Below, one piece after another: positions 1 through 64,000 of a stretch of 64,000 nucleotides of DNA; positions within the stretch are counted from its first letter, which is position 1, and each line of letters begins with the position of its first letter. The stretch is taken from NCBI RefSeq assembly GCF_012317585.1, contig NZ_CP042909.1, positions 930,001 through 994,000 on the forward strand, given 5' to 3'. This DNA comes from Thermosulfurimonas marina (GTDB lineage Bacteria; Desulfobacterota; Thermodesulfobacteria; Thermodesulfobacteriales; Thermodesulfobacteriaceae). The position numbers were made by a program, and so were the translations under genes. The notes under the pieces were generated by a model. It had not been told where the DNA came from and made no database searches. It saw nothing but the letters and a program-made list of their open reading frames with translations.

Positions 1-2
1 CG

Positions 3-11
3 TCCTCCTTT
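3..11 (-). promoter_or_regulatory. Ribosome binding site of a gene beyond the left edge
   Basis: On the minus strand these bases read AAAGGAGGA, a near-perfect Shine-Dalgarno sequence. It lies about 30 bases after the cusA stop and points leftwards, so the metal-efflux operon probably continues with another gene whose start lies just outside the window. Inference from the motif only. Confidence 0.5.
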
Positions 12-42
12 CCAGGGATCTCGTGCCTCAAACCTTAGGCCT

Positions 43-3000
43 TTATGCGGAGTTTTTCAACCGGCGCAGGTGCCACCATTCGTAAAGCACGGGAAGGAGG
101 ACGAGGGTGACCAGGGTGGAGGTGACCAGCCCTCCAATCATGGGGGCGGCGATGCGGCGCATCACGTCGGCCCCGGTGCCTGAGGACCAAAGAAGGGGGA
201 GAAGCCCTACCATGGTGGTAGCCACGGTCATGACCTTGGGACGCAGGCGCATGACCGCCCCTTCCAGCACCGCCTCCCGCAGGCTCTCCCGGGAAAGCCT
301 CTTTCCCCTTCGAGAAAGGGCCCCGTCCAGATAGACCAGCATGACCACCCCGGTCTCCGCAGCTACTCCGGCCAGGGCGATCATCCCCACCCCCACGGCC
401 ACCGAAAGATGGTATTTGAGAAGCCAGAGGAGCCAGACCGAGCCCACCAGAGCAAAAGGCACGGAGAGCATCACCAAGAGGACCCGGAAAAGATCCCCAA
501 AATGGAGGTAAAGCAAAAAGAAGATGAGAAAAAGGGTCAGAGGCACCATGAGAAGGAGCCGGTGCTTGACCCGCTGCAGGTAAAGGTACTGCCCACTCCA
601 CTCCAGGAAATATCCCGGGGGCAGGCGAAGCCTTTCTCGCACCAGGCGTCGGGCCTCGGCCACATAGCTTCCCACATCCCTTCCGGCCACATCCACATAC
701 ACATAGCCCACCCGGAAGCCGTTTTCGTCTTTGATCATCGGAGGTCCTTCCCGGCGCTCGATGCGGGCCACCGCCGAAAGGGGGATCAGGGCCCCGGAGG
801 GGGTCTTCACCAGTACCTGACCCAGGTCCTCCGGATCCTCCCGGAACTCCCGGGCATAGCGCACTAAGATCCCATAGCGCTCCCGCCCTTCCACGGTGTG
901 ATCCACCACCACCCCACCCACTGCGGCCCGGAAGGTCTCCAGCACCTCCCCTATCTGGAGTCCGTAGCGGGCGCAGGCCCTGCGGTCCGGAATCAGGTCC
1001 AGGTAGTAGCCCCCGGAGGTCCGCTCGGCGTAAACGCTGCGAGTGCCAGGGACCCTGCGCAAAAGGGCCTCCAATTCCTCCCCGATCCGCTGAATGGTAG
1101 AAAGATCCTCTCCGTAGATCTTGATCCCCACCGGAGTGCGCAGACCGGTGGTAAGCATATCGATACGGGCCTTGATGGGCATGGTCCAGGCGTTGGTCCA
1201 GCCGGGAAGATGCACGGTGCGGTCCAATTCCGCGATGAGTTTTTCCCAGGTGAGCCCGGGACGCCACTGATTGCGGGGTTTGAGGAGGATGGTGGTCTCC
1301 ACCATGGAAAGGGGGGCGGGATCCGTGGCGGTCTCCGCCCGGCCCACTTTGCCGAAAACGGTTTCCACCTCTGGGATCTCCCGGATCAGCCGGTCCTGGA
1401 GCTGGAGAACGCGCACGGCCTCGGTAATGGAGATCCCCGGAAGGGTGGTGGGCATGTAAAGGATGGAGCCCTCGTTCAAGGGGGGCATGAACTCCGAGCC
1501 CAGGCTCCGCCACAGGGGGACGGTGGTGGCCAGAGCCAGGAGGGAGGCCCCCACCACGGCCCACTTGAAGCGCAGGGCCAGGCGCAGGACCGGCCGGTAA
1601 AGGGCGATGAGGAGGCGGGAGAGGGGGTTGCGGCCCTCGGGAAAGGCCCGGCGCACGAACCAGACCATGAGGGCCGGGGCCAGGGTGATAGAAAGGAGGG
1701 CCGCCAGGGCCATGGAAAAGGTCTTGGTATAGGCCAAAGGCTTAAAAAGCCGGCCCTCCTGGGCCTCCAGGGCAAAGACCGGAAGGAAAGAGACGGTGAT
1801 CACCAGGAGAGAGAAGAAGATGGGTGGTCCCACCTCCCGGGCGGCCTTAAGGACGATCTCTCGCCGGGCCCCGGTCTCCCGTTCCAGGTGCTTGTGGGCA
1901 TTTTCCACCAGGACAATCACCGCGTCCACCATGGCCCCGATAGCGATGGCGATGCCCCCCAGGGACATGATGTTGGCGGTGATGCGCAGGAAATACATGG
2001 GAATAAAGGAGAGGGCTACGGCCATGGGCAGCACGATCACCACCACCAGGGCCGAGGGCGGGTGGAGGAGGAAGAGGAAGACCACCAGAGAGACCACCAC
2101 CATCTCCTCCACCAGGGTCTTTTTCAGGGTGTGGATGGCCCGGAGAATGAGGTCCGAGCGATCGTAGGTGATTACCAGTTTGACCCCGGGAGGGAGTTGG
2201 GGTTCGATCTCTCGCAGGCGCTCCTTGACCTTTCGGATGACATTCAGGGCGTTCTCCCCGTAGCGCATGACCACAATCCCGCCCACCACCTCGCCCCGGC
2301 CGTTGAGTTCCGCGGCCCCCCGACGCAGGGCCGGCCCCAGCTGGATCTCCGCCACCTGGCCCAGGGTGAGAGGGGTGCCGGTCTGAGGATCCTCCCGCAG
2401 GACCACCCGCCGCAGGTCCTCCACCCCCTTCACGTATCCTCTCCCACGGACAAAGACCTCTTTGCCGGAGATCTCCAGCGTCCGCCCGCCCACTTCGAGA
2501 TTGGACCGCCGCAGGGCCTGGAGCACCTCCGGCACCGAGAGTCCGTGAACATAGAGTTTGACCGGATCAAGCAGGACCTGATATTCCTTGACAAAGCCCC
2601 CCACGCTGGCCACCTCGGCCACTCCGGGCAGGGCCTCCAGCCAGGGCTTGAGATAAAAATCCTGAAAGGTGCGCAGGCGGGCCAGGTCGTTCTTTCCGCT
2701 TTCGTCCACCAGGGCGTATTCGAAGACCCAGCCCACACCGGTGGCGTCCGGGCCCAGGGTAAGCCGAGCCCCGGAGGGCAGCCGGTCCCGGATCTGGGCC
2801 AGATATTCCAGTACCCGACTGCGGGCCCAGTAGAGGTCGGTGCCGTCCTTGAAGAGCACATAGATGAAGGCCTGGCCGAAATAGGAATAACCCCGCACGG
2901 TCTTCACCCGGGGCACCGCCAGGAGCGAGGAGATCACCGGATAGGTGATCTGGTCCTCCATGAGGTCCGGGCTCTGGCCGGGCCATTCGGCCACTACGAT

Positions 3001-3141
3001 GACCTGGACATCGGAGAGATCCGGAATGGCGTCCAGAGGTACCCGGTGGAGGGCCCACCAGGCCCCGAAAAGAAGGAAGACCGTGGTGGCCAGGACCAGG
3101 GCCGGTCGGCGGCCGCAGGCCTCAATGATGGTGGTGACCAC
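43..3141 (-). CDS. cusA: Heavy-metal efflux RND transporter, CusA/CzcA family
   Basis: Inner-membrane proton-driven pump of the heavy-metal-efflux branch of RND transporters, exporting metal cations such as Cu(I), Zn or Co through a tripartite CusCBA-type complex. The 1032-residue length is typical. The N-terminus has the family pattern of a first membrane segment followed by VPLDAIPDLSDVQV. The fourth-helix motif GAMVDAVIVLVENAHK (Asp406, Glu413) carries the proton-relay acids that define the heavy-metal subfamily. A second block of hydrophobic helices lies near residues 865-1020. The start is a GTG that overlaps the 3' end of cusB by 20 bases, so translation is probably coupled. Exact metal specificity cannot be told from sequence alone. 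Confidence 0.93.
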   Translation of the reverse strand: MVTTIIEACGRRPALVLATTVFLLFGAWWALHRVPLDAIPDLSDVQVIVVAEWPGQSPDLMEDQITYPVISSLLAVPRVKTVRGYSYFGQAFIYVLFKDGTDLYWARSRVLEYLAQIRDRLPSGARLTLGPDATGVGWVFEYALVDESGKNDLARLRTFQDFYLKPWLEALPGVAEVASVGGFVKEYQVLLDPVKLYVHGLSVPEVLQALRRSNLEVGGRTLEISGKEVFVRGRGYVKGVEDLRRVVLREDPQTGTPLTLGQVAEIQLGPALRRGAAELNGRGEVVGGIVVMRYGENALNVIRKVKERLREIEPQLPPGVKLVITYDRSDLILRAIHTLKKTLVEEMVVVSLVVFLFLLHPPSALVVVIVLPMAVALSFIPMYFLRITANIMSLGGIAIAIGAMVDAVIVLVENAHKHLERETGARREIVLKAAREVGPPIFFSLLVITVSFLPVFALEAQEGRLFKPLAYTKTFSMALAALLSITLAPALMVWFVRRAFPEGRNPLSRLLIALYRPVLRLALRFKWAVVGASLLALATTVPLWRSLGSEFMPPLNEGSILYMPTTLPGISITEAVRVLQLQDRLIREIPEVETVFGKVGRAETATDPAPLSMVETTILLKPRNQWRPGLTWEKLIAELDRTVHLPGWTNAWTMPIKARIDMLTTGLRTPVGIKIYGEDLSTIQRIGEELEALLRRVPGTRSVYAERTSGGYYLDLIPDRRACARYGLQIGEVLETFRAAVGGVVVDHTVEGRERYGILVRYAREFREDPEDLGQVLVKTPSGALIPLSAVARIERREGPPMIKDENGFRVGYVYVDVAGRDVGSYVAEARRLVRERLRLPPGYFLEWSGQYLYLQRVKHRLLLMVPLTLFLIFFLLYLHFGDLFRVLLVMLSVPFALVGSVWLLWLLKYHLSVAVGVGMIALAGVAAETGVVMLVYLDGALSRRGKRLSRESLREAVLEGAVMRLRPKVMTVATTMVGLLPLLWSSGTGADVMRRIAAPMIGGLVTSTLVTLVLLPVLYEWWHLRRLKNSA

Positions 3142-4384
3142 CGCCCCCTCCGGAAAAGCTCTCCAGGGCCGCCTTGAGGCGGCTTTCGGCGTCGATGAGG
3201 AAGTTGGCCGAGACCACCACCTCTTCCCCGTGCCGAACCCCGGAAAGCACCACCCGCTTTTCTCCCACCCGGGGGCCCACCTTCACCTCCCGGGGCTCAA
3301 AGTGTCCCAGGCCGGCACGCACGAAGACATAATAGTGCTCTCCCCCGTAGATCAGGGCCTCTTCGGGAAGCAGCATGCGCATCCCCAGCGGGATGCGGAA
3401 GGTCGCCTCGGCCCAGAGGCCCGGGCGAAGAAGGCCTTCGGGATTTCTCAAGGCCAGGCGCACCCGTCCCACCCGCAGGCGTTCCTCTACCCAAGGCAGG
3501 ATCTCCTTCACCCGGGCGGAAAAGGCCTTTCGAAGCCCGGGAAAGCGCACCTCCACCGGGAGTCCCGGACGGATTTCCCGCAAAAGGTCTTGGTAGAGGT
3601 CGGCTTCCACCCACACCTCCGAAAGATCCGCAAGTACATAGGCCGTCTCCCCGGAGCGGAGGCGCTTTCCGGGAAAGACCCGGTTTTCTACCACATAGCC
3701 CCCGGCCGGGGCCCTTACCGGAAGGGCCCGCAGAGGACGCCCCCGCGCCCTGACCCGGGCCAGATCCCGGGAGTCAAACCCCCAGAGAAGGAGCCGCCTT
3801 TCGGCGGACCGAAGGGCCTGGCGGGCCTCCTCCAGGACTTCTGGAGAGGCCTTTTCCTTCTCCAGCCTTTTCACCCATTGGGCCGCCCGCAGCCACTCCT
3901 CCTCCGTAGCCAGCACTTCCGGAGCATAAAGGGTAAAGAGTACTTCCCCCCGGTGCACTCGGGCCCCGGTGTAAAGCCCCCGCACCTCCTCCACCCAGCC
4001 CGCCACCCGCAGGTGCACCCTGCGGAGCCTTTCCTCGTCGTAGGTTACTCGAGCCGGGGCCCGGTAAGTAAGGACCACCCTTTCATGCGTCACCCGAGCG
4101 GTGCGCACCCCGATAAGCTGGACTCGCTCCGGAGAGATCTCCACCGGCGCTAGAGGGAGCCCTTTTTGGCGGACGGGCCTTTCCTGGGAGGGGGCCTTGG
4201 AGACCGGAGGAGCCTCTTTTTGGAGGGGCACCAGATCCATCCCGCAAATGGGACACTTTCCCGGACGATCGCTGCGGTAGCTGGGGTGCATGGGACAGAT
4301 GTAAAGGGTCTTTTTTTCGGCCCTTAAGACTCCAGGGCCTCCCAGGGCGAGGATCGCCGCAAGGACCAAGGCCGGCCATCTCAT
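3122..4384 (-). CDS. cusB: Efflux periplasmic adaptor, CusB type, with N-terminal metal-binding domain
   Basis: Membrane-fusion protein linking the RND pump to the outer-membrane factor. The ATG at 4384 gives a clean signal peptide (MRWPALVLAAILALGG...LRA) and overlaps the preceding stop by four bases (ATGA); the longer upstream frame has no support. Residues about 27-52 form a heavy-metal-binding domain with the pattern YICPMHP...CPICGMDL, known from CusB-like adaptors. The rest has the lipoyl/barrel-sandwich and beta-barrel layout of adaptors. The C-terminus ends in five glycines and four histidines, a plausible extra metal ligand; the codons of this tail contain the start of cusA. 420 residues. 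Confidence 0.9.
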   Translation of the reverse strand: MRWPALVLAAILALGGPGVLRAEKKTLYICPMHPSYRSDRPGKCPICGMDLVPLQKEAPPVSKAPSQERPVRQKGLPLAPVEISPERVQLIGVRTARVTHERVVLTYRAPARVTYDEERLRRVHLRVAGWVEEVRGLYTGARVHRGEVLFTLYAPEVLATEEEWLRAAQWVKRLEKEKASPEVLEEARQALRSAERRLLLWGFDSRDLARVRARGRPLRALPVRAPAGGYVVENRVFPGKRLRSGETAYVLADLSEVWVEADLYQDLLREIRPGLPVEVRFPGLRKAFSARVKEILPWVEERLRVGRVRLALRNPEGLLRPGLWAEATFRIPLGMRMLLPEEALIYGGEHYYVFVRAGLGHFEPREVKVGPRVGEKRVVLSGVRHGEEVVVSANFLIDAESRLKAALESFSGGGGGHHHH

Positions 4385-5655
4385 GGGATACCTCCTTCGG
4401 GCCCGGGAAGATCCGGAAAGAGGGGACGGGCCAGCAAGGACTCCAGTCCCGCCAGGGCCTTGAGATAGGAGGTCCGGTGCCGGAAGAGGCTCAGACGGGC
4501 CTCTAGCACCCGCCGGAAGGCCGAAAGCACGCTCTCCAGAGTCCCTCTTCCGGAGGCATAATGATCCCGGGCCGAGGCCAGTTCCAGTTCCGCCCGGGGC
4601 AGGATCTCCCGGGCGTAAAGGGCCCAAAGATCCCTTTCGGTTCGGGCCGCAAGCAGGAGATCTCGCAGGCGAAAGGCCAGCTCCCCCCGCACGTCCTCCA
4701 GGCTCTGGCCGGCGGCCAGAACCTCCTCTCGGGCCGCCTCCGCCAGGGGTCCCTGTTTGCGGCCCAAGAAAAGGGGCACCCCGAAGCCCAGTCCAAATTC
4801 ATAGATCTCCGGAAGGGTTCCCCGGGAATGCCACCCGAAAAAGACCCGGAAGTCCGGACGTTTTTCCAGCTCCGCAAGCCGGGCCCCAAGCTCCTTTTCC
4901 CGGAGTTGAAGGCGAAAATCTTCCACCTCCGGCGTTCTCTCCAGGGCGGAAAGGAGGGTCTTTTCCGGCGGCAGCCCCGGGAGCTCCCTCGGAAGCTCCA
5001 CGAGCGGCTCCGGGATCTTCCGGAAGAGAAAGCGCTTTTCCAGGGCGGCCACCTTGAGGGCCTGTTTTTCGGCGTTAAGCCGTAGGCGTTCCTCAAGGAA
5101 ACTCCTCTGATTGGCTGCCCGGAAGATCTCGGCCTGCGCCCCGTGGCCGGTCTCGTAGCGAAGTCTCACGCTCTCTTCGATCTCCCGAAGAAGGACTTTC
5201 ATCTCCTGAAGGGTGCGGGCCTCTTCCTCGAGATAGGCCAAATCCAGAAGCCCCTCGGCCAGGCCCCGCCAGTTCTGCCAGAGGGCCCGGCGATAGCGTG
5301 CCGCAAGACGCCGGGCCTCGAGCTCGGCCATCCGGGCCCGGAGGTGACGTTTCCCCGGCCAAGGGAGAGGCTGTTCCACCCGCACCCCGGCGGTGCTCAT
5401 GGGTTCCTCCCCCAGGGTGTTAGCCGGGATGGGATCTCCGGCGTTGCGTACGGAAAGGACCACCCGGGGATCCGGGAGGGCCCCCGCAGGGGCTACCCGC
5501 TTTTTCTGGGCCCGTACCCGGCTGGCCAGGGCCGCAAGTCCCGGATGGGAGGCGACCATGAGGCGGCTGTAACGGGAAAGAAGGTCGGCCAGGGGTTCGG
5601 CCCGGGCGGCACTCACCGCCAAAAGGAAAAGAAAGAGGAGGGCGAAGAGACCCAC
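4381..5655 (-). other. Outer-membrane factor portion of the fused frame (possible separate CDS from GTG 5655)
   Basis: This part would stand alone as a 424-residue CusC/TolC-family outer-membrane efflux protein, the usual length. The only plausible internal start just before the hydrophobic core is GTG at 5655, but using it removes the basic n-region (RRRPR) of the signal peptide, and the nearest GGAGG is over 30 bases upstream. It precedes cusB and cusA in the usual tripartite order, so an independent, exported product is biologically expected even though the frame is continuous with the helicase. Confidence 0.6.
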
Positions 5656-7173
5656 CTGGCGCGGACGGCGGCGAGGAGGGGCTTTTTCCTCCCGGGAAAG
5701 TCCAGAGAGCCAGGGGGTGGGTCTTCCGGAAAGTCGCCTCCCGTAAAGGAACCGGCGACGAGAAAAGGTGGCCAGAAAGGAGCCTTTGGCCCGGGTAAGC
5801 GCCACATAAAGGAGGCGTCTTTCCTCCTCGGGGTCGCTTTCGGGAAGCACGGTGAGGGGCAAGATCCCTTCTTCGGCCCCGGCGAGCACCACGGCTTCGG
5901 CCTCCAGCCCCTTAGCCCCGTGAATGGTGAGCAGATTGACCCCTTGCCGGGAGGGCGAAAGGAGATCGCGGGTGGAGAGGAGAAGGAGCCGGGCGGAAAG
6001 CTCCTCGGCCGAAAGACCGGAAAGCCAGGCCCGGGCCCCGGGAAGGAGCCTTTCCACTTCGAAAAGGGCCTCTTCGGGCCTTTGGGTGCGGGAAAGAAGT
6101 CTTTGGGCCGTCTCCGAAAGCCGCTTGCGGGCCTCCTCGGCCTCCTTTTCGGGTTCGGCCACCGGAAGGCCTTCACGGGCGAGGGTTTCCTTCAGGGGCT
6201 CAAGGAGGGCCCGCAGGCGGGCGAGCACCAGGACCTCCCCCGGAGGAAGCCCCCTCCCCCGGGAACTTTCCATGAAGGCCCCGCCCAGAAGTTGGGCCAC
6301 CTCCTTGGCCACCCCGATAGCCTCCGCCCTCTCGGAGGGAAAGGAAAGAAGCCGCACCTTTCCTCCGGATCTCTCGGCAGAAAGTCTTATTCCCTCCCCG
6401 AAAGGATCCTCCCGCAGGCCCTCGGCCAGCCGGAGGATCTCCTCCGGGACCCGGTAGCTCCTCCGGAGGTAGTGGACCCGGAGGTCGGGGAGAAATTCCC
6501 GCAGGAAGGCGTGCACGGTCTCCGGACGGGCCCCGCGGAAACCATAGATGGCCTGGGCCGGATCCCCCACCAGGAAAAACTCCGCCCGGGAAAAGGTGGT
6601 AAGAAATCGAAGGAGCTCCGGGGAAAGGTCCTGGTACTCGTCGATGAGAAGGGCGTAGCCCTGAAAGCTACGGCCGGAAAGCCTCTTAGGGACCTCCAGA
6701 AGAATCCGGAGGTAGTCGTAGAGGTCGTTCCGGGAAAGATAGCCCAGATATTCCTCCCTCAGGGGTTCGAATTCCGGGCGGCCGGCCCTCAGGCCCTCGA
6801 GGACCTTGCGGGGAGAGAGCCGAAGGCCGTGGCTCCGGGCCAGACGCCCGGCAATCTCCAGGGACTCCTCCTCGGAAAGAAGGCGGGGAGGGTGCCCCAG
6901 GGCCTCGGAAAGGAGATCATAGGCCAGGGCGTGAAAGGTCTCGGCCCGAACCGGAGCCGAAAGCCCGGAAAGCCTTTCGGTAAGCTCGGCCCGGGTGCGC
7001 ACGGTAAAGGTAAGAAGGAGGATCCTTTCCGGAGGCAAGCTCGCTTCCAGGAGGTGGAGGGCTCGGGCCAGAAGGACCCGGGTCTTTCCCGCCCCGGGCC
7101 CGGCCACCACTAAGGCCGACCCCGGGGTCTCCACCGCCCTCTTTTGATCCTCATCTAGCCACATTAAAGACAT
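4381..7173 (-). CDS. In-frame fusion: UvrD-like SF1 helicase followed by TolC/CusC-family outer-membrane factor
   Basis: One uninterrupted frame of 930 residues encodes two unrelated proteins. Residues 1 to about 500 are an SF1A helicase with Walker A GPGAGKT (about 25-31), Walker B IDEYQD, motif III GDPAQAIYGFRGA, motif V TIHGAKGLE and motif VI RRLLYVALTRAK, so the helicase is complete. From about residue 500 a basic stretch RRRPRQ leads into a hydrophobic core and an Ala-Arg-Ala cleavage-like site, i.e. a signal peptide, then a TolC-type coiled-coil protein. No stop codon separates them. The ATG at 7173 was chosen because the upstream extension has no homology look; a second ATG is at 7164. 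The metal operon (cusB, cusA) follows with a four-base overlap. A lost stop, a real fusion or a sequencing error are all possible. Confidence 0.75.
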   Translation of the reverse strand: MSLMWLDEDQKRAVETPGSALVVAGPGAGKTRVLLARALHLLEASLPPERILLLTFTVRTRAELTERLSGLSAPVRAETFHALAYDLLSEALGHPPRLLSEEESLEIAGRLARSHGLRLSPRKVLEGLRAGRPEFEPLREEYLGYLSRNDLYDYLRILLEVPKRLSGRSFQGYALLIDEYQDLSPELLRFLTTFSRAEFFLVGDPAQAIYGFRGARPETVHAFLREFLPDLRVHYLRRSYRVPEEILRLAEGLREDPFGEGIRLSAERSGGKVRLLSFPSERAEAIGVAKEVAQLLGGAFMESSRGRGLPPGEVLVLARLRALLEPLKETLAREGLPVAEPEKEAEEARKRLSETAQRLLSRTQRPEEALFEVERLLPGARAWLSGLSAEELSARLLLLSTRDLLSPSRQGVNLLTIHGAKGLEAEAVVLAGAEEGILPLTVLPESDPEEERRLLYVALTRAKGSFLATFSRRRFLYGRRLSGRPTPWLSGLSREEKAPPRRRPRQVGLFALLFLFLLAVSAARAEPLADLLSRYSRLMVASHPGLAALASRVRAQKKRVAPAGALPDPRVVLSVRNAGDPIPANTLGEEPMSTAGVRVEQPLPWPGKRHLRARMAELEARRLAARYRRALWQNWRGLAEGLLDLAYLEEEARTLQEMKVLLREIEESVRLRYETGHGAQAEIFRAANQRSFLEERLRLNAEKQALKVAALEKRFLFRKIPEPLVELPRELPGLPPEKTLLSALERTPEVEDFRLQLREKELGARLAELEKRPDFRVFFGWHSRGTLPEIYEFGLGFGVPLFLGRKQGPLAEAAREEVLAAGQSLEDVRGELAFRLRDLLLAARTERDLWALYAREILPRAELELASARDHYASGRGTLESVLSAFRRVLEARLSLFRHRTSYLKALAGLESLLARPLFPDLPGPEGGIP

Positions 7174-7208
7174 TTTATACTTTGTCCCCCTCGCTCTACA
7201 ATAAGACC

Positions 7209-7232
7209 TTGGAATTTCCAAAATTTTCGAAA
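7209..7232. promoter_or_regulatory. Two palindromes between divergent cus operon and kdsD
   Basis: TTGGAATTTCCAA (7209-7221) is a perfect 6+1+6 inverted repeat, and TTTCGAAA (7225-7232) is a second palindrome directly beside it. They sit 36 bases upstream of the helicase/efflux start on the minus strand and 67 bases upstream of kdsD. Position and symmetry fit an operator for a dimeric regulator, for example a metal sensor, but no regulator gene is adjacent and the match to a known site is not established. Confidence 0.35.
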
Positions 7233-7298
7233 CCGGGAGAGTCCCGGAAAGGACTTTTTCGAGCCCGGAAGGGCAAAAGGGGTTATAATGGGAGGGCC

Positions 7299-8273
7299 AT
7301 GGAGGTCCTGGAGATCGCCCGCAGGGTCTTAAGGATTGAAAGGGAGGGGCTTTTGGCCGTAGAGGCCAAGCTGGGGGAGGGGTTTTCCCGGGCAGTGGAG
7401 CTGGTCCTGGCCTCCCGGGGGCGGGTAGTGGTCACCGGGCTGGGAAAGAGCGGACTGGTGGGCCGGAAAATCGCGGCCACCCTCTCTTCCACGGGCACGC
7501 CCTCCTTCTTCCTGCACCCGGCCGAGGCCCTGCACGGGGATCTGGGGATGGTTACCGGAGAGGACGTACTTTTGGCCATCTCCAATTCCGGTCGTACGGA
7601 GGAGGTAAACCTCATCGCCCAGATTCTCAAGCGCCGGGGGGTACCGGTAATCGCCTTCACCGGGCGGCCGGATTCTCCACTGGCGGCCCTGGCCGACGCG
7701 GTGGTAGATATCGGGGTTCCCCGGGAGGCCTGCCCTTACGACCTGGCCCCCACGGCCAGTACTACGGCCACCCTGGCCCTGGGCGACGCCCTGGCGGTGG
7801 CCCTGGCCGAGGCGCGGGGTTTCTCTCCGGAGGACTTTCGACGCAACCATCCCGCGGGCTCTCTGGGGGAAAGGCTCAAGGTGCGGGTGGCGGAAATTAT
7901 GCTCACCGGGGAGAGGATCCCCCTTACCCGCCTGGGGACCCTCATGACCGAGGCCCTTCCGGAGATGGACCGCAAGCGTCTGGGCTGTATCCTGGTGCTC
8001 GATGAGCGGGACCGCCTGCGGGGCATCATTACCGACGGGGACCTGAGACGGGCCCTGGTGCGTCACGGAGGGCTAACGGGCCTTCGGGTGGAGGAAATCA
8101 TGACCCCGGAGCCCAAGCGCATCGAGGCCCACCGCTTGGCCTCCGAGGCCCTGGATCTCATGGAAAGGCACCTCATTACCGTGCTTCCGGTGGTAGATGC
8201 CGACGAGCGCCTGGTGGGCATCCTCCACCTCCACGACATCTTGGGCAAAGGGCAATTCAAGTTTACGGTCTGA
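7299..8273 (+). CDS. kdsD: D-arabinose 5-phosphate isomerase, KdsD/KpsF family
   Basis: Converts ribulose 5-phosphate to arabinose 5-phosphate, the first step toward Kdo for lipopolysaccharide. An N-terminal SIS domain carries GLGKSGLVGRKIAATLSSTG and the PAEALHGDLG motif; two CBS domains follow from about residue 205 (MTEALPEM...GIITDGDLRR and MTPEPKRIEA...GILHLHD). The ATG at 7299 is preceded by GGGAGG; the longer upstream frame adds only an implausible basic extension. A TATAAT lies at 7284-7289, very close to the start. 324 residues, the family norm. The stop is one base from the stop of the convergent PilZ gene. Together with waaF and gmhB this supports a Gram-negative outer membrane. 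Confidence 0.93.
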   Translation: MEVLEIARRVLRIEREGLLAVEAKLGEGFSRAVELVLASRGRVVVTGLGKSGLVGRKIAATLSSTGTPSFFLHPAEALHGDLGMVTGEDVLLAISNSGRTEEVNLIAQILKRRGVPVIAFTGRPDSPLAALADAVVDIGVPREACPYDLAPTASTTATLALGDALAVALAEARGFSPEDFRRNHPAGSLGERLKVRVAEIMLTGERIPLTRLGTLMTEALPEMDRKRLGCILVLDERDRLRGIITDGDLRRALVRHGGLTGLRVEEIMTPEPKRIEAHRLASEALDLMERHLITVLPVVDADERLVGILHLHDILGKGQFKFTV

Positions 8274-8274
8274 G

Positions 8275-8964
8275 CTACTCCTGGGTCTTGGCCTTGCGGA
8301 GCTCGATCTCCCGCCGAATAAGGTAGCGCATAAGTTCCTGCCGTTTCCTCTCCGGAATGTGGAATTTGATGCCCAGGAGAAGGCCTTCCGGAGTCTCCTG
8401 GTGGCGCACCACCTCCGCCCGGGGAATTTCGATGACTCCGAAGGGTCGGGTGGCCGAAAGCATGAGCTCCAGGCGACCCTCGGTGAGAATCTCCCTTTCA
8501 GGGACCTTCAGGCTGGGACGAATAAGGGCCAGGCCCCCGGCACTAATATTCACGATGTCTCCGCTTATTTCTTTTTCTTTCCATTTAAAGACGGCCCGGG
8601 ATCCCGGAGGGGTGGGCACCCGGTAGTACATGCGCCTTTCCAGCCGAAAGATCTCCGTGGGGCGGGTGGTGAAGATATACTTCTCGTTTCGGTCCTCCCC
8701 GAGGATCCGCACCCGAAAGAAATATTCGATGTTGCTGGCGTCCCGATAGATGACCCGTGCGGTGGCGAGTCCCGAGACCCAGGGCCGGGGATAGTCGAAG
8801 ACCAGGCGCTCCTCATCCATATGGAGAAGCAGGGTGGGTCCGGAGCGAAAACCGCCGCTCACAAAGACCACCCAGTATCCGGCCTCCTGAATCTCTCGAA
8901 GGAGGATCTGGATGTGGGCCGGGTCCCGGTTGACCTCATATCCTCCTTCCCAAGGCTGCCACAT
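8275..8964 (-). CDS. PilZ-domain protein with YcgR-like N-terminal domain
   Basis: Probable cyclic-di-GMP receptor. The N-terminal 100 residues resemble the barrel domain of flagellar-brake proteins (YcgR). The C-terminal PilZ domain has both binding signatures: RRMYYR (the RxxxR arm) near residue 106 and NISAGG (the D/NxSxxG motif) about 27 residues later. The ATG overlaps the polA stop by one base (TGATG), so it is the last gene of the pyrG-rsmG-polA run. No flagellar genes are nearby, so the output (motility, polysaccharide or other) is open. Confidence 0.85.
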   Translation of the reverse strand: MWQPWEGGYEVNRDPAHIQILLREIQEAGYWVVFVSGGFRSGPTLLLHMDEERLVFDYPRPWVSGLATARVIYRDASNIEYFFRVRILGEDRNEKYIFTTRPTEIFRLERRMYYRVPTPPGSRAVFKWKEKEISGDIVNISAGGLALIRPSLKVPEREILTEGRLELMLSATRPFGVIEIPRAEVVRHQETPEGLLLGIKFHIPERKRQELMRYLIRREIELRKAKTQE

Positions 8965-11540
8965 CAGGCTTTGGCCTCCGCCCAGTTTCGCCCCCAGGCC
9001 AGGTTGACCTTGAGGGGCACGGAAAGGGGGTAGACCCCCTCCATCTCTTCTCGGACGATCTCCTGGGTCTGTTTAAGTTCTTCCTCCGGGACCTCGAGGA
9101 GGAGTTCGTCGTGGACCTGAAGGATGAGCCGGGCCTTGAGGCCTTCGGCCCGCAGGCGCCGGTCCACCTTCAACATGGCCAGCTTGATGAGGTCCGCTCC
9201 GGAGCCCTGAATAGGGGTGTTGATGGCCGTGCGTTCCGCAAACTCACGCACCGGTCTTTCCGGGGCCGCAAGTCCGGGAATGGGCCTCCGGCGCTTGAGA
9301 AGGGTAGTTACGTAACCCCTCTTCCGGGCCTCCTCCACCACCTCCTCCCGCCAGCGCCTTACTCCGGGATAGCGCTCGAAATACCTTTCCATGAAGGCCT
9401 GGGCTTGTTTATAGTCTATTCCCAGTTCTTTGGAAAGTCCGTAGGCACTCATGCCGTAAGCCAGACCGAAATTGATCACCTTGGCCAGGCGGCGCATCTC
9501 CGGAGTGACCTCCTTGGGCGAGACCCCGAAGATCTCCGCCGCGGTGGCCGCATGGATGTCCCGCCCTTCGGCAAAGGCCCGGCGAAGATTCTCGTCTCCG
9601 GAAAAATGGGCCAGAAGTCGGAGTTCAATCTGCGAATAGTCTGCGGAAAGGAGGACCCAACCCTCCTCGGCCACAAAGGCCCGCCGGATGAGCTCCCCTT
9701 CCTCCCCCTTGATGGGAATATTCTGAAGGTTGGGCTCCTCGGAGGAGAGCCTTCCGGTGGCCGTTCCGGTCTGGTTGAAGGTAGTGTGGACCCGGCCGGC
9801 AGCATCGGCCAGGCGCAAAAGGGGTTCCACATAGGTGGAAAGGAGCTTGTGCCGGGCCCGATAGCGCAGGAGCCGCTCCGGGAGGGGATGTCTTTCGGCC
9901 AGGGCCGAAAGGACCTCCACATCCGTGGAAAAGTCTGTACCTTTAGGGGTACGCTTTCCCCGGGGAAGGCCCAGCTTTTGAAAGAGGATGCGGGAGAGCT
10001 GTCGGCCGGAACGCAGGTTAAAGGGTTCTCCGGCCAGGCGATAGATCTCGGCCTCCAGCTCGGCGAGCTCCTGGCGGAGGTCTTCGGCCAGCCGCGAAAG
10101 ATAGGCCCGGTCCACCCGTACCCCCACCCTTTCCATCCGGAAAAGGACGGCCGAAAGGGGGAGCTCCACCTCGAAAAGGAGCGGGCCAAGACCCGCGGCC
10201 TCCACCGCCTCGCGCAAAAGGGGCCCCAGTTCGGCCAGGGCCAGGGCCCGTTCCCCCATCCCCTTTCCGTCAAGAGAGGCCAGCCTGGCCCCCAGGTGTT
10301 CTTCGGCCAGGCCTTCCAGACTGTAGTCCCGGCGGGTGGGATCCAGCAGCCAGGCCGCCAGCTTCACATCCAGAAGTCCTTCGGCCTCCGGGGCCTCGCC
10401 GGCCAAATGATAGAGGGCCTTGAGATCGTGGACCACCCTTTCCAGCCCCGAAAAGCCGAGAAGTCGCCGGAGGGTCTCCGGCGAGGCCCTTTGGACCACC
10501 CAGGCCCGGCCCTCGGTAGCCACGGAGAGAGACAGAAGCTCTTTGGCGAAAAGACCCTCCCCGGGACGGGCCCAGAGCCCCAGCCTTTCCGAAGAAAGGA
10601 CCTCTCGGGGTAGATCCTCTACGGTGACCACTTCCCCCAAGCTGAGTCTTTCCGCGGGAAGCTCCGCCAGAAGTCTCCGGAACTCCAGCTTGCGAAAGAG
10701 GGCCCGCAGCCGGGTCCAGTCGGGCTCCCGCAAACGATAATGTTCTAGCTCAAGAGGCACCGGAGCAGAGGTGGAAAGCTCAAGCAGCCTGCGGGAGAGA
10801 AAAGCCGCCTCCCGGCCCTCAGAAAGGAGCTTCCGCACCCGGGGCGGAGTCACCTCGTCCAGACGCCGGTAGATCTCCTCTAGAGACCCGAAGGCCCGGA
10901 TGAGGGCCGCGGCGGTCTTCTCCCCGATACCCTTTACCCCGGGAAGATTGTCCGAGGGGTCTCCGGTAAGGGCCCGGAAGTCGGGGAATCTTTCCGGGGG
11001 GACTCCGTAACGCCGCTCCACCTCCTCCGGGGTATAGGTCTTTTCCCGCAAAGGGTCCCATAGATGGACCCGTTCACTCACCAGGCAGAGGAGGTCGCGA
11101 TCTCCGGCCACAATGACCACCGGGTTCGGAAGGCGGACCGCCAGGGTGGCGATAAGGTCGTCGGCCTCATAGCCCGCAAGACTCAGGATGGGGACCCCCA
11201 GGGCCTCGGCTACCTCCCGGATATAGGGAAGTTGGACCACCAGCTCCTCCGGCATGGGCGGGCGGTGGGCCTTATAGTCTTCGTAGGCCTCGTGCCGGAA
11301 GGTGGGCTCCTTTTCGTCCAGACACAAGACCAGATACTCCGGCCGCACCTCCTTGAGGAGGCGCAAGAGCATCCGGGTGAAGACAAAAACCGCCTTGGTG
11401 GGAAGCCCCCAAGAGGTGGAAAGGGGCTCGCGGATAGCGTAGTGGGCCCGGTAGACAAAGGAGGTCCCGTCTATGAGATAGACGACCGGGCCCTCTCCGG
11501 CCTTAGGTAAAACGATTGAGGATCCAGGTGACGATCTCAC
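8964..11540 (-). CDS. polA: DNA polymerase I with apparently inactive proofreading domain
   Basis: Repair and Okazaki-fragment polymerase. Domains in order: 5'-3' nuclease (LIDGTSFVYRAHYAI, VIVAGDRDLL, residues about 20-290), a shortened 3'-5' exonuclease-like domain (about 310-460), and the polymerase domain with SADYSQIELR (motif A), FGLAYGMSAYGLS (motif B) and QVHDELLLE (motif C). The exonuclease segment lacks the DxE of motif I, so proofreading is probably lost, as in Thermus PolA. 858 residues. The start used is GTG at 11540, which overlaps the upstream gene by 38 bases and has no strong Shine-Dalgarno sequence; I see no better in-frame start before the conserved LIDGT. Confidence 0.93.
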   Translation of the reverse strand: MRSSPGSSIVLPKAGEGPVVYLIDGTSFVYRAHYAIREPLSTSWGLPTKAVFVFTRMLLRLLKEVRPEYLVLCLDEKEPTFRHEAYEDYKAHRPPMPEELVVQLPYIREVAEALGVPILSLAGYEADDLIATLAVRLPNPVVIVAGDRDLLCLVSERVHLWDPLREKTYTPEEVERRYGVPPERFPDFRALTGDPSDNLPGVKGIGEKTAAALIRAFGSLEEIYRRLDEVTPPRVRKLLSEGREAAFLSRRLLELSTSAPVPLELEHYRLREPDWTRLRALFRKLEFRRLLAELPAERLSLGEVVTVEDLPREVLSSERLGLWARPGEGLFAKELLSLSVATEGRAWVVQRASPETLRRLLGFSGLERVVHDLKALYHLAGEAPEAEGLLDVKLAAWLLDPTRRDYSLEGLAEEHLGARLASLDGKGMGERALALAELGPLLREAVEAAGLGPLLFEVELPLSAVLFRMERVGVRVDRAYLSRLAEDLRQELAELEAEIYRLAGEPFNLRSGRQLSRILFQKLGLPRGKRTPKGTDFSTDVEVLSALAERHPLPERLLRYRARHKLLSTYVEPLLRLADAAGRVHTTFNQTGTATGRLSSEEPNLQNIPIKGEEGELIRRAFVAEEGWVLLSADYSQIELRLLAHFSGDENLRRAFAEGRDIHAATAAEIFGVSPKEVTPEMRRLAKVINFGLAYGMSAYGLSKELGIDYKQAQAFMERYFERYPGVRRWREEVVEEARKRGYVTTLLKRRRPIPGLAAPERPVREFAERTAINTPIQGSGADLIKLAMLKVDRRLRAEGLKARLILQVHDELLLEVPEEELKQTQEIVREEMEGVYPLSVPLKVNLAWGRNWAEAKA

Positions 11541-11988
11541 TTTTGAGATTCATTTCCTCTTCCGGGGTCATGGTGGTCAGCCAGCGGAGGATCCACTTCT
11601 GGAGCCGGTTGAGATGGGTCTTGTTGAGCTTTTCCCCATAAACCATCTCCAGGGCCTGGAGGTACCAGACGAAGATGGCGTGGATGGGCATGTAGCGATA
11701 TTCCATGGTAATGGGGTAGAGCACCTCGTAAAAGGCCCGGTTCTGAAACTTCTTGTCCGGCTCCCCGGTGAACTTGCGGATGGTGAGCCGGGAGACCGGC
11801 CCCTCCTCTCCGCTGGGCGGCTCCTCCCCCTGGAGATAGGCCAGGTTCTGCTGCAGGAGTTCGTACCGCTCCTGATGCTGGCGGATAATATTTTCCTGAA
11901 GGGCCATGAGGGCCAGGGGGTTTTCCCGCTCCCGGTAATATTTGGCCAGTTTCTGGCGTAAAACCGATTTCCGACTTCGACCACCCAT
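11503..11988 (-). CDS. Conserved-looking hypothetical protein, 161 residues
   Basis: I do not recognise the family. The product is soluble and charged, with a helical N-terminal part (LAKYYRERENPLALMALQENII) and a Trp/Tyr-rich C-terminal half (FVWYLQALEMVYGEKLN, KWILRWLTTM). No signal peptide or membrane segment. The ATG at 11988 is preceded by GGGGAGG at good spacing, better than the in-frame GTG at 12006. Its 3' end overlaps polA by 38 bases and rsmG lies upstream, so it is probably co-transcribed with them. Confidence 0.7.
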   Translation of the reverse strand: MGGRSRKSVLRQKLAKYYRERENPLALMALQENIIRQHQERYELLQQNLAYLQGEEPPSGEEGPVSRLTIRKFTGEPDKKFQNRAFYEVLYPITMEYRYMPIHAIFVWYLQALEMVYGEKLNKTHLNRLQKWILRWLTTMTPEEEMNLKSEIVTWILNRFT

Positions 11989-12065
11989 TTTTGGATACCT
12001 CCCCACACAAGGTCTCCTTCAAAAAGACCACAAGGAGGCCTTTCTTTCAAGGTCTGCGGAGCTAT

Positions 12066-12716
12066 TCAGGGGGAAAGGCCAAAAAGAAGGAGCTTTCTCA
12101 GGCCCCGACCCTGCGGAAGCGCAAAGGGAATCTCTCCCAGGATCTCCAGGCCCTCCGGTCGGCCGTAGGGTTCCACCTCCTGGCGCCAGAGATAGAAGGC
12201 CTGACCCGGGGGGGCAAGAAGGGCCCGGGCGTGGCGCACAAATTTCTCCACCGAACCGTAGCCCCGAGCCACCACCACCGGAAAGCGCTCCTCCGGGAAG
12301 GTGCGGCCTAGGTGGCAATTTACGGCCCGGATCCCGGAAAGACCCAGTTCGGCGATCATCTCCTCCAGAAAGGCTACCCGACCCGGATGGGCCTCATAGA
12401 GGACGATCTCCAGCTCCGGCCGGGCAAGCTTGAGGACCAGCCCGGGGATTCCGCCCCCGGGGCCCAGATCGGCCAGGGGATAGCCTCCCTCCGGAAGGAA
12501 GGCGGCCAGTACTAAGGCCTCAGAGACGGCGTAAAGGAGCCTTTCTTCGGGGCTCTTAAAGGCCGTAAGGTTTAACTCTTCGGCCCGGGCGGCCAGGGCC
12601 GAAAGATAGCGAAAAAGGGGATAGACCAAGGGCCGGGCCTCGAAGGGCAGTCCATATTCCTGCCCCATCTCCCCCAGGAGAAAAAAGGCCCTTTCCGGAG
12701 ACCAGCTACCTTCCAT
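12066..12716 (-). CDS. rsmG: 16S rRNA (guanine527-N7)-methyltransferase RsmG
   Basis: Methylates N7 of G527 of 16S rRNA using S-adenosylmethionine. The GidB/RsmG fold is shown by the SAM motif [15 protein letters not shown] (about residues 80-95), [19 protein letters not shown], and [17 protein letters not shown]. 216 residues, the usual size. The start overlaps the pyrG stop by 11 bases, indicating translational coupling. No mnmG or parA is adjacent, unlike in many bacteria where rsmG sits near the origin. Confidence 0.93.
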
Positions 12717-14367
12717 GCCGGTGATCTAAGGCCGCCCGGATAAAGGAGGCAAAGAGGGGATGCGGCTCCATGGGCCGGGAACGGAACTCCGGATGAAACT
12801 GACAGCCCACAAACCAGGGATGTCCCTCAATCTCGATGATTTCTACCAGTTCTCCGTCCGGAGACAGACCGGCAATGCGCAGGCCTTTTTCGGTGAGGAT
12901 CTCCCGGTACTGGTTGTTGAATTCATAGCGGTGCCGGTGCCGCTCAAAGACCTCCTCGCAGCCGTAAGCCCGGTGCGCAATAGTCCCCGGGACCAGACGA
13001 CAGGGATAGGCCCCGAGGCGCATGGTCCCGCCCTTGTCGCACTTTTCGTCGCGGACTTCCACCCGCTGCGTACGGTAATTGAACCATTCCCGCATAAGAT
13101 AGATCACCGGATGCGGAGTATCGGGGTCGAACTCCGTGGAATTGGCTCCGGAGAGCCCGGCCACATTGCGGGCAAACTCGATGACCGCAAGCTGCATCCC
13201 CAGACAGATCCCGAAAAAGGGGAGCCCCTTCTCCCGGGCGTAGCGGATGGCCTCCATCTTGCCTTCCGCCCCCCGGTAGCCGAATCCTCCCGGGACCAGG
13301 ACCCCGTCCACCCCGGAAAGGAGCTCCGCCACGTTTTCGGGGGTAATCTCGTCGGCCGAAAGATAGCGAATGTTTACCCGGGCCTCGTTGGCCAGGCCCC
13401 CGTGCACCAGGGCCTCGTGTAAACTCTTATAGGAATCCTTGAGGTCCACATATTTGCCCACCACGGCAATGGTGACCTCTTCCCGGGGGTTTCGGTAACG
13501 CTGGACTAGCTCTTCCCAGGAGGAAAGGTCCGGCTCCCGGGTCCAGATGTTGAGAAGTTCTACGATCTTTTCGTCCAGCCCCTCCTGGTGAAAGACCAGG
13601 GGAATCTCGTAGATGCAGTCCACGTCCTTAGCGGTAATGACCGCGTCTTCTTCCACATTACAGAAAAGGGCGATCTTCTTTTTGACCTCCGGAGGTAAAA
13701 AGCGCTCCGTGCGGCAAAGCAGGATGTCGGGCTGGATTCCGATGGCCCGCAATTCCTTTACGCTGTGCTGGGTGGGTTTGGTCTTGAGTTCCCCAGCGGT
13801 CTTGATGTAGGGCACATAGGTAAGATGGATATAAAGGGTATTCTCCCGGCCCAGATCGTAGCGGAGCTGTCGAATGGCCTCCAGAAAGGGCAGACTTTCG
13901 ATATCCCCCACCGTGCCTCCGATCTCAATGATGGCCACATCCACCTCGCTTCCGGCTAGCTGCACGATGGCGGCCTTGATCTCGTCGGTCACATGAGGAA
14001 TGATCTGAACCGTACCCCCCAGGTAGTCTCCGCGGCGCTCTTTGGTGATCACCGAAAAATAGATCTTCCCCGAGGTGTAATTGTTCTTATGGCCCATGCG
14101 GGCGGAGGTGAAGCGTTCGTAATGGCCCAGGTCGAGATCGGTCTCCGCCCCGTCATCGGTGACGTAGACCTCCCCGTGCTGGAAAGGATTCATGGTCCCG
14201 GGGTCCACATTGATATAGGGGTCGAGCTTTTGGAAGGTCACGCGCAGGCCCCGGGCCTCCAGGAGGGCCCCGATGGCGGCCGAGGCCAGGCCCTTGCCCA
14301 GCGAAGAAAGGACCCCTCCGGTCACAAAGATGAACTTGGTGTGGAATCCACGCTTTTTCCTGCCCAT
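12706..14367 (-). CDS. pyrG: CTP synthase
   Basis: ATP-dependent amination of UTP to CTP with glutamine as nitrogen donor. The N-terminal synthase domain begins [20 protein letters not shown], with GTVGDIES and the CTP-site segments. The C-terminal class I glutamine amidotransferase has the nucleophile in FFGICLGMQ and the His-Glu pair in CQFHPEF. 553 residues, full length. It is preceded by a small membrane protein gene 12 bases upstream and followed by rsmG. Confidence 0.97.
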
Positions 14368-14379
14368 CCAATTTTCTCC

Positions 14380-14808
14380 CTAAGGTTTCTCCGGTGTCTT
14401 TTCCGGGAGGCCTTCCCTGGATTTTCGACGAAACTCGGCATAAATCCGCTCCGAGCGCACTCCCCGAAGCTTAAGGGCCACCACCTTCTCCGGCAAAAAG
14501 GCCGGCCCCAGGGAGTGCACAAAGACCACCCCTTCCATCCGCCCCAGGCTCCGGCCCACTCCCTCGGCATAATATAGCACCACCAAGAGGGGCTCCGGAG
14601 GCCTTCGGGAAAGCTCGATCTTGAGGATCCGGTCCCGCGAATCCTCCGTCCAGAAGCTCAACTCCCCCACCGCTTTGCCGGCCGGGGAAAAAAGGGGATA
14701 CCGGGAAAGGAGGCTCCGCCGGTGTTCCGTCCGGTAGTAACGGGCCAAAAGAAGGGCCAAGATCAAGATGACCAAAAAGACCAGATTCCATAGCGGATTC
14801 TTACGCAT
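14380..14808 (-). CDS. Hypothetical membrane-anchored protein, 142 residues
   Basis: A single N-terminal hydrophobic helix (about residues 8-22, LVFLVILILALLLA) is followed by a basic stretch and a roughly 110-residue domain, probably extracytoplasmic, with alternating beta-like segments (LLVVLYYAEG, GVVFVHSLG). I do not recognise the family. It has the general look of LptC-like or other single-span periplasmic proteins, but there is no diagnostic motif. It lies 12 bases upstream of pyrG and is divergent from the YkgJ-like gene. Confidence 0.6.
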   Translation of the reverse strand: MRKNPLWNLVFLVILILALLLARYYRTEHRRSLLSRYPLFSPAGKAVGELSFWTEDSRDRILKIELSRRPPEPLLVVLYYAEGVGRSLGRMEGVVFVHSLGPAFLPEKVVALKLRGVRSERIYAEFRRKSREGLPEKTPEKP

Positions 14809-14869
14809 GGGTCTTTGCCTGGGAAGCTTTCTGAGGTATTTTAGCCCAAAAATCTGTGGGGGACAAAAA

Positions 14870-15589
14870 GTGGAAGAGCCGGTCTTCGATCCCCGGGAGC
14901 TTACCCTGGAGGACGAATTCGTCTTTGCCTGTCATCCCGGGGTGCCCTGTTTCAATAAGTGTTGTTACGACGTGCATCTGGTGCTTTCTCCTTACGATTT
15001 CCTGCGGCTGCGCCAGGCCCTGGGACTCTCTCCCGAGGAATTCCTCGAGCGCTACGGCGAGGCCTATATCGGGGAGGTCACCCAGCTTCCGGTGGTCTCG
15101 GTTTACATGCAAAGCCACGACTTTGCCTGCCCCTTCCTCACTCCGGAGGGCTGCCGGGTCTATGCCCATCGCCCTTCGGCCTGCCGCACCTATCCTCTGG
15201 CCCGCTTCCTCCGGGAGGATCGCGAAAGCGGCCGGCCCCGGGAGGTCTATCGCATCATCCGGGAGACCCACTGCAAGGGGCATTACGAAAGGCGCCCCAT
15301 CACCGTGCGGGACTATATTGAGGAACAGGGGCTGGGACCCTATCTCCGCTTCAACGACCTTTTCGGAGAGGTGGTGGCCCGGCGCCAGGCCCACGCCGAA
15401 ACCCCCCTTACCGGAGACCAGCTGGACTTGATCTTTCTGGCCCTTTACGATCTGCCGAACTTTCGGGAGGAGATCCGCCGGGGGCATCTGGCGGTGGATC
15501 TTCCCGGAGCGGTGGAGGAACTTCCGGAGGAGGCCTTGCTTGAGGCCGGAATCCGTTTCGTCCTCAAGGAAGTCCTGACCTTCGACTAA
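14870..15589 (+). CDS. YkgJ-family cysteine-cluster protein
   Basis: Putative zinc- or iron-chelating protein. The family signature is present as CHPGVPCFNKCC near residue 20 and CPFL...GCRVYAHRPSACRTYPL near 85-110. Function in the family is poorly defined. The start chosen is GTG at 14870, behind GGGGGA at 7-base spacing; the upstream ATG at 14768 would add an extension overlapping the divergent gene. 239 residues. It heads a plus-strand run of nine genes with spacings of at most about 13 bases. Confidence 0.8.
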   Translation: MEEPVFDPRELTLEDEFVFACHPGVPCFNKCCYDVHLVLSPYDFLRLRQALGLSPEEFLERYGEAYIGEVTQLPVVSVYMQSHDFACPFLTPEGCRVYAHRPSACRTYPLARFLREDRESGRPREVYRIIRETHCKGHYERRPITVRDYIEEQGLGPYLRFNDLFGEVVARRQAHAETPLTGDQLDLIFLALYDLPNFREEIRRGHLAVDLPGAVEELPEEALLEAGIRFVLKEVLTFD

Positions 15590-15601
15590 CCGGGAGGCCC
15601 C

Positions 15602-16225
15602 TTGAAAGACCTTCGTCTTCGACTTTTCCTCTTAGGGATCCTTCTCCTCTGGGTCGGCTGGGCCCGGGCCCTTGAGGTCACCGTAGTGCGGGCCTTGGAC
15701 GGGGACACTGTGGTCCTTTCCGATGGAAAGCGATTGCGCTACGCCGGCATTGACGCCCCGGAACTCCACCGGAAAGAGGGTCCGCCGGAGCCCTTGGCCC
15801 GCGAGGCCTGGCTCCTCAATCGCCAGCTGGTAGAAGGGCGTCGGCTGCGTTTTGAGCCCGCAGCCCGCCGGCGGGATCGCTACGGGCGTCTTCTGGGCTA
15901 CCTCTTTCTGCCCGACGGGCGCCTGGTCTCCGAAGTCCTGGTCTCCCGGGGCCTGGCCTTTGCCTGCTTCTGGCCCGGGGCGGCCCGCTATCGGGAACAC
16001 CTGCTGGCCGTCCAGAGGGAGGCCCTGGCTAAGGGGCGGGGAATCTTCGGGGTCCTGCGGGACACCGACCCCTATTACGTGGGCAACCGGGCCTCGCGGC
16101 GTTTCCATCGTCCCCACTGTCCCCATGCCCAACATATCCGCCGAAAGATTCTCTTTCACTCCCTCTATGAGGCCCTCTACGCCGGATATTGCCCGGCCCG
16201 GGGTTGTCGTCCCGGATTTCCGTGA
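15602..16225 (+). CDS. Secreted thermonuclease-like (SNase) protein with C-terminal metal-binding motif
   Basis: A TTG start behind GGGAGG gives a signal peptide (LFLLGILLLWVGWARA). The staphylococcal-nuclease fold follows with VRALDGDTVVL, LRYAGIDAPELH and DRYGRLLGYLF, which carry the catalytic Arg/Asp/Glu set. After the nuclease domain, residues about 160-205 have the pattern RFHRPHCPHAQHI...AGYCPARGC, like the Ada/'MPN' metal-binding tail found on some secreted nucleases. 207 residues. The stop overlaps a possible GTG start of pheA. Confidence 0.85.
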   Translation: MKDLRLRLFLLGILLLWVGWARALEVTVVRALDGDTVVLSDGKRLRYAGIDAPELHRKEGPPEPLAREAWLLNRQLVEGRRLRFEPAARRRDRYGRLLGYLFLPDGRLVSEVLVSRGLAFACFWPGAARYREHLLAVQREALAKGRGIFGVLRDTDPYYVGNRASRRFHRPHCPHAQHIRRKILFHSLYEALYAGYCPARGCRPGFP

Positions 16226-16242
16226 ATAAAGTAAATTCGGCC

Positions 16243-17313
16243 ATGAAGGAGCTGGAAAAACTTCGCCAGGAAATAGACCAGCTGGATCGCCGGCTGCTCG
16301 AGCTCCTTCACCGGCGTTTCGAGTTGGCTAAGGCCATCGGCGAGATCAAGCGCCGGGAAGGACAGGGGCCCCTCGATCTCTCCCGGGAAAGGGAGGTGGT
16401 GCGCAAGCTCCTGGACCTCAACCGCGGGGCCTTTCCCGAGGACTCCCTGCGGGCGGTGGTGCTGGAGATCATCAACGCCTGCCGCCAGGCCCAGGAGCCT
16501 ACCCGGGTGGCCTATCTGGGGCCTGAGGCCACCTTCAGCCACATGGCTGCCCTAGAGTTTTTCGGACACAGTACGGAATATGTCCCCCTAGAGTCGGTTC
16601 TCGACGTCTTCGAGGAGGTGGAAAGCGAACGGGCCCGTTTTGGAGTGGTCCCGGTGGAAAACTCCATCGAGGGCACGGTCTCCATCACCCTGGATGCCGT
16701 CTCTCAGTACCGGGTCAAGGTCTGCGGGGAGGTCTATGTGCCCATCAGCCACCACCTCCTCAATCAGACCGGCCGCAAGGAGGATATCCGCAAGGTCCTT
16801 TCCCATCCTCACGCCCTGGCCCAGTGTCGGCGGTGGCTGCGCAAGAATCTGCCCTCGGTGGCCGTGGAGGAGGTGGCCTCCACGGCGCTGGCCGCCCGCT
16901 GGGCGGCGGTGGACCCTTCGGTGGCGGCGGTGGCCAGCCCGCTGGCGGCCCGCACCTATCACCTCCAGGTGGTGGCCAAACACATCGAAGACTACCGGGG
17001 CAACGTGACCCGCTTCTGGGTCATCGGTAAGGAGACCCCTTCGCCCAGCGGCAGGGACAAGACCTCGCTTTTTTTCAGCGTCTCGGACCGCCCCGGAGCC
17101 CTCTATGCCGTCCTGCGGGCCTTTGCCGAACGCCGCATCAACCTCACCAAGATCGAAAGCCGTCCGGCCAAAAGTGAACCCTGGCGCTATCTCTTTTTTC
17201 TGGACTGTGAAGGGCATGTGGAGGATCCCGGCCTTTCCGAATGCCTGGAGGAGGTGCGGCGGCATTGTCTGCATCTGGAATGGCTTGGGTCCTATCCGCG
17301 GGGAGACCTCTAG
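16243..17313 (+). CDS. pheA: Bifunctional chorismate mutase / prephenate dehydratase
   Basis: P-protein of phenylalanine synthesis. Residues 1-85 form an AroQ chorismate mutase (LRQEIDQLDRRLLELL, AKAIGEIKR). The dehydratase starts at RVAYLGPEATFSHMAA and includes the catalytic TRF of NVTRFWVIG. A C-terminal ACT domain (FFSVSDRPGALYAVL, NLTKIESRP) binds phenylalanine for feedback inhibition. About 356 residues. The ATG at 16243 is used; a GTG at 16222 overlaps the preceding stop as GTGA and is an alternative. Confidence 0.95.
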   Translation: MKELEKLRQEIDQLDRRLLELLHRRFELAKAIGEIKRREGQGPLDLSREREVVRKLLDLNRGAFPEDSLRAVVLEIINACRQAQEPTRVAYLGPEATFSHMAALEFFGHSTEYVPLESVLDVFEEVESERARFGVVPVENSIEGTVSITLDAVSQYRVKVCGEVYVPISHHLLNQTGRKEDIRKVLSHPHALAQCRRWLRKNLPSVAVEEVASTALAARWAAVDPSVAAVASPLAARTYHLQVVAKHIEDYRGNVTRFWVIGKETPSPSGRDKTSLFFSVSDRPGALYAVLRAFAERRINLTKIESRPAKSEPWRYLFFLDCEGHVEDPGLSECLEEVRRHCLHLEWLGSYPRGDL

Positions 17314-17789
17314 GCCGCCGGGGGCGTCTGCTCCCCTGCCCCCACATCCTGGCCGAGACCTCGGCCTTGGCCGAAGAGTTAGTCTTCGAACACTACAGGC
17401 TTTCTCCCCGCCTTTTGCGGCAGATCCAATACGAAGCCCGGTTCCTGAAAGAAGGCTGGCCTTTTCCTGAAGAGGCCCTGGCGGTCCTGGTGCGGGGACG
17501 CCGACCCCGGGGGCCGGAATCCTACTGCATCTACTTCCCGTATGGAAGACCCCTTCCCTGCAGCCGGGCTTTTCTCCCGGCCCTTATGCTTTATATTTTT
17601 ACCCACGAATTAGTACACATGGTGCGTTTTGCCCGTTACGAGGCCTCCTATTACCTGGGGGCCGAAAGGCGAGGCGAGGAAGAGGCCAGGGTCCACACCA
17701 AGACCCGGGAGATCCTGCGCCCTCTGGGACATTTCCCGGGTCTGGCCGAGACCCTGGAGCGTTTTGACCAAATCTATGCCAGGAGGTGA
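17280..17789 (+). CDS. Small HExxH putative metalloprotease-like protein
   Basis: Unrecognised 169-residue protein with a clear zincin motif, [11 protein letters not shown] (near residue 105), followed about 25 residues later by acidic residues in RGEEEARVH that could supply a third ligand. No signal peptide or membrane segment is obvious. It overlaps the end of pheA by 34 bases and ends just before the FmdB gene, whose Shine-Dalgarno sequence lies in its last codons. It may be a minimal metallopeptidase or a non-catalytic relative. Confidence 0.65.
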
Positions 17790-17794
17790 GGCCC

Positions 17795-18046
17795 ATGCCC
17801 ATCTACGAATACGAATGTGAAGGCTGCGGAAAGAGGCTTGAAGTCTGGCAGAAGATTACCGACGAGCCCCTTGCCACCTGCGAGTCTTGTGGAGGAAAAC
17901 TCCACAAGCTCATCAGCCAGAGCTCCTTTATCCTCAAGGGCACGGGCTGGTACGTTACCGATTACGCTCGCAAGGAACGCAAGGAGACCCAGAAGGAAGA
18001 TTCCGGAAGTTCCGGCACCCAAGACTCCGGAAAAGAGTCCTCTTAA
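17795..18046 (+). CDS. FmdB-family zinc-ribbon protein
   Basis: 83 residues beginning MPIYEYEC, the hallmark of the FmdB putative regulatory family. Two CxxC knuckles (CEGCG and CESCGG) form one zinc ribbon, followed by a Ser/Glu-rich low-complexity tail. The ATG at 17795 lies eight bases after AGGAGG. The molecular role of this family is not settled. Confidence 0.88.
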
Positions 18047-19777
18047 GTGTTTTATGACGAGGTCATCTATCTCTTTCTGGCCCTGATCCTCTGGGGGGCC
18101 TGGCCGGACGGGCCGGCCCCCTCCTGGCCCCTCCCCCTGGTCTTTGTCCTGAAAGACCTCCTGTGGGTGGTCCTGGTCTGGGGCCTCCTTTCCGGGGCCC
18201 GCGAGGCCCTTTCCTTCTTCCAGCGCCAGCGCCTGATCCCCAAGCTGGCCCTGGTATTTTTCCTGGCGGATGTGGCCCTCCTGCGCCTGCCCCGGGTCCT
18301 CCACGGAGACCTCTGGGCCCTCCTCTTCTACGGACAATATTTGGCCTTGAGCTGGCTGGTGGCGGCCCCTCTCGAAAAACGGGCCCATCTGGCCGGCCTT
18401 CCCCCGGTCCGCTATCTCCTTTCTCAGCTGCGCTTTTTCCTTCCGGCCCTTATTCCCTGGCTGGCCGCTCTGGCCCTCTGGGACCTTCTGGAAAAGGCCT
18501 TCCCCCAGGCCCCGGAGGCCCTCCTCTGGTCCGGGATCCTGGTCCTGGTGGCCCTCTTCTTCCCAGCCCTGGCCGTAAGGCTCTGGCCCACCCGGAGACT
18601 GCCTCCCGGAGAGGTTCGCCAGCGCATCGAGACCTTCCTGGCCCGGGAAGGAGTGCGGGTAGGAGAGATCTATCTCTGGCTCCCCTTTGAGGGGCGTCTC
18701 CTTACCGCCGGGGTGGTGGGCCTTCTTTATCCCTGGCGCTACCTCCTGATCTCTCCAGCGCTTATGGCCTTCCTTACCGAGGAAGAATTGCTGGCCGTGG
18801 TGGCCCACGAGGTAGGGCACCTCAAACGCCGACACCTCCTCTGGCTCCTCGTTTTTCTTTTCGGATTTTTCGTCCTGGCCTATCGGGGGCTTGAGCCCCT
18901 CTGGCTGGCCTTTCTGGCCTTCTTTCCCCGTCCGGAGATCTTTCTCTCCCGCAACCTTTCCCTTACCCCCTGGCCAGAGATCCTGCTTGTAGGCTTTCTC
19001 CTCCTTCTGGTGGTCCTCTATTTCCGCTATTTTCTGGGCTACTTTCTGCGCCAGTTCGAGCGTCAGGCGGATCTACACGCCTTCGAGTCCCTGGGCTCGG
19101 CCCGGGGCCTGCGGCAGGCCCTGGAGAAGGTGGCCGCCCTTTCCAGACTGCGCCAGGCCCCGAGCTGGCACCACTACAGCCTGGCCGAAAGGCTCCAATT
19201 TCTGGAGGAGGTGGAACGACAGCCGGAGCTGGCCCGAAGGCACCACCTCCGCCTGCGCCGCTATCTCTTTCTCTTCCTGGGGGCCCTGATCCTCCTGAGC
19301 CTGGCCCCGGAGGTGGCCCGCCACGCCGGCCTCCAGGAAAGGGCCCTTTCAAACCTCAAGGAGGGCCTCCTTCGTCGAGCCGGGGCCGACCCGGAGCTTC
19401 TGCGAGCCTTTGCCGACTATCTTCTCTCTCAGGGCCAAGCCGCCGAGGCCTTAACCCTTTATGAAAAGGCCCTGGAAGCCGCCCCGGAGGATCCCTGGAT
19501 CCTCAACAACCTGGCCTGGACCCTCCTTACCGCCCAAGAGCCCTCCCTGAGGGATCCCCAGCGGGCCTTGCGTCTGGCCCAAAAGGCCGCCTCCCTCCGG
19601 AGCACCCCGGAGATCCTGGACACCCTAGCCGAGGCCTATTTTCAAAATGGTCTGGCCGAGAAGGCCTGTCAGGCCGCCGAAGAGGCCCTTAAACTTTCCC
19701 AGAAGCTCCCGGTGCGCCACCCCGACTACTACCGGCGCCGAAAAGAGAAATTCTGCCATGCTGCGGCCACCCCATAA
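18047..19777 (+). CDS. M48-family membrane metalloprotease with C-terminal TPR repeats
   Basis: Membrane zinc protease resembling HtpX/Ste24-type M48 enzymes. Several hydrophobic helices span residues 1-165. The zinc site HEVGH occurs near residue 250 within ELLAVVAHEVGHLKRRH, and the third ligand is in QFERQADLHAFE. Further helices follow, then a C-terminal half with TPR-like repeats (ALTLYEKALEAAPEDPWILNNLAW). A GTG start immediately after the fmdB stop is the only sensible start; the nearby ATG is out of frame. 576 residues. Probably involved in envelope protein quality control (inference). Confidence 0.85.
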   Translation: MFYDEVIYLFLALILWGAWPDGPAPSWPLPLVFVLKDLLWVVLVWGLLSGAREALSFFQRQRLIPKLALVFFLADVALLRLPRVLHGDLWALLFYGQYLALSWLVAAPLEKRAHLAGLPPVRYLLSQLRFFLPALIPWLAALALWDLLEKAFPQAPEALLWSGILVLVALFFPALAVRLWPTRRLPPGEVRQRIETFLAREGVRVGEIYLWLPFEGRLLTAGVVGLLYPWRYLLISPALMAFLTEEELLAVVAHEVGHLKRRHLLWLLVFLFGFFVLAYRGLEPLWLAFLAFFPRPEIFLSRNLSLTPWPEILLVGFLLLLVVLYFRYFLGYFLRQFERQADLHAFESLGSARGLRQALEKVAALSRLRQAPSWHHYSLAERLQFLEEVERQPELARRHHLRLRRYLFLFLGALILLSLAPEVARHAGLQERALSNLKEGLLRRAGADPELLRAFADYLLSQGQAAEALTLYEKALEAAPEDPWILNNLAWTLLTAQEPSLRDPQRALRLAQKAASLRSTPEILDTLAEAYFQNGLAEKACQAAEEALKLSQKLPVRHPDYYRRRKEKFCHAAATP

Positions 19778-20570
19778 GCGCTACCACCTTCTCCATCTTT
19801 ACGCCTTCTCCGGCACGCATCCCGCCCTGCGGGATTTCCCGGATCCGGACTTTATCGGCTGCTGGGAGGAAGAGGACCTTACGGTACTCTTTTTCCACCG
19901 GGAAAAGCCGGGGCTGGCCGAAAGGATCTGCCGGGACTACGGCCTGACCTTCGAGCTTTCGGCCACCGTCCCTTACGCGGACTGGGGCGAGGGCCGAAGG
20001 CTTCGGCCCTTCCGCGTGGGCCCCCTAGTGCTGGCCCCGGTCTGGGAGGAAGGCCCGGCCGACCTTTACTACGATCCCGGGGTAGTCTTCGGAAGCGGAG
20101 CCCATCCGACCACCCAATTGATGCTTTCGGCCCTCTGGGATTTCGCCCAAAGCCGGGGACTTTCCGGCCGGCGGGTGGTGGATCTGGGCTGCGGAAGCGG
20201 GCTTCTTACTTTGGTGGCCGCCCGCCTGGGGGCTCAGGTCTTGGCCGTGGACCGCAATCCCCTCTGTGTGGCTCTTGCCCGGAAAAATCTCTCCCTAAAC
20301 GGGCTTTCGGCCGAGGTCCGGGAGGCCGATCTCCGAAGCCTGCTTCCCTTTTCCGCGGACCTGGTCCTGGCCAACCTCTACAAGGGTCTCCTTCTTGACC
20401 TCCTGGGGCTTCCTTCCTTTCGCACCGCGAGCTACTATCTCCTTTCCGGGTTCACCTCCTCTATGGAGGCCGAGATCCAGGAGGTGGCCAAGGCCGCCGG
20501 TCTGGCGTTAGACTATCGTTCGGAGAAGGAGGGCTGGGTGTGTCTGGGACTCCAAAATCCGAAGACTTGA
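19758..20570 (+). CDS. prmA: PrmA-like SAM-dependent methyltransferase
   Basis: Resembles ribosomal protein L11 methyltransferase. After an N-terminal substrate domain the SAM site reads VVDLGCGSGLLTLVAARLG (near residue 145) with acidic motif VLAVDRNP, and the preceding PGVVFGSGAHPTTQLML is typical of PrmA. The catalytic-side motif is VLANLY. 270 residues from ATG 19758, which overlaps the M48 gene by 20 bases. The substrate assignment to L11 is likely but not certain. Confidence 0.82.
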   Translation: MLRPPHKRYHLLHLYAFSGTHPALRDFPDPDFIGCWEEEDLTVLFFHREKPGLAERICRDYGLTFELSATVPYADWGEGRRLRPFRVGPLVLAPVWEEGPADLYYDPGVVFGSGAHPTTQLMLSALWDFAQSRGLSGRRVVDLGCGSGLLTLVAARLGAQVLAVDRNPLCVALARKNLSLNGLSAEVREADLRSLLPFSADLVLANLYKGLLLDLLGLPSFRTASYYLLSGFTSSMEAEIQEVAKAAGLALDYRSEKEGWVCLGLQNPKT

Positions 20571-21340
20571 TCCTCTGCGTGGATGTAGGCAACACCACCA
20601 CGGCCTGCGGGGTCTTCCGGCGGGACGGGCTTCCGGTGCGTAGCTTCCGCTTCCGCACCCGGACGGACCTTTCGGCCGAAGAACTCCTGCTCCTCCTGCG
20701 GGGCTTCTTCGATCTCCTGGAGATTCCGGTGAGGGCCTTGAAGGGGGTGGCCTTCGCCTCGGTGGTCCCTCCCCTTGACGGCCTCTGGGAGACCGTGGTC
20801 CGGCGCTGGCTGGTCAAGGAATGGGTGGCGGTCTCCCCGGAGAGGGTGCCCCTTGCGGTAAAGCTACGCCGGCCGGAGGAGGTGGGTGCGGATCGGCTAG
20901 TGAACGCCTATGCGGCCTGGCGCCGCTGGAAGAGGGCGGCTATCGTGGTGGACTTCGGAACGGCCACCACCTTCGATTGTGTCTCCGGAAGGGGGGAATA
21001 CCTGGGAGGGGCCATCGCCCCGGGGCTTGAGGCCGCAGCCGAACTCCTTTTTCAGAAGACGGCCAAACTTCCCCGCATCGAACTTACCCCTCCTTCGGAG
21101 GCCCTGGGGCGGGACACCGTCTCGGCCATGCGTAGCGGGCTTATTTACGGCTTTGCCGGACTCACCGAGGGGCTGGTGGCCCGGCTGGCGGCCGAAATGG
21201 GAGAGGACCCTTTAGTGGTGGCCACCGGGGGCCTGGCCTCCCTTGTGGCCCCCCATGCACCTTCCATCCGGGAAGTGGTCCCGGAGCTCATCCTAGAGGG
21301 GCTCTTTTGGCTCTATGGGGAAAGTCTTGGGGAGGCTTAG
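20567..21340 (+). CDS. coaX: Type III pantothenate kinase
   Basis: First step of coenzyme A synthesis. Signature segments: CVDVGNTTTACGVF at the N-terminus, VVDFGTATTFDCV, GGAIAPGLEAAAELL and RSGLIYGFAGLTEGLV. The TTG at 20567 overlaps the prmA stop as TTGA and places the conserved VDVGNT at residue 5, where family members have it; the GTG at 20540 would add nine residues. 257 residues. Confidence 0.93.
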   Translation: MILCVDVGNTTTACGVFRRDGLPVRSFRFRTRTDLSAEELLLLLRGFFDLLEIPVRALKGVAFASVVPPLDGLWETVVRRWLVKEWVAVSPERVPLAVKLRRPEEVGADRLVNAYAAWRRWKRAAIVVDFGTATTFDCVSGRGEYLGGAIAPGLEAAAELLFQKTAKLPRIELTPPSEALGRDTVSAMRSGLIYGFAGLTEGLVARLAAEMGEDPLVVATGGLASLVAPHAPSIREVVPELILEGLFWLYGESLGEA

Positions 21341-22184
21341 ACCCGGGGCCCGGGTGCGAGTGGTGGCCCCGGCCGGGGCCGTAGAAAAGGAGGCCTTGGC
21401 CCCGGGGCTTAAAATTCTCAAAGACTGGGGCCTTCGGGTAGAGGTGGACCCGGGAGTCTTTGAAAAAAAGGGGTATCTGGCCGGGGAGGACCGGAGCCGG
21501 GCCGAGGCCCTCCTGCGGGCCGCCGAAGAGGCCGAGGTCCTCTGGGCCGCCCGGGGAGGCTACGGCTCCGCCCGCCTCCTCCCCCTCCTGGCTCCCCGCC
21601 TCCCGGAGAAATTTCCCCCGCTTTTAGGATTCAGCGACCTTTCGGCCCTTCTCAACCTCCTGGCCCAAAGGGGGCTTCCCGTCTGGCACGCCCCCACGGT
21701 GTGCTTCCTTCCCCGCCTAAGCCCCGAGGCCCTCTCCGAAACCCGGGCCCTGCTTTTTGGGGAAAAGGCCCTGGTCTTTGAAGGTCTGGGGCTTTCTCCC
21801 GGAAAGACTCAGGGCCCGGTCTTCGGGGGAAATCTGGCCACCCTTTCGGCCCTCTTGGGGACCCCTTACTTTCCCTCCCTCCGCGGGGCCCTCCTCTTTC
21901 TGGAAGACCTCCGGGAGCCCCTTTACCGCCTGGATCGCTACCTCACCCATCTCCGGCTCTCCGGGGTCTTGGACGAAGTAGCGGGAATCCTCCTCGGAGA
22001 CCTGGGCCTGCCGGAAGGAGAAATCCTCCCTCTGGTCAAGGAGGTGCTGCCCCGGGAAAAACCCTGCGGCCTTTTCCCCTATTTAGGGCACAAGCCGGCT
22101 CTTACGGCCTTTCCCTTAGGGGTGTGGGCCCGGCTGGAGGTGGCCGGAGACCGGGCCCGCTGGTCATTCGAGATAGATGATTAA
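21315..22184 (+). CDS. ldcA: LD-carboxypeptidase (LdcA/MccF family)
   Basis: Serine peptidase of the S66 family that trims tetrapeptides during cytoplasmic murein recycling. Diagnostic segments: ARGGYGSARLLPLL, the nucleophile region LLGFSDLSALLN, the glutamate in FLEDLREPLYRLDR and the histidine in LGHKPALTAFPLG, so the Ser-Glu-His triad is present. 289 residues. It overlaps coaX by 26 bases and its 3' end overlaps the convergent gene by 21 bases. Confidence 0.9.
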   Translation: MGKVLGRLRPGARVRVVAPAGAVEKEALAPGLKILKDWGLRVEVDPGVFEKKGYLAGEDRSRAEALLRAAEEAEVLWAARGGYGSARLLPLLAPRLPEKFPPLLGFSDLSALLNLLAQRGLPVWHAPTVCFLPRLSPEALSETRALLFGEKALVFEGLGLSPGKTQGPVFGGNLATLSALLGTPYFPSLRGALLFLEDLREPLYRLDRYLTHLRLSGVLDEVAGILLGDLGLPEGEILPLVKEVLPREKPCGLFPYLGHKPALTAFPLGVWARLEVAGDRARWSFEIDD

Positions 22185-22532
22185 AGGGATCCGGTGGAGA
22201 TTTTCGTCAATCTCCTCTGTGGGCCCCAGGCCCCAGGAACGCACCCGGAAACCGTTAAGCTTTTCCTCCAGGGCCTGCACCACCCCGGCCAGATTCAGCA
22301 CCGGATGGCGTTTGAAGACCTCAGGAAGCCCCCAGGTAAGATTACAGGCCAAACATCGCCCCGGCCGGGCCTTAAGCCGCAATTCCAAACGGAGGATCTT
22401 TTTTTCCGGGTCGAAGGACCCTAGCCCCAGCTCCAAGTCGTAGGCCGGCTCCTCCCCAAAGTAGAAGGCCTCGAAAAAGGCCTCCACCCGCTCCCGGGGG
22501 AAGAGTCCCTTAAGATCCTCCTCCCGAAGCAC
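22164..22532 (-). CDS. Hypothetical protein with CxxC motif, 122 residues
   Basis: Family not recognised. The central segment GRCLACNLTWGLPEVFKRHP looks strongly patterned, and LGLGSFDPEKKILRLELRLKA suggests a beta-rich fold. No signal peptide. The GTG start at 22532 follows GGGAGG. It lies 22 bases downstream of the CsgG-like lipoprotein gene and may share its transcript. The CLAC motif could bind a metal or act in redox. Confidence 0.6.
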   Translation of the reverse strand: MLREEDLKGLFPRERVEAFFEAFYFGEEPAYDLELGLGSFDPEKKILRLELRLKARPGRCLACNLTWGLPEVFKRHPVLNLAGVVQALEEKLNGFRVRSWGLGPTEEIDENLHRIPLIIYLE

Positions 22533-22554
22533 GCCCGCACCTCCCGAAATTTTT

Positions 22555-23973
22555 TTAATAGGCGCTCACCCGCAGATCGGTGATCAGGACGTATTTTCCG
22601 GTCTCGATATCCGCATGCCCCGAACCCACCAGGAAATAGAGGTTGGGGCGCAGGCGGCCCATGGCCAGGGGATCCACGGTCCCGGAAAAGACCCGGCGTC
22701 CGTCAAAATAGACCCGAACCAGATTGCCCTTTTTCTGGAAGGCCACCCGGTGGACCCGCCCCACAATATCTCCCTCAAGGGGGATGGGCCGGTCGATCCA
22801 CTTAAAATAGGTATCTTTCGCCACCGCGCCCTTGCCTAAAGCCAGCTTGAAGGGAGAGTCGGCCCTTCCCAGGAGGAGGGAGGCCTCGGCCCAGGGCACA
22901 TAGGTAGGCATATAGAAGGTGTACTCCACGGCAAAGTCTCGGCCGAGGTTGAGCCCGGAGACCGGAAGCTGAAAGAGGACCTGTCCCTTGACGGTGGCTA
23001 GCCAATTTTTTCCCTGAAAGCTTACGCACTCGGCGCTGCCCCGAAGGATCCGCACGCTGGTGGGAACCTCGGTACAAGAGGCAAAGTCTTCCTCTCGAAG
23101 GACCTGGGAGCCGGGCTGAAAGGCCGCCGAGGGGCGCACCAGGCCCGTAGGAGAGGCCGGGGTCGGGGGAGAAGTAGCCGCCGGCTGGGGGGCCACCGGA
23201 GGGGTATTGTAGCCCTGGGTCCCCTGTCCCCAGCGATAGTAGCTTTCCGGGACCATTTTGGCGATGGCATCCACGGCGTTATAGAGCATGACCCGGATGG
23301 CCTTCTCCATGGGGGTGTTTTTATAGGCCCCCAGGGCTCCCCCCAGGGCCACGGTACCCAAGATGGTCCCCATTCCCCCGCCTACCTTCCAGGAAGAGGC
23401 CCTTCCTTCCACGGTGGTGGCGTTGATTATCCGTCCGGTGCGCACATCCACCAGCCGAATGTCCGCAGCAATGTAGGCCTCCTTCTTGGCGATCTTGGCC
23501 CCACCAATGAGGGGTACATTGAAGGGCACCACCACTCCGCCACCGCCCCAGCCCGAGGCCTCGGGCTCAAAGGCGGTAATAGCCCCGATCACCAGGATAT
23601 CCGCCCCCTCCATAAGCCCCACCTGGGGGGCCGCTCCCGGACGGACATAGCCGGATTGGCCCAGATTGAGTTCTTCCTGAATGGCCCGAAGGCCTTCTCC
23701 GCGCTCCAGGACGATAAAACGCCCGGTGCGGAAAAGGGCCGTAGAGAGCATATCCGCCAGGCCGTCTCCGATGGCCCCGCTGCACTTGGCCGCCTTACAC
23801 TTAAAGCTGGCCACCGCGATCCGGGCCTTGGGCCCCTGATAGGTCACCACCTCCTGCACCGTGGGGCCGGTGCTCTCCACCGTGGTCTGGACCCCGGAAG
23901 ACACACAGCCCCCTAGAAGCACCAAGAAGAACAAAAGGAAAAATCCCACTCCTCTTTCCCAAAGGACCTTCAT
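22555..23973 (-). CDS. CsgG-like lipoprotein with extra C-terminal beta domain
   Basis: ATG 23973 behind GGGGG gives a lipoprotein signal with lipobox LLGGC. Residues about 50-250 resemble CsgG/curli-secretion or related outer-membrane-associated proteins: IAVASFKCKAA...GDGLADMLSTALFRTGRFIVLERGEGL, GADILVIGAITAFEP and ADIRLVDVRTGRIINA. A Pro/Thr/Ser-rich linker near 270-300 leads to a C-terminal domain of about 170 residues that looks like a LamG/concanavalin-type sandwich (FAVEYTFYMPTY, RVYFDGRRVFSGTVDP). No curli subunit genes are near. 472 residues; role in secretion or envelope structure is inferred. Confidence 0.8.
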   Translation of the reverse strand: MKVLWERGVGFFLLFFLVLLGGCVSSGVQTTVESTGPTVQEVVTYQGPKARIAVASFKCKAAKCSGAIGDGLADMLSTALFRTGRFIVLERGEGLRAIQEELNLGQSGYVRPGAAPQVGLMEGADILVIGAITAFEPEASGWGGGGVVVPFNVPLIGGAKIAKKEAYIAADIRLVDVRTGRIINATTVEGRASSWKVGGGMGTILGTVALGGALGAYKNTPMEKAIRVMLYNAVDAIAKMVPESYYRWGQGTQGYNTPPVAPQPAATSPPTPASPTGLVRPSAAFQPGSQVLREEDFASCTEVPTSVRILRGSAECVSFQGKNWLATVKGQVLFQLPVSGLNLGRDFAVEYTFYMPTYVPWAEASLLLGRADSPFKLALGKGAVAKDTYFKWIDRPIPLEGDIVGRVHRVAFQKKGNLVRVYFDGRRVFSGTVDPLAMGRLRPNLYFLVGSGHADIETGKYVLITDLRVSAY

Positions 23974-24016
23974 ACACGCCCCCTTCTCTTTTGGGGTATT
24001 TATACCACAAAAGGTC

Positions 24017-24045
24017 TTGTCAAGCAAGAAACAAGGATATATAAA
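24017..24045 (+). promoter_or_regulatory. Sigma70-type promoter for the degenerate GGDEF gene
   Basis: TTGTCA (24017-24022) and TATAAA (24040-24045) are separated by exactly 17 bases, pointing to a transcription start near 24052, about 22 bases before the gene. On the opposite strand the same bases contain TTGACA (24018-24023) facing the CsgG-like gene, but its -10 element is poorly spaced. Confidence 0.5.
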
Positions 24046-24073
24046 CTAGGAAAAATCGGGGCAATCTGGAAAG

Positions 24074-24862
24074 TTGGACGCAAAATTTTTTGAAAAACTC
24101 CTTCAACAGGAAAGGAAGGCCCTAGCGGTAGCTTGGGAAACTTTTATTTCCCTTCATAAAGAGGGTAAAGTACCTTATCCGACACTCTATTCGGAACTCT
24201 TTTCCCGAAATCAAGGAAAGGCGGAATTAAAAGAACCGGAACTTCTGGAGGTGTTACAGGAAGCTTCGGCTTTTCTAGAAAAGGCTATTTCCCATCTCCG
24301 AAAGACCTCTACGGGAAACCTTGTAATCACCGTTAGACCAGAAGAGGCCCTTTTGCTCACTCAGATACAGAAGAAAATCAAACAACTGGAACAAGAAATT
24401 GCCTTTCTTCGCGAGGAAGTTTTGAGGGATCCCCTTACCAAATTCTGGAATCTACGGGGTCTTCAGCAAATCTTTGACAAAGCCGTTCGCCCCCATATCT
24501 ATAGCAAAGACTATCAGTTTCTGGCCTTCGTTCCGGAGATCCCCAAAGAGGAGCCCTGGATAAAGGAAAAGATCCTCCTGGCCTGTGCCCATTTCCTGAA
24601 AGGCCTTTTTTTCCCTCGAGACTTTTTGACCCGGCCCTCCGAGCGCCTCTTCGTGGTGATCACCGTAGGCCGAAACGTCGAAGACACCCGGGCCTTGATT
24701 GCCCGCCTCCGCGGGCGACGCTTCCCCTGTGTCTTAGAGGGAAAAAGGCTCTCCGTAGGCTACAAGGTCGGAGGGACCAACATCCTGGGGGCGGATCACC
24801 TCAATATGGTCCTCGAGCGGGCCCTCTCCGCCGCCCGGGAGAGCACCTTTTACCGGGTCTGA
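24074..24862 (+). CDS. Degenerate GGDEF-domain protein
   Basis: The N-terminal 110 residues are helical and Lys/Glu-rich, ending in a coiled-coil segment (LTQIQKKIKQLEQEIAFLREE). Then DPLTKFWNLRGLQQIFD matches the start of diguanylate cyclase domains (DPLTGLxNRR). The GG[D/E]EF signature itself is absent; the corresponding strand reads RLFVVITVG, so catalysis is not expected. The first 400 bases are markedly more AT-rich than the neighbours. The start is uncertain: TTG 24074 is the best in-frame choice, with a weak Shine-Dalgarno sequence. Probably a regulatory or structural relic. Confidence 0.7.
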   Translation: MDAKFFEKLLQQERKALAVAWETFISLHKEGKVPYPTLYSELFSRNQGKAELKEPELLEVLQEASAFLEKAISHLRKTSTGNLVITVRPEEALLLTQIQKKIKQLEQEIAFLREEVLRDPLTKFWNLRGLQQIFDKAVRPHIYSKDYQFLAFVPEIPKEEPWIKEKILLACAHFLKGLFFPRDFLTRPSERLFVVITVGRNVEDTRALIARLRGRRFPCVLEGKRLSVGYKVGGTNILGADHLNMVLERALSAARESTFYRV

Positions 24863-25944
24863 GGCTCCTTTTCCCTTTCGGCCAGAAAGCGCTCCACCTC
24901 TTCCAGGAAAGCGGAAAGCAACTCTTCTTCGCGGACCTTGCGGACGATGCGCCCCCGCCGGAAGATTAGCCCCACCCCCTTGCCTCCGGCCAGCCCCACA
25001 TCGGCCTCCCGGGCCTCTCCGGGTCCGTTTACCACGCAACCCATGACCGCTACCTTAATGGGGGCTTTAAGCCCCCGCAGGCGACGCTCCACCTCTTGAT
25101 AAAGACCTATAAGATCGATCTCGCAGCGCCCGCAGGTGGGGCAGGCCACGATCTCCACCCCTCTTCGGCGCACCCCGGTGGCCTTTAGGATCTCCCAGGC
25201 CACCCGCACCTCCTCCACCGGTGGGGCGGTGAGGGAGACCCGAAGGGTGTCTCCAATACCCTCGGAAAGGAGAATTCCCAGGGCTAGGGCGCTCTTGACC
25301 GTCCCGGGAAGGAGCCCTCCGGCCTCGGTCACCCCCAGATGCACCGGAAAGTCCGACCTTCGGGAAAATTCCCGGTAGGCGGCCACGGTATGCCATACAT
25401 CGGAAGACTTAAGAGAGACCTTCACGTTCTCGTAGCCCAGGTCCCCTACAATGAAATCTAGCCAGCGCAGGGCACTTTCCACCAAGGCCTCCGGTCGGGG
25501 CCATCCATACTTTTTCAATAGGTCCTTTTCCAGGGACCCGGCGTTCACCCCGATGCGCACACAGGCCCCGGCTCTCCGGGCGGCTTCAATCACCCGGCGT
25601 ACATTTTCCCGGCCCTTGATATTTCCGGGGTTGATGCGCAGACCGTGGGCCCCGCTCTTCAACGCCGCCACCGCCAGGCGCCAATCGAAGTGAATGTCCG
25701 CAATAAGGGGAATCCCGATCTGGGGAATGATCTCCCGCAGGGCTTGCGCGGCGGCCTCATCCGGGACCGCCACCCGAATGACCTCGCAGCCCTCTTCCTC
25801 CAGCTCCCGGATCTGGGCCACGGTGGAGGATACATCCCGGGTGTCGGTGCTGGTCATACTCTGGACCACCACCGGATGCCCTCCCCCGATCTTTACCCAG
25901 CCCACCTCTACCACCCGGGTGGGACGCCGCGGCTTGCGCTCCAT
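24850..25944 (-). CDS. ispG: (E)-4-hydroxy-3-methylbut-2-enyl-diphosphate synthase
   Basis: Fe-S enzyme of the non-mevalonate isoprenoid pathway. The TIM-barrel part contains VVVQSMTSTDTRDV, PLIADIHFDWRLA and LRINPGNI. The 4Fe-4S ligands are in VACPTCGRCEIDL and GCVVNGPGEA, with the conserved Glu. 364 residues, typical of the short bacterial form. The ATG has no Shine-Dalgarno sequence; TAAACT lies seven bases upstream (25952-25957), compatible with a nearly leaderless mRNA. Confidence 0.96.
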   Translation of the reverse strand: MERKPRRPTRVVEVGWVKIGGGHPVVVQSMTSTDTRDVSSTVAQIRELEEEGCEVIRVAVPDEAAAQALREIIPQIGIPLIADIHFDWRLAVAALKSGAHGLRINPGNIKGRENVRRVIEAARRAGACVRIGVNAGSLEKDLLKKYGWPRPEALVESALRWLDFIVGDLGYENVKVSLKSSDVWHTVAAYREFSRRSDFPVHLGVTEAGGLLPGTVKSALALGILLSEGIGDTLRVSLTAPPVEEVRVAWEILKATGVRRRGVEIVACPTCGRCEIDLIGLYQEVERRLRGLKAPIKVAVMGCVVNGPGEAREADVGLAGGKGVGLIFRRGRIVRKVREEELLSAFLEEVERFLAEREKEPQTR

Positions 25945-26086
25945 GTCTCATAGTTTAGCCCCCAAATTTCCCAAAGCGAAGTCTTTCTCTCCCTTCCACC
26001 TCTTAGACTCTTGGCTATAGACAATACCTAAAAAATTTATTAAAAATTAAAATGCAGCCGAATACTCAAAAAGGAGGGGGGCAAAT

Positions 26087-26992
26087 ATGGTAGATCCCCG
26101 CAAGCTGGAGGCCTTGGTGGCCGTGGTGGAAAACGGCAGTTTTTCCAAGGCCGCCCGCCGGGTTCGACTCTCTCAGCCCACGGTCTCCGGGCACATCCGG
26201 GACTTAGAAGAACATTTCGAGCTCAAACTTTTTGACCGACACACGCGTCGGGTGGAGCCCACCCGGGCCGGAAGAATCCTTTACGAATATGCCCGGCGAA
26301 TTCTTTTGCTATACCGGAAGTTGGAGCGGGAAATGGCCCTTTTTAAAGGTCTTAGGGCCGGACCTCTGGAGGTGGGAGGAAGCACCATTCCCGGTCAGTA
26401 TATCCTCCCTTACCTTATCCGGGATTTTCGGCGGGACTACCCCGACATTGAAGTCTTCCTGCGGGTAGGAGACACCCACGAGATCATCGAGGCGGTGGAA
26501 AGAGGGGAACTGGAGGTGGGGATGGTGGGGGCCCAAGAGGAGGCCCCTTCTCTGGTCTTCGTCCCGGCCCTAGAGGACGAAATTGTCCTGGTGAGCGGAA
26601 ACGAACGCTTTCCCGAAAGGCTCTCTCCGCGGGACCTTTCCCACTGGCCTCTTATTGCCCGGGAGGAAGGTTCTGGGACCTGGCAGACGGTCCAGTCCTT
26701 CCTCAGAGAGCAAGGTCTTTCCTTAGAAGAAGTCCGCATCGTAGCCCGCATGGGCTCCACGGAAGCGGTCAAACAGGCGGTCAAGGCCGGCCTCGGCTTG
26801 GGATTTGTCTCCCGGAGGGCCGTGGAAGACGAGTTGCGGGCCGGGACCCTAAGGATCGTAAAACTCTCCGCCCCCCCCATTCGGCGCGACTTTTACCTAG
26901 TCTACGCCCGGGAACGCACCCTCTCACCTCCGGCCCAGGCCTTCCTGAACTTCATACGCAACTTGCCGGAAAAGAGCCCTTCGTTAAAATGA
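26087..26992 (+). CDS. LysR-family transcriptional regulator
   Basis: N-terminal winged helix-turn-helix typical of LysR: LEALVAVVENGSFSKAARRVRLSQPTVSGHI. The effector domain (about 90-295) has PLEVGGSTIPGQYILP and LRVGDTHEIIEAVERGELEVGMVGA, closest in look to CysL/CysB-like and so-called selenium-metabolism LysR regulators. The ATG at 26087 follows AAGGAGGGG. The 142-base upstream gap, shared with divergent ispG, is AT-rich (around 26020-26055) and probably holds its promoter and an autoregulatory site, but I cannot define a clean operator. Target genes are not evident. Confidence 0.9.
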   Translation: MVDPRKLEALVAVVENGSFSKAARRVRLSQPTVSGHIRDLEEHFELKLFDRHTRRVEPTRAGRILYEYARRILLLYRKLEREMALFKGLRAGPLEVGGSTIPGQYILPYLIRDFRRDYPDIEVFLRVGDTHEIIEAVERGELEVGMVGAQEEAPSLVFVPALEDEIVLVSGNERFPERLSPRDLSHWPLIAREEGSGTWQTVQSFLREQGLSLEEVRIVARMGSTEAVKQAVKAGLGLGFVSRRAVEDELRAGTLRIVKLSAPPIRRDFYLVYARERTLSPPAQAFLNFIRNLPEKSPSLK

Positions 26993-26996
26993 AATC

Positions 26997-27311
26997 ATGG
27001 CCAGGCTTTTAACCCTCAAGGATTGGTTGCTGACCTTCTCCGCGGTCCAGGAAAGCGATCTACGCTTTGTGGGGAATCTCTGTCAAAAAAGGGAGCTTTC
27101 TCCGGATCTTTCGCGAGAATTACGCCGGCGCCTCCTTTTTCGGCGAAAACTTTCCTCTTTTTTCCGTTCGGCAAGCTGGCACACCCTCTCGGAGGAAGAG
27201 CTGCGCTGGTGCGAAAAGAAGATGGAAGAGATCCTGGAGAAGGAAAAGCGCCTTCAGGAATTGCTGGACCGGCTGCTGGCCCTCCTAGAGGATCCCTCTA
27301 ATCCTCTATAA
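26997..27311 (+). CDS. Small helical hypothetical protein, 104 residues
   Basis: Family not recognised. Mostly alpha-helical and charged, with KKMEEILEKEKRLQELLDRLLALLE as a C-terminal amphipathic or coiled-coil segment, split here only for description. It begins four bases after the LysR stop, so probably forms an operon with it, and overlaps convergent gpmI by 14 bases. Confidence 0.6.
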   Translation: MARLLTLKDWLLTFSAVQESDLRFVGNLCQKRELSPDLSRELRRRLLFRRKLSSFFRSASWHTLSEEELRWCEKKMEEILEKEKRLQELLDRLLALLEDPSNPL

Positions 27312-28845
27312 GGACCCTTCCGGTCATCTCCTCCGGGATGGGCAGCCCCATAAGATAGAGCCCGGTAGGGGCTACATCCGCCAGGATTCCCTCCCGAAGT
27401 CTACGTCCCCGGAAGCGGTCATCCACCAGATAAAGGGGCACGGGGTTGGCGGTGTGGGCGGTATGGGGATGGCCGGTCTCGTCGGCCATGAGTTCGCAGT
27501 TTCCGTGATCTGCGGTCACAATCACCGACCCTCCGTGGGTTTCCCGAAAGGCCCGCACCACACGGCCCACACATTCGTCCACCACTCGGACCGCTTTTAT
27601 GGCCGCCTCCAGTACCCCAGTATGCCCCACCATATCCCCATTGGCGAAGTTCAAGACTACCAGCCCGTAGCGTTTGGTCCGCAATCGCCGGATAAGTTCC
27701 TCGGTGACCTCATAGGCGCTCATCTCCGGCTTGAGGTCGTAGGTGGGGACCTCCCGGGGAGAGGGTATCAGTTTGCGTTCCTCTCCGGGGAAGGTCTTCT
27801 CGTCCCCTCCGTTAAAGAAGTAGGTCACATGAGCATACTTTTCCGTCTCCGCAATGCGCAGTTGCGGTAACCCGGCCCGGCTGACTTCCTCTCCGAAGAT
27901 CCGGTGGAGTTTTTCCGGGGGGAAGGCCACCGGAAGAGGGAAGGTCTCGTCATAGAGGGTAAAGCAGACGAAGTAGGCCAGCTTAGGAAACTTCTCCCGG
28001 GCAAACTCGGAAAATTCGGGGTCCGTAAGGGCCCGGGTGAGTTGCCGGGCCCGGTCGGCCCGGAAGTTAAAAAAGACTACCGCATCCCCGTCTTCAATAG
28101 TGGCCACCGGGCGGCCCCCCTCCACGATGACCGTAGGCTTGATGAATTCGTCGGTTTCTCCCCGGGCAAAGGCCTGGCGCACCGCGGTAAGGGGATCCGG
28201 GGCCGTAAGCCCTCGCCCGAGCACCAGGGCCTCGTAGGCCAGTCGGGTGCGCTCCCAGCGCCGGTCCCGGTCCATGGCGTAGTAGCGGCCGGAGACCGTG
28301 GCCACCTTGCCACAGGAAAGTTCAGCCATTTTGGAAAGGAGGGCGGAGAGGAAACGGTCGGCCACGTCTGGAGCGGTGTCTCGCCCATCGGTAAAGGCGT
28401 GCACGAAGACCCGCTCGGAAAGGCCCTCCCGGGCATAGAGTTCCAATAAGGCGTAGAGGTGTTCAATATGGGAGTGCACTCCGCCGTCGGAGACCAGACC
28501 CAGAAGGTGGATGCGCCCTCCGGTCTCCCGCACCCTTTCGGCCACCCGTCGGAGTTCAGGATTTTGAAAGAAGGTCCCCTCCCGGATGGCCCGGTTGATA
28601 CGGGTGAGGTCCTGATAGACGATGCGCCCGGCCCCCAGGTTGAGATGCCCCACCTCGGAATTGCCCATTTGTCCCTCGGGAAGCCCCACGGCCTCCCCCG
28701 AGGCGGAAAGGAGGGTAAAGGGGTATTCGGCCTGCAGGGCATCCAGGTTAGGGGTCCCGGCCAGGCGTATGGCGTTGGCCCGAACCTCCTCCCGCCAGCC
28801 CCAGCCATCCATGATCACCAGAAGAAGGGGTCTAACCTCCGCCAT
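27298..28845 (-). CDS. gpmI: 2,3-bisphosphoglycerate-independent phosphoglycerate mutase
   Basis: Glycolytic interconversion of 3- and 2-phosphoglycerate by a Mn-dependent alkaline-phosphatase-type enzyme. Metal and nucleophile motifs: LLVIMDGWGWR, QMGNSEVGHLNLGAGR (catalytic Ser), HAFTDGRDT, and C-terminal NFANGDMVGHTG and TADHGNCE. 515 residues, full length. The start overlaps the rsfS stop by 14 bases. Confidence 0.97.
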   Translation of the reverse strand: MAEVRPLLLVIMDGWGWREEVRANAIRLAGTPNLDALQAEYPFTLLSASGEAVGLPEGQMGNSEVGHLNLGAGRIVYQDLTRINRAIREGTFFQNPELRRVAERVRETGGRIHLLGLVSDGGVHSHIEHLYALLELYAREGLSERVFVHAFTDGRDTAPDVADRFLSALLSKMAELSCGKVATVSGRYYAMDRDRRWERTRLAYEALVLGRGLTAPDPLTAVRQAFARGETDEFIKPTVIVEGGRPVATIEDGDAVVFFNFRADRARQLTRALTDPEFSEFAREKFPKLAYFVCFTLYDETFPLPVAFPPEKLHRIFGEEVSRAGLPQLRIAETEKYAHVTYFFNGGDEKTFPGEERKLIPSPREVPTYDLKPEMSAYEVTEELIRRLRTKRYGLVVLNFANGDMVGHTGVLEAAIKAVRVVDECVGRVVRAFRETHGGSVIVTADHGNCELMADETGHPHTAHTANPVPLYLVDDRFRGRRLREGILADVAPTGLYLMGLPIPEEMTGRVLIED

Positions 28846-29200
28846 CTTCTTCCTCTGGAAGCTCTATCCGCGGGGCATCCGCCCATAGACCCTCTAGATC
28901 GTACACCCTCCTTACCGGCTCGTAAAAGATATGGACCACCGCATCCTCGTAGTCCAGGACCACCCAGTGACCCTGAGGGAGGCCCTCCACCCCCAGGGGA
29001 TGAAGGCCCTCCCGGGCGGCCTCCGCTTCTAAAAACTCCGCCAGTCCCTGGACATGACGGGCCGAGCGGGCGCTGGCAATGAGAATGAAATCCGTATAAC
29101 TGGCCCGTCCTCGCACATCCAGAATCACCAGATCTTCGGCCTTCTTGGCGGAAAGAAAACGGGCCAGACGGCGGGCCAGCTCCAGAGAGTCTAAAGGCAT
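28832..29200 (-). CDS. rsfS: Ribosome silencing factor RsfS
   Basis: Binds ribosomal protein uL14 and blocks subunit joining when nutrients are scarce. Typical segments: DLVILDVRGRASYTDFILIAS, and GHWVVLDYEDAVVHIF. 122 residues. Its start directly abuts the stop of the upstream small Cys-rich gene, and gpmI follows with overlap; rsfS is more often next to nadD. Confidence 0.93.
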   Translation of the reverse strand: MPLDSLELARRLARFLSAKKAEDLVILDVRGRASYTDFILIASARSARHVQGLAEFLEAEAAREGLHPLGVEGLPQGHWVVLDYEDAVVHIFYEPVRRVYDLEGLWADAPRIELPEEEDGGG

Positions 29201-29404
29201 CTAAATCCGGCCCTCCGAGACCAGGCGGGCAAAGTGTTCAAAACTGCGATCGTAGGTCCGCTCGGCCTCCGGAGGGAAACAGCAGCCCGGAAGCTGCCGC
29301 AGGGAAAGATGATACTTCAAACACTCGCAACAGAGGCCCTTCTTGGGACAGGGCTCATAGGTACAATTACAACGCTTGAGATTTTCCTCCCGCCGACACT
29401 CCAT
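29201..29404 (-). CDS. Small cysteine-rich protein, DUF6485-like
   Basis: 67 residues starting MECRREENLKRCNCTYEPC, with CNCTYEPCPKKGLCCECL and LPGCCFP; eight or more cysteines suggest Zn or Fe-S binding. The pattern matches DUF6485-type proteins of anaerobes (recognised from memory). ATG 29404 follows GGAGGGG, better than the upstream in-frame start. Function unknown. Confidence 0.75.
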   Translation of the reverse strand: MECRREENLKRCNCTYEPCPKKGLCCECLKYHLSLRQLPGCCFPPEAERTYDRSFEHFARLVSEGRI

Positions 29405-29430
29405 GGGCCCCTCCTTTTGCGTTAGTCCTC

Positions 29431-34134
<4,704 letters not shown>

Positions 34135-34259
34135 CTTTAGGCTCCTAAGAAAAGATTTTTAGAAACAACCGAGGTCTTAAAGTTTGAATTCCTTTTAACT
34201 AGTCCTTTAAGCGCAAAATTTTTTACTTTACCCCTTCTAAAAAATCTGTTGAATGTTGG

Positions 34260-34299
34260 GTGGAAAGGGGTCTTTTTCTTTTTCAACACCCCTTTCCAC
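34260..34299. repeat. Perfect 12-bp inverted repeat between dnaN and uvrD-like gene
   Basis: GTGGAAAGGGGT (34260-34271) and its exact complement ACCCCTTTCCAC (34288-34299) flank a 16-base pyrimidine-rich loop; on the plus strand T7 follows at 34303-34309. It looks like an intrinsic terminator, but on the plus strand no gene precedes it, and it lies in the AT-rich gap between two divergent genes. TTTTCAACA inside the loop resembles a DnaA box with one mismatch. Candidate protein-binding site, leader structure or part of an origin region. The rest of the 34135-34354 gap is AT-rich without other clear signals. Confidence 0.5.
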
Positions 34300-34340
34300 G
34301 GATTTTTTTCTGGGGAATTCCAAAGGACCACGCCTGGGAT

Positions 34341-34346
34341 TATACT
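34341..34346 (+). promoter_or_regulatory. -10 element (TATACT) eight bases before the uvrD-like start
   Basis: TATACT is followed after eight bases by ATG 34355, leaving room for at most a two- or three-base leader, and there is no Shine-Dalgarno sequence before the ATG. The -35 region (TTCCAA at 17-base spacing) is weak. Suggests leaderless initiation. Confidence 0.4.
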
Positions 34347-34354
34347 ACAGGCAA

Positions 34355-36469
34355 ATGCGCATGGGAAGGCGAAGGAGCTACCTAGAGGAGCTTAATCCGG
34401 CCCAACTGGAGGCGGTGCGCACCCTTTTTGGGCCGGTTCTGGTAATTGCCGGGGCGGGCTCGGGCAAGACCCGGACCCTGGTCTATCGGGTGGCCCGGCT
34501 GGTGGAGGAGGGAGTGCCTCCGGAGCGGATCCTTCTTCTCACCTTCACCCGCAAGGCCGCCCGGGAGATGCTCCGTCGGGCCTCTCTTCTTCTGGGAAGA
34601 TCCTGTGAAAGGGTGTCCGGGGGCACCTTTCATTCCCTTTCCCATCAAATGCTTCGGGAATACGGAAGGCTTATCGGCTTTTCTCCCAACTTTACCGTGC
34701 TGGATCGGGGAGATGCCGAAGACGCCATCAATCTCCTGCGCTCCTCCCTGGGACTTTCCGAAAAGGGAAGGCGCTTTCCCAAAAAGGACACCCTGGCCGC
34801 CCTTTTCAGTAAGGCCGTAAATCAGGGCAGAACCCTGGCCAAGATTCTGGAAAGGGAATACCCCCACTTTTTTGAATATCTTCCGGAGATCGAGCGCCTC
34901 TTTCTGGAATACCAGCGTTACAAACGGGAACATCAGCTCATGGACTACGACGATCTCCTGCTCCACTGGCATCGGGTGCTCTTGGAACATTCGGAGGTGC
35001 GGGCCGAGATCTCTCGGCGTTTCGAATTTATCATGGTGGACGAATACCAGGACACCAACTGGCTCCAGGCCGAGATCGTGCGGCTTATGGCCGAGGGGCA
35101 TGGGAATGTGATGGTGGTGGGAGACGATTCCCAGAGTATCTATGCCTTTCGAGGGGCCAATTTCCGAAACATCCTGGAGTTTCCCCGCCTCTTTCCCGGG
35201 ACCCGGATCATCAAGCTCGAGGAAAACTACCGGAGCACCCAGCCCATACTGGATCTGGCCAACGCGGTTATTGAAAGGGCTCGGGAAAAGTACACCAAGT
35301 GTCTTTTTACCCGGCGTCCCGGGGGCCAAAAGCCTATCCGATACCGGGCCCGGGACGAATCAGACCAGAGCCGCTTCGTGGCGGAAAGGATCCTGGAACT
35401 GCGGGAGGAAGGGGTTCCCCTTTCGGAAATAGCGGTTCTCTTTCGGGCGGCCTTTCATTCCTTTGATCTGGAGTTAGAGTTGGCCCGCCAGGACCTCCCC
35501 TTTGTGAAATACGGAGGCCTCAAGCTCATCGAGGCCGCCCACATCAAGGACGTGGTGGCCCATCTGAAGATCCTTCTCAATCCCTTTGATTTTCTCTCCT
35601 GGCACCGGGTGCTTTTACTTCTTGAGGGCGTGGGGCCGCGCACGGCCGAAAAGATTATCACCCATCTGCGGGCTTCTTCGGATCCCCTGCGGGCCTTGAG
35701 CAGCGTTCCTGCCAGGCCTTCCTATGAGAAGGGCCTTCGGCGCCTAACTCAGACCCTGGAAGCCCTGCGTCGGATCTCCTCCGTGGAGGAACGTCTAGAG
35801 GAGCTTATAGAGTACTACCGGCCCCTCCTGGAGCGGATCTACCACGACGATTATCCCAAAAGGGAGCGGGATCTCGAAAGCCTCCTTTCCTTGGCCCATC
35901 GCTATCAGGATCTTTCGGAATTTCTGGCGGATCTGGCCCTGGAGCCTCCGGAGTCGGCGGTGGCCGATCTCGAGCCGGAGACCGAAAAGGAAGACCATAT
36001 AGTTCTTTCCACCATCCATTCGGCAAAAGGACTGGAGTGGCACACGGTCTTTGTGATCTCCCTTTGCGAGGGGCGATTTCCCTCGGCCTACGCGGTAGCC
36101 AGTGAGGAAGAGCTGGAAGAAGAGCGGCGGCTCTTTTATGTGGCGGTGACCCGGGCCCGGGAAGGGCTTTATCTCTGTCATCCGGTTACGGGATATCTTC
36201 CGGGAGAGGGGCGGGTCATCCTGAAACCCTCCCGATTTCTCGAGGAATTACCCTCGGAACTCTGGGAGGAGTGGCGGGAGATCCCGGCCGAGGAGGCCCG
36301 GGAGGAAGCTGCTTCCGCCGGCTTTCGCCCGGGGGACCTGGTCTGGCATCCCCAGTTCGGGGAGGGAGAGGTGCGGGAGGTGCTTCCGGCGGAAAAGATC
36401 CGGATCTATTTTCTGGGCCACGGGGAAAAGACCCTGCACCTCAAATTCGCCCGTCTAGAGCGCCTTTGA
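34355..36469 (+). CDS. UvrD/PcrA-family ATP-dependent DNA helicase
   Basis: Full SF1A helicase of 704 residues for repair or replication restart. Motifs: AGAGSGKTRTL (Walker A), VDEYQDTN, GDDSQSIYAFRGA, ENYRSTQPIL, STIHSAKGLEWHTVF and RRLFYVAVTRAR. The C-terminus (GDLVWHPQFGEGEVREV) is the Tudor-like domain of PcrA. ATG 34355 chosen; ATG 34361 is an alternative, and the longer upstream frame runs through the intergenic hairpin and is not believable. It is separate from the helicase fused to the efflux gene at 7173. Confidence 0.93.
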   Translation: MRMGRRRSYLEELNPAQLEAVRTLFGPVLVIAGAGSGKTRTLVYRVARLVEEGVPPERILLLTFTRKAAREMLRRASLLLGRSCERVSGGTFHSLSHQMLREYGRLIGFSPNFTVLDRGDAEDAINLLRSSLGLSEKGRRFPKKDTLAALFSKAVNQGRTLAKILEREYPHFFEYLPEIERLFLEYQRYKREHQLMDYDDLLLHWHRVLLEHSEVRAEISRRFEFIMVDEYQDTNWLQAEIVRLMAEGHGNVMVVGDDSQSIYAFRGANFRNILEFPRLFPGTRIIKLEENYRSTQPILDLANAVIERAREKYTKCLFTRRPGGQKPIRYRARDESDQSRFVAERILELREEGVPLSEIAVLFRAAFHSFDLELELARQDLPFVKYGGLKLIEAAHIKDVVAHLKILLNPFDFLSWHRVLLLLEGVGPRTAEKIITHLRASSDPLRALSSVPARPSYEKGLRRLTQTLEALRRISSVEERLEELIEYYRPLLERIYHDDYPKRERDLESLLSLAHRYQDLSEFLADLALEPPESAVADLEPETEKEDHIVLSTIHSAKGLEWHTVFVISLCEGRFPSAYAVASEEELEEERRLFYVAVTRAREGLYLCHPVTGYLPGEGRVILKPSRFLEELPSELWEEWREIPAEEAREEAASAGFRPGDLVWHPQFGEGEVREVLPAEKIRIYFLGHGEKTLHLKFARLERL

Positions 36470-36471
36470 AG

Positions 36472-37257
36472 ATGAAGGAGATCCTCCGGGCCCAAAATCT
36501 ACGTTATCGTTATCCCGACGGCCGGGAGGCCCTGCGGGGGGTGGATCTTTCGGTGGCGGAGGGAGAAAGGCTGGTTCTTATCGGGCCTAACGGGGCGGGA
36601 AAATCTACTCTTCTTCTGGCCCTGGCCGGGCTTTTGGAGGTAGAAGGAGAGGTCCTTTACCGGGGAGAGCCCCTGCGGGGGCTGCGAGATCCCAGGAGGC
36701 TGGAGCTCGGGATCCTCTTCCAGGATCCGGACGATCAGCTCTTCTGTCTTACCGTCTATGAGGACGTGGCCTTCGGGCCGCGGCAGATGGGTCTTCCGGA
36801 GGAAGAGGTGCGCCGGCGGGTGACCGAGGCCCTAGCCCGGGTAGGTCTTTCCGGTTTTGAGGAGCGCAGTCCCCATCACTTAAGTTTTGGAGAGAGGCGC
36901 CGGGCGGCCTTGGCCACGGTGCTTTCCATGGGGCCCCGGGTGCTCCTTCTGGACGAGCCCACCAGTAACCTGGACCCCCGGGCCCGCAAGGAACTGATGA
37001 CCCTCCTTGGTCAGATACCCACCACCCAAGTCATTGCCACCCATGACCTGGAATTGGCCTACTGGGTAGCCCACCGGGTGGGGCTGGTCTTTAGAGGTCG
37101 AGTAGTGCATCTCGGCTCTCCGGAAGAGGTCCTTTTTGATGAGGAACTCCTGGTCAGAAACGGCCTGGAGTTGCCGCTTTTTGTTAGCTCCCTAAGAGGG
37201 AAAGACCATGGCGGAAAAAATAAAGATTCCCGCCTATCTGCGCGAGACTTTTTATAA
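36472..37257 (+). CDS. ECF-type ABC transporter ATPase (CbiO/NikO/EcfA-like)
   Basis: 261-residue ATP-binding subunit. Walker A GPNGAGKST, Q-loop FQDPDDQLF (the PDDQ pattern is typical of cobalt/nickel and energy-coupling-factor ATPases), signature LSFGERRRAAL in place of LSGGQ, Walker B LLLDEPTSNLD and switch THDLE. ATG 36472 is three bases after the helicase stop. No EcfT/CbiQ membrane subunit or substrate-binding subunit is in the window, so the partner must be elsewhere or lost. Substrate likely a metal or vitamin (family knowledge). Confidence 0.88.
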   Translation: MKEILRAQNLRYRYPDGREALRGVDLSVAEGERLVLIGPNGAGKSTLLLALAGLLEVEGEVLYRGEPLRGLRDPRRLELGILFQDPDDQLFCLTVYEDVAFGPRQMGLPEEEVRRRVTEALARVGLSGFEERSPHHLSFGERRRAALATVLSMGPRVLLLDEPTSNLDPRARKELMTLLGQIPTTQVIATHDLELAYWVAHRVGLVFRGRVVHLGSPEEVLFDEELLVRNGLELPLFVSSLRGKDHGGKNKDSRLSARDFL

Positions 37258-38035
37258 AAAGAATCTCCAGATTGATTCTCTGAAAAGACTTCCTTCGGAG
37301 GTTCGGGAAAATGTGATCTCAGGTAAAAGACCTCTTTTGGTCTTTCACGGAGGCCAGGCCTATCCCGCTCGGATAACCAAGGAAGAAGGAAATCAGGTGC
37401 TCCTGGAATTTCTTGAAAAGATGCCAGAGATAAAGGTGCACGAAAATCTGGTAGGGGTAATTGCTACTCCTAAGGAGCGCTACGTCTTTCAAGGTCCGGT
37501 CCAAGTGGTAAAAGACCGGCTGGTGGGCTTGTGCCTTATACCTCCCCGGATAGAAGAGCGGTTTGAGGTCCGTAGCGAAAAGATGGTTTTTCTTACGCCC
37601 GTTCCTCTAGGTACTTTTGAATCGTTACTGGCGGGAAAGTTTTTCCTGCTTCGGGATACCAATCTTTCCCGAGAGATCCAGGAGAGAGAAGAAATAGTAA
37701 GGGGCTATGTGTACGATTTGATCTTAGATGAGACCGAAAATGTGGAAGAGACCTTTGAGAAGACCCTTAAGGCCCCGGGGATGGGTTTTATCCTCAAGGA
37801 TATTTCTGCCGGAGGGGCGGGGACTTATGCCCGAAAGATCCTTTCCCTGGAAGAACCACTGCCTATTTATCTGCGAGGGGGATTTGAAGGAAACGCAAAG
37901 GCCTTCAGCTTTGGTCTCTTGGGAATAGCTCGCAACATAGCGGTGCGGGAGGGGAAGACCTGGGTGCATCTCATGTGGGTAAAAAGACTCTCTCCAGAGA
38001 TTATGAACTTTATCCGGGAGACACTCGGCGCTTGA
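37208..38035 (+). CDS. PilZ-like protein with enlarged domain
   Basis: 275 residues, overlapping the ATPase gene by 50 bases. Both c-di-GMP signatures are visible: RFEVR (RxxxR, residues 118-122) and DISAGG (DxSxxG, starting at 198). They lie about 76 residues apart, far more than in a standard PilZ domain, so either an insertion is present or the match is to a divergent member. The N-terminal 110 residues resemble a YcgR-like beta domain. The gene is more AT-rich than its neighbours, suggesting different ancestry or relaxed codon use. Confidence 0.7.
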   Translation: MAEKIKIPAYLRETFYKKNLQIDSLKRLPSEVRENVISGKRPLLVFHGGQAYPARITKEEGNQVLLEFLEKMPEIKVHENLVGVIATPKERYVFQGPVQVVKDRLVGLCLIPPRIEERFEVRSEKMVFLTPVPLGTFESLLAGKFFLLRDTNLSREIQEREEIVRGYVYDLILDETENVEETFEKTLKAPGMGFILKDISAGGAGTYARKILSLEEPLPIYLRGGFEGNAKAFSFGLLGIARNIAVREGKTWVHLMWVKRLSPEIMNFIRETLGA

Positions 38036-38807
38036 CCTCTTCCCAGCCCAAGCGCTCGATGATGGCCCCCAGGCGTTCTCCCCGTTGATTCTCCTCTCGG
38101 TAAAGCTCAAGGGTCTTTTCTAAGAGACGGAGGACGCCCTTTTCATCGGTAAAGGGAGCGATTTCGGTGGCCAGACGCGGTCGGCGCCCCAGCTTTCCTC
38201 CGAGAAGAACCCTCCAGCCTCGACCGGCCTCGGAGAGGGCCCCGGTGGGACAGATCCGAGTACAGGCCCCGCAGGCCACACAGCGGGTCTCGTCCACCAC
38301 CGGTCCGGCTTCGGTAAGCTGCAGGGCCTCCTCCTCACAGACCTCCAGACAGGATTCACAACGATTGCAGAGTCCGGGCTCCACCGCCAGGAGGATCCTT
38401 CCGTGGACGGCAAAATCCGCAATATGGATGCGGGAACAGGCGTTGGGACATTCGGAAAGGGCTACCCGGAACTGATGATGGTGTTTGAGGGGACCTCCCA
38501 CCTTTTTCTTGAGGAAGGCCGTAAGGTCGGCTCGGCGGAGGAGGTCCTCCAGGGCCTCGAGAAGCCTGCGGGAGTCGGTGAGGGCATTTTCGCAGCCGGA
38601 GCCTCCGAAACAGGCTTCAAGCGACCAACCCTCTCGGGCCTCGGAGGTTCGTCCCCGCAAGGCCTCCTTGGCCGCCAGGAAGTCGGCCTCGGTGACCACG
38701 GTCTTCCCCTTTTCCGCCAGCCAGCGTTCTACCTCCTTTTTGACCCGACCCCTTACGAAAAAGGGCACCCGCTTGAGCCAGGCCTCGGCCTCGGGCGTCC
38801 ATTGCAT
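38010..38807 (-). CDS. Small siroheme/4Fe-4S sulfite reductase-like protein with two ferredoxin clusters
   Basis: 265 residues. The coupled siroheme-4Fe-4S ligands are C66, C72 (CFGGSGC) and C120, C124 (CPNAC), as in the nitrite/sulfite reductase family. Two 4Fe-4S ferredoxin motifs follow: C147/150/153/157 and C176/179/182/186. Only one reductase repeat is present, so this is the minimal 'small' class known mainly from anaerobes and methanogens (family knowledge). The in vivo substrate (sulfite, nitrite or other) is not determined. It overlaps the PilZ-like gene end by 26 bases and is divergent from the tiny membrane protein at 38836. Confidence 0.82.
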   Translation of the reverse strand: MQWTPEAEAWLKRVPFFVRGRVKKEVERWLAEKGKTVVTEADFLAAKEALRGRTSEAREGWSLEACFGGSGCENALTDSRRLLEALEDLLRRADLTAFLKKKVGGPLKHHHQFRVALSECPNACSRIHIADFAVHGRILLAVEPGLCNRCESCLEVCEEEALQLTEAGPVVDETRCVACGACTRICPTGALSEAGRGWRVLLGGKLGRRPRLATEIAPFTDEKGVLRLLEKTLELYREENQRGERLGAIIERLGWEEVKRRVSPG

Positions 38808-38829
38808 TTTCCTCCCCCTTGTCTAAAAT
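38802..38829 (+). promoter_or_regulatory. Candidate promoter of the tiny membrane-protein pair
   Basis: TTGCAT (38802-38807) and TAAAAT (38824-38829) are 16 bases apart; TAAAAT ends six bases before ATG 38836, and no Shine-Dalgarno sequence is present. The mRNA would start at or next to the ATG. Confidence 0.35.
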
Positions 38830-38835
38830 ACTTTT

Positions 38836-39021
38836 ATGTTTACGCGGTCTCAGCGTGAAAAACTTCCCCAACTATTTTTGGATTTAGCCAAGCTCACCTT
38901 TGCCGGTCTAGTGAGCGGGGGTTTCTTACAAAAGACCGCCCCGCAAGCGATGTTTGCGGGCTTTCTTGGCGCGACCCTATTCGTCATCACCGGGATTCAC
39001 TTTGCCAAGGAGGAAAATTGA
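38836..39021 (+). CDS. Two-helix small membrane protein, copy 1 (DUF6722-like)
   Basis: 61 residues: a charged N-terminus (RSQREKLPQ), then LFLDLAKLTFAGLVSGGFL and a second hydrophobic stretch FAGFLGATLFVITG, ending EEN. It is clearly similar to the 63-residue protein at 53568-53759: both share F-[LF]-D-[LV]-[AS]-K-x-[TS]-F near residue 15 and an acidic C-terminus. It resembles the DUF6722 group (from memory, weak). Its stop overlaps the start of a 34-residue membrane peptide gene by one base. Confidence 0.7.
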   Translation: MFTRSQREKLPQLFLDLAKLTFAGLVSGGFLQKTAPQAMFAGFLGATLFVITGIHFAKEEN

Positions 39022-39125
39022 TGGATCCCCTCCTTCTTCTCTTTCTCCTTTCTTCGGCCGGGGCCCTTCTCCTTTTGCTCCTGGATTATTTTTCCTCCCG
39101 GCGGGCCTCCTCCCGAACGGCCTAA
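39021..39125 (+). CDS. 34-residue single-span membrane peptide, copy 1
   Basis: ATG 39021 shares one base with the preceding stop (TGATG), so translation is coupled. The product is MDPLLLLFLLSSAGALLLLL followed by a short basic tail (DYFSSRRASSRTA): one membrane helix, then positive charges. The stop overlaps the stop of the convergent ferredoxin gene as CTAA. A peptide of the same length and layout follows the second copy of the two-helix gene (53462-53566), which argues that this short frame is real. Confidence 0.55.
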   Translation: MDPLLLLFLLSSAGALLLLLLDYFSSRRASSRTA

Positions 39126-39847
39126 AGTCGCTCTTCGCGTACTATTTCACCTCGGGGACTTATGACCTTTACCTCGAGGGGAATATCGCTTCCGGCCCTC
39201 CGCCGGGCCTCCTCCAGGATCACCGCCAGGCCCCGACAACAGGGGACCTCCATGATGGCCAGGGTCACACTCCGGGGCTGGGCCACCCGTAGGACCTCGG
39301 CCAGCCGGGCCACATACTCCTCTGCCGGGTCAAATTTGGGACAGCCGATCAGGATCTTCTTTCCCGGGAGGAGCCGGAGGTGAAGCTCCGGATAGGCCAC
39401 CGGTACACAGTCTGCGGCGACCAGAAGATCGGCCTCGCGCAGAAAGGGCGCCGTGGGGGGCACCAGCCGGATCTGTACCGGCCACTGGGAAAGGGCCGAG
39501 GGGATCTCTCCTTTGGCCGGCGCAGGCCCTTCGGGGGTAAATTCCCGCACTTGGCTTCCCGGGCAACCGCAGGCCAGGGGACTTTCGGCCTCAGCCCGCA
39601 GACGGGCCAGGTGCTCTTCCACCGCGTGATGATCAAAGGCCTCGGCCTCGCGTTCCACAATCCGGAGGGCCCCTCGGGGGCACTCCCCGATGCAAGCCCC
39701 GAGTCCGTCACAGAGCTTTTCCGAGACCAAGCGGGCCTTACCGTTCACGATCTGGATGGCTCCCTCTTCACAGGCGGTCACGCACTGACCGCAGCCGTCA
39801 CAGAGTTCTTCGTCGATTTCAATAATTTTACGCATTATCTTGGCCAT
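39122..39847 (-). CDS. Double 4Fe-4S ferredoxin-domain protein
   Basis: 241 residues. Two ferredoxin clusters at the N-terminus: CDGCGQCVTAC and CDGLGACIGEC (residues about 16-60). The C-terminal 140 residues contain further cysteines (CGCPGS, IGCPKF, VPCCRGLA) and look like an uncharacterised redox domain. In some sulfate reducers proteins of this layout neighbour the hybrid-cluster protein gene under HcpR/FNR-type control (memory, not checked); hcp is not present here. It overlaps the zinc-ribbon gene by 20 bases, and the pair lies behind the FNR-type palindrome. Confidence 0.8.
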   Translation of the reverse strand: MAKIMRKIIEIDEELCDGCGQCVTACEEGAIQIVNGKARLVSEKLCDGLGACIGECPRGALRIVEREAEAFDHHAVEEHLARLRAEAESPLACGCPGSQVREFTPEGPAPAKGEIPSALSQWPVQIRLVPPTAPFLREADLLVAADCVPVAYPELHLRLLPGKKILIGCPKFDPAEEYVARLAEVLRVAQPRSVTLAIMEVPCCRGLAVILEEARRRAGSDIPLEVKVISPRGEIVREERL

Positions 39848-40376
39848 GGGTCTCCTCCTTTAAAAAATCTTCGGGTCGGGGGTTTTCTGGAATCCCGGCC
39901 AGAAACCTTCGGAGCTCCTCCTTAAGGACCTCCGGGACATTGGCCTTCTCCAGGGCGGTGGCCCGTTCCTCTTCGGAAAGGTGAAAGAGATAGGCGGCCA
40001 TAAGGGCCAGCCCCGGGGACTCCTTTTCCACCCGCAACAGGGCCTCCACCTGCTGGACCAGGGAAAGGATCTTTTCCAGCCGTTCAAAGTCTGGACCGAG
40101 AATCCCTTTCAGGGCCAACCCCAGCCGCTCCTTGAGCAACTCTCCCCGCTGGGCCAGAAGTTCCGGGGGAAGGCTTCCCAGACACTGTTCGGCATACTTG
40201 CAGTAGGCCGCGCAACTGAAGTCCATACGAGGATTGGGTACCCGCCGGCCGCAACCCGGACAGGTGCGGGCGGTATCGTCCTTAAAAAATTCGATCTCCG
40301 TCCCGCAGAAGGGACAGGCCTCCTCGAAGATGGCGTCTTCTTTCCAGTAGCGGGTGTCCTGTCCGGGGCAGCGCAT
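39828..40376 (-). CDS. Zinc-ribbon protein with HD-like helical C-terminus, unknown function
   Basis: 182 residues. The N-terminus has CPFCGTEIEFF and CPGCGRRVPNP, a zinc ribbon, followed by CAAYCKYAEQC, a further possible cluster ligand set. The C-terminal part is helical (LLKERLGLALKGILG, LLRVEKESPGLALMAAYLFH). ATG 40376 sits behind a perfect AAGGAGG. It is the first gene after the FNR-type palindrome at 40421 and is translationally coupled to the ferredoxin gene, suggesting an anaerobic or nitrosative-stress role (inference). Confidence 0.7.
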   Translation of the reverse strand: MRCPGQDTRYWKEDAIFEEACPFCGTEIEFFKDDTARTCPGCGRRVPNPRMDFSCAAYCKYAEQCLGSLPPELLAQRGELLKERLGLALKGILGPDFERLEKILSLVQQVEALLRVEKESPGLALMAAYLFHLSEEERATALEKANVPEVLKEELRRFLAGIPENPRPEDFLKEETHGQDNA

Positions 40377-40420
40377 TTTTAACCTCCTTAATCCAATTTA
40401 AGACTTTTTGGGGAAGGGGC

Positions 40421-40436
40421 CTTGATCTGGATCAAG
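40421..40436. promoter_or_regulatory. FNR/HcpR-type operator
   Basis: CTTGATCTGGATCAAG is a perfect 6+4+6 palindrome containing TTGAT-N4-ATCAA, the consensus of FNR and related CRP-family regulators. On the minus strand it is centred about 41 bases upstream of a start site predicted from TAAATT (40395-40400), the class II activator position. It therefore probably controls the zinc-ribbon/ferredoxin operon; it also lies 23 bases before divergent queH. Confidence 0.7.
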
Positions 40437-40458
40437 CCCCGGGATTAATTTTGAATTG

Positions 40459-41013
40459 ATGGTCTCCAGAGTGCTGCTTCATCTCTGTTGCGGGCCCTGT
40501 ACCCTCTATCCCCTTAAGGTCCTGCGGGAGGAAGGGTTGGAGCCGGTAGGTTTTTTTTACAATCCGAATATTCATCCCTATCGGGAGTTTCGCAAGCGCA
40601 TGGCCGCCCTGAGGGAGGTCTCTCAGGTGCGGGACCTAGAGGTGATCTGGCACCGGCACTATGGCCTGCGGGATTTCCTGCGGGAGGTGGTCTTTCGGGA
40701 AGAGGATCGCTGTGAAGTCTGTTACTGGTTGCGTCTTAGGGAAACCGCCCGTCTGGCCCGGGAGGGAGGCTTTGAGGTCTTTACCACCACCCTCCTTTAC
40801 AGTCCCTTTCAAAAGCACGAACTCCTGCGGGAGATAGGAGAGGCCCTAGCCCGGCGCTTCGGGCTCACCTTTCTTTATCGGGACTTTCGGGAGGGTTGGC
40901 GGAAGGGGCAGGAAGAGGCCCGCCAGCTCGGGATCTACCGCCAGGCCTACTGCGGATGTATCTTTAGTGAGCAAGAACGTTATGACAAGAAGTGGCGCCG
41001 GAGGAGGGCATGA
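40459..41013 (+). CDS. queH: Epoxyqueuosine reductase QueH
   Basis: Last step of queuosine tRNA modification, a non-B12 alternative to QueG. Conserved segments: LHLCCGPCTLYPL, FFYNPNIHPYREF, CEVCYWLRL and CGCIFSEQERY, giving the cysteines of the Fe-S/iron site. ATG 40459 is used rather than the TTG one codon earlier. 184 residues. Its stop overlaps the DUF2905 start (ATGA). Confidence 0.93.
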   Translation: MVSRVLLHLCCGPCTLYPLKVLREEGLEPVGFFYNPNIHPYREFRKRMAALREVSQVRDLEVIWHRHYGLRDFLREVVFREEDRCEVCYWLRLRETARLAREGGFEVFTTTLLYSPFQKHELLREIGEALARRFGLTFLYRDFREGWRKGQEEARQLGIYRQAYCGCIFSEQERYDKKWRRRRA

Positions 41014-41231
41014 ATCCCCTAGCCGAATTGGGAAAAAGCCTGATCCTTTTCGGGGTGCTTCTGATAGTGGTAGGGATGGTGACCCTGCTCCTTCCCAAGC
41101 TTTCGCAGCTTCCTCGTCTCCCCGGAGACATCCTCATTCGCCGGGGAAACTTCACCTTCTATTTCCCTTTGGCCACCTGTCTTCTTTTGAGCCTTCTTTT
41201 GACTTTGATTTTTAATCTCCTGCGACGTTAG
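41010..41231 (+). CDS. DUF2905 small membrane protein
   Basis: 73 residues with two membrane helices (SLILFGVLLIVVGMVTLLL and FPLATCLLLSLLLTLIFNLL) separated by the family motif LPRLPGDILIRRGNFTFYFP. Function unknown. ATG 41010 overlaps the queH stop by four bases. Its own stop shares TTAG with the convergent EAL gene. Confidence 0.88.
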   Translation: MNPLAELGKSLILFGVLLIVVGMVTLLLPKLSQLPRLPGDILIRRGNFTFYFPLATCLLLSLLLTLIFNLLRR

Positions 41232-42559
41232 GCCTTGAGTTCCGGGGGCTTGAGGTAACGGGTCTCGGGGATGAGCTGGGGCTCTCCGCAGTAAAATCCC
41301 TGGGCGTAGGGGACTCCGAACTTGCGCACTTCCCGCAGGACCCGTTCTTCTTCTACCTGTTCGGCCACCAGTCGAAAGTCCCTTTGCCGGGCGCAGCGAG
41401 AAAGAAAACCCAGGACCAGCCGGTCGAATTCGTTGGTGAGAAGTCCCCGCACGAAGCGGCCATCCACCTTGACGAAATCCCAGGGGATATCCCGTAAGAG
41501 GAAGAGGTTAGAGGTCTCCACCCCGAAATCGTCAAGGCTCAAAAGATAGCCCTCGGCCTTGAGGAGGGAGAGCTTCTGGGCCAGGACCAGCGGGGAAAAG
41601 CCGCTTTTGCGCTCGTTGATCTCCAGAATGAGGTCTTCGGGGAAGACCTTGAGGTCCTTTACCCAGGCGGAAAGGTCCCGGGCAAGGTTCTGATAGACAT
41701 ATTCCTGACTGAGGTTTATGGCCAGTTTGCCAAGCTCCGGGCTTTCCCGCAGGAGCACCAGGGCCTTGTAAAGGATCTGTCGATCCAGCTCTTCAAAAAG
41801 GCCGAGGTCTTCCACCGAAAGCATAAAAGCCCCGGCCGAAAGGGTCCTTTCATCCTCGGAGATATAGCGGGCCAGGACTTCATAGAAGACCGTCTGGCCG
41901 CTTTCGGTATTGATTACCGGTTGGAGGGCCAGGACCAGTTCTCCGCGGGTGATGGCGTTGAAAAGTTCCCGCTCCAGGGACTTTTTTTCCGGGGACTCCC
42001 CTCCCAGAAGAATGAGAGGCTCTGGAGAGAGACGGGCCTGGGGGAGAAGTTTTAAGGCCTCGTTGAGAAGCTCCGAGGGCTGGTGTCCTCCGCAGACCAC
42101 CCGGGTGACCACCGCGGCCTTGATGGGGAAGGAGAGTTCTTGGTCCTGATAGGAGAGTTGATTCAAGAAACGATAAAGGCGCTGGGCCACGGCGGCCCCT
42201 TCGCTGCTCTTTTTGACCGCGGCCGTAATCCAGAAGAGGCCCCGGCCGGTGGTCCCCAGAAGGTCGTAGGCCCGCTGCTGGCGCTTGATATTTTCGGCCA
42301 CAAAGGCCAGGACCTTCTGGACCCCGTAAAGTCCGTGTATGTTTTGCAGAGGCTCGAGATTTTGGATTTCCACCAGGCACAGGGCGAGAAAGCTTCCCTC
42401 GCGAAGGCAACGGGCCATTTCGGCCGAAAGGGCGCGGAGGAAGCCCCGTTCGTTCAAAAAACCCGTAACCGGATCGATGAGCAAAAGCTCTTGGGCCCGG
42501 GCCAGCTCCTCCTCACACTCCAGGAGGCGTTTTTTTAGAAAGGCGGTTTCGGAGGACAT
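41228..42559 (-). CDS. GGDEF-EAL protein, probable cyclic-di-GMP phosphodiesterase
   Basis: 443 residues. The N-terminal coiled coil leads to a degenerate GGDEF domain (LLIDPVTGFLNERGFLRAL present, but the signature strand reads TTGRGLFWI). The EAL domain from about residue 205 keeps most catalytic residues: YEVLAR in place of EALLR, INLS, LEINE, LDDFG, VKVDGRFV and AEQVEEE. Activity as a phosphodiesterase is therefore plausible. No signal peptide or membrane segment, so cytosolic. The start lacks a Shine-Dalgarno sequence; TATACT lies eight bases upstream. Confidence 0.85.
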   Translation of the reverse strand: MSSETAFLKKRLLECEEELARAQELLLIDPVTGFLNERGFLRALSAEMARCLREGSFLALCLVEIQNLEPLQNIHGLYGVQKVLAFVAENIKRQQRAYDLLGTTGRGLFWITAAVKKSSEGAAVAQRLYRFLNQLSYQDQELSFPIKAAVVTRVVCGGHQPSELLNEALKLLPQARLSPEPLILLGGESPEKKSLERELFNAITRGELVLALQPVINTESGQTVFYEVLARYISEDERTLSAGAFMLSVEDLGLFEELDRQILYKALVLLRESPELGKLAINLSQEYVYQNLARDLSAWVKDLKVFPEDLILEINERKSGFSPLVLAQKLSLLKAEGYLLSLDDFGVETSNLFLLRDIPWDFVKVDGRFVRGLLTNEFDRLVLGFLSRCARQRDFRLVAEQVEEERVLREVRKFGVPYAQGFYCGEPQLIPETRYLKPPELKA

Positions 42560-42567
42560 CTTAAAGG

Positions 42568-42596
42568 AGTATATAACCCCGCAGGAGCCAGGTTAA
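42568..42596 (-). promoter_or_regulatory. Promoter of the GGDEF-EAL gene
   Basis: On the minus strand TTAACC (42591-42596) and TATACT (42568-42573) are 17 bases apart, and the -10 ends eight bases before ATG 42559. No Shine-Dalgarno sequence lies between. The predicted transcript begins within two or three bases of the start codon. Confidence 0.45.
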
Positions 42597-42599
42597 AAG

Positions 42600-43766
42600 A
42601 TGCGCATCAAGGAGATCCCCGAGGACTTTGTGGTCTATGAGGTGGCGGACATGCATCCCGAGGGCCGGGGTGAGTTTGCCCTTTACCGCTTGCGCAAAAA
42701 GGGGCTTACCACCTGGGATGTACTAGGAGAGGTGGCCCGCAGGCTCCGCCTTCGCCAGGACCTCTTGGGTTACGGAGGTCTCAAGGATCGACACGCCCTT
42801 TCTCACCAGTTTGTGACCATCCCCCACGGCCCCCGCCGGGATCTGCACGGAGAGGGCTGGCATCTTGAATACCTGGGACAGGTCACGGCCCCCATGAAAA
42901 AAAGCCGCCTTAAGGGCAATTTCTTTGAGATCACCGTGCGGGAGGTGGACCTTTCCGAAGAAGACCTTTGGCGAGAGGTGGAGGCGGTCCAAACCTACGG
43001 GGTCCCCAATTATTTTGACGAGCAGCGCTTCGGTTCCGTGCGCCACGGGCAGGGCTTTGCCGCCCGGGAGGCGGTGTTAGGGAACTTCGAGCGGGCCCTC
43101 TATCTCCTGCTGGTGGAGGGCTCCCAGTACGAATACCGAAGGACCGAGGCCTTCCGGGACTGCCTGCGCCAAAACTGGCCCCGGGTAGCCCCCTGCCTTT
43201 CTCTGGCCCCGAGTCCCTGGGAAAGAAGGCTTCTAGAGTTTCTTTCCTCCCATCGGCCAAGCAAGCGTACCTTCAAACGGGCCTTTGCCCTGGTGGATCG
43301 GGAATATCTCCTCATGTTGGCCCAGGCCTACCAGGCCTATCTCTGGAACGAGGTCCTGAAGGCCCTTCTCCAAAGGGAAGGTCTGGTCCATTTTCGGGTA
43401 CCCTACCTTCTGGGGGAACTTTTCTTCTATGAAAGGCTTCCGGAGGAGGCCCTTTCCCGGCTGCGGGTCCTCAAGCTTCCCCTTCCGAGTCCCAAGCTCC
43501 GGGTCTCGGCCGAGCTTTCGACCCTTTACGAAGAGGTCCTGCGGCGGGAGGGGATCGAGGGGCTTTCCCGTCTGCGGACCCTGGTCAAGGGCCTGGTCTT
43601 TAAGACCTATCCCCGGGAGGCCCTGGTCTTCCCACAGGAACTCTCCTTCCGTCTTGCTCCGGACGAGCGGCACCCCGGGGCGCGGAAGGCCGTCTTTCGT
43701 TTCTTCCTGCCCCGGGGGGCCTACGCCACTTTGGTCTTAAAGCGCCTCTTTCGTCGGCCCCTTTAG
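42600..43766 (+). CDS. truD: tRNA pseudouridine(13) synthase TruD
   Basis: Isomerises U13 of certain tRNAs. The family nucleophile Asp is in GYGGLKDRHALSHQFVTI, with the substrate-loop motif NYFDEQRFGSVRHGQGF. The TRUD-insertion domain lies in the second half. 388 residues. Divergent from the EAL gene with 40 bases between; its stop shares TTAG with the convergent iscU gene. Confidence 0.94.
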   Translation: MRIKEIPEDFVVYEVADMHPEGRGEFALYRLRKKGLTTWDVLGEVARRLRLRQDLLGYGGLKDRHALSHQFVTIPHGPRRDLHGEGWHLEYLGQVTAPMKKSRLKGNFFEITVREVDLSEEDLWREVEAVQTYGVPNYFDEQRFGSVRHGQGFAAREAVLGNFERALYLLLVEGSQYEYRRTEAFRDCLRQNWPRVAPCLSLAPSPWERRLLEFLSSHRPSKRTFKRAFALVDREYLLMLAQAYQAYLWNEVLKALLQREGLVHFRVPYLLGELFFYERLPEEALSRLRVLKLPLPSPKLRVSAELSTLYEEVLRREGIEGLSRLRTLVKGLVFKTYPREALVFPQELSFRLAPDERHPGARKAVFRFFLPRGAYATLVLKRLFRRPL

Positions 43767-44272
43767 GCCTCGCAGGAGACCTCCAGGGGAGCCCCGCACT
43801 GCATACAGAAGCGAGCCGTAAGGGGGTTTTCCACCCCGCATTCCGGGCAGGCCTGTTTGCGTTTGGGCCGGGCAGGCTTTTCCCGGGGCTTTCCTGAGGC
43901 CCGGGCCTCATAGTCCAGGATGGCCTCCTTCAGGGCCTTGGCCCCCAGGACGGAACAGTGCCACTTCTGCTTGGGAAGGCCGCCCAATTCCCGGGCGATG
44001 TCCTCGTTGCGCAGGGCCTTGGCCTCTTCCAAGGTCTTGCCTTTGGCCAGTTCGCTCACCACACTGGCCACAGCAATAGCCGCCACACAACCGAAGGTCT
44101 TGTATTTCACATCGGTGATCCGGCCGTCCTGGACCCTGATGTAGAAGGTCATCATGTCCCCGCAGGCGGGGTTTCCCACCTCGCCCACCCCGTCGGCGTC
44201 GGGAATCTCTCCCACGTTGCGGGGGTTGGCAAAGTGTTCCAGGACCTTTTCGGTGTATTTTTCGGTAAACAT
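43763..44272 (-). CDS. iscU: IscU-type Fe-S scaffold with C-terminal zinc ribbon
   Basis: Residues 1-120 are an IscU/NifU-N scaffold with all cluster ligands: C37 and D39 (NPACGD), C62 (FGCVAA), H105 and C106 (WHCSVLG). A basic linker (KPREKPARPKRK) leads to an added zinc ribbon, C142/C145 and C156/C159, not part of standard IscU. 169 residues. It is 14 bases downstream of the IscS-like gene. The ribbon may bind the unusual IscS partner, a target protein or nucleic acid (inference). Confidence 0.9.
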   Translation of the reverse strand: MFTEKYTEKVLEHFANPRNVGEIPDADGVGEVGNPACGDMMTFYIRVQDGRITDVKYKTFGCVAAIAVASVVSELAKGKTLEEAKALRNEDIARELGGLPKQKWHCSVLGAKALKEAILDYEARASGKPREKPARPKRKQACPECGVENPLTARFCMQCGAPLEVSCEA

Positions 44273-44286
44273 AGGACCCTCCTTCG

Positions 44287-45453
44287 CTAGGATTCCCAGA
44301 TGGGGCTCATGGACCGCAGGCGGGCGACCACCTGCGGAAGGACCTCGAGCACCCGCGCTATATCTTCTTCGGTGTTTTCCTCCCCTAGGGTAAGGACCAG
44401 AGAGCCCTGGGCCACCACCTCCGGAAGGCCGATGGCCTTGAGCACCGGAGAGGTCTTGAGGGCCTTAGAGGCGCAGGCTGAGCCGGTGTTGCCGTAAATG
44501 CCGTGGGCGGCCAGAAGATAGACCAGGGCCTCGCCCTCCAGACCCTCAAAGCAAAAGCTGGCGTGACCGGGAAGGCGCTTTTCCGGATGTCCGGTAAGGT
44601 GCGTCTTAGGGATGCGGGCGGGGATCTCCTTGAGGAGGCGATCCCGGAGGGTCCGCAGGCGGGCAGCCCTTTCCGGAAGGCGTTCCCGGGCTAGCCGCGC
44701 GGCCACCCCCAGGCCGATGATCCCGGGGACATTTTCCGTCCCGGCTCGAAAACCTCGCTCCTGGATGCCGCCGTGGATAAGGGGCATGATCCGCACCCCT
44801 TTACGTACATAAAGGGCCCCCACCCCTTTGGGGGCCCCCAGGCTGATCCCGGAAAGAGAGAGGGCGTCCACACCCAAGGATTTCACCTCCACCGGGATCT
44901 GGCCCACCGAGGCTACGGCATCGGTATGGAAAAGGGCTCCTTGGGCGTGAGCTATTTCCACCAGGGGGCGCAGGTCCTGGATGGTTCCGATCTCGTTGCT
45001 GGCCTGGGCCACGGAGACCAGGACCGTATCCGGGGTGAGCATACGCTCCAGGGTCTCGGGGAGCACCCTTCCGTAGCGGTCTACCGGAAGGAGGGCCATT
45101 TCAAAGCCCAGGCGTTCGAGGAAACGGGCGCTGTTAAGGACCGAATGGTGCTCAATAGCCGAGACCAGGACCCGCCGGCCCTTCTTCTCGTTGGCCAGGG
45201 CCAGGCCCTTTACCGCAAGGTTGTTGGCCTCGGCCCCGCAGGAGGTGAAGATGATCTCTTCCGGCGCTGCTCCCAGGAGCGCGGCCACTTCCCTACGGGC
45301 GGCTTCTACCTCCTCCCGCACGCTCTGGCCCAGGTCATAGACCGCCGAAGGGTTCCAGAAGCGCTCCCCCAGGTAGGGTTCTATAGCTTGGCGCACTTCA
45401 GGCAGAAGCGGGCTGGCTGCCGCATGGTCGAGGTAGATGATCTTTTTTTCCAT
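44287..45453 (-). CDS. IscS/NifS-like protein lacking the PLP-binding lysine
   Basis: 388 residues from ATG 45453 behind GGGAGG. The fold is that of a class V aminotransferase/cysteine desulfurase (YLDHAAASPLLPEV, TSCGAEANNLAVKG, EHHSVLNS, ASNEIGTIQ, HTDA). The site where desulfurases have Ser-x-His-Lys reads S201-G-I203-S204; the codons are ATC AGC, so Lys is replaced by Ser. The conserved Gln after HTDA is also Ala. The mobile-loop cysteine is kept (GSACASKALKTSPVL). Without the Schiff-base lysine normal desulfurase activity is not expected. Archaeoglobus IscS has a comparable loss. It lies between tusA-like and iscU genes, so it may act as a platform or sulfide-dependent assembly partner. 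Confidence 0.9.
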   Translation of the reverse strand: MEKKIIYLDHAAASPLLPEVRQAIEPYLGERFWNPSAVYDLGQSVREEVEAARREVAALLGAAPEEIIFTSCGAEANNLAVKGLALANEKKGRRVLVSAIEHHSVLNSARFLERLGFEMALLPVDRYGRVLPETLERMLTPDTVLVSVAQASNEIGTIQDLRPLVEIAHAQGALFHTDAVASVGQIPVEVKSLGVDALSLSGISLGAPKGVGALYVRKGVRIMPLIHGGIQERGFRAGTENVPGIIGLGVAARLARERLPERAARLRTLRDRLLKEIPARIPKTHLTGHPEKRLPGHASFCFEGLEGEALVYLLAAHGIYGNTGSACASKALKTSPVLKAIGLPEVVAQGSLVLTLGEENTEEDIARVLEVLPQVVARLRSMSPIWES

Positions 45454-45454
45454 T

Positions 45455-45709
45455 TCAGACCTCCCGTACCTTGCGCACATAAAAGCGCAGCACGCCATCT
45501 TCTTCTTTGAGCCCCAGGAATTCCTGCCCGTGCCGCGCGCACCAGGCGGGAATGTCCTCCAGGGCCCCGTCGTAGTCGGTAAGGATTTCCAGAATCTCTC
45601 CGGGCCGGAGCTTCCGTAGGGCCTCCTCCGGCTCCAGGAGGTGCATGGGACACATGCGAAAGACCAGGTCCACCGAGGCGTCGGCCTTGACCTTTTCTAC
45701 GAACTTCAT
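45455..45709 (-). CDS. TusA-family sulfur carrier
   Basis: 84 residues with the TusA persulfide-cysteine motif CPMHLLEPEEALRKLRPGE (Cys20) and the fold continuing LEILTDYDGALEDIPAWC. These proteins accept or donate persulfide sulfur. It is the first gene of a tusA-iscS-iscU operon, with a strong promoter (45743-45770) and Shine-Dalgarno GGAGG. Given that the adjacent IscS-like protein lacks the catalytic lysine, this carrier could be the route by which sulfur enters (inference). Confidence 0.88.
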   Translation of the reverse strand: MKFVEKVKADASVDLVFRMCPMHLLEPEEALRKLRPGEILEILTDYDGALEDIPAWCARHGQEFLGLKEEDGVLRFYVRKVREV

Positions 45710-45724
45710 GGGGCACCTCCAATC

Positions 45725-45741
45725 TCTACCATTCTAGTAGA
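45725..45741. promoter_or_regulatory. Inverted repeat at the transcription start of the tusA-iscS-iscU operon
   Basis: TCTAC-N7-GTAGA spans the predicted +1 (about 45736) of the operon promoter. Such a position suits a repressor operator. It does not match the IscR consensus that I know; the cognate regulator is not in the window. Confidence 0.4.
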
Positions 45742-45742
45742 C

Positions 45743-45770
45743 ATTATAGGCCCAAAATTTCTACTGTCAA
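45743..45770 (-). promoter_or_regulatory. Strong sigma70 promoter of the tusA-iscS-iscU operon
   Basis: On the minus strand a perfect TTGACA (45765-45770) and a perfect TATAAT (45743-45748) are 16 bases apart. The predicted leader to ATG 45709 is about 27 bases and contains GGAGG. It is the best-matching promoter that I found in the window. Confidence 0.8.
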
Positions 45771-45828
45771 GATAGGAATTATCTGGGCACCCTTACGGGT
45801 TTTTCCGGGCCCCGTTAAACTGGAAGGG

Positions 45829-46803
45829 ATGTGGCTGGTACGGCTTCCCAACTGGCTGGGAGATGCGGTTATGGCCACTCCGGTGCTGGCGGCGCTGGGG
45901 CAGGAGGGTCCGGTATGGCTCGTGGGGCGGTCCTTCCTGCGCCCCCTTTTTGAGGCCTTTCCCGGGGTGGCGGGCTTTGAGGAGCTCCGGGAAGGGCGAG
46001 GGGGGCTTCTACGTACGGCTCGCACCCTCCGGGGGCGGGGCTTTACCCGGGGACTTCTCCTTCCCAACTCCTTTTCTGCGGCCCTCCTCTTTTTCCTGGC
46101 CGGGGTTCCGGAAAGGATAGGCTACGCCGCCGACGGAAGGAGGTTTCTCCTTACCCGGGCGGTGCCCCGGCCCCGGCAAAAGCTCCACCAGCGGGACTAC
46201 TACCTGGGACTCCTTTCTGCCCTGGGAAGGCCTGTGGCCGAAAAAGAGCTTTGGGTGCAGGTGCCGGAGGAGGCCCGCCGGCGGGCCGAAGGCCTTCTTT
46301 CCGGAGTTTCCGGGCCGCTCGCGGTGCTCGCCCCGGGAGCGGCCTACGGGCCGGCCAAACGCTGGCCGCTGGAAAGATTCGGCCAGCTGGCCGCCGAACT
46401 CCTCCGCAGGGGATTTTCCGTGGTCTTCGTTGGGGGGGAAGGGGAGCGGGCCCCGGTGCAGGGGCTTCTTTCCGAGATTCCGGGAGCGCGCAATCTCTGC
46501 GGACTTACGGATCTGGCTACCGTGGCGGCGGTGCTCCAAAGGGCGGCGGTCTTTGTCTCTAACGACTCCGGGCTTATGCATCTGGCTGCAGCCCTCCGGC
46601 GTCCCCAGGTGGCCCTTTTCGGCTCCACCGACCCCGAGGCTACCGGTCCCCTCAACCCCCGGGCCCGGGTGATCTTTCGCGGGCTTTCCTGTAGTCCCTG
46701 CCTGGCGCGCACCTGTCCCGAGGGCCATTACCGGTGCCTGGGGGAGATCTCGGTGGCCGAGGTGCTGGAGGCTACGCTAGAGATAGCGGAGGTTGGAGAA
46801 TGA
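45829..46803 (+). CDS. waaF: Lipopolysaccharide heptosyltransferase II family
   Basis: GT9 glycosyltransferase adding heptose to the LPS inner core. Segments: MWLVRLPNWLGDAVMATPVL, LLLPNSFSAALLFFLAGVPERIGY, APGAAYGPAKRWPLERFG and SNDSGLMHLAAALRRPQVALFGSTDPE, split here for reading; these are the WaaF-type nucleotide-heptose and acceptor motifs. 324 residues. TAAACT ends seven bases before the ATG, overlapping a GGAAGGG Shine-Dalgarno-like stretch. Confidence 0.92.
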   Translation: MWLVRLPNWLGDAVMATPVLAALGQEGPVWLVGRSFLRPLFEAFPGVAGFEELREGRGGLLRTARTLRGRGFTRGLLLPNSFSAALLFFLAGVPERIGYAADGRRFLLTRAVPRPRQKLHQRDYYLGLLSALGRPVAEKELWVQVPEEARRRAEGLLSGVSGPLAVLAPGAAYGPAKRWPLERFGQLAAELLRRGFSVVFVGGEGERAPVQGLLSEIPGARNLCGLTDLATVAAVLQRAAVFVSNDSGLMHLAAALRRPQVALFGSTDPEATGPLNPRARVIFRGLSCSPCLARTCPEGHYRCLGEISVAEVLEATLEIAEVGE

Positions 46804-47354
46804 AAAGACCCGTGGTCTTTCTTGATCGGGACGGAACGGTGAACGAGGAAGTGGGCTATCTCAATCATCTCTCCCGTCTCCGCCTCCTCCCGGGGGCGGC
46901 CCAGGCTATAAGACTTCTCCGAGAGGCCGGTTTTGCGGTGGTGATTTTGACCAACCAGAGCGGCCCGGCTCGGGGGTATTTCCCCGAGGCCCTGGTCCAC
47001 GAGGTCCATGCGGAGTTGCGCCGTCGTCTGGCCGCCGAGGGGGCCGAACTGGACGGCCTTTACGTCTGTCTCCATCACCCCGAGGCCGGCTGCCCCTGTC
47101 GCAAGCCCCGGCCGGGTCTGGCCCTGAGGGCGGCCGAAGAACTGGATCTGGACCTTTCCCGGGCCTTTGTGGTGGGGGACCGCTGGGTGGACCTGGCCCT
47201 GGCTAGAAATATCGGGGCCCGGGGAGTGCTGGTCCTTACGGGATATGGGCGCGGGGAGCTGGAATATGTGCTTCCGCAGAAGGGGCTTGAGCCGGATCTG
47301 GTGGCCGAAGACCTCCTTTCCGCGGCCCGCCTAATCCTCTCCCGTCGGGCCTAA
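46800..47354 (+). CDS. gmhB: D-glycero-beta-D-manno-heptose-1,7-bisphosphate 7-phosphatase
   Basis: HAD-family phosphatase of ADP-heptose synthesis. FLDRDGTVNEE (nucleophile Asp), VVILTNQSG, the zinc-loop HHPEAGCPC and KPRPG, and VVGDRWVDLALARN. ATG 46800 overlaps the waaF stop as ATGA. 184 residues. Its 3' end overlaps the convergent histidine-kinase gene by 24 bases. Confidence 0.93.
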   Translation: MKRPVVFLDRDGTVNEEVGYLNHLSRLRLLPGAAQAIRLLREAGFAVVILTNQSGPARGYFPEALVHEVHAELRRRLAAEGAELDGLYVCLHHPEAGCPCRKPRPGLALRAAEELDLDLSRAFVVGDRWVDLALARNIGARGVLVLTGYGRGELEYVLPQKGLEPDLVAEDLLSAARLILSRRA

Positions 47355-49976
47355 GACTTCGGCCATTACCCGTAGAAGGTCCTGGGCGGAAAAGGGCTTC
47401 ACCATCGCCCCGTCGAAGCCGAAGTCCCGAAAGTTAGAAAGCACCGGATCCTGCGAATAACCGCTCATGACGATGGCTTTTACCTCCGGGTCCCGCCGAC
47501 GCATCTCCGGAAGGACCTCCTTGCCTCCAAGGCCTCCGGGGACGGTGAGGTCCAGGAGGACCACTTCAAAGGGCCGGCCCGCCGAAAGGGCTTCCTCGAA
47601 GGCCTTGAGGGCCTCCCCGCCTTCGGAGGCGGTCTCCACCTCGAAGCCCTGAAGACGCAGGAGTTCGGCCACGGTCTCCCGCACTCCCTCCTCATCGTCC
47701 AGGACCAGGACTCGGGCTCGCCGGGGGATGGCCGGTCTTGGGCGTTCTTCGGCCGGAAGAACCTGGCCTTCGGCGGCGGGAAGATAGATCCGGAAAAGGG
47801 CCCCGCCCTCGGGGGCGTTTTCCGCCAGGATGCGCCCCCCGTGGGCCTCAATCACCCGGCGACAGGTGAAAAGCCCCAGCCCCGAGCCCCCGGGCTTGGT
47901 GGTGAAAAAGGGCTCAAAGATCCGGGGGAGATCTTCCTCCGGGATCCCCGGGCCGGTGTCCCGAATCTCAAGAGCCACGTAAGGGCCCGGGGGAAGTCCC
48001 GAGGGGTCTCCGGGAGGAAGCTCCACCTTCCGGGCCCGCAAAAAAATACGGCCCCACTCTCCCATAGCCTGGCGGGCGTTGAGAAGGAGGTTGTGGAGAC
48101 AGATGGCCATCTGTTCTAGGTCCATCTCCACCGGGGGAAGATCTGGCTCTAGGTTGAGCTCCGCCTGGACCCCGGAGCCGGCCAGCCCGAAGGCCAGGGC
48201 CTCCCGGATCACCTCCTCCAACCGGGCCAGCCTCTTTACCGGGCCCCCGCCTTTGGTGTAGGTGAGAAGTTCCCGGGTAAGGGTGCGGGCCGAAAGACAG
48301 GCCTTCTCCGCCCGCTCGGCCACTTCCTGGATCTCCGGATCGGAGACCCGGAGACGGAGCACATCGAGATAGCCCATAATGGTGGCCAGGAGATTGTTGA
48401 AGTCGTGGGCCAGCCCGGCAGCCAGAAGGCTCAGGACCTCAAGCTGGGAAGCCCTTCGGGCCTCTTCTTCCAGGCGCTTTCGCAGGGAAATATCCCTCAA
48501 GATGACTACCGTGCCCAGGATCTGGCTCCCTTCTCCATGGACCGGGGCCGCGGTCCCCTCCACCACCCGTTCCTCTCCCTGGGGAAGCCTCAGCCGGGCC
48601 TCCGCGATCTCCACTAGGCGGTCTTCTTGCAGCAAAAGAAGAGCCTCCCCACAGGGCCTCCCATCTATTTCCAGAGAAAGGGCCTCACAGAAGGATCTTC
48701 CCACCAGCTCTTTCGAGCGCCGACCCAAAAGCTTTTCGGCCGCGGGATTCACCAGGGTGATTCGTCCCCAGGTGTCGGTGACGATGACCGCCTCTCCCAG
48801 GGAGCGCAGAATGACCGCCAGGCGCTCCCGCTCCTCCCGCAGGGTTTCGGCCAGGGCCTCCAGGTTGGCCGTGCGCTCGGCCACCATCTCTTCTAGGTGA
48901 TGGCGATATTCGTCTAAACTTCGGTTGAGCTTAGTTAGTCGCCGATTGAGATAGAAAATATAGAGGGTTAAAAAAAGCCCGATGAGGGAAATCAGGGTGT
49001 AGAGGAAAATGATGTGCAGGTAGCGCTTGCGGGCCTCTTTCAGGGCCCGGGCCCGAACCTCGGCGTAGGGGCCAAGCCCCAATTCCTTGAAGGCCTCGTG
49101 GACCGGCTGGTAATTGAGCGGAAGGGTCCAGGCGGCCTCCGCGGCCCGGGCGACCGGAGAATCTTTGGGGAGGGCCAGGAGGGCGGCGGCCAGGGTCTCG
49201 GCCTTTTCGTCCGCAAGCCGGGGGGTGCGGGCCAGGGGCCATTCCGGATAAAGTTCCGTGCTCACCAGGAAGGCAAACCCTGGATGTTTTACCGGATGAA
49301 GCACCCGAAAATCCGCAAGCCGAATCCGTCCCTCGGCGGCCATGCTCTCCAGGGTATCGGTGCGCACACAGCCCGCATCCACCTCTCCCCGGAGGACGGC
49401 CAGGACTACCGCGTCGTGGGTTCCGTAAAAGCGCACGGTGTAGTCCTTCCCCCGTCGCAGCCCCGCCCGCCGCAGGAGGCGCCACTGCATGATCCAGCCC
49501 CCAAAAGATTCCGGATCCACGGCCCCGATTAGGGCCCCTTTTGCCGGAGGGTGTCTCTGGTGCCGGAGGTCCTTGAGGGAGCGAATATCCCGGCGGTCGG
49601 CCCGGGTAAAAAGGACTCCTCCGAAGCGCGAATAGACCTGTCCTAGCTTTAGGTTCTTGAGAGTCACCAGAGGCGTAACCCCGCAGCAGGACTCAAAGAG
49701 GACATACATCCCGGAATTGGCCAGAACGAGATCCACCTTCTGCCCTTCCACGGCCTCTTCGAGTTCGCGGAAGGGCAGGGGGAGGAGCTTTATCTTAAGG
49801 CCGGTGCGCCTTTCGAGATAGTCCACCAGGGGTTGCCAGCGCCTGCGGGCGATCTCCGGCCCCCTTTTGGCCAGCACCGCAAAGACCACTTCCTGATTCG
49901 AGGCGGCCGGGGTCAGAGTCGGCAGGGCCGAAGAGAAAAAGACCGCAAGAAGGACCAAACGCACCAGAAGAAACAT
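47331..49976 (-). CDS. Hybrid sensor histidine kinase with PhnD-like periplasmic sensor domain
   Basis: 881 residues. A signal sequence is followed by a periplasmic phosphonate-binding-like domain (about 28-305; VVFAVLAKRGPEIARRRWQP, DLVLANSGMYVL), as in TtrS-type sensors. Then a transmembrane helix (about 321-344), coiled coil, PAS domain (about 388-500), HisKA with H525 (GLAHDFNNLLATIMGY), HATPase (IRDTGPGIPEEDLPRIFEPFFTT, GSGLGLF) and a C-terminal receiver (VLVLDDEEG, LLDLTVPG, VKPFS). ATG 49976 chosen over the GTG just before. The ligand could be an oxyanion or sulfur compound. No separate output regulator is adjacent. Confidence 0.88.
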   Translation of the reverse strand: MFLLVRLVLLAVFFSSALPTLTPAASNQEVVFAVLAKRGPEIARRRWQPLVDYLERRTGLKIKLLPLPFRELEEAVEGQKVDLVLANSGMYVLFESCCGVTPLVTLKNLKLGQVYSRFGGVLFTRADRRDIRSLKDLRHQRHPPAKGALIGAVDPESFGGWIMQWRLLRRAGLRRGKDYTVRFYGTHDAVVLAVLRGEVDAGCVRTDTLESMAAEGRIRLADFRVLHPVKHPGFAFLVSTELYPEWPLARTPRLADEKAETLAAALLALPKDSPVARAAEAAWTLPLNYQPVHEAFKELGLGPYAEVRARALKEARKRYLHIIFLYTLISLIGLFLTLYIFYLNRRLTKLNRSLDEYRHHLEEMVAERTANLEALAETLREERERLAVILRSLGEAVIVTDTWGRITLVNPAAEKLLGRRSKELVGRSFCEALSLEIDGRPCGEALLLLQEDRLVEIAEARLRLPQGEERVVEGTAAPVHGEGSQILGTVVILRDISLRKRLEEEARRASQLEVLSLLAAGLAHDFNNLLATIMGYLDVLRLRVSDPEIQEVAERAEKACLSARTLTRELLTYTKGGGPVKRLARLEEVIREALAFGLAGSGVQAELNLEPDLPPVEMDLEQMAICLHNLLLNARQAMGEWGRIFLRARKVELPPGDPSGLPPGPYVALEIRDTGPGIPEEDLPRIFEPFFTTKPGGSGLGLFTCRRVIEAHGGRILAENAPEGGALFRIYLPAAEGQVLPAEERPRPAIPRRARVLVLDDEEGVRETVAELLRLQGFEVETASEGGEALKAFEEALSAGRPFEVVLLDLTVPGGLGGKEVLPEMRRRDPEVKAIVMSGYSQDPVLSNFRDFGFDGAMVKPFSAQDLLRVMAEVLGPTGED

Positions 49977-50010
49977 CACCTTTAAGGTTAATAAAATTTC
50001 GGATCGAGGG

Positions 50011-51441
50011 CTAGCCTTTGAGGCAGCCCAGGGGAAGGAGGCGGGCCACTTTGCGGGTGAGACCGGCCCCGCAAGCGGCCTCGATCACCCGGTCCACGTC
50101 TTTGTAGGCCTCCGGGGCCTCCTCGGCCACTCCCCGTTTGCTCCGGGCCCGAACCACGATGCCCCTTTTCCGGAGAGTTTCAATAATGTGTTCGGCCCGA
50201 AAGCTTTTCAGGGCCTGGTGGCGGCTCATGCTACGGCCAGCTCCGTGACAGGCACTGCCGAAGGCCTTGCGTTCTCCCTCCTCGGTGCCCACCAGGATGT
50301 AAGAGGCCGTGCCCATGGAACCTCCGATGATTACCGGCTGGCCTACGGCCCGATAGCGCTCCGGAAGTTCCGGCCGGCCCGGCCCCCAGGCCCGGGTGGC
50401 CCCCTTCCGATGGACAAAAAGTCGCCGCTTGCGGCCTTCCACCTCGTGCCACTCCACCTTACAGGTATTGTGACTGATGTCGTAAAGGAGGCTTACCCGG
50501 GCCTCTTTGAAAAGCGCGGTCACCACCTCCCGGACCAGGTGGGTGATCACCTGGCGGTTGGCCAAGGCACAGTTTACTCCGCAGACCATGGCCTTGAAAT
50601 AGCGTTCTCCCTCCGGGGAATTTATGGGCGCACAGACCAGCTCCTTTTCCCGGATGGGGATTCCGTATTTGCGCGCGGCCTTGGCCAGTACCGGAAGGTA
50701 ATCTGTGGCGATCTGGTGCCCCAGGGCCCGGGAGCCGCAGTGGATGGTGATCACCACGTCGTCTTCTTCCAGCCCGAAGGCCTCCGCGGCCCGGCGATCG
50801 TAGATCTCGGCCACATACTGGACCTCAAGGTAGTGGTTGCCCGAGCCCAGGGTGCCCACCTGACGGTGCTGCCTCTTTTTGGCCTCCAGAGACACGCAGT
50901 CCGGATCGCCCCCCGGCATGCAGCCCCGTTCTTCAATGTATTCCAGATCCTCGGGTTCCCCATAGCCCCGCTCCACCGCCCAGCGGGCCCCGCCCACCAG
51001 GACCTCGTCGAGCTGCTTGGGAGAGAGCCGGATCTCTCCCTCGGAGCCCACCCCGGCCGGCACGGTCTCGTAAAGCTCATCCATAAGGCGCTCGATCTGG
51101 GGCAACACCTCCTCCCGCTTGAGCCCGGTGCGCAGGGTGCGCACTCCGCAGGAGATGTCGTAGCCTACCCCACCTACGGAGATGATTCCTCCCTCCTCCG
51201 GATCAAAGGCCGCCACCCCTCCGATGGGAAATCCGTAGCCCCAATGGGCATCGGGCATGGCGATGGAGGCCCGCACGATCCCCGGAAGGGTGGCCACATT
51301 GGTCACCTGCTCATAGACCTTTTCGTCCATTTCCTCAAGGAGCCTCTGGCTGGCAAAGATCTTCCCCGGCACCCGCATTTCCCCCTGCCGGGGGATCTCC
51401 CACTCGTAATCGTTTATCTTGACCAGCTTTTTGAGTTCCAT
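50011..51441 (-). CDS. rtcB: RNA-splicing ligase RtcB
   Basis: GTP- and Mn-dependent RNA ligase joining 2',3'-cyclic phosphate or 3'-phosphate ends to 5'-OH ends. Metal-binding residues in GVGYDISCGVRTLRT, GSGNHYLEVQ, HCGSRALGHQ and DISHNTCKVE, with the guanylylated histidine region ACHGAGRSMSRHQA. 476 residues, full length. No archease gene in the window. Confidence 0.95.
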   Translation of the reverse strand: MELKKLVKINDYEWEIPRQGEMRVPGKIFASQRLLEEMDEKVYEQVTNVATLPGIVRASIAMPDAHWGYGFPIGGVAAFDPEEGGIISVGGVGYDISCGVRTLRTGLKREEVLPQIERLMDELYETVPAGVGSEGEIRLSPKQLDEVLVGGARWAVERGYGEPEDLEYIEERGCMPGGDPDCVSLEAKKRQHRQVGTLGSGNHYLEVQYVAEIYDRRAAEAFGLEEDDVVITIHCGSRALGHQIATDYLPVLAKAARKYGIPIREKELVCAPINSPEGERYFKAMVCGVNCALANRQVITHLVREVVTALFKEARVSLLYDISHNTCKVEWHEVEGRKRRLFVHRKGATRAWGPGRPELPERYRAVGQPVIIGGSMGTASYILVGTEEGERKAFGSACHGAGRSMSRHQALKSFRAEHIIETLRKRGIVVRARSKRGVAEEAPEAYKDVDRVIEAACGAGLTRKVARLLPLGCLKG

Positions 51442-51488
51442 GAGATACTCCTCGGGAGGGATTCCGTTTTATAAACGTAAGTTCGCTT

Positions 51489-53459
51489 TTAGCCCGGGTA
51501 AAGGTGGAGGTTGCCGTGGCCATCGGCGGCGCAGAGAAAGCCCGGGGGGACGAAGACCGTGGCGTAGTCCCCCACCACTAGGGCCGGTCCGGAAAATTCG
51601 GCCTCTTGCGGGAGGTCCTCCCAGAGATAGACCGGGGCGGGCCTGCGCTCTTCCGGGCTCAGAAGGAGGAGCGTTTTTTCTGCCGGCTGAAGGGCCCGAC
51701 CGCCTTTAAAGGGAGGCCAGACCGGCGGCGGGCGCCTTACGGTGACCGTCACCCGCACCGCGGTGGCCTCCAGAGTCCGGTCCCCCAGATGGAAGCCGTA
51801 AAGCCTTTCGTGTTCTCGCCGAAAGGCCTCCTGAAAGTCGGTCCCGAAGGGGATGGTGAGCTCAAAGGCCTGTCCCGCATAGCGTAGATCTACGCTTTCG
51901 GAAACCGCGAGATCTCTTTCCGCAAAGCCCAGAGACTTTACCGCCGAAAGAGCTTTTTTCCGCAGGGCCGCCATTTTTCTTTGGAGGAATTCGTAGGAGG
52001 CGGGATCGCGTCCGGGCCGGACTCCGGCGGCGAAGTCGAAACGCGGCTCCGCCACGAGGATTCCCAGGGCGGAAAGCACCCCGGAAAGCCGTGGCACTAG
52101 CACCCGGGAGATCCCTAGCCGCGCCGCGAGTTCCGCGGCCTGGAGGGCCCCGGCCCCTCCGAAGGCCACCAAAACAAACTCCCTAGGGTCATACCCCCGC
52201 TCCAGGGAAACCTTGCGCAGGGCGGCCTCCATGTTCGTGGCGGCAATTTCCAGAATAGAAAGGGCCAGGGTTTCTGGAGAAAGGCCCTTGAGATGGGCCA
52301 TCTCCGCCAAAGCTCGGGCCGCAAGCTCCGGACGCAGGACCATCCGGCCCCCCAGAAAACGATGGGGAAGGAGGCGTCCGACAAAGAGGTGGGCGTCGGT
52401 GACCGTAGGCTGACGCCCCCCACGCCCATAGCAGACCGGCCCGGGATCGGCCCCAGCGCTCTGGGGGCCCACCCTCAGGGCCCCACCGGGATCAAACCAG
52501 GCCAACGACCCCCCTCCAGCCCCAATGGTGTGGATGTCGATCAAGGGCAGGGCCACCGGATGCCCCTCGATTTCGTACTCCCGGGTATAGGTGGGGGCCC
52601 CGTCGCAAAGGGCCACATCGGTGGAAGTGCCCCCCATATCCAGGGTGATGATCCTCTTAAAGCCCTGGGCCCGGGCCACGGCCAGGGCCCCCAGCACGCC
52701 GCCCGCGGGGCCGGAAAGAAGGGTCATTACCGCCCGCCCTTCCACCTCTTCGACCGGAAGGAGCCCTCCGCTCGACTGCATGATGAAGATCCGGGCCCCG
52801 GGGAGGGCCTTGCCCAGCCTGCGGACATAGCGCCCCACTACCGGGGCCAGATAGGCGTTGAGCAGGGTGGTGGAAGTGCGTTCGAACTCCCGAAATTCCG
52901 GACGGATCTCCGAAGAAAGGGAGAGATGGATTCCCAGGTCGGCCAGGGCCTTGGCCAAACGGCGTTCGTGCTCGGGAAAGGCGTAGGCGTGAAGGAGGGA
53001 GATGGCCAGGGCCTCGGGTCGCTTTTGCTTTACCCAGAGACGCACCCGCGCGATTTCTTCTTCGGAAAGGGGAAGCTCTACGGTTCCGTCGGCCCGCACC
53101 CGCTCTCGCACCCCCAGGACCAGACTGCGGGCCACTACCGGAGGCGGCTTCTGGACCAAAAAGTTGTAAAGTTCCGGACGGGCCTGGCGCCCGATGAAGA
53201 TTACGTCCTCAAATCCGCGGGTGGTCAACAAGGCCACCCGGGCCCCTCGACGGGTGAGAAAGGCGTTGGTTCCTACGGTGGTTCCGTGAAGGACCTCTTC
53301 GGGAGGGCGTCCGGTGCGCGAGGAAAGGACCCGCAGACCCTCCAGGATGGCTCGGGCAGGATCCTCGGGGGTGGAGGGGACCTTGTAGGTGAGAAGTTGC
53401 CCCTCGACCTCGGCCACGAAATCGGTAAAGGTCCCTCCGGTATCTACGGCAACGCGCAC
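51489..53459 (-). CDS. Hydantoinase/oxoprolinase subunit A family protein
   Basis: 656-residue ATP-dependent hydrolase subunit of the HyuA/5-oxoprolinase/acetone-carboxylase group. N-terminal VAVDTGGTFTDFVAEVEG, the ASKHA-type DMGGTSTDVALCDG and GGAGALQAAELA motifs. A GTG start four bases after the 34-residue peptide gene. The usual B subunit (HyuB) is not in the window, so the reaction is uncertain. Confidence 0.88.
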   Translation of the reverse strand: MRVAVDTGGTFTDFVAEVEGQLLTYKVPSTPEDPARAILEGLRVLSSRTGRPPEEVLHGTTVGTNAFLTRRGARVALLTTRGFEDVIFIGRQARPELYNFLVQKPPPVVARSLVLGVRERVRADGTVELPLSEEEIARVRLWVKQKRPEALAISLLHAYAFPEHERRLAKALADLGIHLSLSSEIRPEFREFERTSTTLLNAYLAPVVGRYVRRLGKALPGARIFIMQSSGGLLPVEEVEGRAVMTLLSGPAGGVLGALAVARAQGFKRIITLDMGGTSTDVALCDGAPTYTREYEIEGHPVALPLIDIHTIGAGGGSLAWFDPGGALRVGPQSAGADPGPVCYGRGGRQPTVTDAHLFVGRLLPHRFLGGRMVLRPELAARALAEMAHLKGLSPETLALSILEIAATNMEAALRKVSLERGYDPREFVLVAFGGAGALQAAELAARLGISRVLVPRLSGVLSALGILVAEPRFDFAAGVRPGRDPASYEFLQRKMAALRKKALSAVKSLGFAERDLAVSESVDLRYAGQAFELTIPFGTDFQEAFRREHERLYGFHLGDRTLEATAVRVTVTVRRPPPVWPPFKGGRALQPAEKTLLLLSPEERRPAPVYLWEDLPQEAEFSGPALVVGDYATVFVPPGFLCAADGHGNLHLYPG

Positions 53460-53461
53460 TT

Positions 53462-53566
53462 TCAGCTCACGGAGACCTTCTTCCGGCGTTGGTCAAATTT
53501 GATGAGGAGGTAGGCCTCAAGACCCAGAAGCAAGACACCTAAAAGTAAAATTAATCCTACTTCCAC
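53462..53566 (-). CDS. 34-residue single-span membrane peptide, copy 2
   Basis: GTG 53566, one base after the stop of the two-helix gene and preceded by GGAGGGG. The product is MEVGLILLLGVLLLGLEAYL followed by LIKFDQRRKKVSVS: one membrane helix and a basic tail, the same length (34) and layout as the peptide at 39021-39125. Two occurrences behind related two-helix genes make chance unlikely. Function unknown. Confidence 0.6.
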   Translation of the reverse strand: MEVGLILLLGVLLLGLEAYLLIKFDQRRKKVSVS

Positions 53567-53567
53567 C

Positions 53568-53759
53568 TTACCCCTCCTCGGGATAAATGAGCCAGCCTAA
53601 GAAGAAGGCTACCAATCCTACAGCTAGAATAAATCCTAGCAACTCTATCGTCAATTGTTCGGAGAGAACGGCTCCTATGACTCCGGCTCCAAAACTGTAT
53701 TTAGAAACATCGAAAAATACCCGAGCGGCCTCTTTGCGTTTTTCCTGAAAGCTGGTCAT
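53568..53759 (-). CDS. Two-helix small membrane protein, copy 2 (DUF6722-like)
   Basis: 63 residues: charged N-terminus (QEKRKEAARV), FFDVSKYSFGAGVIGAVL, then a second helix ELLGFILAVGLVAFFLGWLI and acidic end PEEG. Related to the protein at 38836-39021, sharing the F-x-D-x-[AS]-K-x-[TS]-F core. More AT-rich than surrounding genes. It begins right at the yfcE stop and is followed by the 34-residue peptide. Confidence 0.7.
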   Translation of the reverse strand: MTSFQEKRKEAARVFFDVSKYSFGAGVIGAVLSEQLTIELLGFILAVGLVAFFLGWLIYPEEG

Positions 53760-54253
53760 CAGTCGGCCAAAATCACCTTTTCTACTTCCCGGGTCTCCGT
53801 GTCGTAGAGGGCGAAAGTGGGCGGGCCCTCTTTGCCCAGGATCTCTCCGGGATTGATCACCAGCGCCTCTTTAATCCGAAGTACTTTATAGACATGTGTG
53901 TGCCCGCAGAGGACCAGATGGTAGTCGCCGGTGGCCGCAAGTCCCCGGGCCAGATCCGGGTAGTGGACCATGGCGATGGAAAGTCCGCCCACCTCCAGGA
54001 AGGCGAACTCCCCGTGAAAGTGGACCTGGGGGAAACGGGCCACCTGTTTTTCCAAAAGATGAGGGTCTCCCCGGTTGTTTCCCTGAATAAAATGTACCGG
54101 TCCCGGGAATTCGGCCAATACCGGGACCATGAAAGGGGAAATGAGGTCCCCGCAGTGGAAGAGCACCTCGGCCCCCGCCTTCCGGGCCTGAGCCAGGGCC
54201 TTTTTAAGGTGCGGAATGTGGTCGTGGCTATCGCTCAGGATGGCGAACTTCAT
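53759..54253 (-). CDS. YfcE/MJ0936-type metallophosphoesterase
   Basis: 164 residues with the calcineurin-like metal sites: ILSDSHDHIPHL, FHCGDLISP, QGNNRGDP and LCGHTHVYK. The GNHE/GNND asparagine is kept (GNNR), and the usual HG before the C-terminal GHTH reads VHYP. Broad-specificity phosphodiesterase by family; substrate unknown. The start overlaps the P-type ATPase gene by 26 bases. Confidence 0.9.
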   Translation of the reverse strand: MKFAILSDSHDHIPHLKKALAQARKAGAEVLFHCGDLISPFMVPVLAEFPGPVHFIQGNNRGDPHLLEKQVARFPQVHFHGEFAFLEVGGLSIAMVHYPDLARGLAATGDYHLVLCGHTHVYKVLRIKEALVINPGEILGKEGPPTFALYDTETREVEKVILAD

Positions 54254-56801
54254 GGCCCTCTCCTTGGGGTTTGCTAGACGGCAGCCAAATTTTAAAAAGC
54301 CTTTTTTCTATTTCAACCAGAAAAAAGAGGAGAATTCCCGCCCCGAAGATCACCGGCCAACCCTCTGGGTGCAGTCCCTCCACCCGGAAAAGACCGGAAA
54401 GGGGTTTCCAGTAAGTAAAGGCTAGCTGCGCCAGGAGAATGAAAAGGAGCCCGGGCCGCAGCAGGGGATTTCCGGAAAGGAGCCGGAGGGGGTTCTTGGG
54501 GGCCTGGCCCAGAAAGCGGGTGTTGAAAAGATAGAAGGTCTCCAGAAAGACGATAAGGTTGACCGCGAGGGCCCGGGCCTCGGCCACTCCATGGCGACTC
54601 TTCCAGAAATCAAAGGCCCCCCAGGTGAGGCCCGCCATGAGTGCCGAGACCACGACGATCTGGAGCAGGAGCCTTCCGTCAAGGAGAGGGGCTTGCGGGG
54701 GGCGCGGCGGGCGGTCCATGACTCCGGGCTCCGGGGGCTCCAGCGAAAGGGTCACTGCCAGGGCCACCGTGGTCACCAGATTGATCCAGAGGATATGGAG
54801 GGGAAGCACCGGAAGGACGGAGGCGGCGACCAAAGCGGCCAGCAGGAGAAGGCATTCTCCTCCGTTGGTGGGGAGGATGAAAAGGAGGCTCTTGCGCAGG
54901 TTGTCGAAGACCGTACGACCCTCACGCACAGCCTCCACCAGGGTCACAAAGCGGTCGTCCAGGAGGACCATATCCGCGGCCTCCTTGGCCACCTCGGTCC
55001 CACTTCCCATGGCCACTCCAATATGGGCGGCCTTGAGCGCCGGGGCATCATTGACCCCGTCGCCGGTCATGGCCACGATCTCTCCGCGGGCCTTGAAGGC
55101 CTCGATGAGCCGGAGCTTGGTCTGCGGAGTGGCCCGGGCCACCAGATCCGTTTTTTCAAGACGGGCAAAGACTTCTTCCGGCGACAGGGTCTCTAGGAGG
55201 CTTCCGGTCACCGGCTCCCCGGAAAGCCCCACCTCTTCCCCGATTCTCCGGGCGGTGAGGGGATGGTCTCCGGTGACCATCTTTACCCGGATACCCGCCC
55301 GAAGGGCGGTACGGATGGCCTCCGGAGCCTCCGGCCGGGGTGGGTCTCGGAAGCCCACCAAGCCCAGAGGGCGCAGGGGGGCTTCTTTTAGGGCCTCAAA
55401 GGGATCCTCCGCGGAGACTTCTCCTGAGGCCAGGGCCACCAGGCGCAGGCCCTGGGAGGCAAGGTCTTCCAGCCGGGAGATCAACTCCCCTGCCCCGGAG
55501 CAAAGTCCGAGCACGATCTCCGGGGCCCCTTTGAGGACGAGAAGTCTCCGTCCCTCCGTTTCCACCAGCCGGGCCTGATATTTGCGGGTGGAGTCAAAGG
55601 GGATCTTTCCAAGAATCCGAAAGGAAGGCGGAGAGACCCCGAAGGTTTTCAGGAGTTCGGCCAGGGCCTCGTCTAACACGAGACCCTCTTCCAGAGAAAG
55701 GGCCACCGCCTTTAAGAATTCCCGGAGATCCGGGGAGGGCTCTCCTTGAGAGAGGAAGTGAGTTTCCCCTTGGGCGGTTACCAGGACCTCGGGCCGCAGC
55801 CGGTTTTCCGTAAGGGTTCCGGTCTTGTCCGTAAAGATCACCGTGGTGCTTCCCAGGGTCTCCACCGCCGGGAGATACCGCACTACGGCCTGCCTTCGGG
55901 CCATGCGGCTTACCCCTACGGCCAGGGCCACGGTGATGATCACCGGAAGGCCTTCGGGGATGGCCGAGACCGCCAGGGCCACCGCGGCCATGAAGGATTC
56001 CTCGAGCGGGAAGCCCCGCAAGCGGCCCAGGGCAAAGGTAAGTCCGGCAAGGAGAAGGATGGCCAGGGTCACCCAGCGGGTGAATTTCTCCAGTTTTTCG
56101 GTGAGGGGAGTGCGCGGGAGGCGTACCTCCCGCATGAGGCGGGCCAGGCGGCCGAATTCCGTGCTCTCTCCGGTGGCCACCACCACGGCCAGCCCCTCAC
56201 CGGCGGTAACCAGCGTGCCGGAAAAGACCAGGTTCTTGCGCTCGGCCAGAGGGGTTCCCTCGGGAAGGGGCTCCGGGGATTTTTCCACCGGAAGGCTCTC
56301 TCCGGTAAGTACGGACTCGTCCACCTGGAGGGCCCGCACTTCTATAAGCCGGGCGTCGGCAGGCACCTTGGCCCCGGCCTTAAGCAGGAGAAGGTCTCCG
56401 GGAACAATTTGGGTGCTTTCTACGGTTTGGACCTTTCCGGCCCGTCTTACCAAGGCCCGGGGGGTGAGATAGGTCCGCAGGGCCTCCAGGGAGCGTTCGG
56501 CCCGGTACTCCTGATAAAAGCCCAGAAGGGCGTTCAGGATGACCACGGCGAGGATCACTGCGGCATCTACCGGCTCCCCCAGGAAATAGGCCGCAAGTGC
56601 GGCCACTAAGAGGACATAGACGAAAAGGGAACGAAACTGGGAAAAGAAGATGCGCCAAGGAGAGCGCCCGGGAGGTGAGGGAAGCCGGTTGGGGCCATAG
56701 CGCCGAAGGCGCTCCTGCACCTCTTCCGGGGGAAGTCCCTCGGGAGGAGTTCCCAGTTCTTTCAGGACTTCCTCGGCCGGAAGCGCCCAGGGCTTTTCCA
56801 T
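54228..56801 (-). CDS. P-type cation-transporting ATPase (P2-like)
   Basis: 857 residues with the actuator domain motif TGES, phosphorylation site DKTGTLT, nucleotide-binding KGAPE, and hinge TGDGVNDAPALKAAHIG. TM4 has IPEGLP, as in Ca2+ pumps. The TM6 segment reads NLVTTVALAVTLSLEPPEPG; the Asp found in Ca2+-ATPases (NLVTDG) is replaced by Thr, so Ca2+ specificity is doubtful and another cation is possible. N-terminal cytosolic segment follows the SERCA/Pma1 pattern. Confidence 0.9.
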   Translation of the reverse strand: MEKPWALPAEEVLKELGTPPEGLPPEEVQERLRRYGPNRLPSPPGRSPWRIFFSQFRSLFVYVLLVAALAAYFLGEPVDAAVILAVVILNALLGFYQEYRAERSLEALRTYLTPRALVRRAGKVQTVESTQIVPGDLLLLKAGAKVPADARLIEVRALQVDESVLTGESLPVEKSPEPLPEGTPLAERKNLVFSGTLVTAGEGLAVVVATGESTEFGRLARLMREVRLPRTPLTEKLEKFTRWVTLAILLLAGLTFALGRLRGFPLEESFMAAVALAVSAIPEGLPVIITVALAVGVSRMARRQAVVRYLPAVETLGSTTVIFTDKTGTLTENRLRPEVLVTAQGETHFLSQGEPSPDLREFLKAVALSLEEGLVLDEALAELLKTFGVSPPSFRILGKIPFDSTRKYQARLVETEGRRLLVLKGAPEIVLGLCSGAGELISRLEDLASQGLRLVALASGEVSAEDPFEALKEAPLRPLGLVGFRDPPRPEAPEAIRTALRAGIRVKMVTGDHPLTARRIGEEVGLSGEPVTGSLLETLSPEEVFARLEKTDLVARATPQTKLRLIEAFKARGEIVAMTGDGVNDAPALKAAHIGVAMGSGTEVAKEAADMVLLDDRFVTLVEAVREGRTVFDNLRKSLLFILPTNGGECLLLLAALVAASVLPVLPLHILWINLVTTVALAVTLSLEPPEPGVMDRPPRPPQAPLLDGRLLLQIVVVSALMAGLTWGAFDFWKSRHGVAEARALAVNLIVFLETFYLFNTRFLGQAPKNPLRLLSGNPLLRPGLLFILLAQLAFTYWKPLSGLFRVEGLHPEGWPVIFGAGILLFFLVEIEKRLFKIWLPSSKPQGEGHEVRHPER

Positions 56802-56831
56802 AAAACCTACCTTTACCAGATCCGCTAAGGA

Positions 56832-56860
56832 TTTACATCCCGCAAAACCGAAGATATTAA
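56832..56860 (+). promoter_or_regulatory. Promoter of the FapA-domain gene
   Basis: TTTACA (56832-56837) and TATTAA (56855-56860) are 17 bases apart. TATTAA ends only six bases before ATG 56867, with no Shine-Dalgarno sequence, so the mRNA would be leaderless or nearly so. Confidence 0.55.
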
Positions 56861-56866
56861 AGACTC

Positions 56867-58339
56867 ATGACCAGAGAACTGGTGAGTCTGGGTGAAGGGC
56901 TGTTTTTGCGGGTCTCGGAGGACGGCTTGGTGGCCTGGTTGGAGAAAGAAGGGGGCCCGGTTTCGACCCAAGATTTCTTTTCTCTCCGAGAGAGACTAAT
57001 TTCGCTCGGGCTGACCGGTATCTTAAAGGCCCCAGAGATCCGAGACGGGCGTCTGGTGGTGGCCCGGGGGAAACCTCCAGAGCCTGGCCGGGACGGACGG
57101 GTGGAGTTTCTGGTGGACCTTTCCCGAGGGCCCCGGCCTCTTTCCGGGGAGAGGGTAGATTGGCGGGAGATCAACGCCCTAGTCTCTGTCCCTGCAGGCA
57201 CTCCGGTGGCTCGGGTGCATCCTCCCAGCCCGGGAGTGCCGGGCTATACCGTATGGGGAGAGGAGATCCCGGCCCCTCCGGGACGCCCCGTGGAGGTGCG
57301 ATCCCAGGCTCCCAAAGACGAGATCCTAGCCCAGATTGAGGAAATAGACCAACTATTCGAAAAAGGGCCTTCTAGGGAAGCCTCCAGGGGGAAACCCTTT
57401 ACTTTCACTCTGGGGCCGGGCCTGCGCTATGATGTACAACTTGGCCTTATCCTGGCCGAAGAGGGGGGCATCCTTGAAGTGCGGGAAGGCTTTGCCCGGA
57501 TTCATTCTGTTTACACCCTTCGCGGGGATGTGGACTGGGAGACGGGCAACATCCACTTTCACGGAAAGTCTCTTACCATTTCGGGGTCTGTACGTCGGGG
57601 TTTTACGGTGGAGTCTGCCGGGGACCTGGTGATCCAGGGAGACGTCGAAGAGGGGGCCCGCCTTTGGGCTGGAGGGCGCCTTAAGATCTCGGGCATTGTG
57701 CGGGGCGAAAACACCCTGGTGGAGAGCCAGGGCGAGGCCGAGGTCCAAATCGTGGAATGGGCCCAGATACGGGTAAAGGGCAAGCTTACGGTCTGGGGAT
57801 ATCTCCTCTGGACCCACGCTACGGTGGGGGCAGACCTTTTCGTTTTTGGAGAAAAAGGTATTGTGGGGGGAGAGGTCTATGTACAGGGCTCGGCCACGGT
57901 GAGTGTCTTGGGAAGCCCCGCCTTTGTAAAGACCTTTCTGCGCGTGGGCTACGATTACGAGGTTGCCCAAGAACAGGAGCGTCTTTTAAAAGAGTGGCAG
58001 CGCCTGGATGAACTTACCGACCGCATGAAGGAGGCCCTTATGCAGGGTCTTCGTCTGGCCCGCTCCGGGAGACTCACCCCCAAACAGAAAAAGGCCTTGG
58101 AAACCCTACGCCAGCACCTGCGCCAGAGACTTCTGGAGATGAGCGAGCTCAAAGATCGGCTGAATTTTCTGGAGGAGGAATTGCGCAAGGGGGTAGGGGC
58201 TACGGTGCAGGTGACCCGGAGGGTCTATCCTAATGTAGCCGTAGGGATAGACGGACACCTTCGGGACATTCGCCGGGAGCACGGCCCGGGGGTCTTTCGC
58301 CTCACCGAGGCCGGAATCCAATTTCTGGAGGGAGCATGA
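56867..58339 (+). CDS. FapA-domain (DUF342) protein
   Basis: 490 residues. The N-terminal part precedes the FapA beta-helix-like core: VDWREINALVSVPAGTPVA, VPGYTVWGEEIPAPPG, GDVDWETGNIHFHGKSLTISG and GDLVIQGDVEEGA..., followed by a C-terminal helical coiled coil. FapA-domain proteins form polymers or link to polysaccharide or motility systems in other bacteria; the role is poorly known. It starts a six-gene plus-strand run. Confidence 0.85.
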   Translation: MTRELVSLGEGLFLRVSEDGLVAWLEKEGGPVSTQDFFSLRERLISLGLTGILKAPEIRDGRLVVARGKPPEPGRDGRVEFLVDLSRGPRPLSGERVDWREINALVSVPAGTPVARVHPPSPGVPGYTVWGEEIPAPPGRPVEVRSQAPKDEILAQIEEIDQLFEKGPSREASRGKPFTFTLGPGLRYDVQLGLILAEEGGILEVREGFARIHSVYTLRGDVDWETGNIHFHGKSLTISGSVRRGFTVESAGDLVIQGDVEEGARLWAGGRLKISGIVRGENTLVESQGEAEVQIVEWAQIRVKGKLTVWGYLLWTHATVGADLFVFGEKGIVGGEVYVQGSATVSVLGSPAFVKTFLRVGYDYEVAQEQERLLKEWQRLDELTDRMKEALMQGLRLARSGRLTPKQKKALETLRQHLRQRLLEMSELKDRLNFLEEELRKGVGATVQVTRRVYPNVAVGIDGHLRDIRREHGPGVFRLTEAGIQFLEGA

Positions 58340-58824
58340 AACGTCGACCAAGCGAGACCTTGAAGGATTTAAGCGACACTACGGAAACCTTCTTGCAAAA
58401 ATACGAAAAGGCCCTGCGGGAGGCCTCGGGAGAAGGAGGGGAGAGCCTGGAGGTGGATCCGGCTCTTCTCCACTTGGAGATGGCCCTGGAGGGGCTTATG
58501 CGCTGGCAGACGCGGGTTATCCGGGACCTTTTGGCCGGAAGAACCCTTGAAAAGGCTGTGGTTTTTGAGGAAGACGAAGTGGGGCGATTCATCAAGGAAT
58601 TTAAACCCTTTGATGAGACCTCCCGAGAACTCTGGAAACGCATCCGGGACCGATACGCGGATCTTCATCTGCGGGCCCGAGAGCTCTCGGAGGCCGTACA
58701 AAGGGGGGAAAATATTGAAGAGATCTACCGCCGGGCCCGAGAGGAATTTTTGCCTTTCTCGGAGGCCCTTTTTGAAGATTTGGTCCTCCTTTCCAACTAC
58801 ATGGAGAAACGTTCCCGAAAGTGA
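58336..58824 (+). CDS. Helical hypothetical protein, 162 residues
   Basis: Family not recognised. Almost wholly alpha-helical and charged (SDTTETFLQKYEKALREAS, ELWKRIRDRYADLHLRAREL, IYRRAREEFLPFSEALFEDL). No signal or membrane segment. ATG overlaps the FapA-domain stop (ATGA), and it ends in the GTG of the sugar-kinase gene (GTGA). It may act with the FapA-domain protein. Confidence 0.65.
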   Translation: MKRRPSETLKDLSDTTETFLQKYEKALREASGEGGESLEVDPALLHLEMALEGLMRWQTRVIRDLLAGRTLEKAVVFEEDEVGRFIKEFKPFDETSRELWKRIRDRYADLHLRARELSEAVQRGENIEEIYRRAREEFLPFSEALFEDLVLLSNYMEKRSRK

Positions 58825-59783
58825 AATTCCTTCTTTCCGGGGCCCTAAATCTCGATCTCTTTTACGAGGTCCCCTCCCTTAAGGAGATCGGACTTGGGGG
58901 GCTAGAGGTGGCCCCTGGAGGGGAGGTGGCCCTTTCTCTTGAGGCCTTCGAAGCCCTGGAAGAGAGGCTTTCCCAAATAGGAAAAAGGGTGGCCCACTGC
59001 GGCGGAGGCTCGGCGGCCAACACGGCCTTTGCCCTGGCGCGCTTCGGTTTTGAGGTGGCCTTTTTGGGGGCCTGTGGAAGGGACGAGGCCGGAGAGCACG
59101 TGCTGGCCGAGCTTGCGGAGTTCGGGGTGGATCTTTCCGGGGTCCGGAGGGAGGGGACCACCGGCCGGGCCCTCATTGTGCTCGATAGCCGGAGGGATCG
59201 TTTTATCGCCGTATGCCCGGGGACCTGTGAGAAGGCCCTGGCCGACTTTGATCCCGAACCCTCCGGGGACTGGCTTCATCTCAGTTCCCTGGTCTCGGAG
59301 GAGGGGTTGGCCTTTCATCTGCGCCTGGTTCGGCGGTTTTTCGGAAGGCGGAGTCTGGACCCTGGGGAGATCTATGCCGCCCGGGGACGGACCCTAAGGC
59401 CCCTTCTCGCAAGGGTGACCACCCTTTTCATTACGGAGTCCGAACTCTTCAAACTGGGTTTTTCACCGGAGGAGCTTTGGGGCCTGGGAGTGCGAGAGAT
59501 CTTTCTCAAGCACGGGGCCCGGGGGGCGGCCCGGCTCAGCCCGGAGGGGGAAATATTTCTTCCGGCCGCTAAAGCCGAAGAGGTGGTGGACAACACCGGA
59601 GCCGGAGATTTCTTTGATGCCGGGGTGCTCGCCGGGCTGGCCCTGGGGCTTTCGCCGGAGGCGGCCCTGCGCCTCGGCCTTCGGGTGGCGGCGGCCAGCC
59701 TCCGGGATTACGGCCGCCGGGGTTGTCCCGGCCGGGAGGAATTTCTAAACTGGGTGCGGGAGTTAAAGGAGGACGCGGCTTGA
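58821..59783 (+). CDS. PfkB-family carbohydrate kinase
   Basis: 320 residues, GTG start overlapping the previous stop. Sugar-binding GGGSAANTAFALARFG near residue 60, and the catalytic Asp in DNTGAGDFFDAGVLAG near 255. The PfkB/ribokinase family includes kinases for ribose, adenosine, fructose and others; the substrate cannot be assigned. It is translationally coupled to tldD downstream (TTGA). Confidence 0.9.
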   Translation: MKFLLSGALNLDLFYEVPSLKEIGLGGLEVAPGGEVALSLEAFEALEERLSQIGKRVAHCGGGSAANTAFALARFGFEVAFLGACGRDEAGEHVLAELAEFGVDLSGVRREGTTGRALIVLDSRRDRFIAVCPGTCEKALADFDPEPSGDWLHLSSLVSEEGLAFHLRLVRRFFGRRSLDPGEIYAARGRTLRPLLARVTTLFITESELFKLGFSPEELWGLGVREIFLKHGARGAARLSPEGEIFLPAAKAEEVVDNTGAGDFFDAGVLAGLALGLSPEAALRLGLRVAAASLRDYGRRGCPGREEFLNWVRELKEDAA

Positions 59784-61156
59784 GGCTTCCCGCCGGAGCG
59801 GAAAAGGCCCTGGCCCGGCTTTCCGAGGGGGCCCTCTTTGCGGACCTTTACCTGGAGGCCACCCGGAGCCTGCGCCTGGTCCTGGAGGGCGAAAGGCTAG
59901 AGGAGGTCTCCCTGGGAGAGGACGCCGGGGCCGGTCTGCGACGCCTGAATCCAGATTTTCACACCGCCTTCGGCTTCACCAACGATCTTTCGGCAGAGGC
60001 CTTAAAAGCCCTGGCCCGGGAACTTTCCCGAAAGGATTCCGGAGGGCGGCCTCGGAGCTTTGAGCACCTTTTTGCGCGCCCTGCGGTGCGGGTTCCTCTG
60101 GAAAGCGAGACCCTGGCTGAAAAGATTTCCCGTCTCAAGAGGGCCGCGGAGGTGGCCCGGAGACTCTCTCCGGAAATTCGCCAGGTAAGGGTGATCTATC
60201 AGGAGACGGAAAAGGAGGTGGCCATGCTCACCTCCGAGGGCCGTCTGGTGGAGGAGGGACGGGTCTATACTCTTTTTGCCGTCCAGGTGGTGGCCGAAAG
60301 GGAGGGGCTGCTCCAGCAGGGCTATGAACCCGTGGGGGGCACGGTGGGCCTGGAGCTCTTTGAGGAGCATCCTCCGGAGGAGGTGGCCCGTCGGGCGGCG
60401 GAAAGGGCGCTCCTTATGCTTTCGGCCCGCCGGACTCCGGGAGGACGTATGCCGGTGGTCCTTTCCGCCGAGGCCGGAGGGACCATGATCCACGAGGCCG
60501 TAGGGCACGGTCTGGAGGCCGACCATGCCGAGGAGGGTTTTTCTGTCTACAGCGGCCGCCTGGGAGAGGTAGTGGCCAGCCCCCTCATCACGGTGATCGA
60601 TGATCCCACCCTTCCCGGAAAACGCGGCTCCTACGCCTTCGACGACGAGGGGGTTCCGGCCCAGCGGGTGGTCCTCATTGAAGGCGGGGTGCTCCGGAAT
60701 TTCCTTTACGATCGGCTTACGGCCCTCAAATTCGGTAAAGAGCCTAACGGCCACGGCCGACGCGAGTCCTACCGGCACCGGCCCATCCCCCGTATGGCCA
60801 ACACCTTCATCGCTCCCGGTCCCCACGAGCCGGAAGAGATCATCCGCAGTGTGGACCGGGGGCTTTTGGTAAAAAAGATGGGGGGCGGGGAGGTCAATCC
60901 GGTGACTGGAGATTTTGTTTTCGAGGTGACCGAGGGCTATCTCCTCGAAGGGGGTGAGGTGGGGGAGCCGGTCCGCGGGGCCACCCTTGCGGGAAACGGC
61001 CCGGAGGTCCTGCGGATCATTGACATGGTGGGCCGGGATCTAGGCTTCGGTCTCGGGACCTGCGGCAAGGACGGCCAGGGGGTCCCGGTCTCCGACGCCC
61101 AGCCCACCCTTCGCATCCCGGAACTCCTGGTGGGCGGAGAGGTCAAAACAGGGTAG
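59780..61156 (+). CDS. tldD: TldD metalloprotease subunit
   Basis: Zinc-dependent protease subunit that with TldE (PmbA) degrades small peptides. HExxxH zinc motif in HEAVGHGLEADH, and the C-terminal GTCGKDGQGVPVSDAQPTLRI. TTG 59780 overlaps the kinase stop as TTGA; the longer frame begins inside the kinase gene and is not supported. 458 residues. TldE is not in the window. Confidence 0.92.
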   Translation: MRLPAGAEKALARLSEGALFADLYLEATRSLRLVLEGERLEEVSLGEDAGAGLRRLNPDFHTAFGFTNDLSAEALKALARELSRKDSGGRPRSFEHLFARPAVRVPLESETLAEKISRLKRAAEVARRLSPEIRQVRVIYQETEKEVAMLTSEGRLVEEGRVYTLFAVQVVAEREGLLQQGYEPVGGTVGLELFEEHPPEEVARRAAERALLMLSARRTPGGRMPVVLSAEAGGTMIHEAVGHGLEADHAEEGFSVYSGRLGEVVASPLITVIDDPTLPGKRGSYAFDDEGVPAQRVVLIEGGVLRNFLYDRLTALKFGKEPNGHGRRESYRHRPIPRMANTFIAPGPHEPEEIIRSVDRGLLVKKMGGGEVNPVTGDFVFEVTEGYLLEGGEVGEPVRGATLAGNGPEVLRIIDMVGRDLGFGLGTCGKDGQGVPVSDAQPTLRIPELLVGGEVKTG

Positions 61157-61188
61157 TCTAAAGGGGAATTCCTGCGGAGGCGGGAGTT

Positions 61189-62559
61189 ATGTGCGGAATC
61201 TTCGGGGTCTTCGGTCACAAAGAAGCGGCCAAGCTCACCTACTTTGGGCTTTACGCCCTGCAGCACCGGGGCCAGGAAAGTGCGGGGATGGCGGTTTCTG
61301 ACGGTCGGGAGGTGCGGGAGTACCGGGCCCTGGGGCTGGTCCCCGACGTCTTTGACGAAGAGATTCTTTCCCGTCTCCCCGGCCACATCGCCGTAGGGCA
61401 TGTACGCTACTCCACCACCGGTTCCACCACGGTAAAAAACGCCCAGCCCTTCTGCGTGACCCACGGGGGTTGCACCCTGGCCCTGGCCCACAACGGCAAC
61501 CTGGTAAACGCCCACGAGATTCGGACCGAACTGGAGGCCCAGGGGTCCATCTTTCAAACCACCATGGACAGTGAGGTCATTGTGCACCTCCTGGCTAAGG
61601 CTTCCCGCCGGGGGATCGTCGAGGCCATCCGCGAGGCCATGGAGGTCATCCGCGGGGCCTATTCCGTGGTCCTCCTTCTTCCAGACCGCCTCATCGCCTT
61701 CCGGGATCCCCACGGTTTTCGTCCCCTCTGTCTGGGAATGGTCAACGGGGGCTATGTGGTGAGCTCGGAGACCTGTGCCCTGGACCTTATTCAAGCCCAG
61801 TATCTGAGAGACATCCGGCCTGGAGAGATCCTGGTCATCGACGAAAACGGGCTCCATTCCTACGAAGGAGTAAAGAGCGAGGCCACCGCCTACTGCATCT
61901 TTGAGTTCATCTATTTTGCCCGGCCGGACAGTTACATCTTTGGGGAAAATGTCTATGCCTTCCGCAAGCGTCTGGGTCAGGGGCTGGCCCGGGAAAGGCC
62001 TTTGGAGGTGGACTTCGTAATGCCCTTTCCGGATTCCGGAAACTATGCGGCCATCGGCTACGCCCAGGCCACGGGGCTGCCCTTTGAGATGGGGGTTATC
62101 CGTAACCACTATGTGGGTCGGACCTTTATTCAGCCTTCGGCCGGCATGCGGGACTTTTCCGTGCGGGTGAAACTCAATCCGGTGCGGGAGATCCTGCGGG
62201 GGAAACGGGTGGCGGTGGTGGACGATTCCTTGGTGCGGGGGACTACCAGCCGCACCCGGGTTAAGGCCATCCGGGAGACCGGGGCCCTCGAGATCCACAT
62301 GCTCATAAGTTGTCCGCCCATCCGCTATCCCTGCTTTTACGGGATCGACTTTCCCACTCCCGGAGAACTCATCGCCGCCAAGCATTCCGTGGAAGAGATT
62401 CGGCGCTATCTGGAGTTGGACGGCCTGTATTATCTTTCCCTCGAGGGACTGATCGCCGCCGCCGGCGGAGACGGGAAGCGTTTCTGCCTAGCCTGTTTCA
62501 CCGGAGAGTACCCCGTTCCGGTGCGGGAGGGCCTGCGCAAGGACATCCTGGAAAGATAG
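61189..62559 (+). CDS. purF: Amidophosphoribosyltransferase
   Basis: First committed step of purine synthesis. No propeptide: Met1 is followed directly by the N-terminal nucleophile Cys in MCGIFGVFGHK. PRPP loop VAVVDDSLVRGTTSR. The four 4Fe-4S ligand positions of the Bacillus-type enzyme are present (AYCIFEF, PCFYGID, FCLACFTG), so it is the iron-sulfur class despite lacking a propeptide. 456 residues. Confidence 0.96.
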   Translation: MCGIFGVFGHKEAAKLTYFGLYALQHRGQESAGMAVSDGREVREYRALGLVPDVFDEEILSRLPGHIAVGHVRYSTTGSTTVKNAQPFCVTHGGCTLALAHNGNLVNAHEIRTELEAQGSIFQTTMDSEVIVHLLAKASRRGIVEAIREAMEVIRGAYSVVLLLPDRLIAFRDPHGFRPLCLGMVNGGYVVSSETCALDLIQAQYLRDIRPGEILVIDENGLHSYEGVKSEATAYCIFEFIYFARPDSYIFGENVYAFRKRLGQGLARERPLEVDFVMPFPDSGNYAAIGYAQATGLPFEMGVIRNHYVGRTFIQPSAGMRDFSVRVKLNPVREILRGKRVAVVDDSLVRGTTSRTRVKAIRETGALEIHMLISCPPIRYPCFYGIDFPTPGELIAAKHSVEEIRRYLELDGLYYLSLEGLIAAAGGDGKRFCLACFTGEYPVPVREGLRKDILER

Positions 62560-62562
62560 AAA

Positions 62563-63063
62563 ATGACTCAGGGATATCGGGAATTTTACCGCCGGGTCCT
62601 GGAAGACCTCTGTGAGAGGCTCAAGGAGTTTTACGGCCCGCGACTGGTTTCCGTGGCGGTCTTTGGCTCTGTAGCTCGAGGGACCTTCCGGCCGGACTCC
62701 GACATTGATCTCCTGGTGGTGGCGCGGGCGCTTCCCCGGGGTCGGAGACGCCGGGTGGAGGAGTTCATTTCCGGAGTGGAGGAGCCCCTGGAGCGGATCT
62801 GGGCCGAGCGCGGCCAGCCCTATCTTCCGGAGATCACCCCCCTCATCAAGACCCCGGAAGAAGTGCGCTTGGGCTCTCCGGTCTTTTTAGACATGACCGA
62901 GGAGGCCCTGATCCTTTATGATCCGGAGGGTTTTCTACAGGAATATTTGGAAGATCTGCGCCGTAAGCTCAAGGCCCTGGGGGCCCGGAGGGTCTTTAGC
63001 GGCGGGGGTTGGTATTGGATCCTCAAGCCGGATTATCGCCCCGGGGAGGTGATCGAACTTTGA
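62563..63063 (+). CDS. MNT-type nucleotidyltransferase, putative antitoxin
   Basis: 166 residues. Minimal polymerase-beta superfamily nucleotidyltransferase with VAVFGSVARGTFRPDSDIDL, the GSxARG...DxD catalytic motif. Such proteins pair with HEPN toxins and can AMPylate them. ATG 62563 is three bases after purF. The HEPN gene follows with a four-base overlap (TTGA). Confidence 0.82.
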   Translation: MTQGYREFYRRVLEDLCERLKEFYGPRLVSVAVFGSVARGTFRPDSDIDLLVVARALPRGRRRRVEEFISGVEEPLERIWAERGQPYLPEITPLIKTPEEVRLGSPVFLDMTEEALILYDPEGFLQEYLEDLRRKLKALGARRVFSGGGWYWILKPDYRPGEVIEL

Positions 63064-63473
63064 CCAATCTGGCCTTGGCCCGGAGCTACCTGTTTAAGGC
63101 TCAAAAACGCCTCAAGATCCTCCCCGTGCTTTTAGAAGAAGAGGACTTTTCGGATGTGGTAAGGGAGGCCCAGGAAGTTGTGGAATTAGCCCTTAAGGCC
63201 ATGTTGCGCTATGTGGGCGTGGATCCTCCTAAATGGCACGATGTGGGTCGGGTGCTTTTGGAAAATGCGGATTTGTTCCCTGAAGATATACGCTTGGAAC
63301 TTCCAGAATTGGCCCGGATTTCCAAACGGTTACGCAAGGAAAGAGAGCTGGCCTTTTACGGGGATATCGATTTCATCCCTACAGAAGAGTATGGCCCGGA
63401 GGAGGCCCGGGAAGCCATGGCCGAGGCCGAAAAGGTGGTGCGGGTGGCCCGGGAGCTTATAGGAGGAGATTAG
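63060..63473 (+). CDS. HEPN-domain protein (PF05168-like), putative toxin partner
   Basis: 137 residues from TTG 63060. Helical HEPN fold: LARSYLFKAQKRLKILP, REAQEVVELALKAMLRYVGV, PPKWHDVGRVLL and the C-terminal YGDIDFIPTEEYGPEEAREA. The RNase motif RxxxxH of active HEPN toxins is not apparent, as is common in the PF05168 subgroup. More AT-rich than its neighbours. Forms an MNT-HEPN module located between purF and ubiD. Confidence 0.8.
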   Translation: MTNLALARSYLFKAQKRLKILPVLLEEEDFSDVVREAQEVVELALKAMLRYVGVDPPKWHDVGRVLLENADLFPEDIRLELPELARISKRLRKERELAFYGDIDFIPTEEYGPEEAREAMAEAEKVVRVARELIGGD

Positions 63474-64000
63474 ATGGCCTATAAGAACCTGCAGGAGTTT
63501 GTAAAGCGTCTTGAGGCCGAAGGGGAGCTTCTGCGCATAAAAGAAGAAGTCTCTGCCGAGCTGGAGATTACGGAAATTACCGACCGGGTGGTCAAGGCCG
63601 GAGGGCCGGCCCTCCTTTTTGAGCGGGTCAAAGGCCATAATCTGCCGGTCCTCACCAACGCCTTTGGTTCCCTGCGACGTATGGCGCTGGCCCTGGGGGT
63701 GGAAAGTCTGGAGGAGCTGGCGGAGGAGATCGCGGACTTTCTTCAGGTGGAGGCCCCGGATTCCCTTTTCAAAAAGCTTAAATTGGTCCCCAAGCTTTCC
63801 CGGATGAAAAACATGTTTCCCCAGATGGTCAAAAAGGCCCCCTGCCAGGAGATCGTCTTTAAGGGGGACCAGGTGGACCTTACCCGGCTTCCGGTCCTCA
63901 AGTGCTGGCCCAAGGACGGGGGACCTTTCATTACCCTTCCGGTGGTCATTACCAAGCACCCGGAGACCGGGGTGCGCAACGCCGGGATGTACCGTATGCA
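63474..64000 (+). CDS. ubiD: UbiD-family decarboxylase, 5' part (truncated by the window)
   Basis: ATG 63474 immediately follows the HEPN stop, with AGGAGG upstream. The first 175 residues match the prenylated-FMN decarboxylase family: LQEFVKRLEAEGELLRI, GGPALLFERVKG and ITLPVVITKHPETGVRNAGMYRM. The 3' part lies beyond the window. It may serve menaquinone synthesis or another decarboxylation; the UbiX partner is not seen. Confidence 0.9.
   Translation, partial: MAYKNLQEFVKRLEAEGELLRIKEEVSAELEITEITDRVVKAGGPALLFERVKGHNLPVLTNAFGSLRRMALALGVESLEELAEEIADFLQVEAPDSLFKKLKLVPKLSRMKNMFPQMVKKAPCQEIVFKGDQVDLTRLPVLKCWPKDGGPFITLPVVITKHPETGVRNAGMYRM

Follow-up and report, generated by a model that had tools for sequence, protein, structure and literature searches.

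A tusA-iscS-iscU operon with a lysine-less IscS-like protein in Thermosulfurimonas marina: a candidate TusA-fed, PLP-independent module for iron-sulfur cluster assembly

The 64,000-nucleotide stretch of Thermosulfurimonas marina DNA analysed here (the window) carries an operon in which a promoter is followed by tusA, iscS and an iscU gene with a fused zinc ribbon, three closely packed genes all on the minus strand. The IscS-like protein has no lysine at the Schiff-base position, and tusA was found beside lysine-less iscS genes elsewhere. With moderate confidence, and with no biochemistry behind it, we read the operon as a minimal IscS-IscU system that works without PLP and is fed by TusA. Its features are as follows.

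43763-44272, minus strand: iscU scaffold gene, 169 aa (PF01592, 160.9 bits)
43784-43849, minus strand: zinc ribbon CPECG...CMQCG fused to the C-terminus of IscU (PF13240, 35.3 bits, residues 142-163)
44287-45453, minus strand: iscS-like gene, 388 aa (PF00266, 246.5 bits)
44473-44475, minus strand: Cys327, the mobile-loop Cys in GSACAS (alignment)
44842-44847, minus strand: codons ATC AGC, Ile203-Ser204 replacing His-Lys (codons and alignment)
44911-44913, minus strand: Ala181 replacing the PLP-contacting Gln of HTDAVQ (alignment)
45455-45709, minus strand: tusA, sulfur carrier gene, 84 aa (PF01206, 67.5 bits)
45726-45740, no strand assigned: inverted repeat CTAC-N7-GTAG between the -10 box and tusA; putative operator, paired with the repeat at 45761-45775
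45743-45770, minus strand: sigma-70-type promoter TTGACA-16-TATAAT before tusA, 12 of 12 consensus positions
45761-45775, no strand assigned: inverted repeat CTAY-N7-RTAG overlapping the -35 box; the other putative operator of the pair

The most likely start of iscS was the ATG one nucleotide past the tusA stop (45453), which gives the 388-aa product. The operon was flanked by a divergent heptosyltransferase gene on one side and a convergent truD on the other. One perfect-consensus promoter was observed against 0.3 expected in shuffles. The inverted-repeat pair (45726-45775) had no other occurrence in the 1.76-Mb genome, and a sequence resembling it was also present upstream of tusA in the congeners G002, G003 and G005, which suggests a dedicated regulator acting at these putative operators. 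Elsewhere in the window, positions 41228-42559 encode a GGDEF-EAL protein whose GGDEF part matched weakly, and positions 47331-49979 encode an 882-aa hybrid of a phosphonate-binding-type periplasmic domain, a PAS domain, a histidine kinase and a receiver domain.

An earlier note, made from the DNA letters without database searches, had claimed that Ile203-Ser204 stand in place of His-Lys, that Ala replaces the conserved Gln and that the catalytic-loop Cys is kept; frame, codons and residues confirmed all three. In alignments, the window protein reads LSLSG-Ile203-Ser204-LGAPKG where lysine-bearing relatives have S(G/A/S)HK. The lysine, the His beside it, the Gln and the Thr of GTE were replaced; Asp178 (of HTD), the stacking His102, Ser201 and loop Cys327 were retained. 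The protein thus does not meet the Schiff-base lysine requirement for a PLP-dependent cysteine desulfurase, with Ser204 at the site, nor the requirement for the PLP-contacting Gln of type I NifS/IscS proteins, with Ala181 in its place. It does have the aminotransferase V fold-type I domain and the persulfide-carrying mobile-loop Cys of type I NifS/IscS. Scores were below the curated NifS/IscS equivalog cut-offs (464.7 versus 530.75 for TIGR03402; 338 versus 643 for TIGR02006), with the caveat that L002, a protein of the same genome with an intact GHK motif, scored below them as well. AlphaFold2 (five models) gave a mean pLDDT of 90.3, with values below 50 in two loops only, one of which was the Cys loop. 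The best PDB matches of the model were the Archaeoglobus fulgidus IscS entries (TM 0.92/0.94), led by the IscS-IscU complex 4EB7 (TM 0.92), followed by human and other bacterial IscS. By this prediction, the NifS/IscS fold has been conserved despite the lost Schiff-base lysine. The Gly-Ile-Ser residues and the same gene order were shared by four genomes of the genus (the window genome, G002, G003 and G005), and dN/dS between congeners was 0.11-0.13 for iscS, 0.09-0.13 for iscU and 0.08-0.20 for tusA.

IscS/NifS-type loci were collected from relatives, 84,980 species genomes, 217 genomes of the window's phylum and 247 genomes of the phylum containing Archaeoglobus. The lysine was missing in 130 of 251 distinct proteins and present in 121, and the site was occupied instead by Q, P, S, A, N, T, D, I, R, H or E. 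The PLP-contacting Gln was found in 120 of 121 lysine-bearing proteins versus only 2 of 130 lysine-less ones. The loop Cys was present in all 251 aligned proteins; for the species-genome scan this count is partly by construction (one search pattern included the Cys), and the other sets were unaffected. The earlier note had named takeover of PLP binding by another lysine as a possible refutation. No invariant lysine was found among the lysine-less proteins, and the nearby PKG lysine was missing in several. Within the Thermodesulfobacteriota, which the note had proposed to survey, lysine loss was widespread. The note had framed its inference for a sulfide-rich thermophile; lysine loss extends far beyond thermophiles and beyond this phylum. 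It is likely, inferring from sequence alone, that many anaerobe proteins annotated as cysteine desulfurases are not such enzymes.

A same-strand tusA lay within 2.5 kb of 65 of the 130 lysine-less genes versus 1 of the 121 lysine-bearing genes (Fisher 3.6e-22). The difference was seen both in the phylum set (22/76 versus 0/42) and in the species-genome scan (12/19 versus 1/61), and linkage reached 32/37 in the Archaeoglobus type. A TusA model trained on these operons could have biased the counts; this was ruled out, since a broader model gave identical counts at all cut-offs from 1e-10 to 0.05. Unequal flanks were likewise excluded as a cause, the median flank lengths being equal. Kinship among the sequences makes the Fisher values too strong, and the argument rests on approximately three independent losses; a lineage-corrected pair test (FastTree) found only three independent pairs and had no power. 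A DsrE-family gene, absent from the earlier note's account, accompanied 34 of 130 lysine-less genes and none of the 121 lysine-bearing ones (representatives confirmed by Pfam PF02635/PF13686). In many genomes such sulfurtransferases are thus part of the module. Relatives of Archaeoglobus encode a small DsrE protein between tusA and iscS, and a DsrE2-like protein is encoded within the operon in several bacterial lineages and in the Methanosarcina locus L250. No dsrE gene is present in the window operon. Of the lysine-less genes, half had no nearby tusA, so TusA is not encoded alongside in every case and may be dispensable. A notable example was a large IscU-first subgroup of Thermodesulfobacteriota (L165-L208, e.g., L170:3480-4613), with iscU upstream and a TRSACA loop. 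No recurrent sulfurtransferase was seen when the neighbours of the tusA-less subgroups were inspected by eye.

In the IQ-TREE phylogeny, the window protein fell in a large bacterial lysine-less clade and not in the A. fulgidus IscS clade; the A. fulgidus reference sequence used matched 4EB5 at 382 of 382 residues. A single clade of bacterial and A. fulgidus-type lysine-less proteins was disfavoured (AU p 0.032). By this phylogeny, at least two losses of the lysine occurred, and probably three: in the bacterial clade, in the A. fulgidus type and in Methanosarcina L250. Genes for TusA were present in all three lineages. In A. fulgidus itself, a second iscS copy (L282, 87% identical) has tusA and a dsrE gene upstream. 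The earlier note had drawn a parallel with A. fulgidus IscS; loss of the lysine and inactivity held (PMC7585200), yet this was a separate loss and that protein is not the closest by descent. The traits shared by the window locus with the A. fulgidus type are the lost lysine, the kept loop Cys and an adjacent iscU. The Methanosarcina operon (L250:517-2649) has the order tusA-dsrE2-iscS-iscU, with Thr in place of the lysine. Judged only by its sequence, this operon is a candidate sulfide route, and it lies in an archaeon open to genetic work.

The one lysine-bearing gene with a same-strand tusA was L068:3920-5155 from a Nitrospirae MAG, which encodes an IscS with the lysine and without the Gln, with tusA downstream. 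Its placement, with weak support (90/82), was close to where the bacterial lysine-less clade begins. Monophyly of the bacterial lysine-less proteins to the exclusion of L068 was not rejected (AU p 0.46), which leaves both an intermediate and a sister position possible for L068. Its features are compatible with TusA supply having come first and PLP chemistry having been lost later.

Window TusA has its putative persulfide Cys20 (45650-45652) in CPMHLL, and a second Cys at position 57. The Cys and first Pro of the CPxP motif are kept and the second Pro is replaced (CPMH); the putative persulfide Cys was invariant in 68 of 68 aligned TusA proteins. By alignment, window IscU has the expected ligand residues Cys37, Asp39, Cys62 and Cys106, plus Lys103. 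The earlier note had counted a zinc-ribbon IscU as part of the module, and this held only in part. The ribbon is fused to IscU in the window, encoded by a free-standing gene in L063, L066 and L051 and missing in many other loci; this variable presence shows that it is an accessory and not a defining part. In three members of genus g5, iscU is followed by a second and divergent IscU-like gene (L043:8201-8581, L045:5823-6215 and L046:1729-2118), and the L043 protein (NifU_N, 68 bits) has a Pro/Cys-rich insert.

The window genome is a single contig of 1,763,258 bases and is 99.96% complete. It encodes two NifS/IscS-type proteins, the operon IscS and L002. The latter is the lysine-containing desulfurase that the earlier note had suggested looking for; its gene lies 0.6 Mb from the operon, where it overlaps a ThiI-like gene and has no iscU beside it. 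The operon IscU is the only IscU (NifU_N) of the genome. There is one SufB-like protein, whose best NCBIfam matches, SmsB and SufB, were both below cut-off. Given its presence, the main Fe-S system may be another than the operon. Three TusA proteins are encoded, one of them at L321:5003-7216 in a YedE-TusA cluster together with two small proteins without a Pfam match. Across the window's family, IscU was found in 9 of 30 genomes. A full-length or nearly full-length lysine-less IscS adjoined it in eight of the nine, and a 60%-identical C-terminal IscS fragment did so in the ninth (G011). Most of the 21 family genomes without IscU had a NifS/IscS-type match at 40-46% identity, and the lysine was present in the two such proteins checked (L032 and L037).

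Three published observations underlie the proposed mechanism. In E. coli IscS, the TusA and IscU sites overlap and both reach Cys328, with sulfur passing from IscS to TusA (PMC11302665). A. fulgidus IscS is reported to lack desulfurase activity owing to Asp in place of the lysine, and one of its Cys residues acts as a ligand of the cluster on IscU; Methanosarcina acetivorans IscS1 likewise lacks the lysine (PMC7585200). In Metallosphaera, thiosulfonate groups are exchanged between homologues of TusA and DsrE (PMC4175335). From the overlapping sites, the inactivity and the carrier exchange, a TusA-charged, PLP-free IscS was inferred. TusA, with a DsrE-family partner in many relatives, would carry sulfane sulfur derived from sulfide, polysulfide or thiosulfate, dock on the IscS-like protein and hand a persulfide to loop Cys327. 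The Cys327 loop would then deliver the persulfide to IscU, perhaps also serving for a time as a ligand, and IscU would be the site of cluster building. Sulfur would flow in the direction opposite to that in E. coli, where IscS charges TusA. The data themselves establish the order of the genes, the residues at the key sites, the phylogeny and the tusA association, along with a fold that is conserved by prediction. The absence of PLP chemistry, the direction of flow and the identity of the donor are all inferences, as there are no activity data. Since TusA commonly takes part in tRNA thiolation or in making the molybdenum cofactor, gene linkage by itself leaves the direction of sulfur flow undecided. 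The comparative evidence, with its independent lineages, strongly supports the earlier note's suggestion that TusA, a lysine-less IscS and IscU form an Fe-S assembly variant. It also supports the suggestion of an IscS-like platform receiving sulfur from sulfide or a TusA persulfide, although sulfur donation itself remains inferred.

The strongest alternative, which remains possible, is that the IscS-like protein is a platform only, giving a Cys ligand and positioning IscU while free sulfide feeds the cluster directly, and that TusA is merely co-regulated for another pathway. Such a role has already been put forward for the A. fulgidus protein (PMC7585200, citing Pagnier), whose complex with IscU has the fold nearest to the model, and some lysine-less proteins have no tusA. 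However, this leaves unexplained why tusA and dsrE repeatedly joined lysine-less and not lysine-bearing genes in independent lineages. Less probable is that cysteine is still the source, with the lysine-containing desulfurase beside the ThiI-like gene charging TusA, which then charges the lysine-less IscS, so that only the site of desulfuration has moved. An intact GHK desulfurase is indeed present in the genome, and E. coli IscS is known to charge TusA (PMC11302665). Against this, L002-type matches (sought in the window's family and not in A. fulgidus-type genomes) also occur in family members without IscU, L002 is tied to the ThiI-like gene in the window genome, and the same genome has the YedE-TusA sulfur-import cluster. 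It is very improbable that the window protein still binds PLP non-covalently with slow or different PLP activity: the fold, Asp178, His102 and Ser201 are kept, but four other residues have changed (the lysine and its adjoining His, the Gln, and the Thr of GTE), and the 11 residue types at the lysine site across the family are unlike a conserved new catalytic residue. Sequencing error or gene decay, which loss of a normally essential catalytic residue might suggest, is practically excluded by the same state in four genus genomes and a phylum-wide clade, the iscS dN/dS of 0.11-0.13, the perfect promoter and the intact predicted fold.

A bolder version of the TusA-fed reading, which we regard as about as probable as not, is that TusA, often DsrE, lysine-less IscS and IscU form a distinct class of Fe-S machinery running on inorganic sulfane sulfur or sulfide and not on cysteine. 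Anaerobes of both domains would have evolved it at least twice, probably three times, and it would be the sulfide route of Archaeoglobus and Methanosarcina. The question addressed is how sulfur enters the clusters of sulfide-using anaerobes without a cysteine desulfurase. In M. acetivorans, SufBC is dispensable, and loss of SufBC or IscSU2 caused no sulfide-specific defect (PMC10500019, PMC7585200). The recurrent TusA/DsrE, lysine-less IscS and IscU module offers concrete genes for a sulfide route, testable in a tractable archaeon, and TusA provides a partner for the puzzling A. fulgidus IscS structure. Recurrence in bacteria and archaea suggests a cysteine-independent sulfur feed into essential Fe-S cofactors. 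Lysine loss in A. fulgidus IscS and M. acetivorans IscS1 was already known (PMC7585200). In the literature searched, we met no account of coupling to TusA/DsrE, or of such coupling recurring, and no mention of tusA linkage of A. fulgidus IscS; the original A. fulgidus IscS and MIS/SMS papers were outside that scope.

Among known systems, A. fulgidus IscS-IscU (PDB 4EB5/4EB7, 4HVK; D199K mutant 4R5F) resembles the window pair in lacking the lysine and the Gln, in keeping the loop Cys and in having iscU as the next gene. It differs in having Asp at the lysine site, versus Ser204 in the window, and in representing a phylogenetically separate loss. The MIS system (MisS-MisU, M. acetivorans IscSU2) is likewise a desulfurase-scaffold gene pair, without carriers (PMC12442378, PMC12192291). 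It is described with a cysteine desulfurase, whereas the IscS-IscU pair of the window lacks the lysine by sequence and has TusA added. In E. coli, the same three protein families (IscS, TusA and IscU) come together, with TusA and IscU docking near Cys328 (PMC11302665); the difference is that E. coli IscS makes the persulfide from cysteine and passes it to TusA. E. coli tusA lies outside the isc operon. The YedE-TusA cluster of the window genome resembles the YTD cluster of sulfur disproportionators (PMC9751629). That cluster and the TusA/DsrE relay of sulfur oxidisers (PMC4175335, PMC9751629) use carriers with a conserved Cys, as here, but serve energy metabolism, whereas here the TusA/DsrE pair sits with an Fe-S scaffold.
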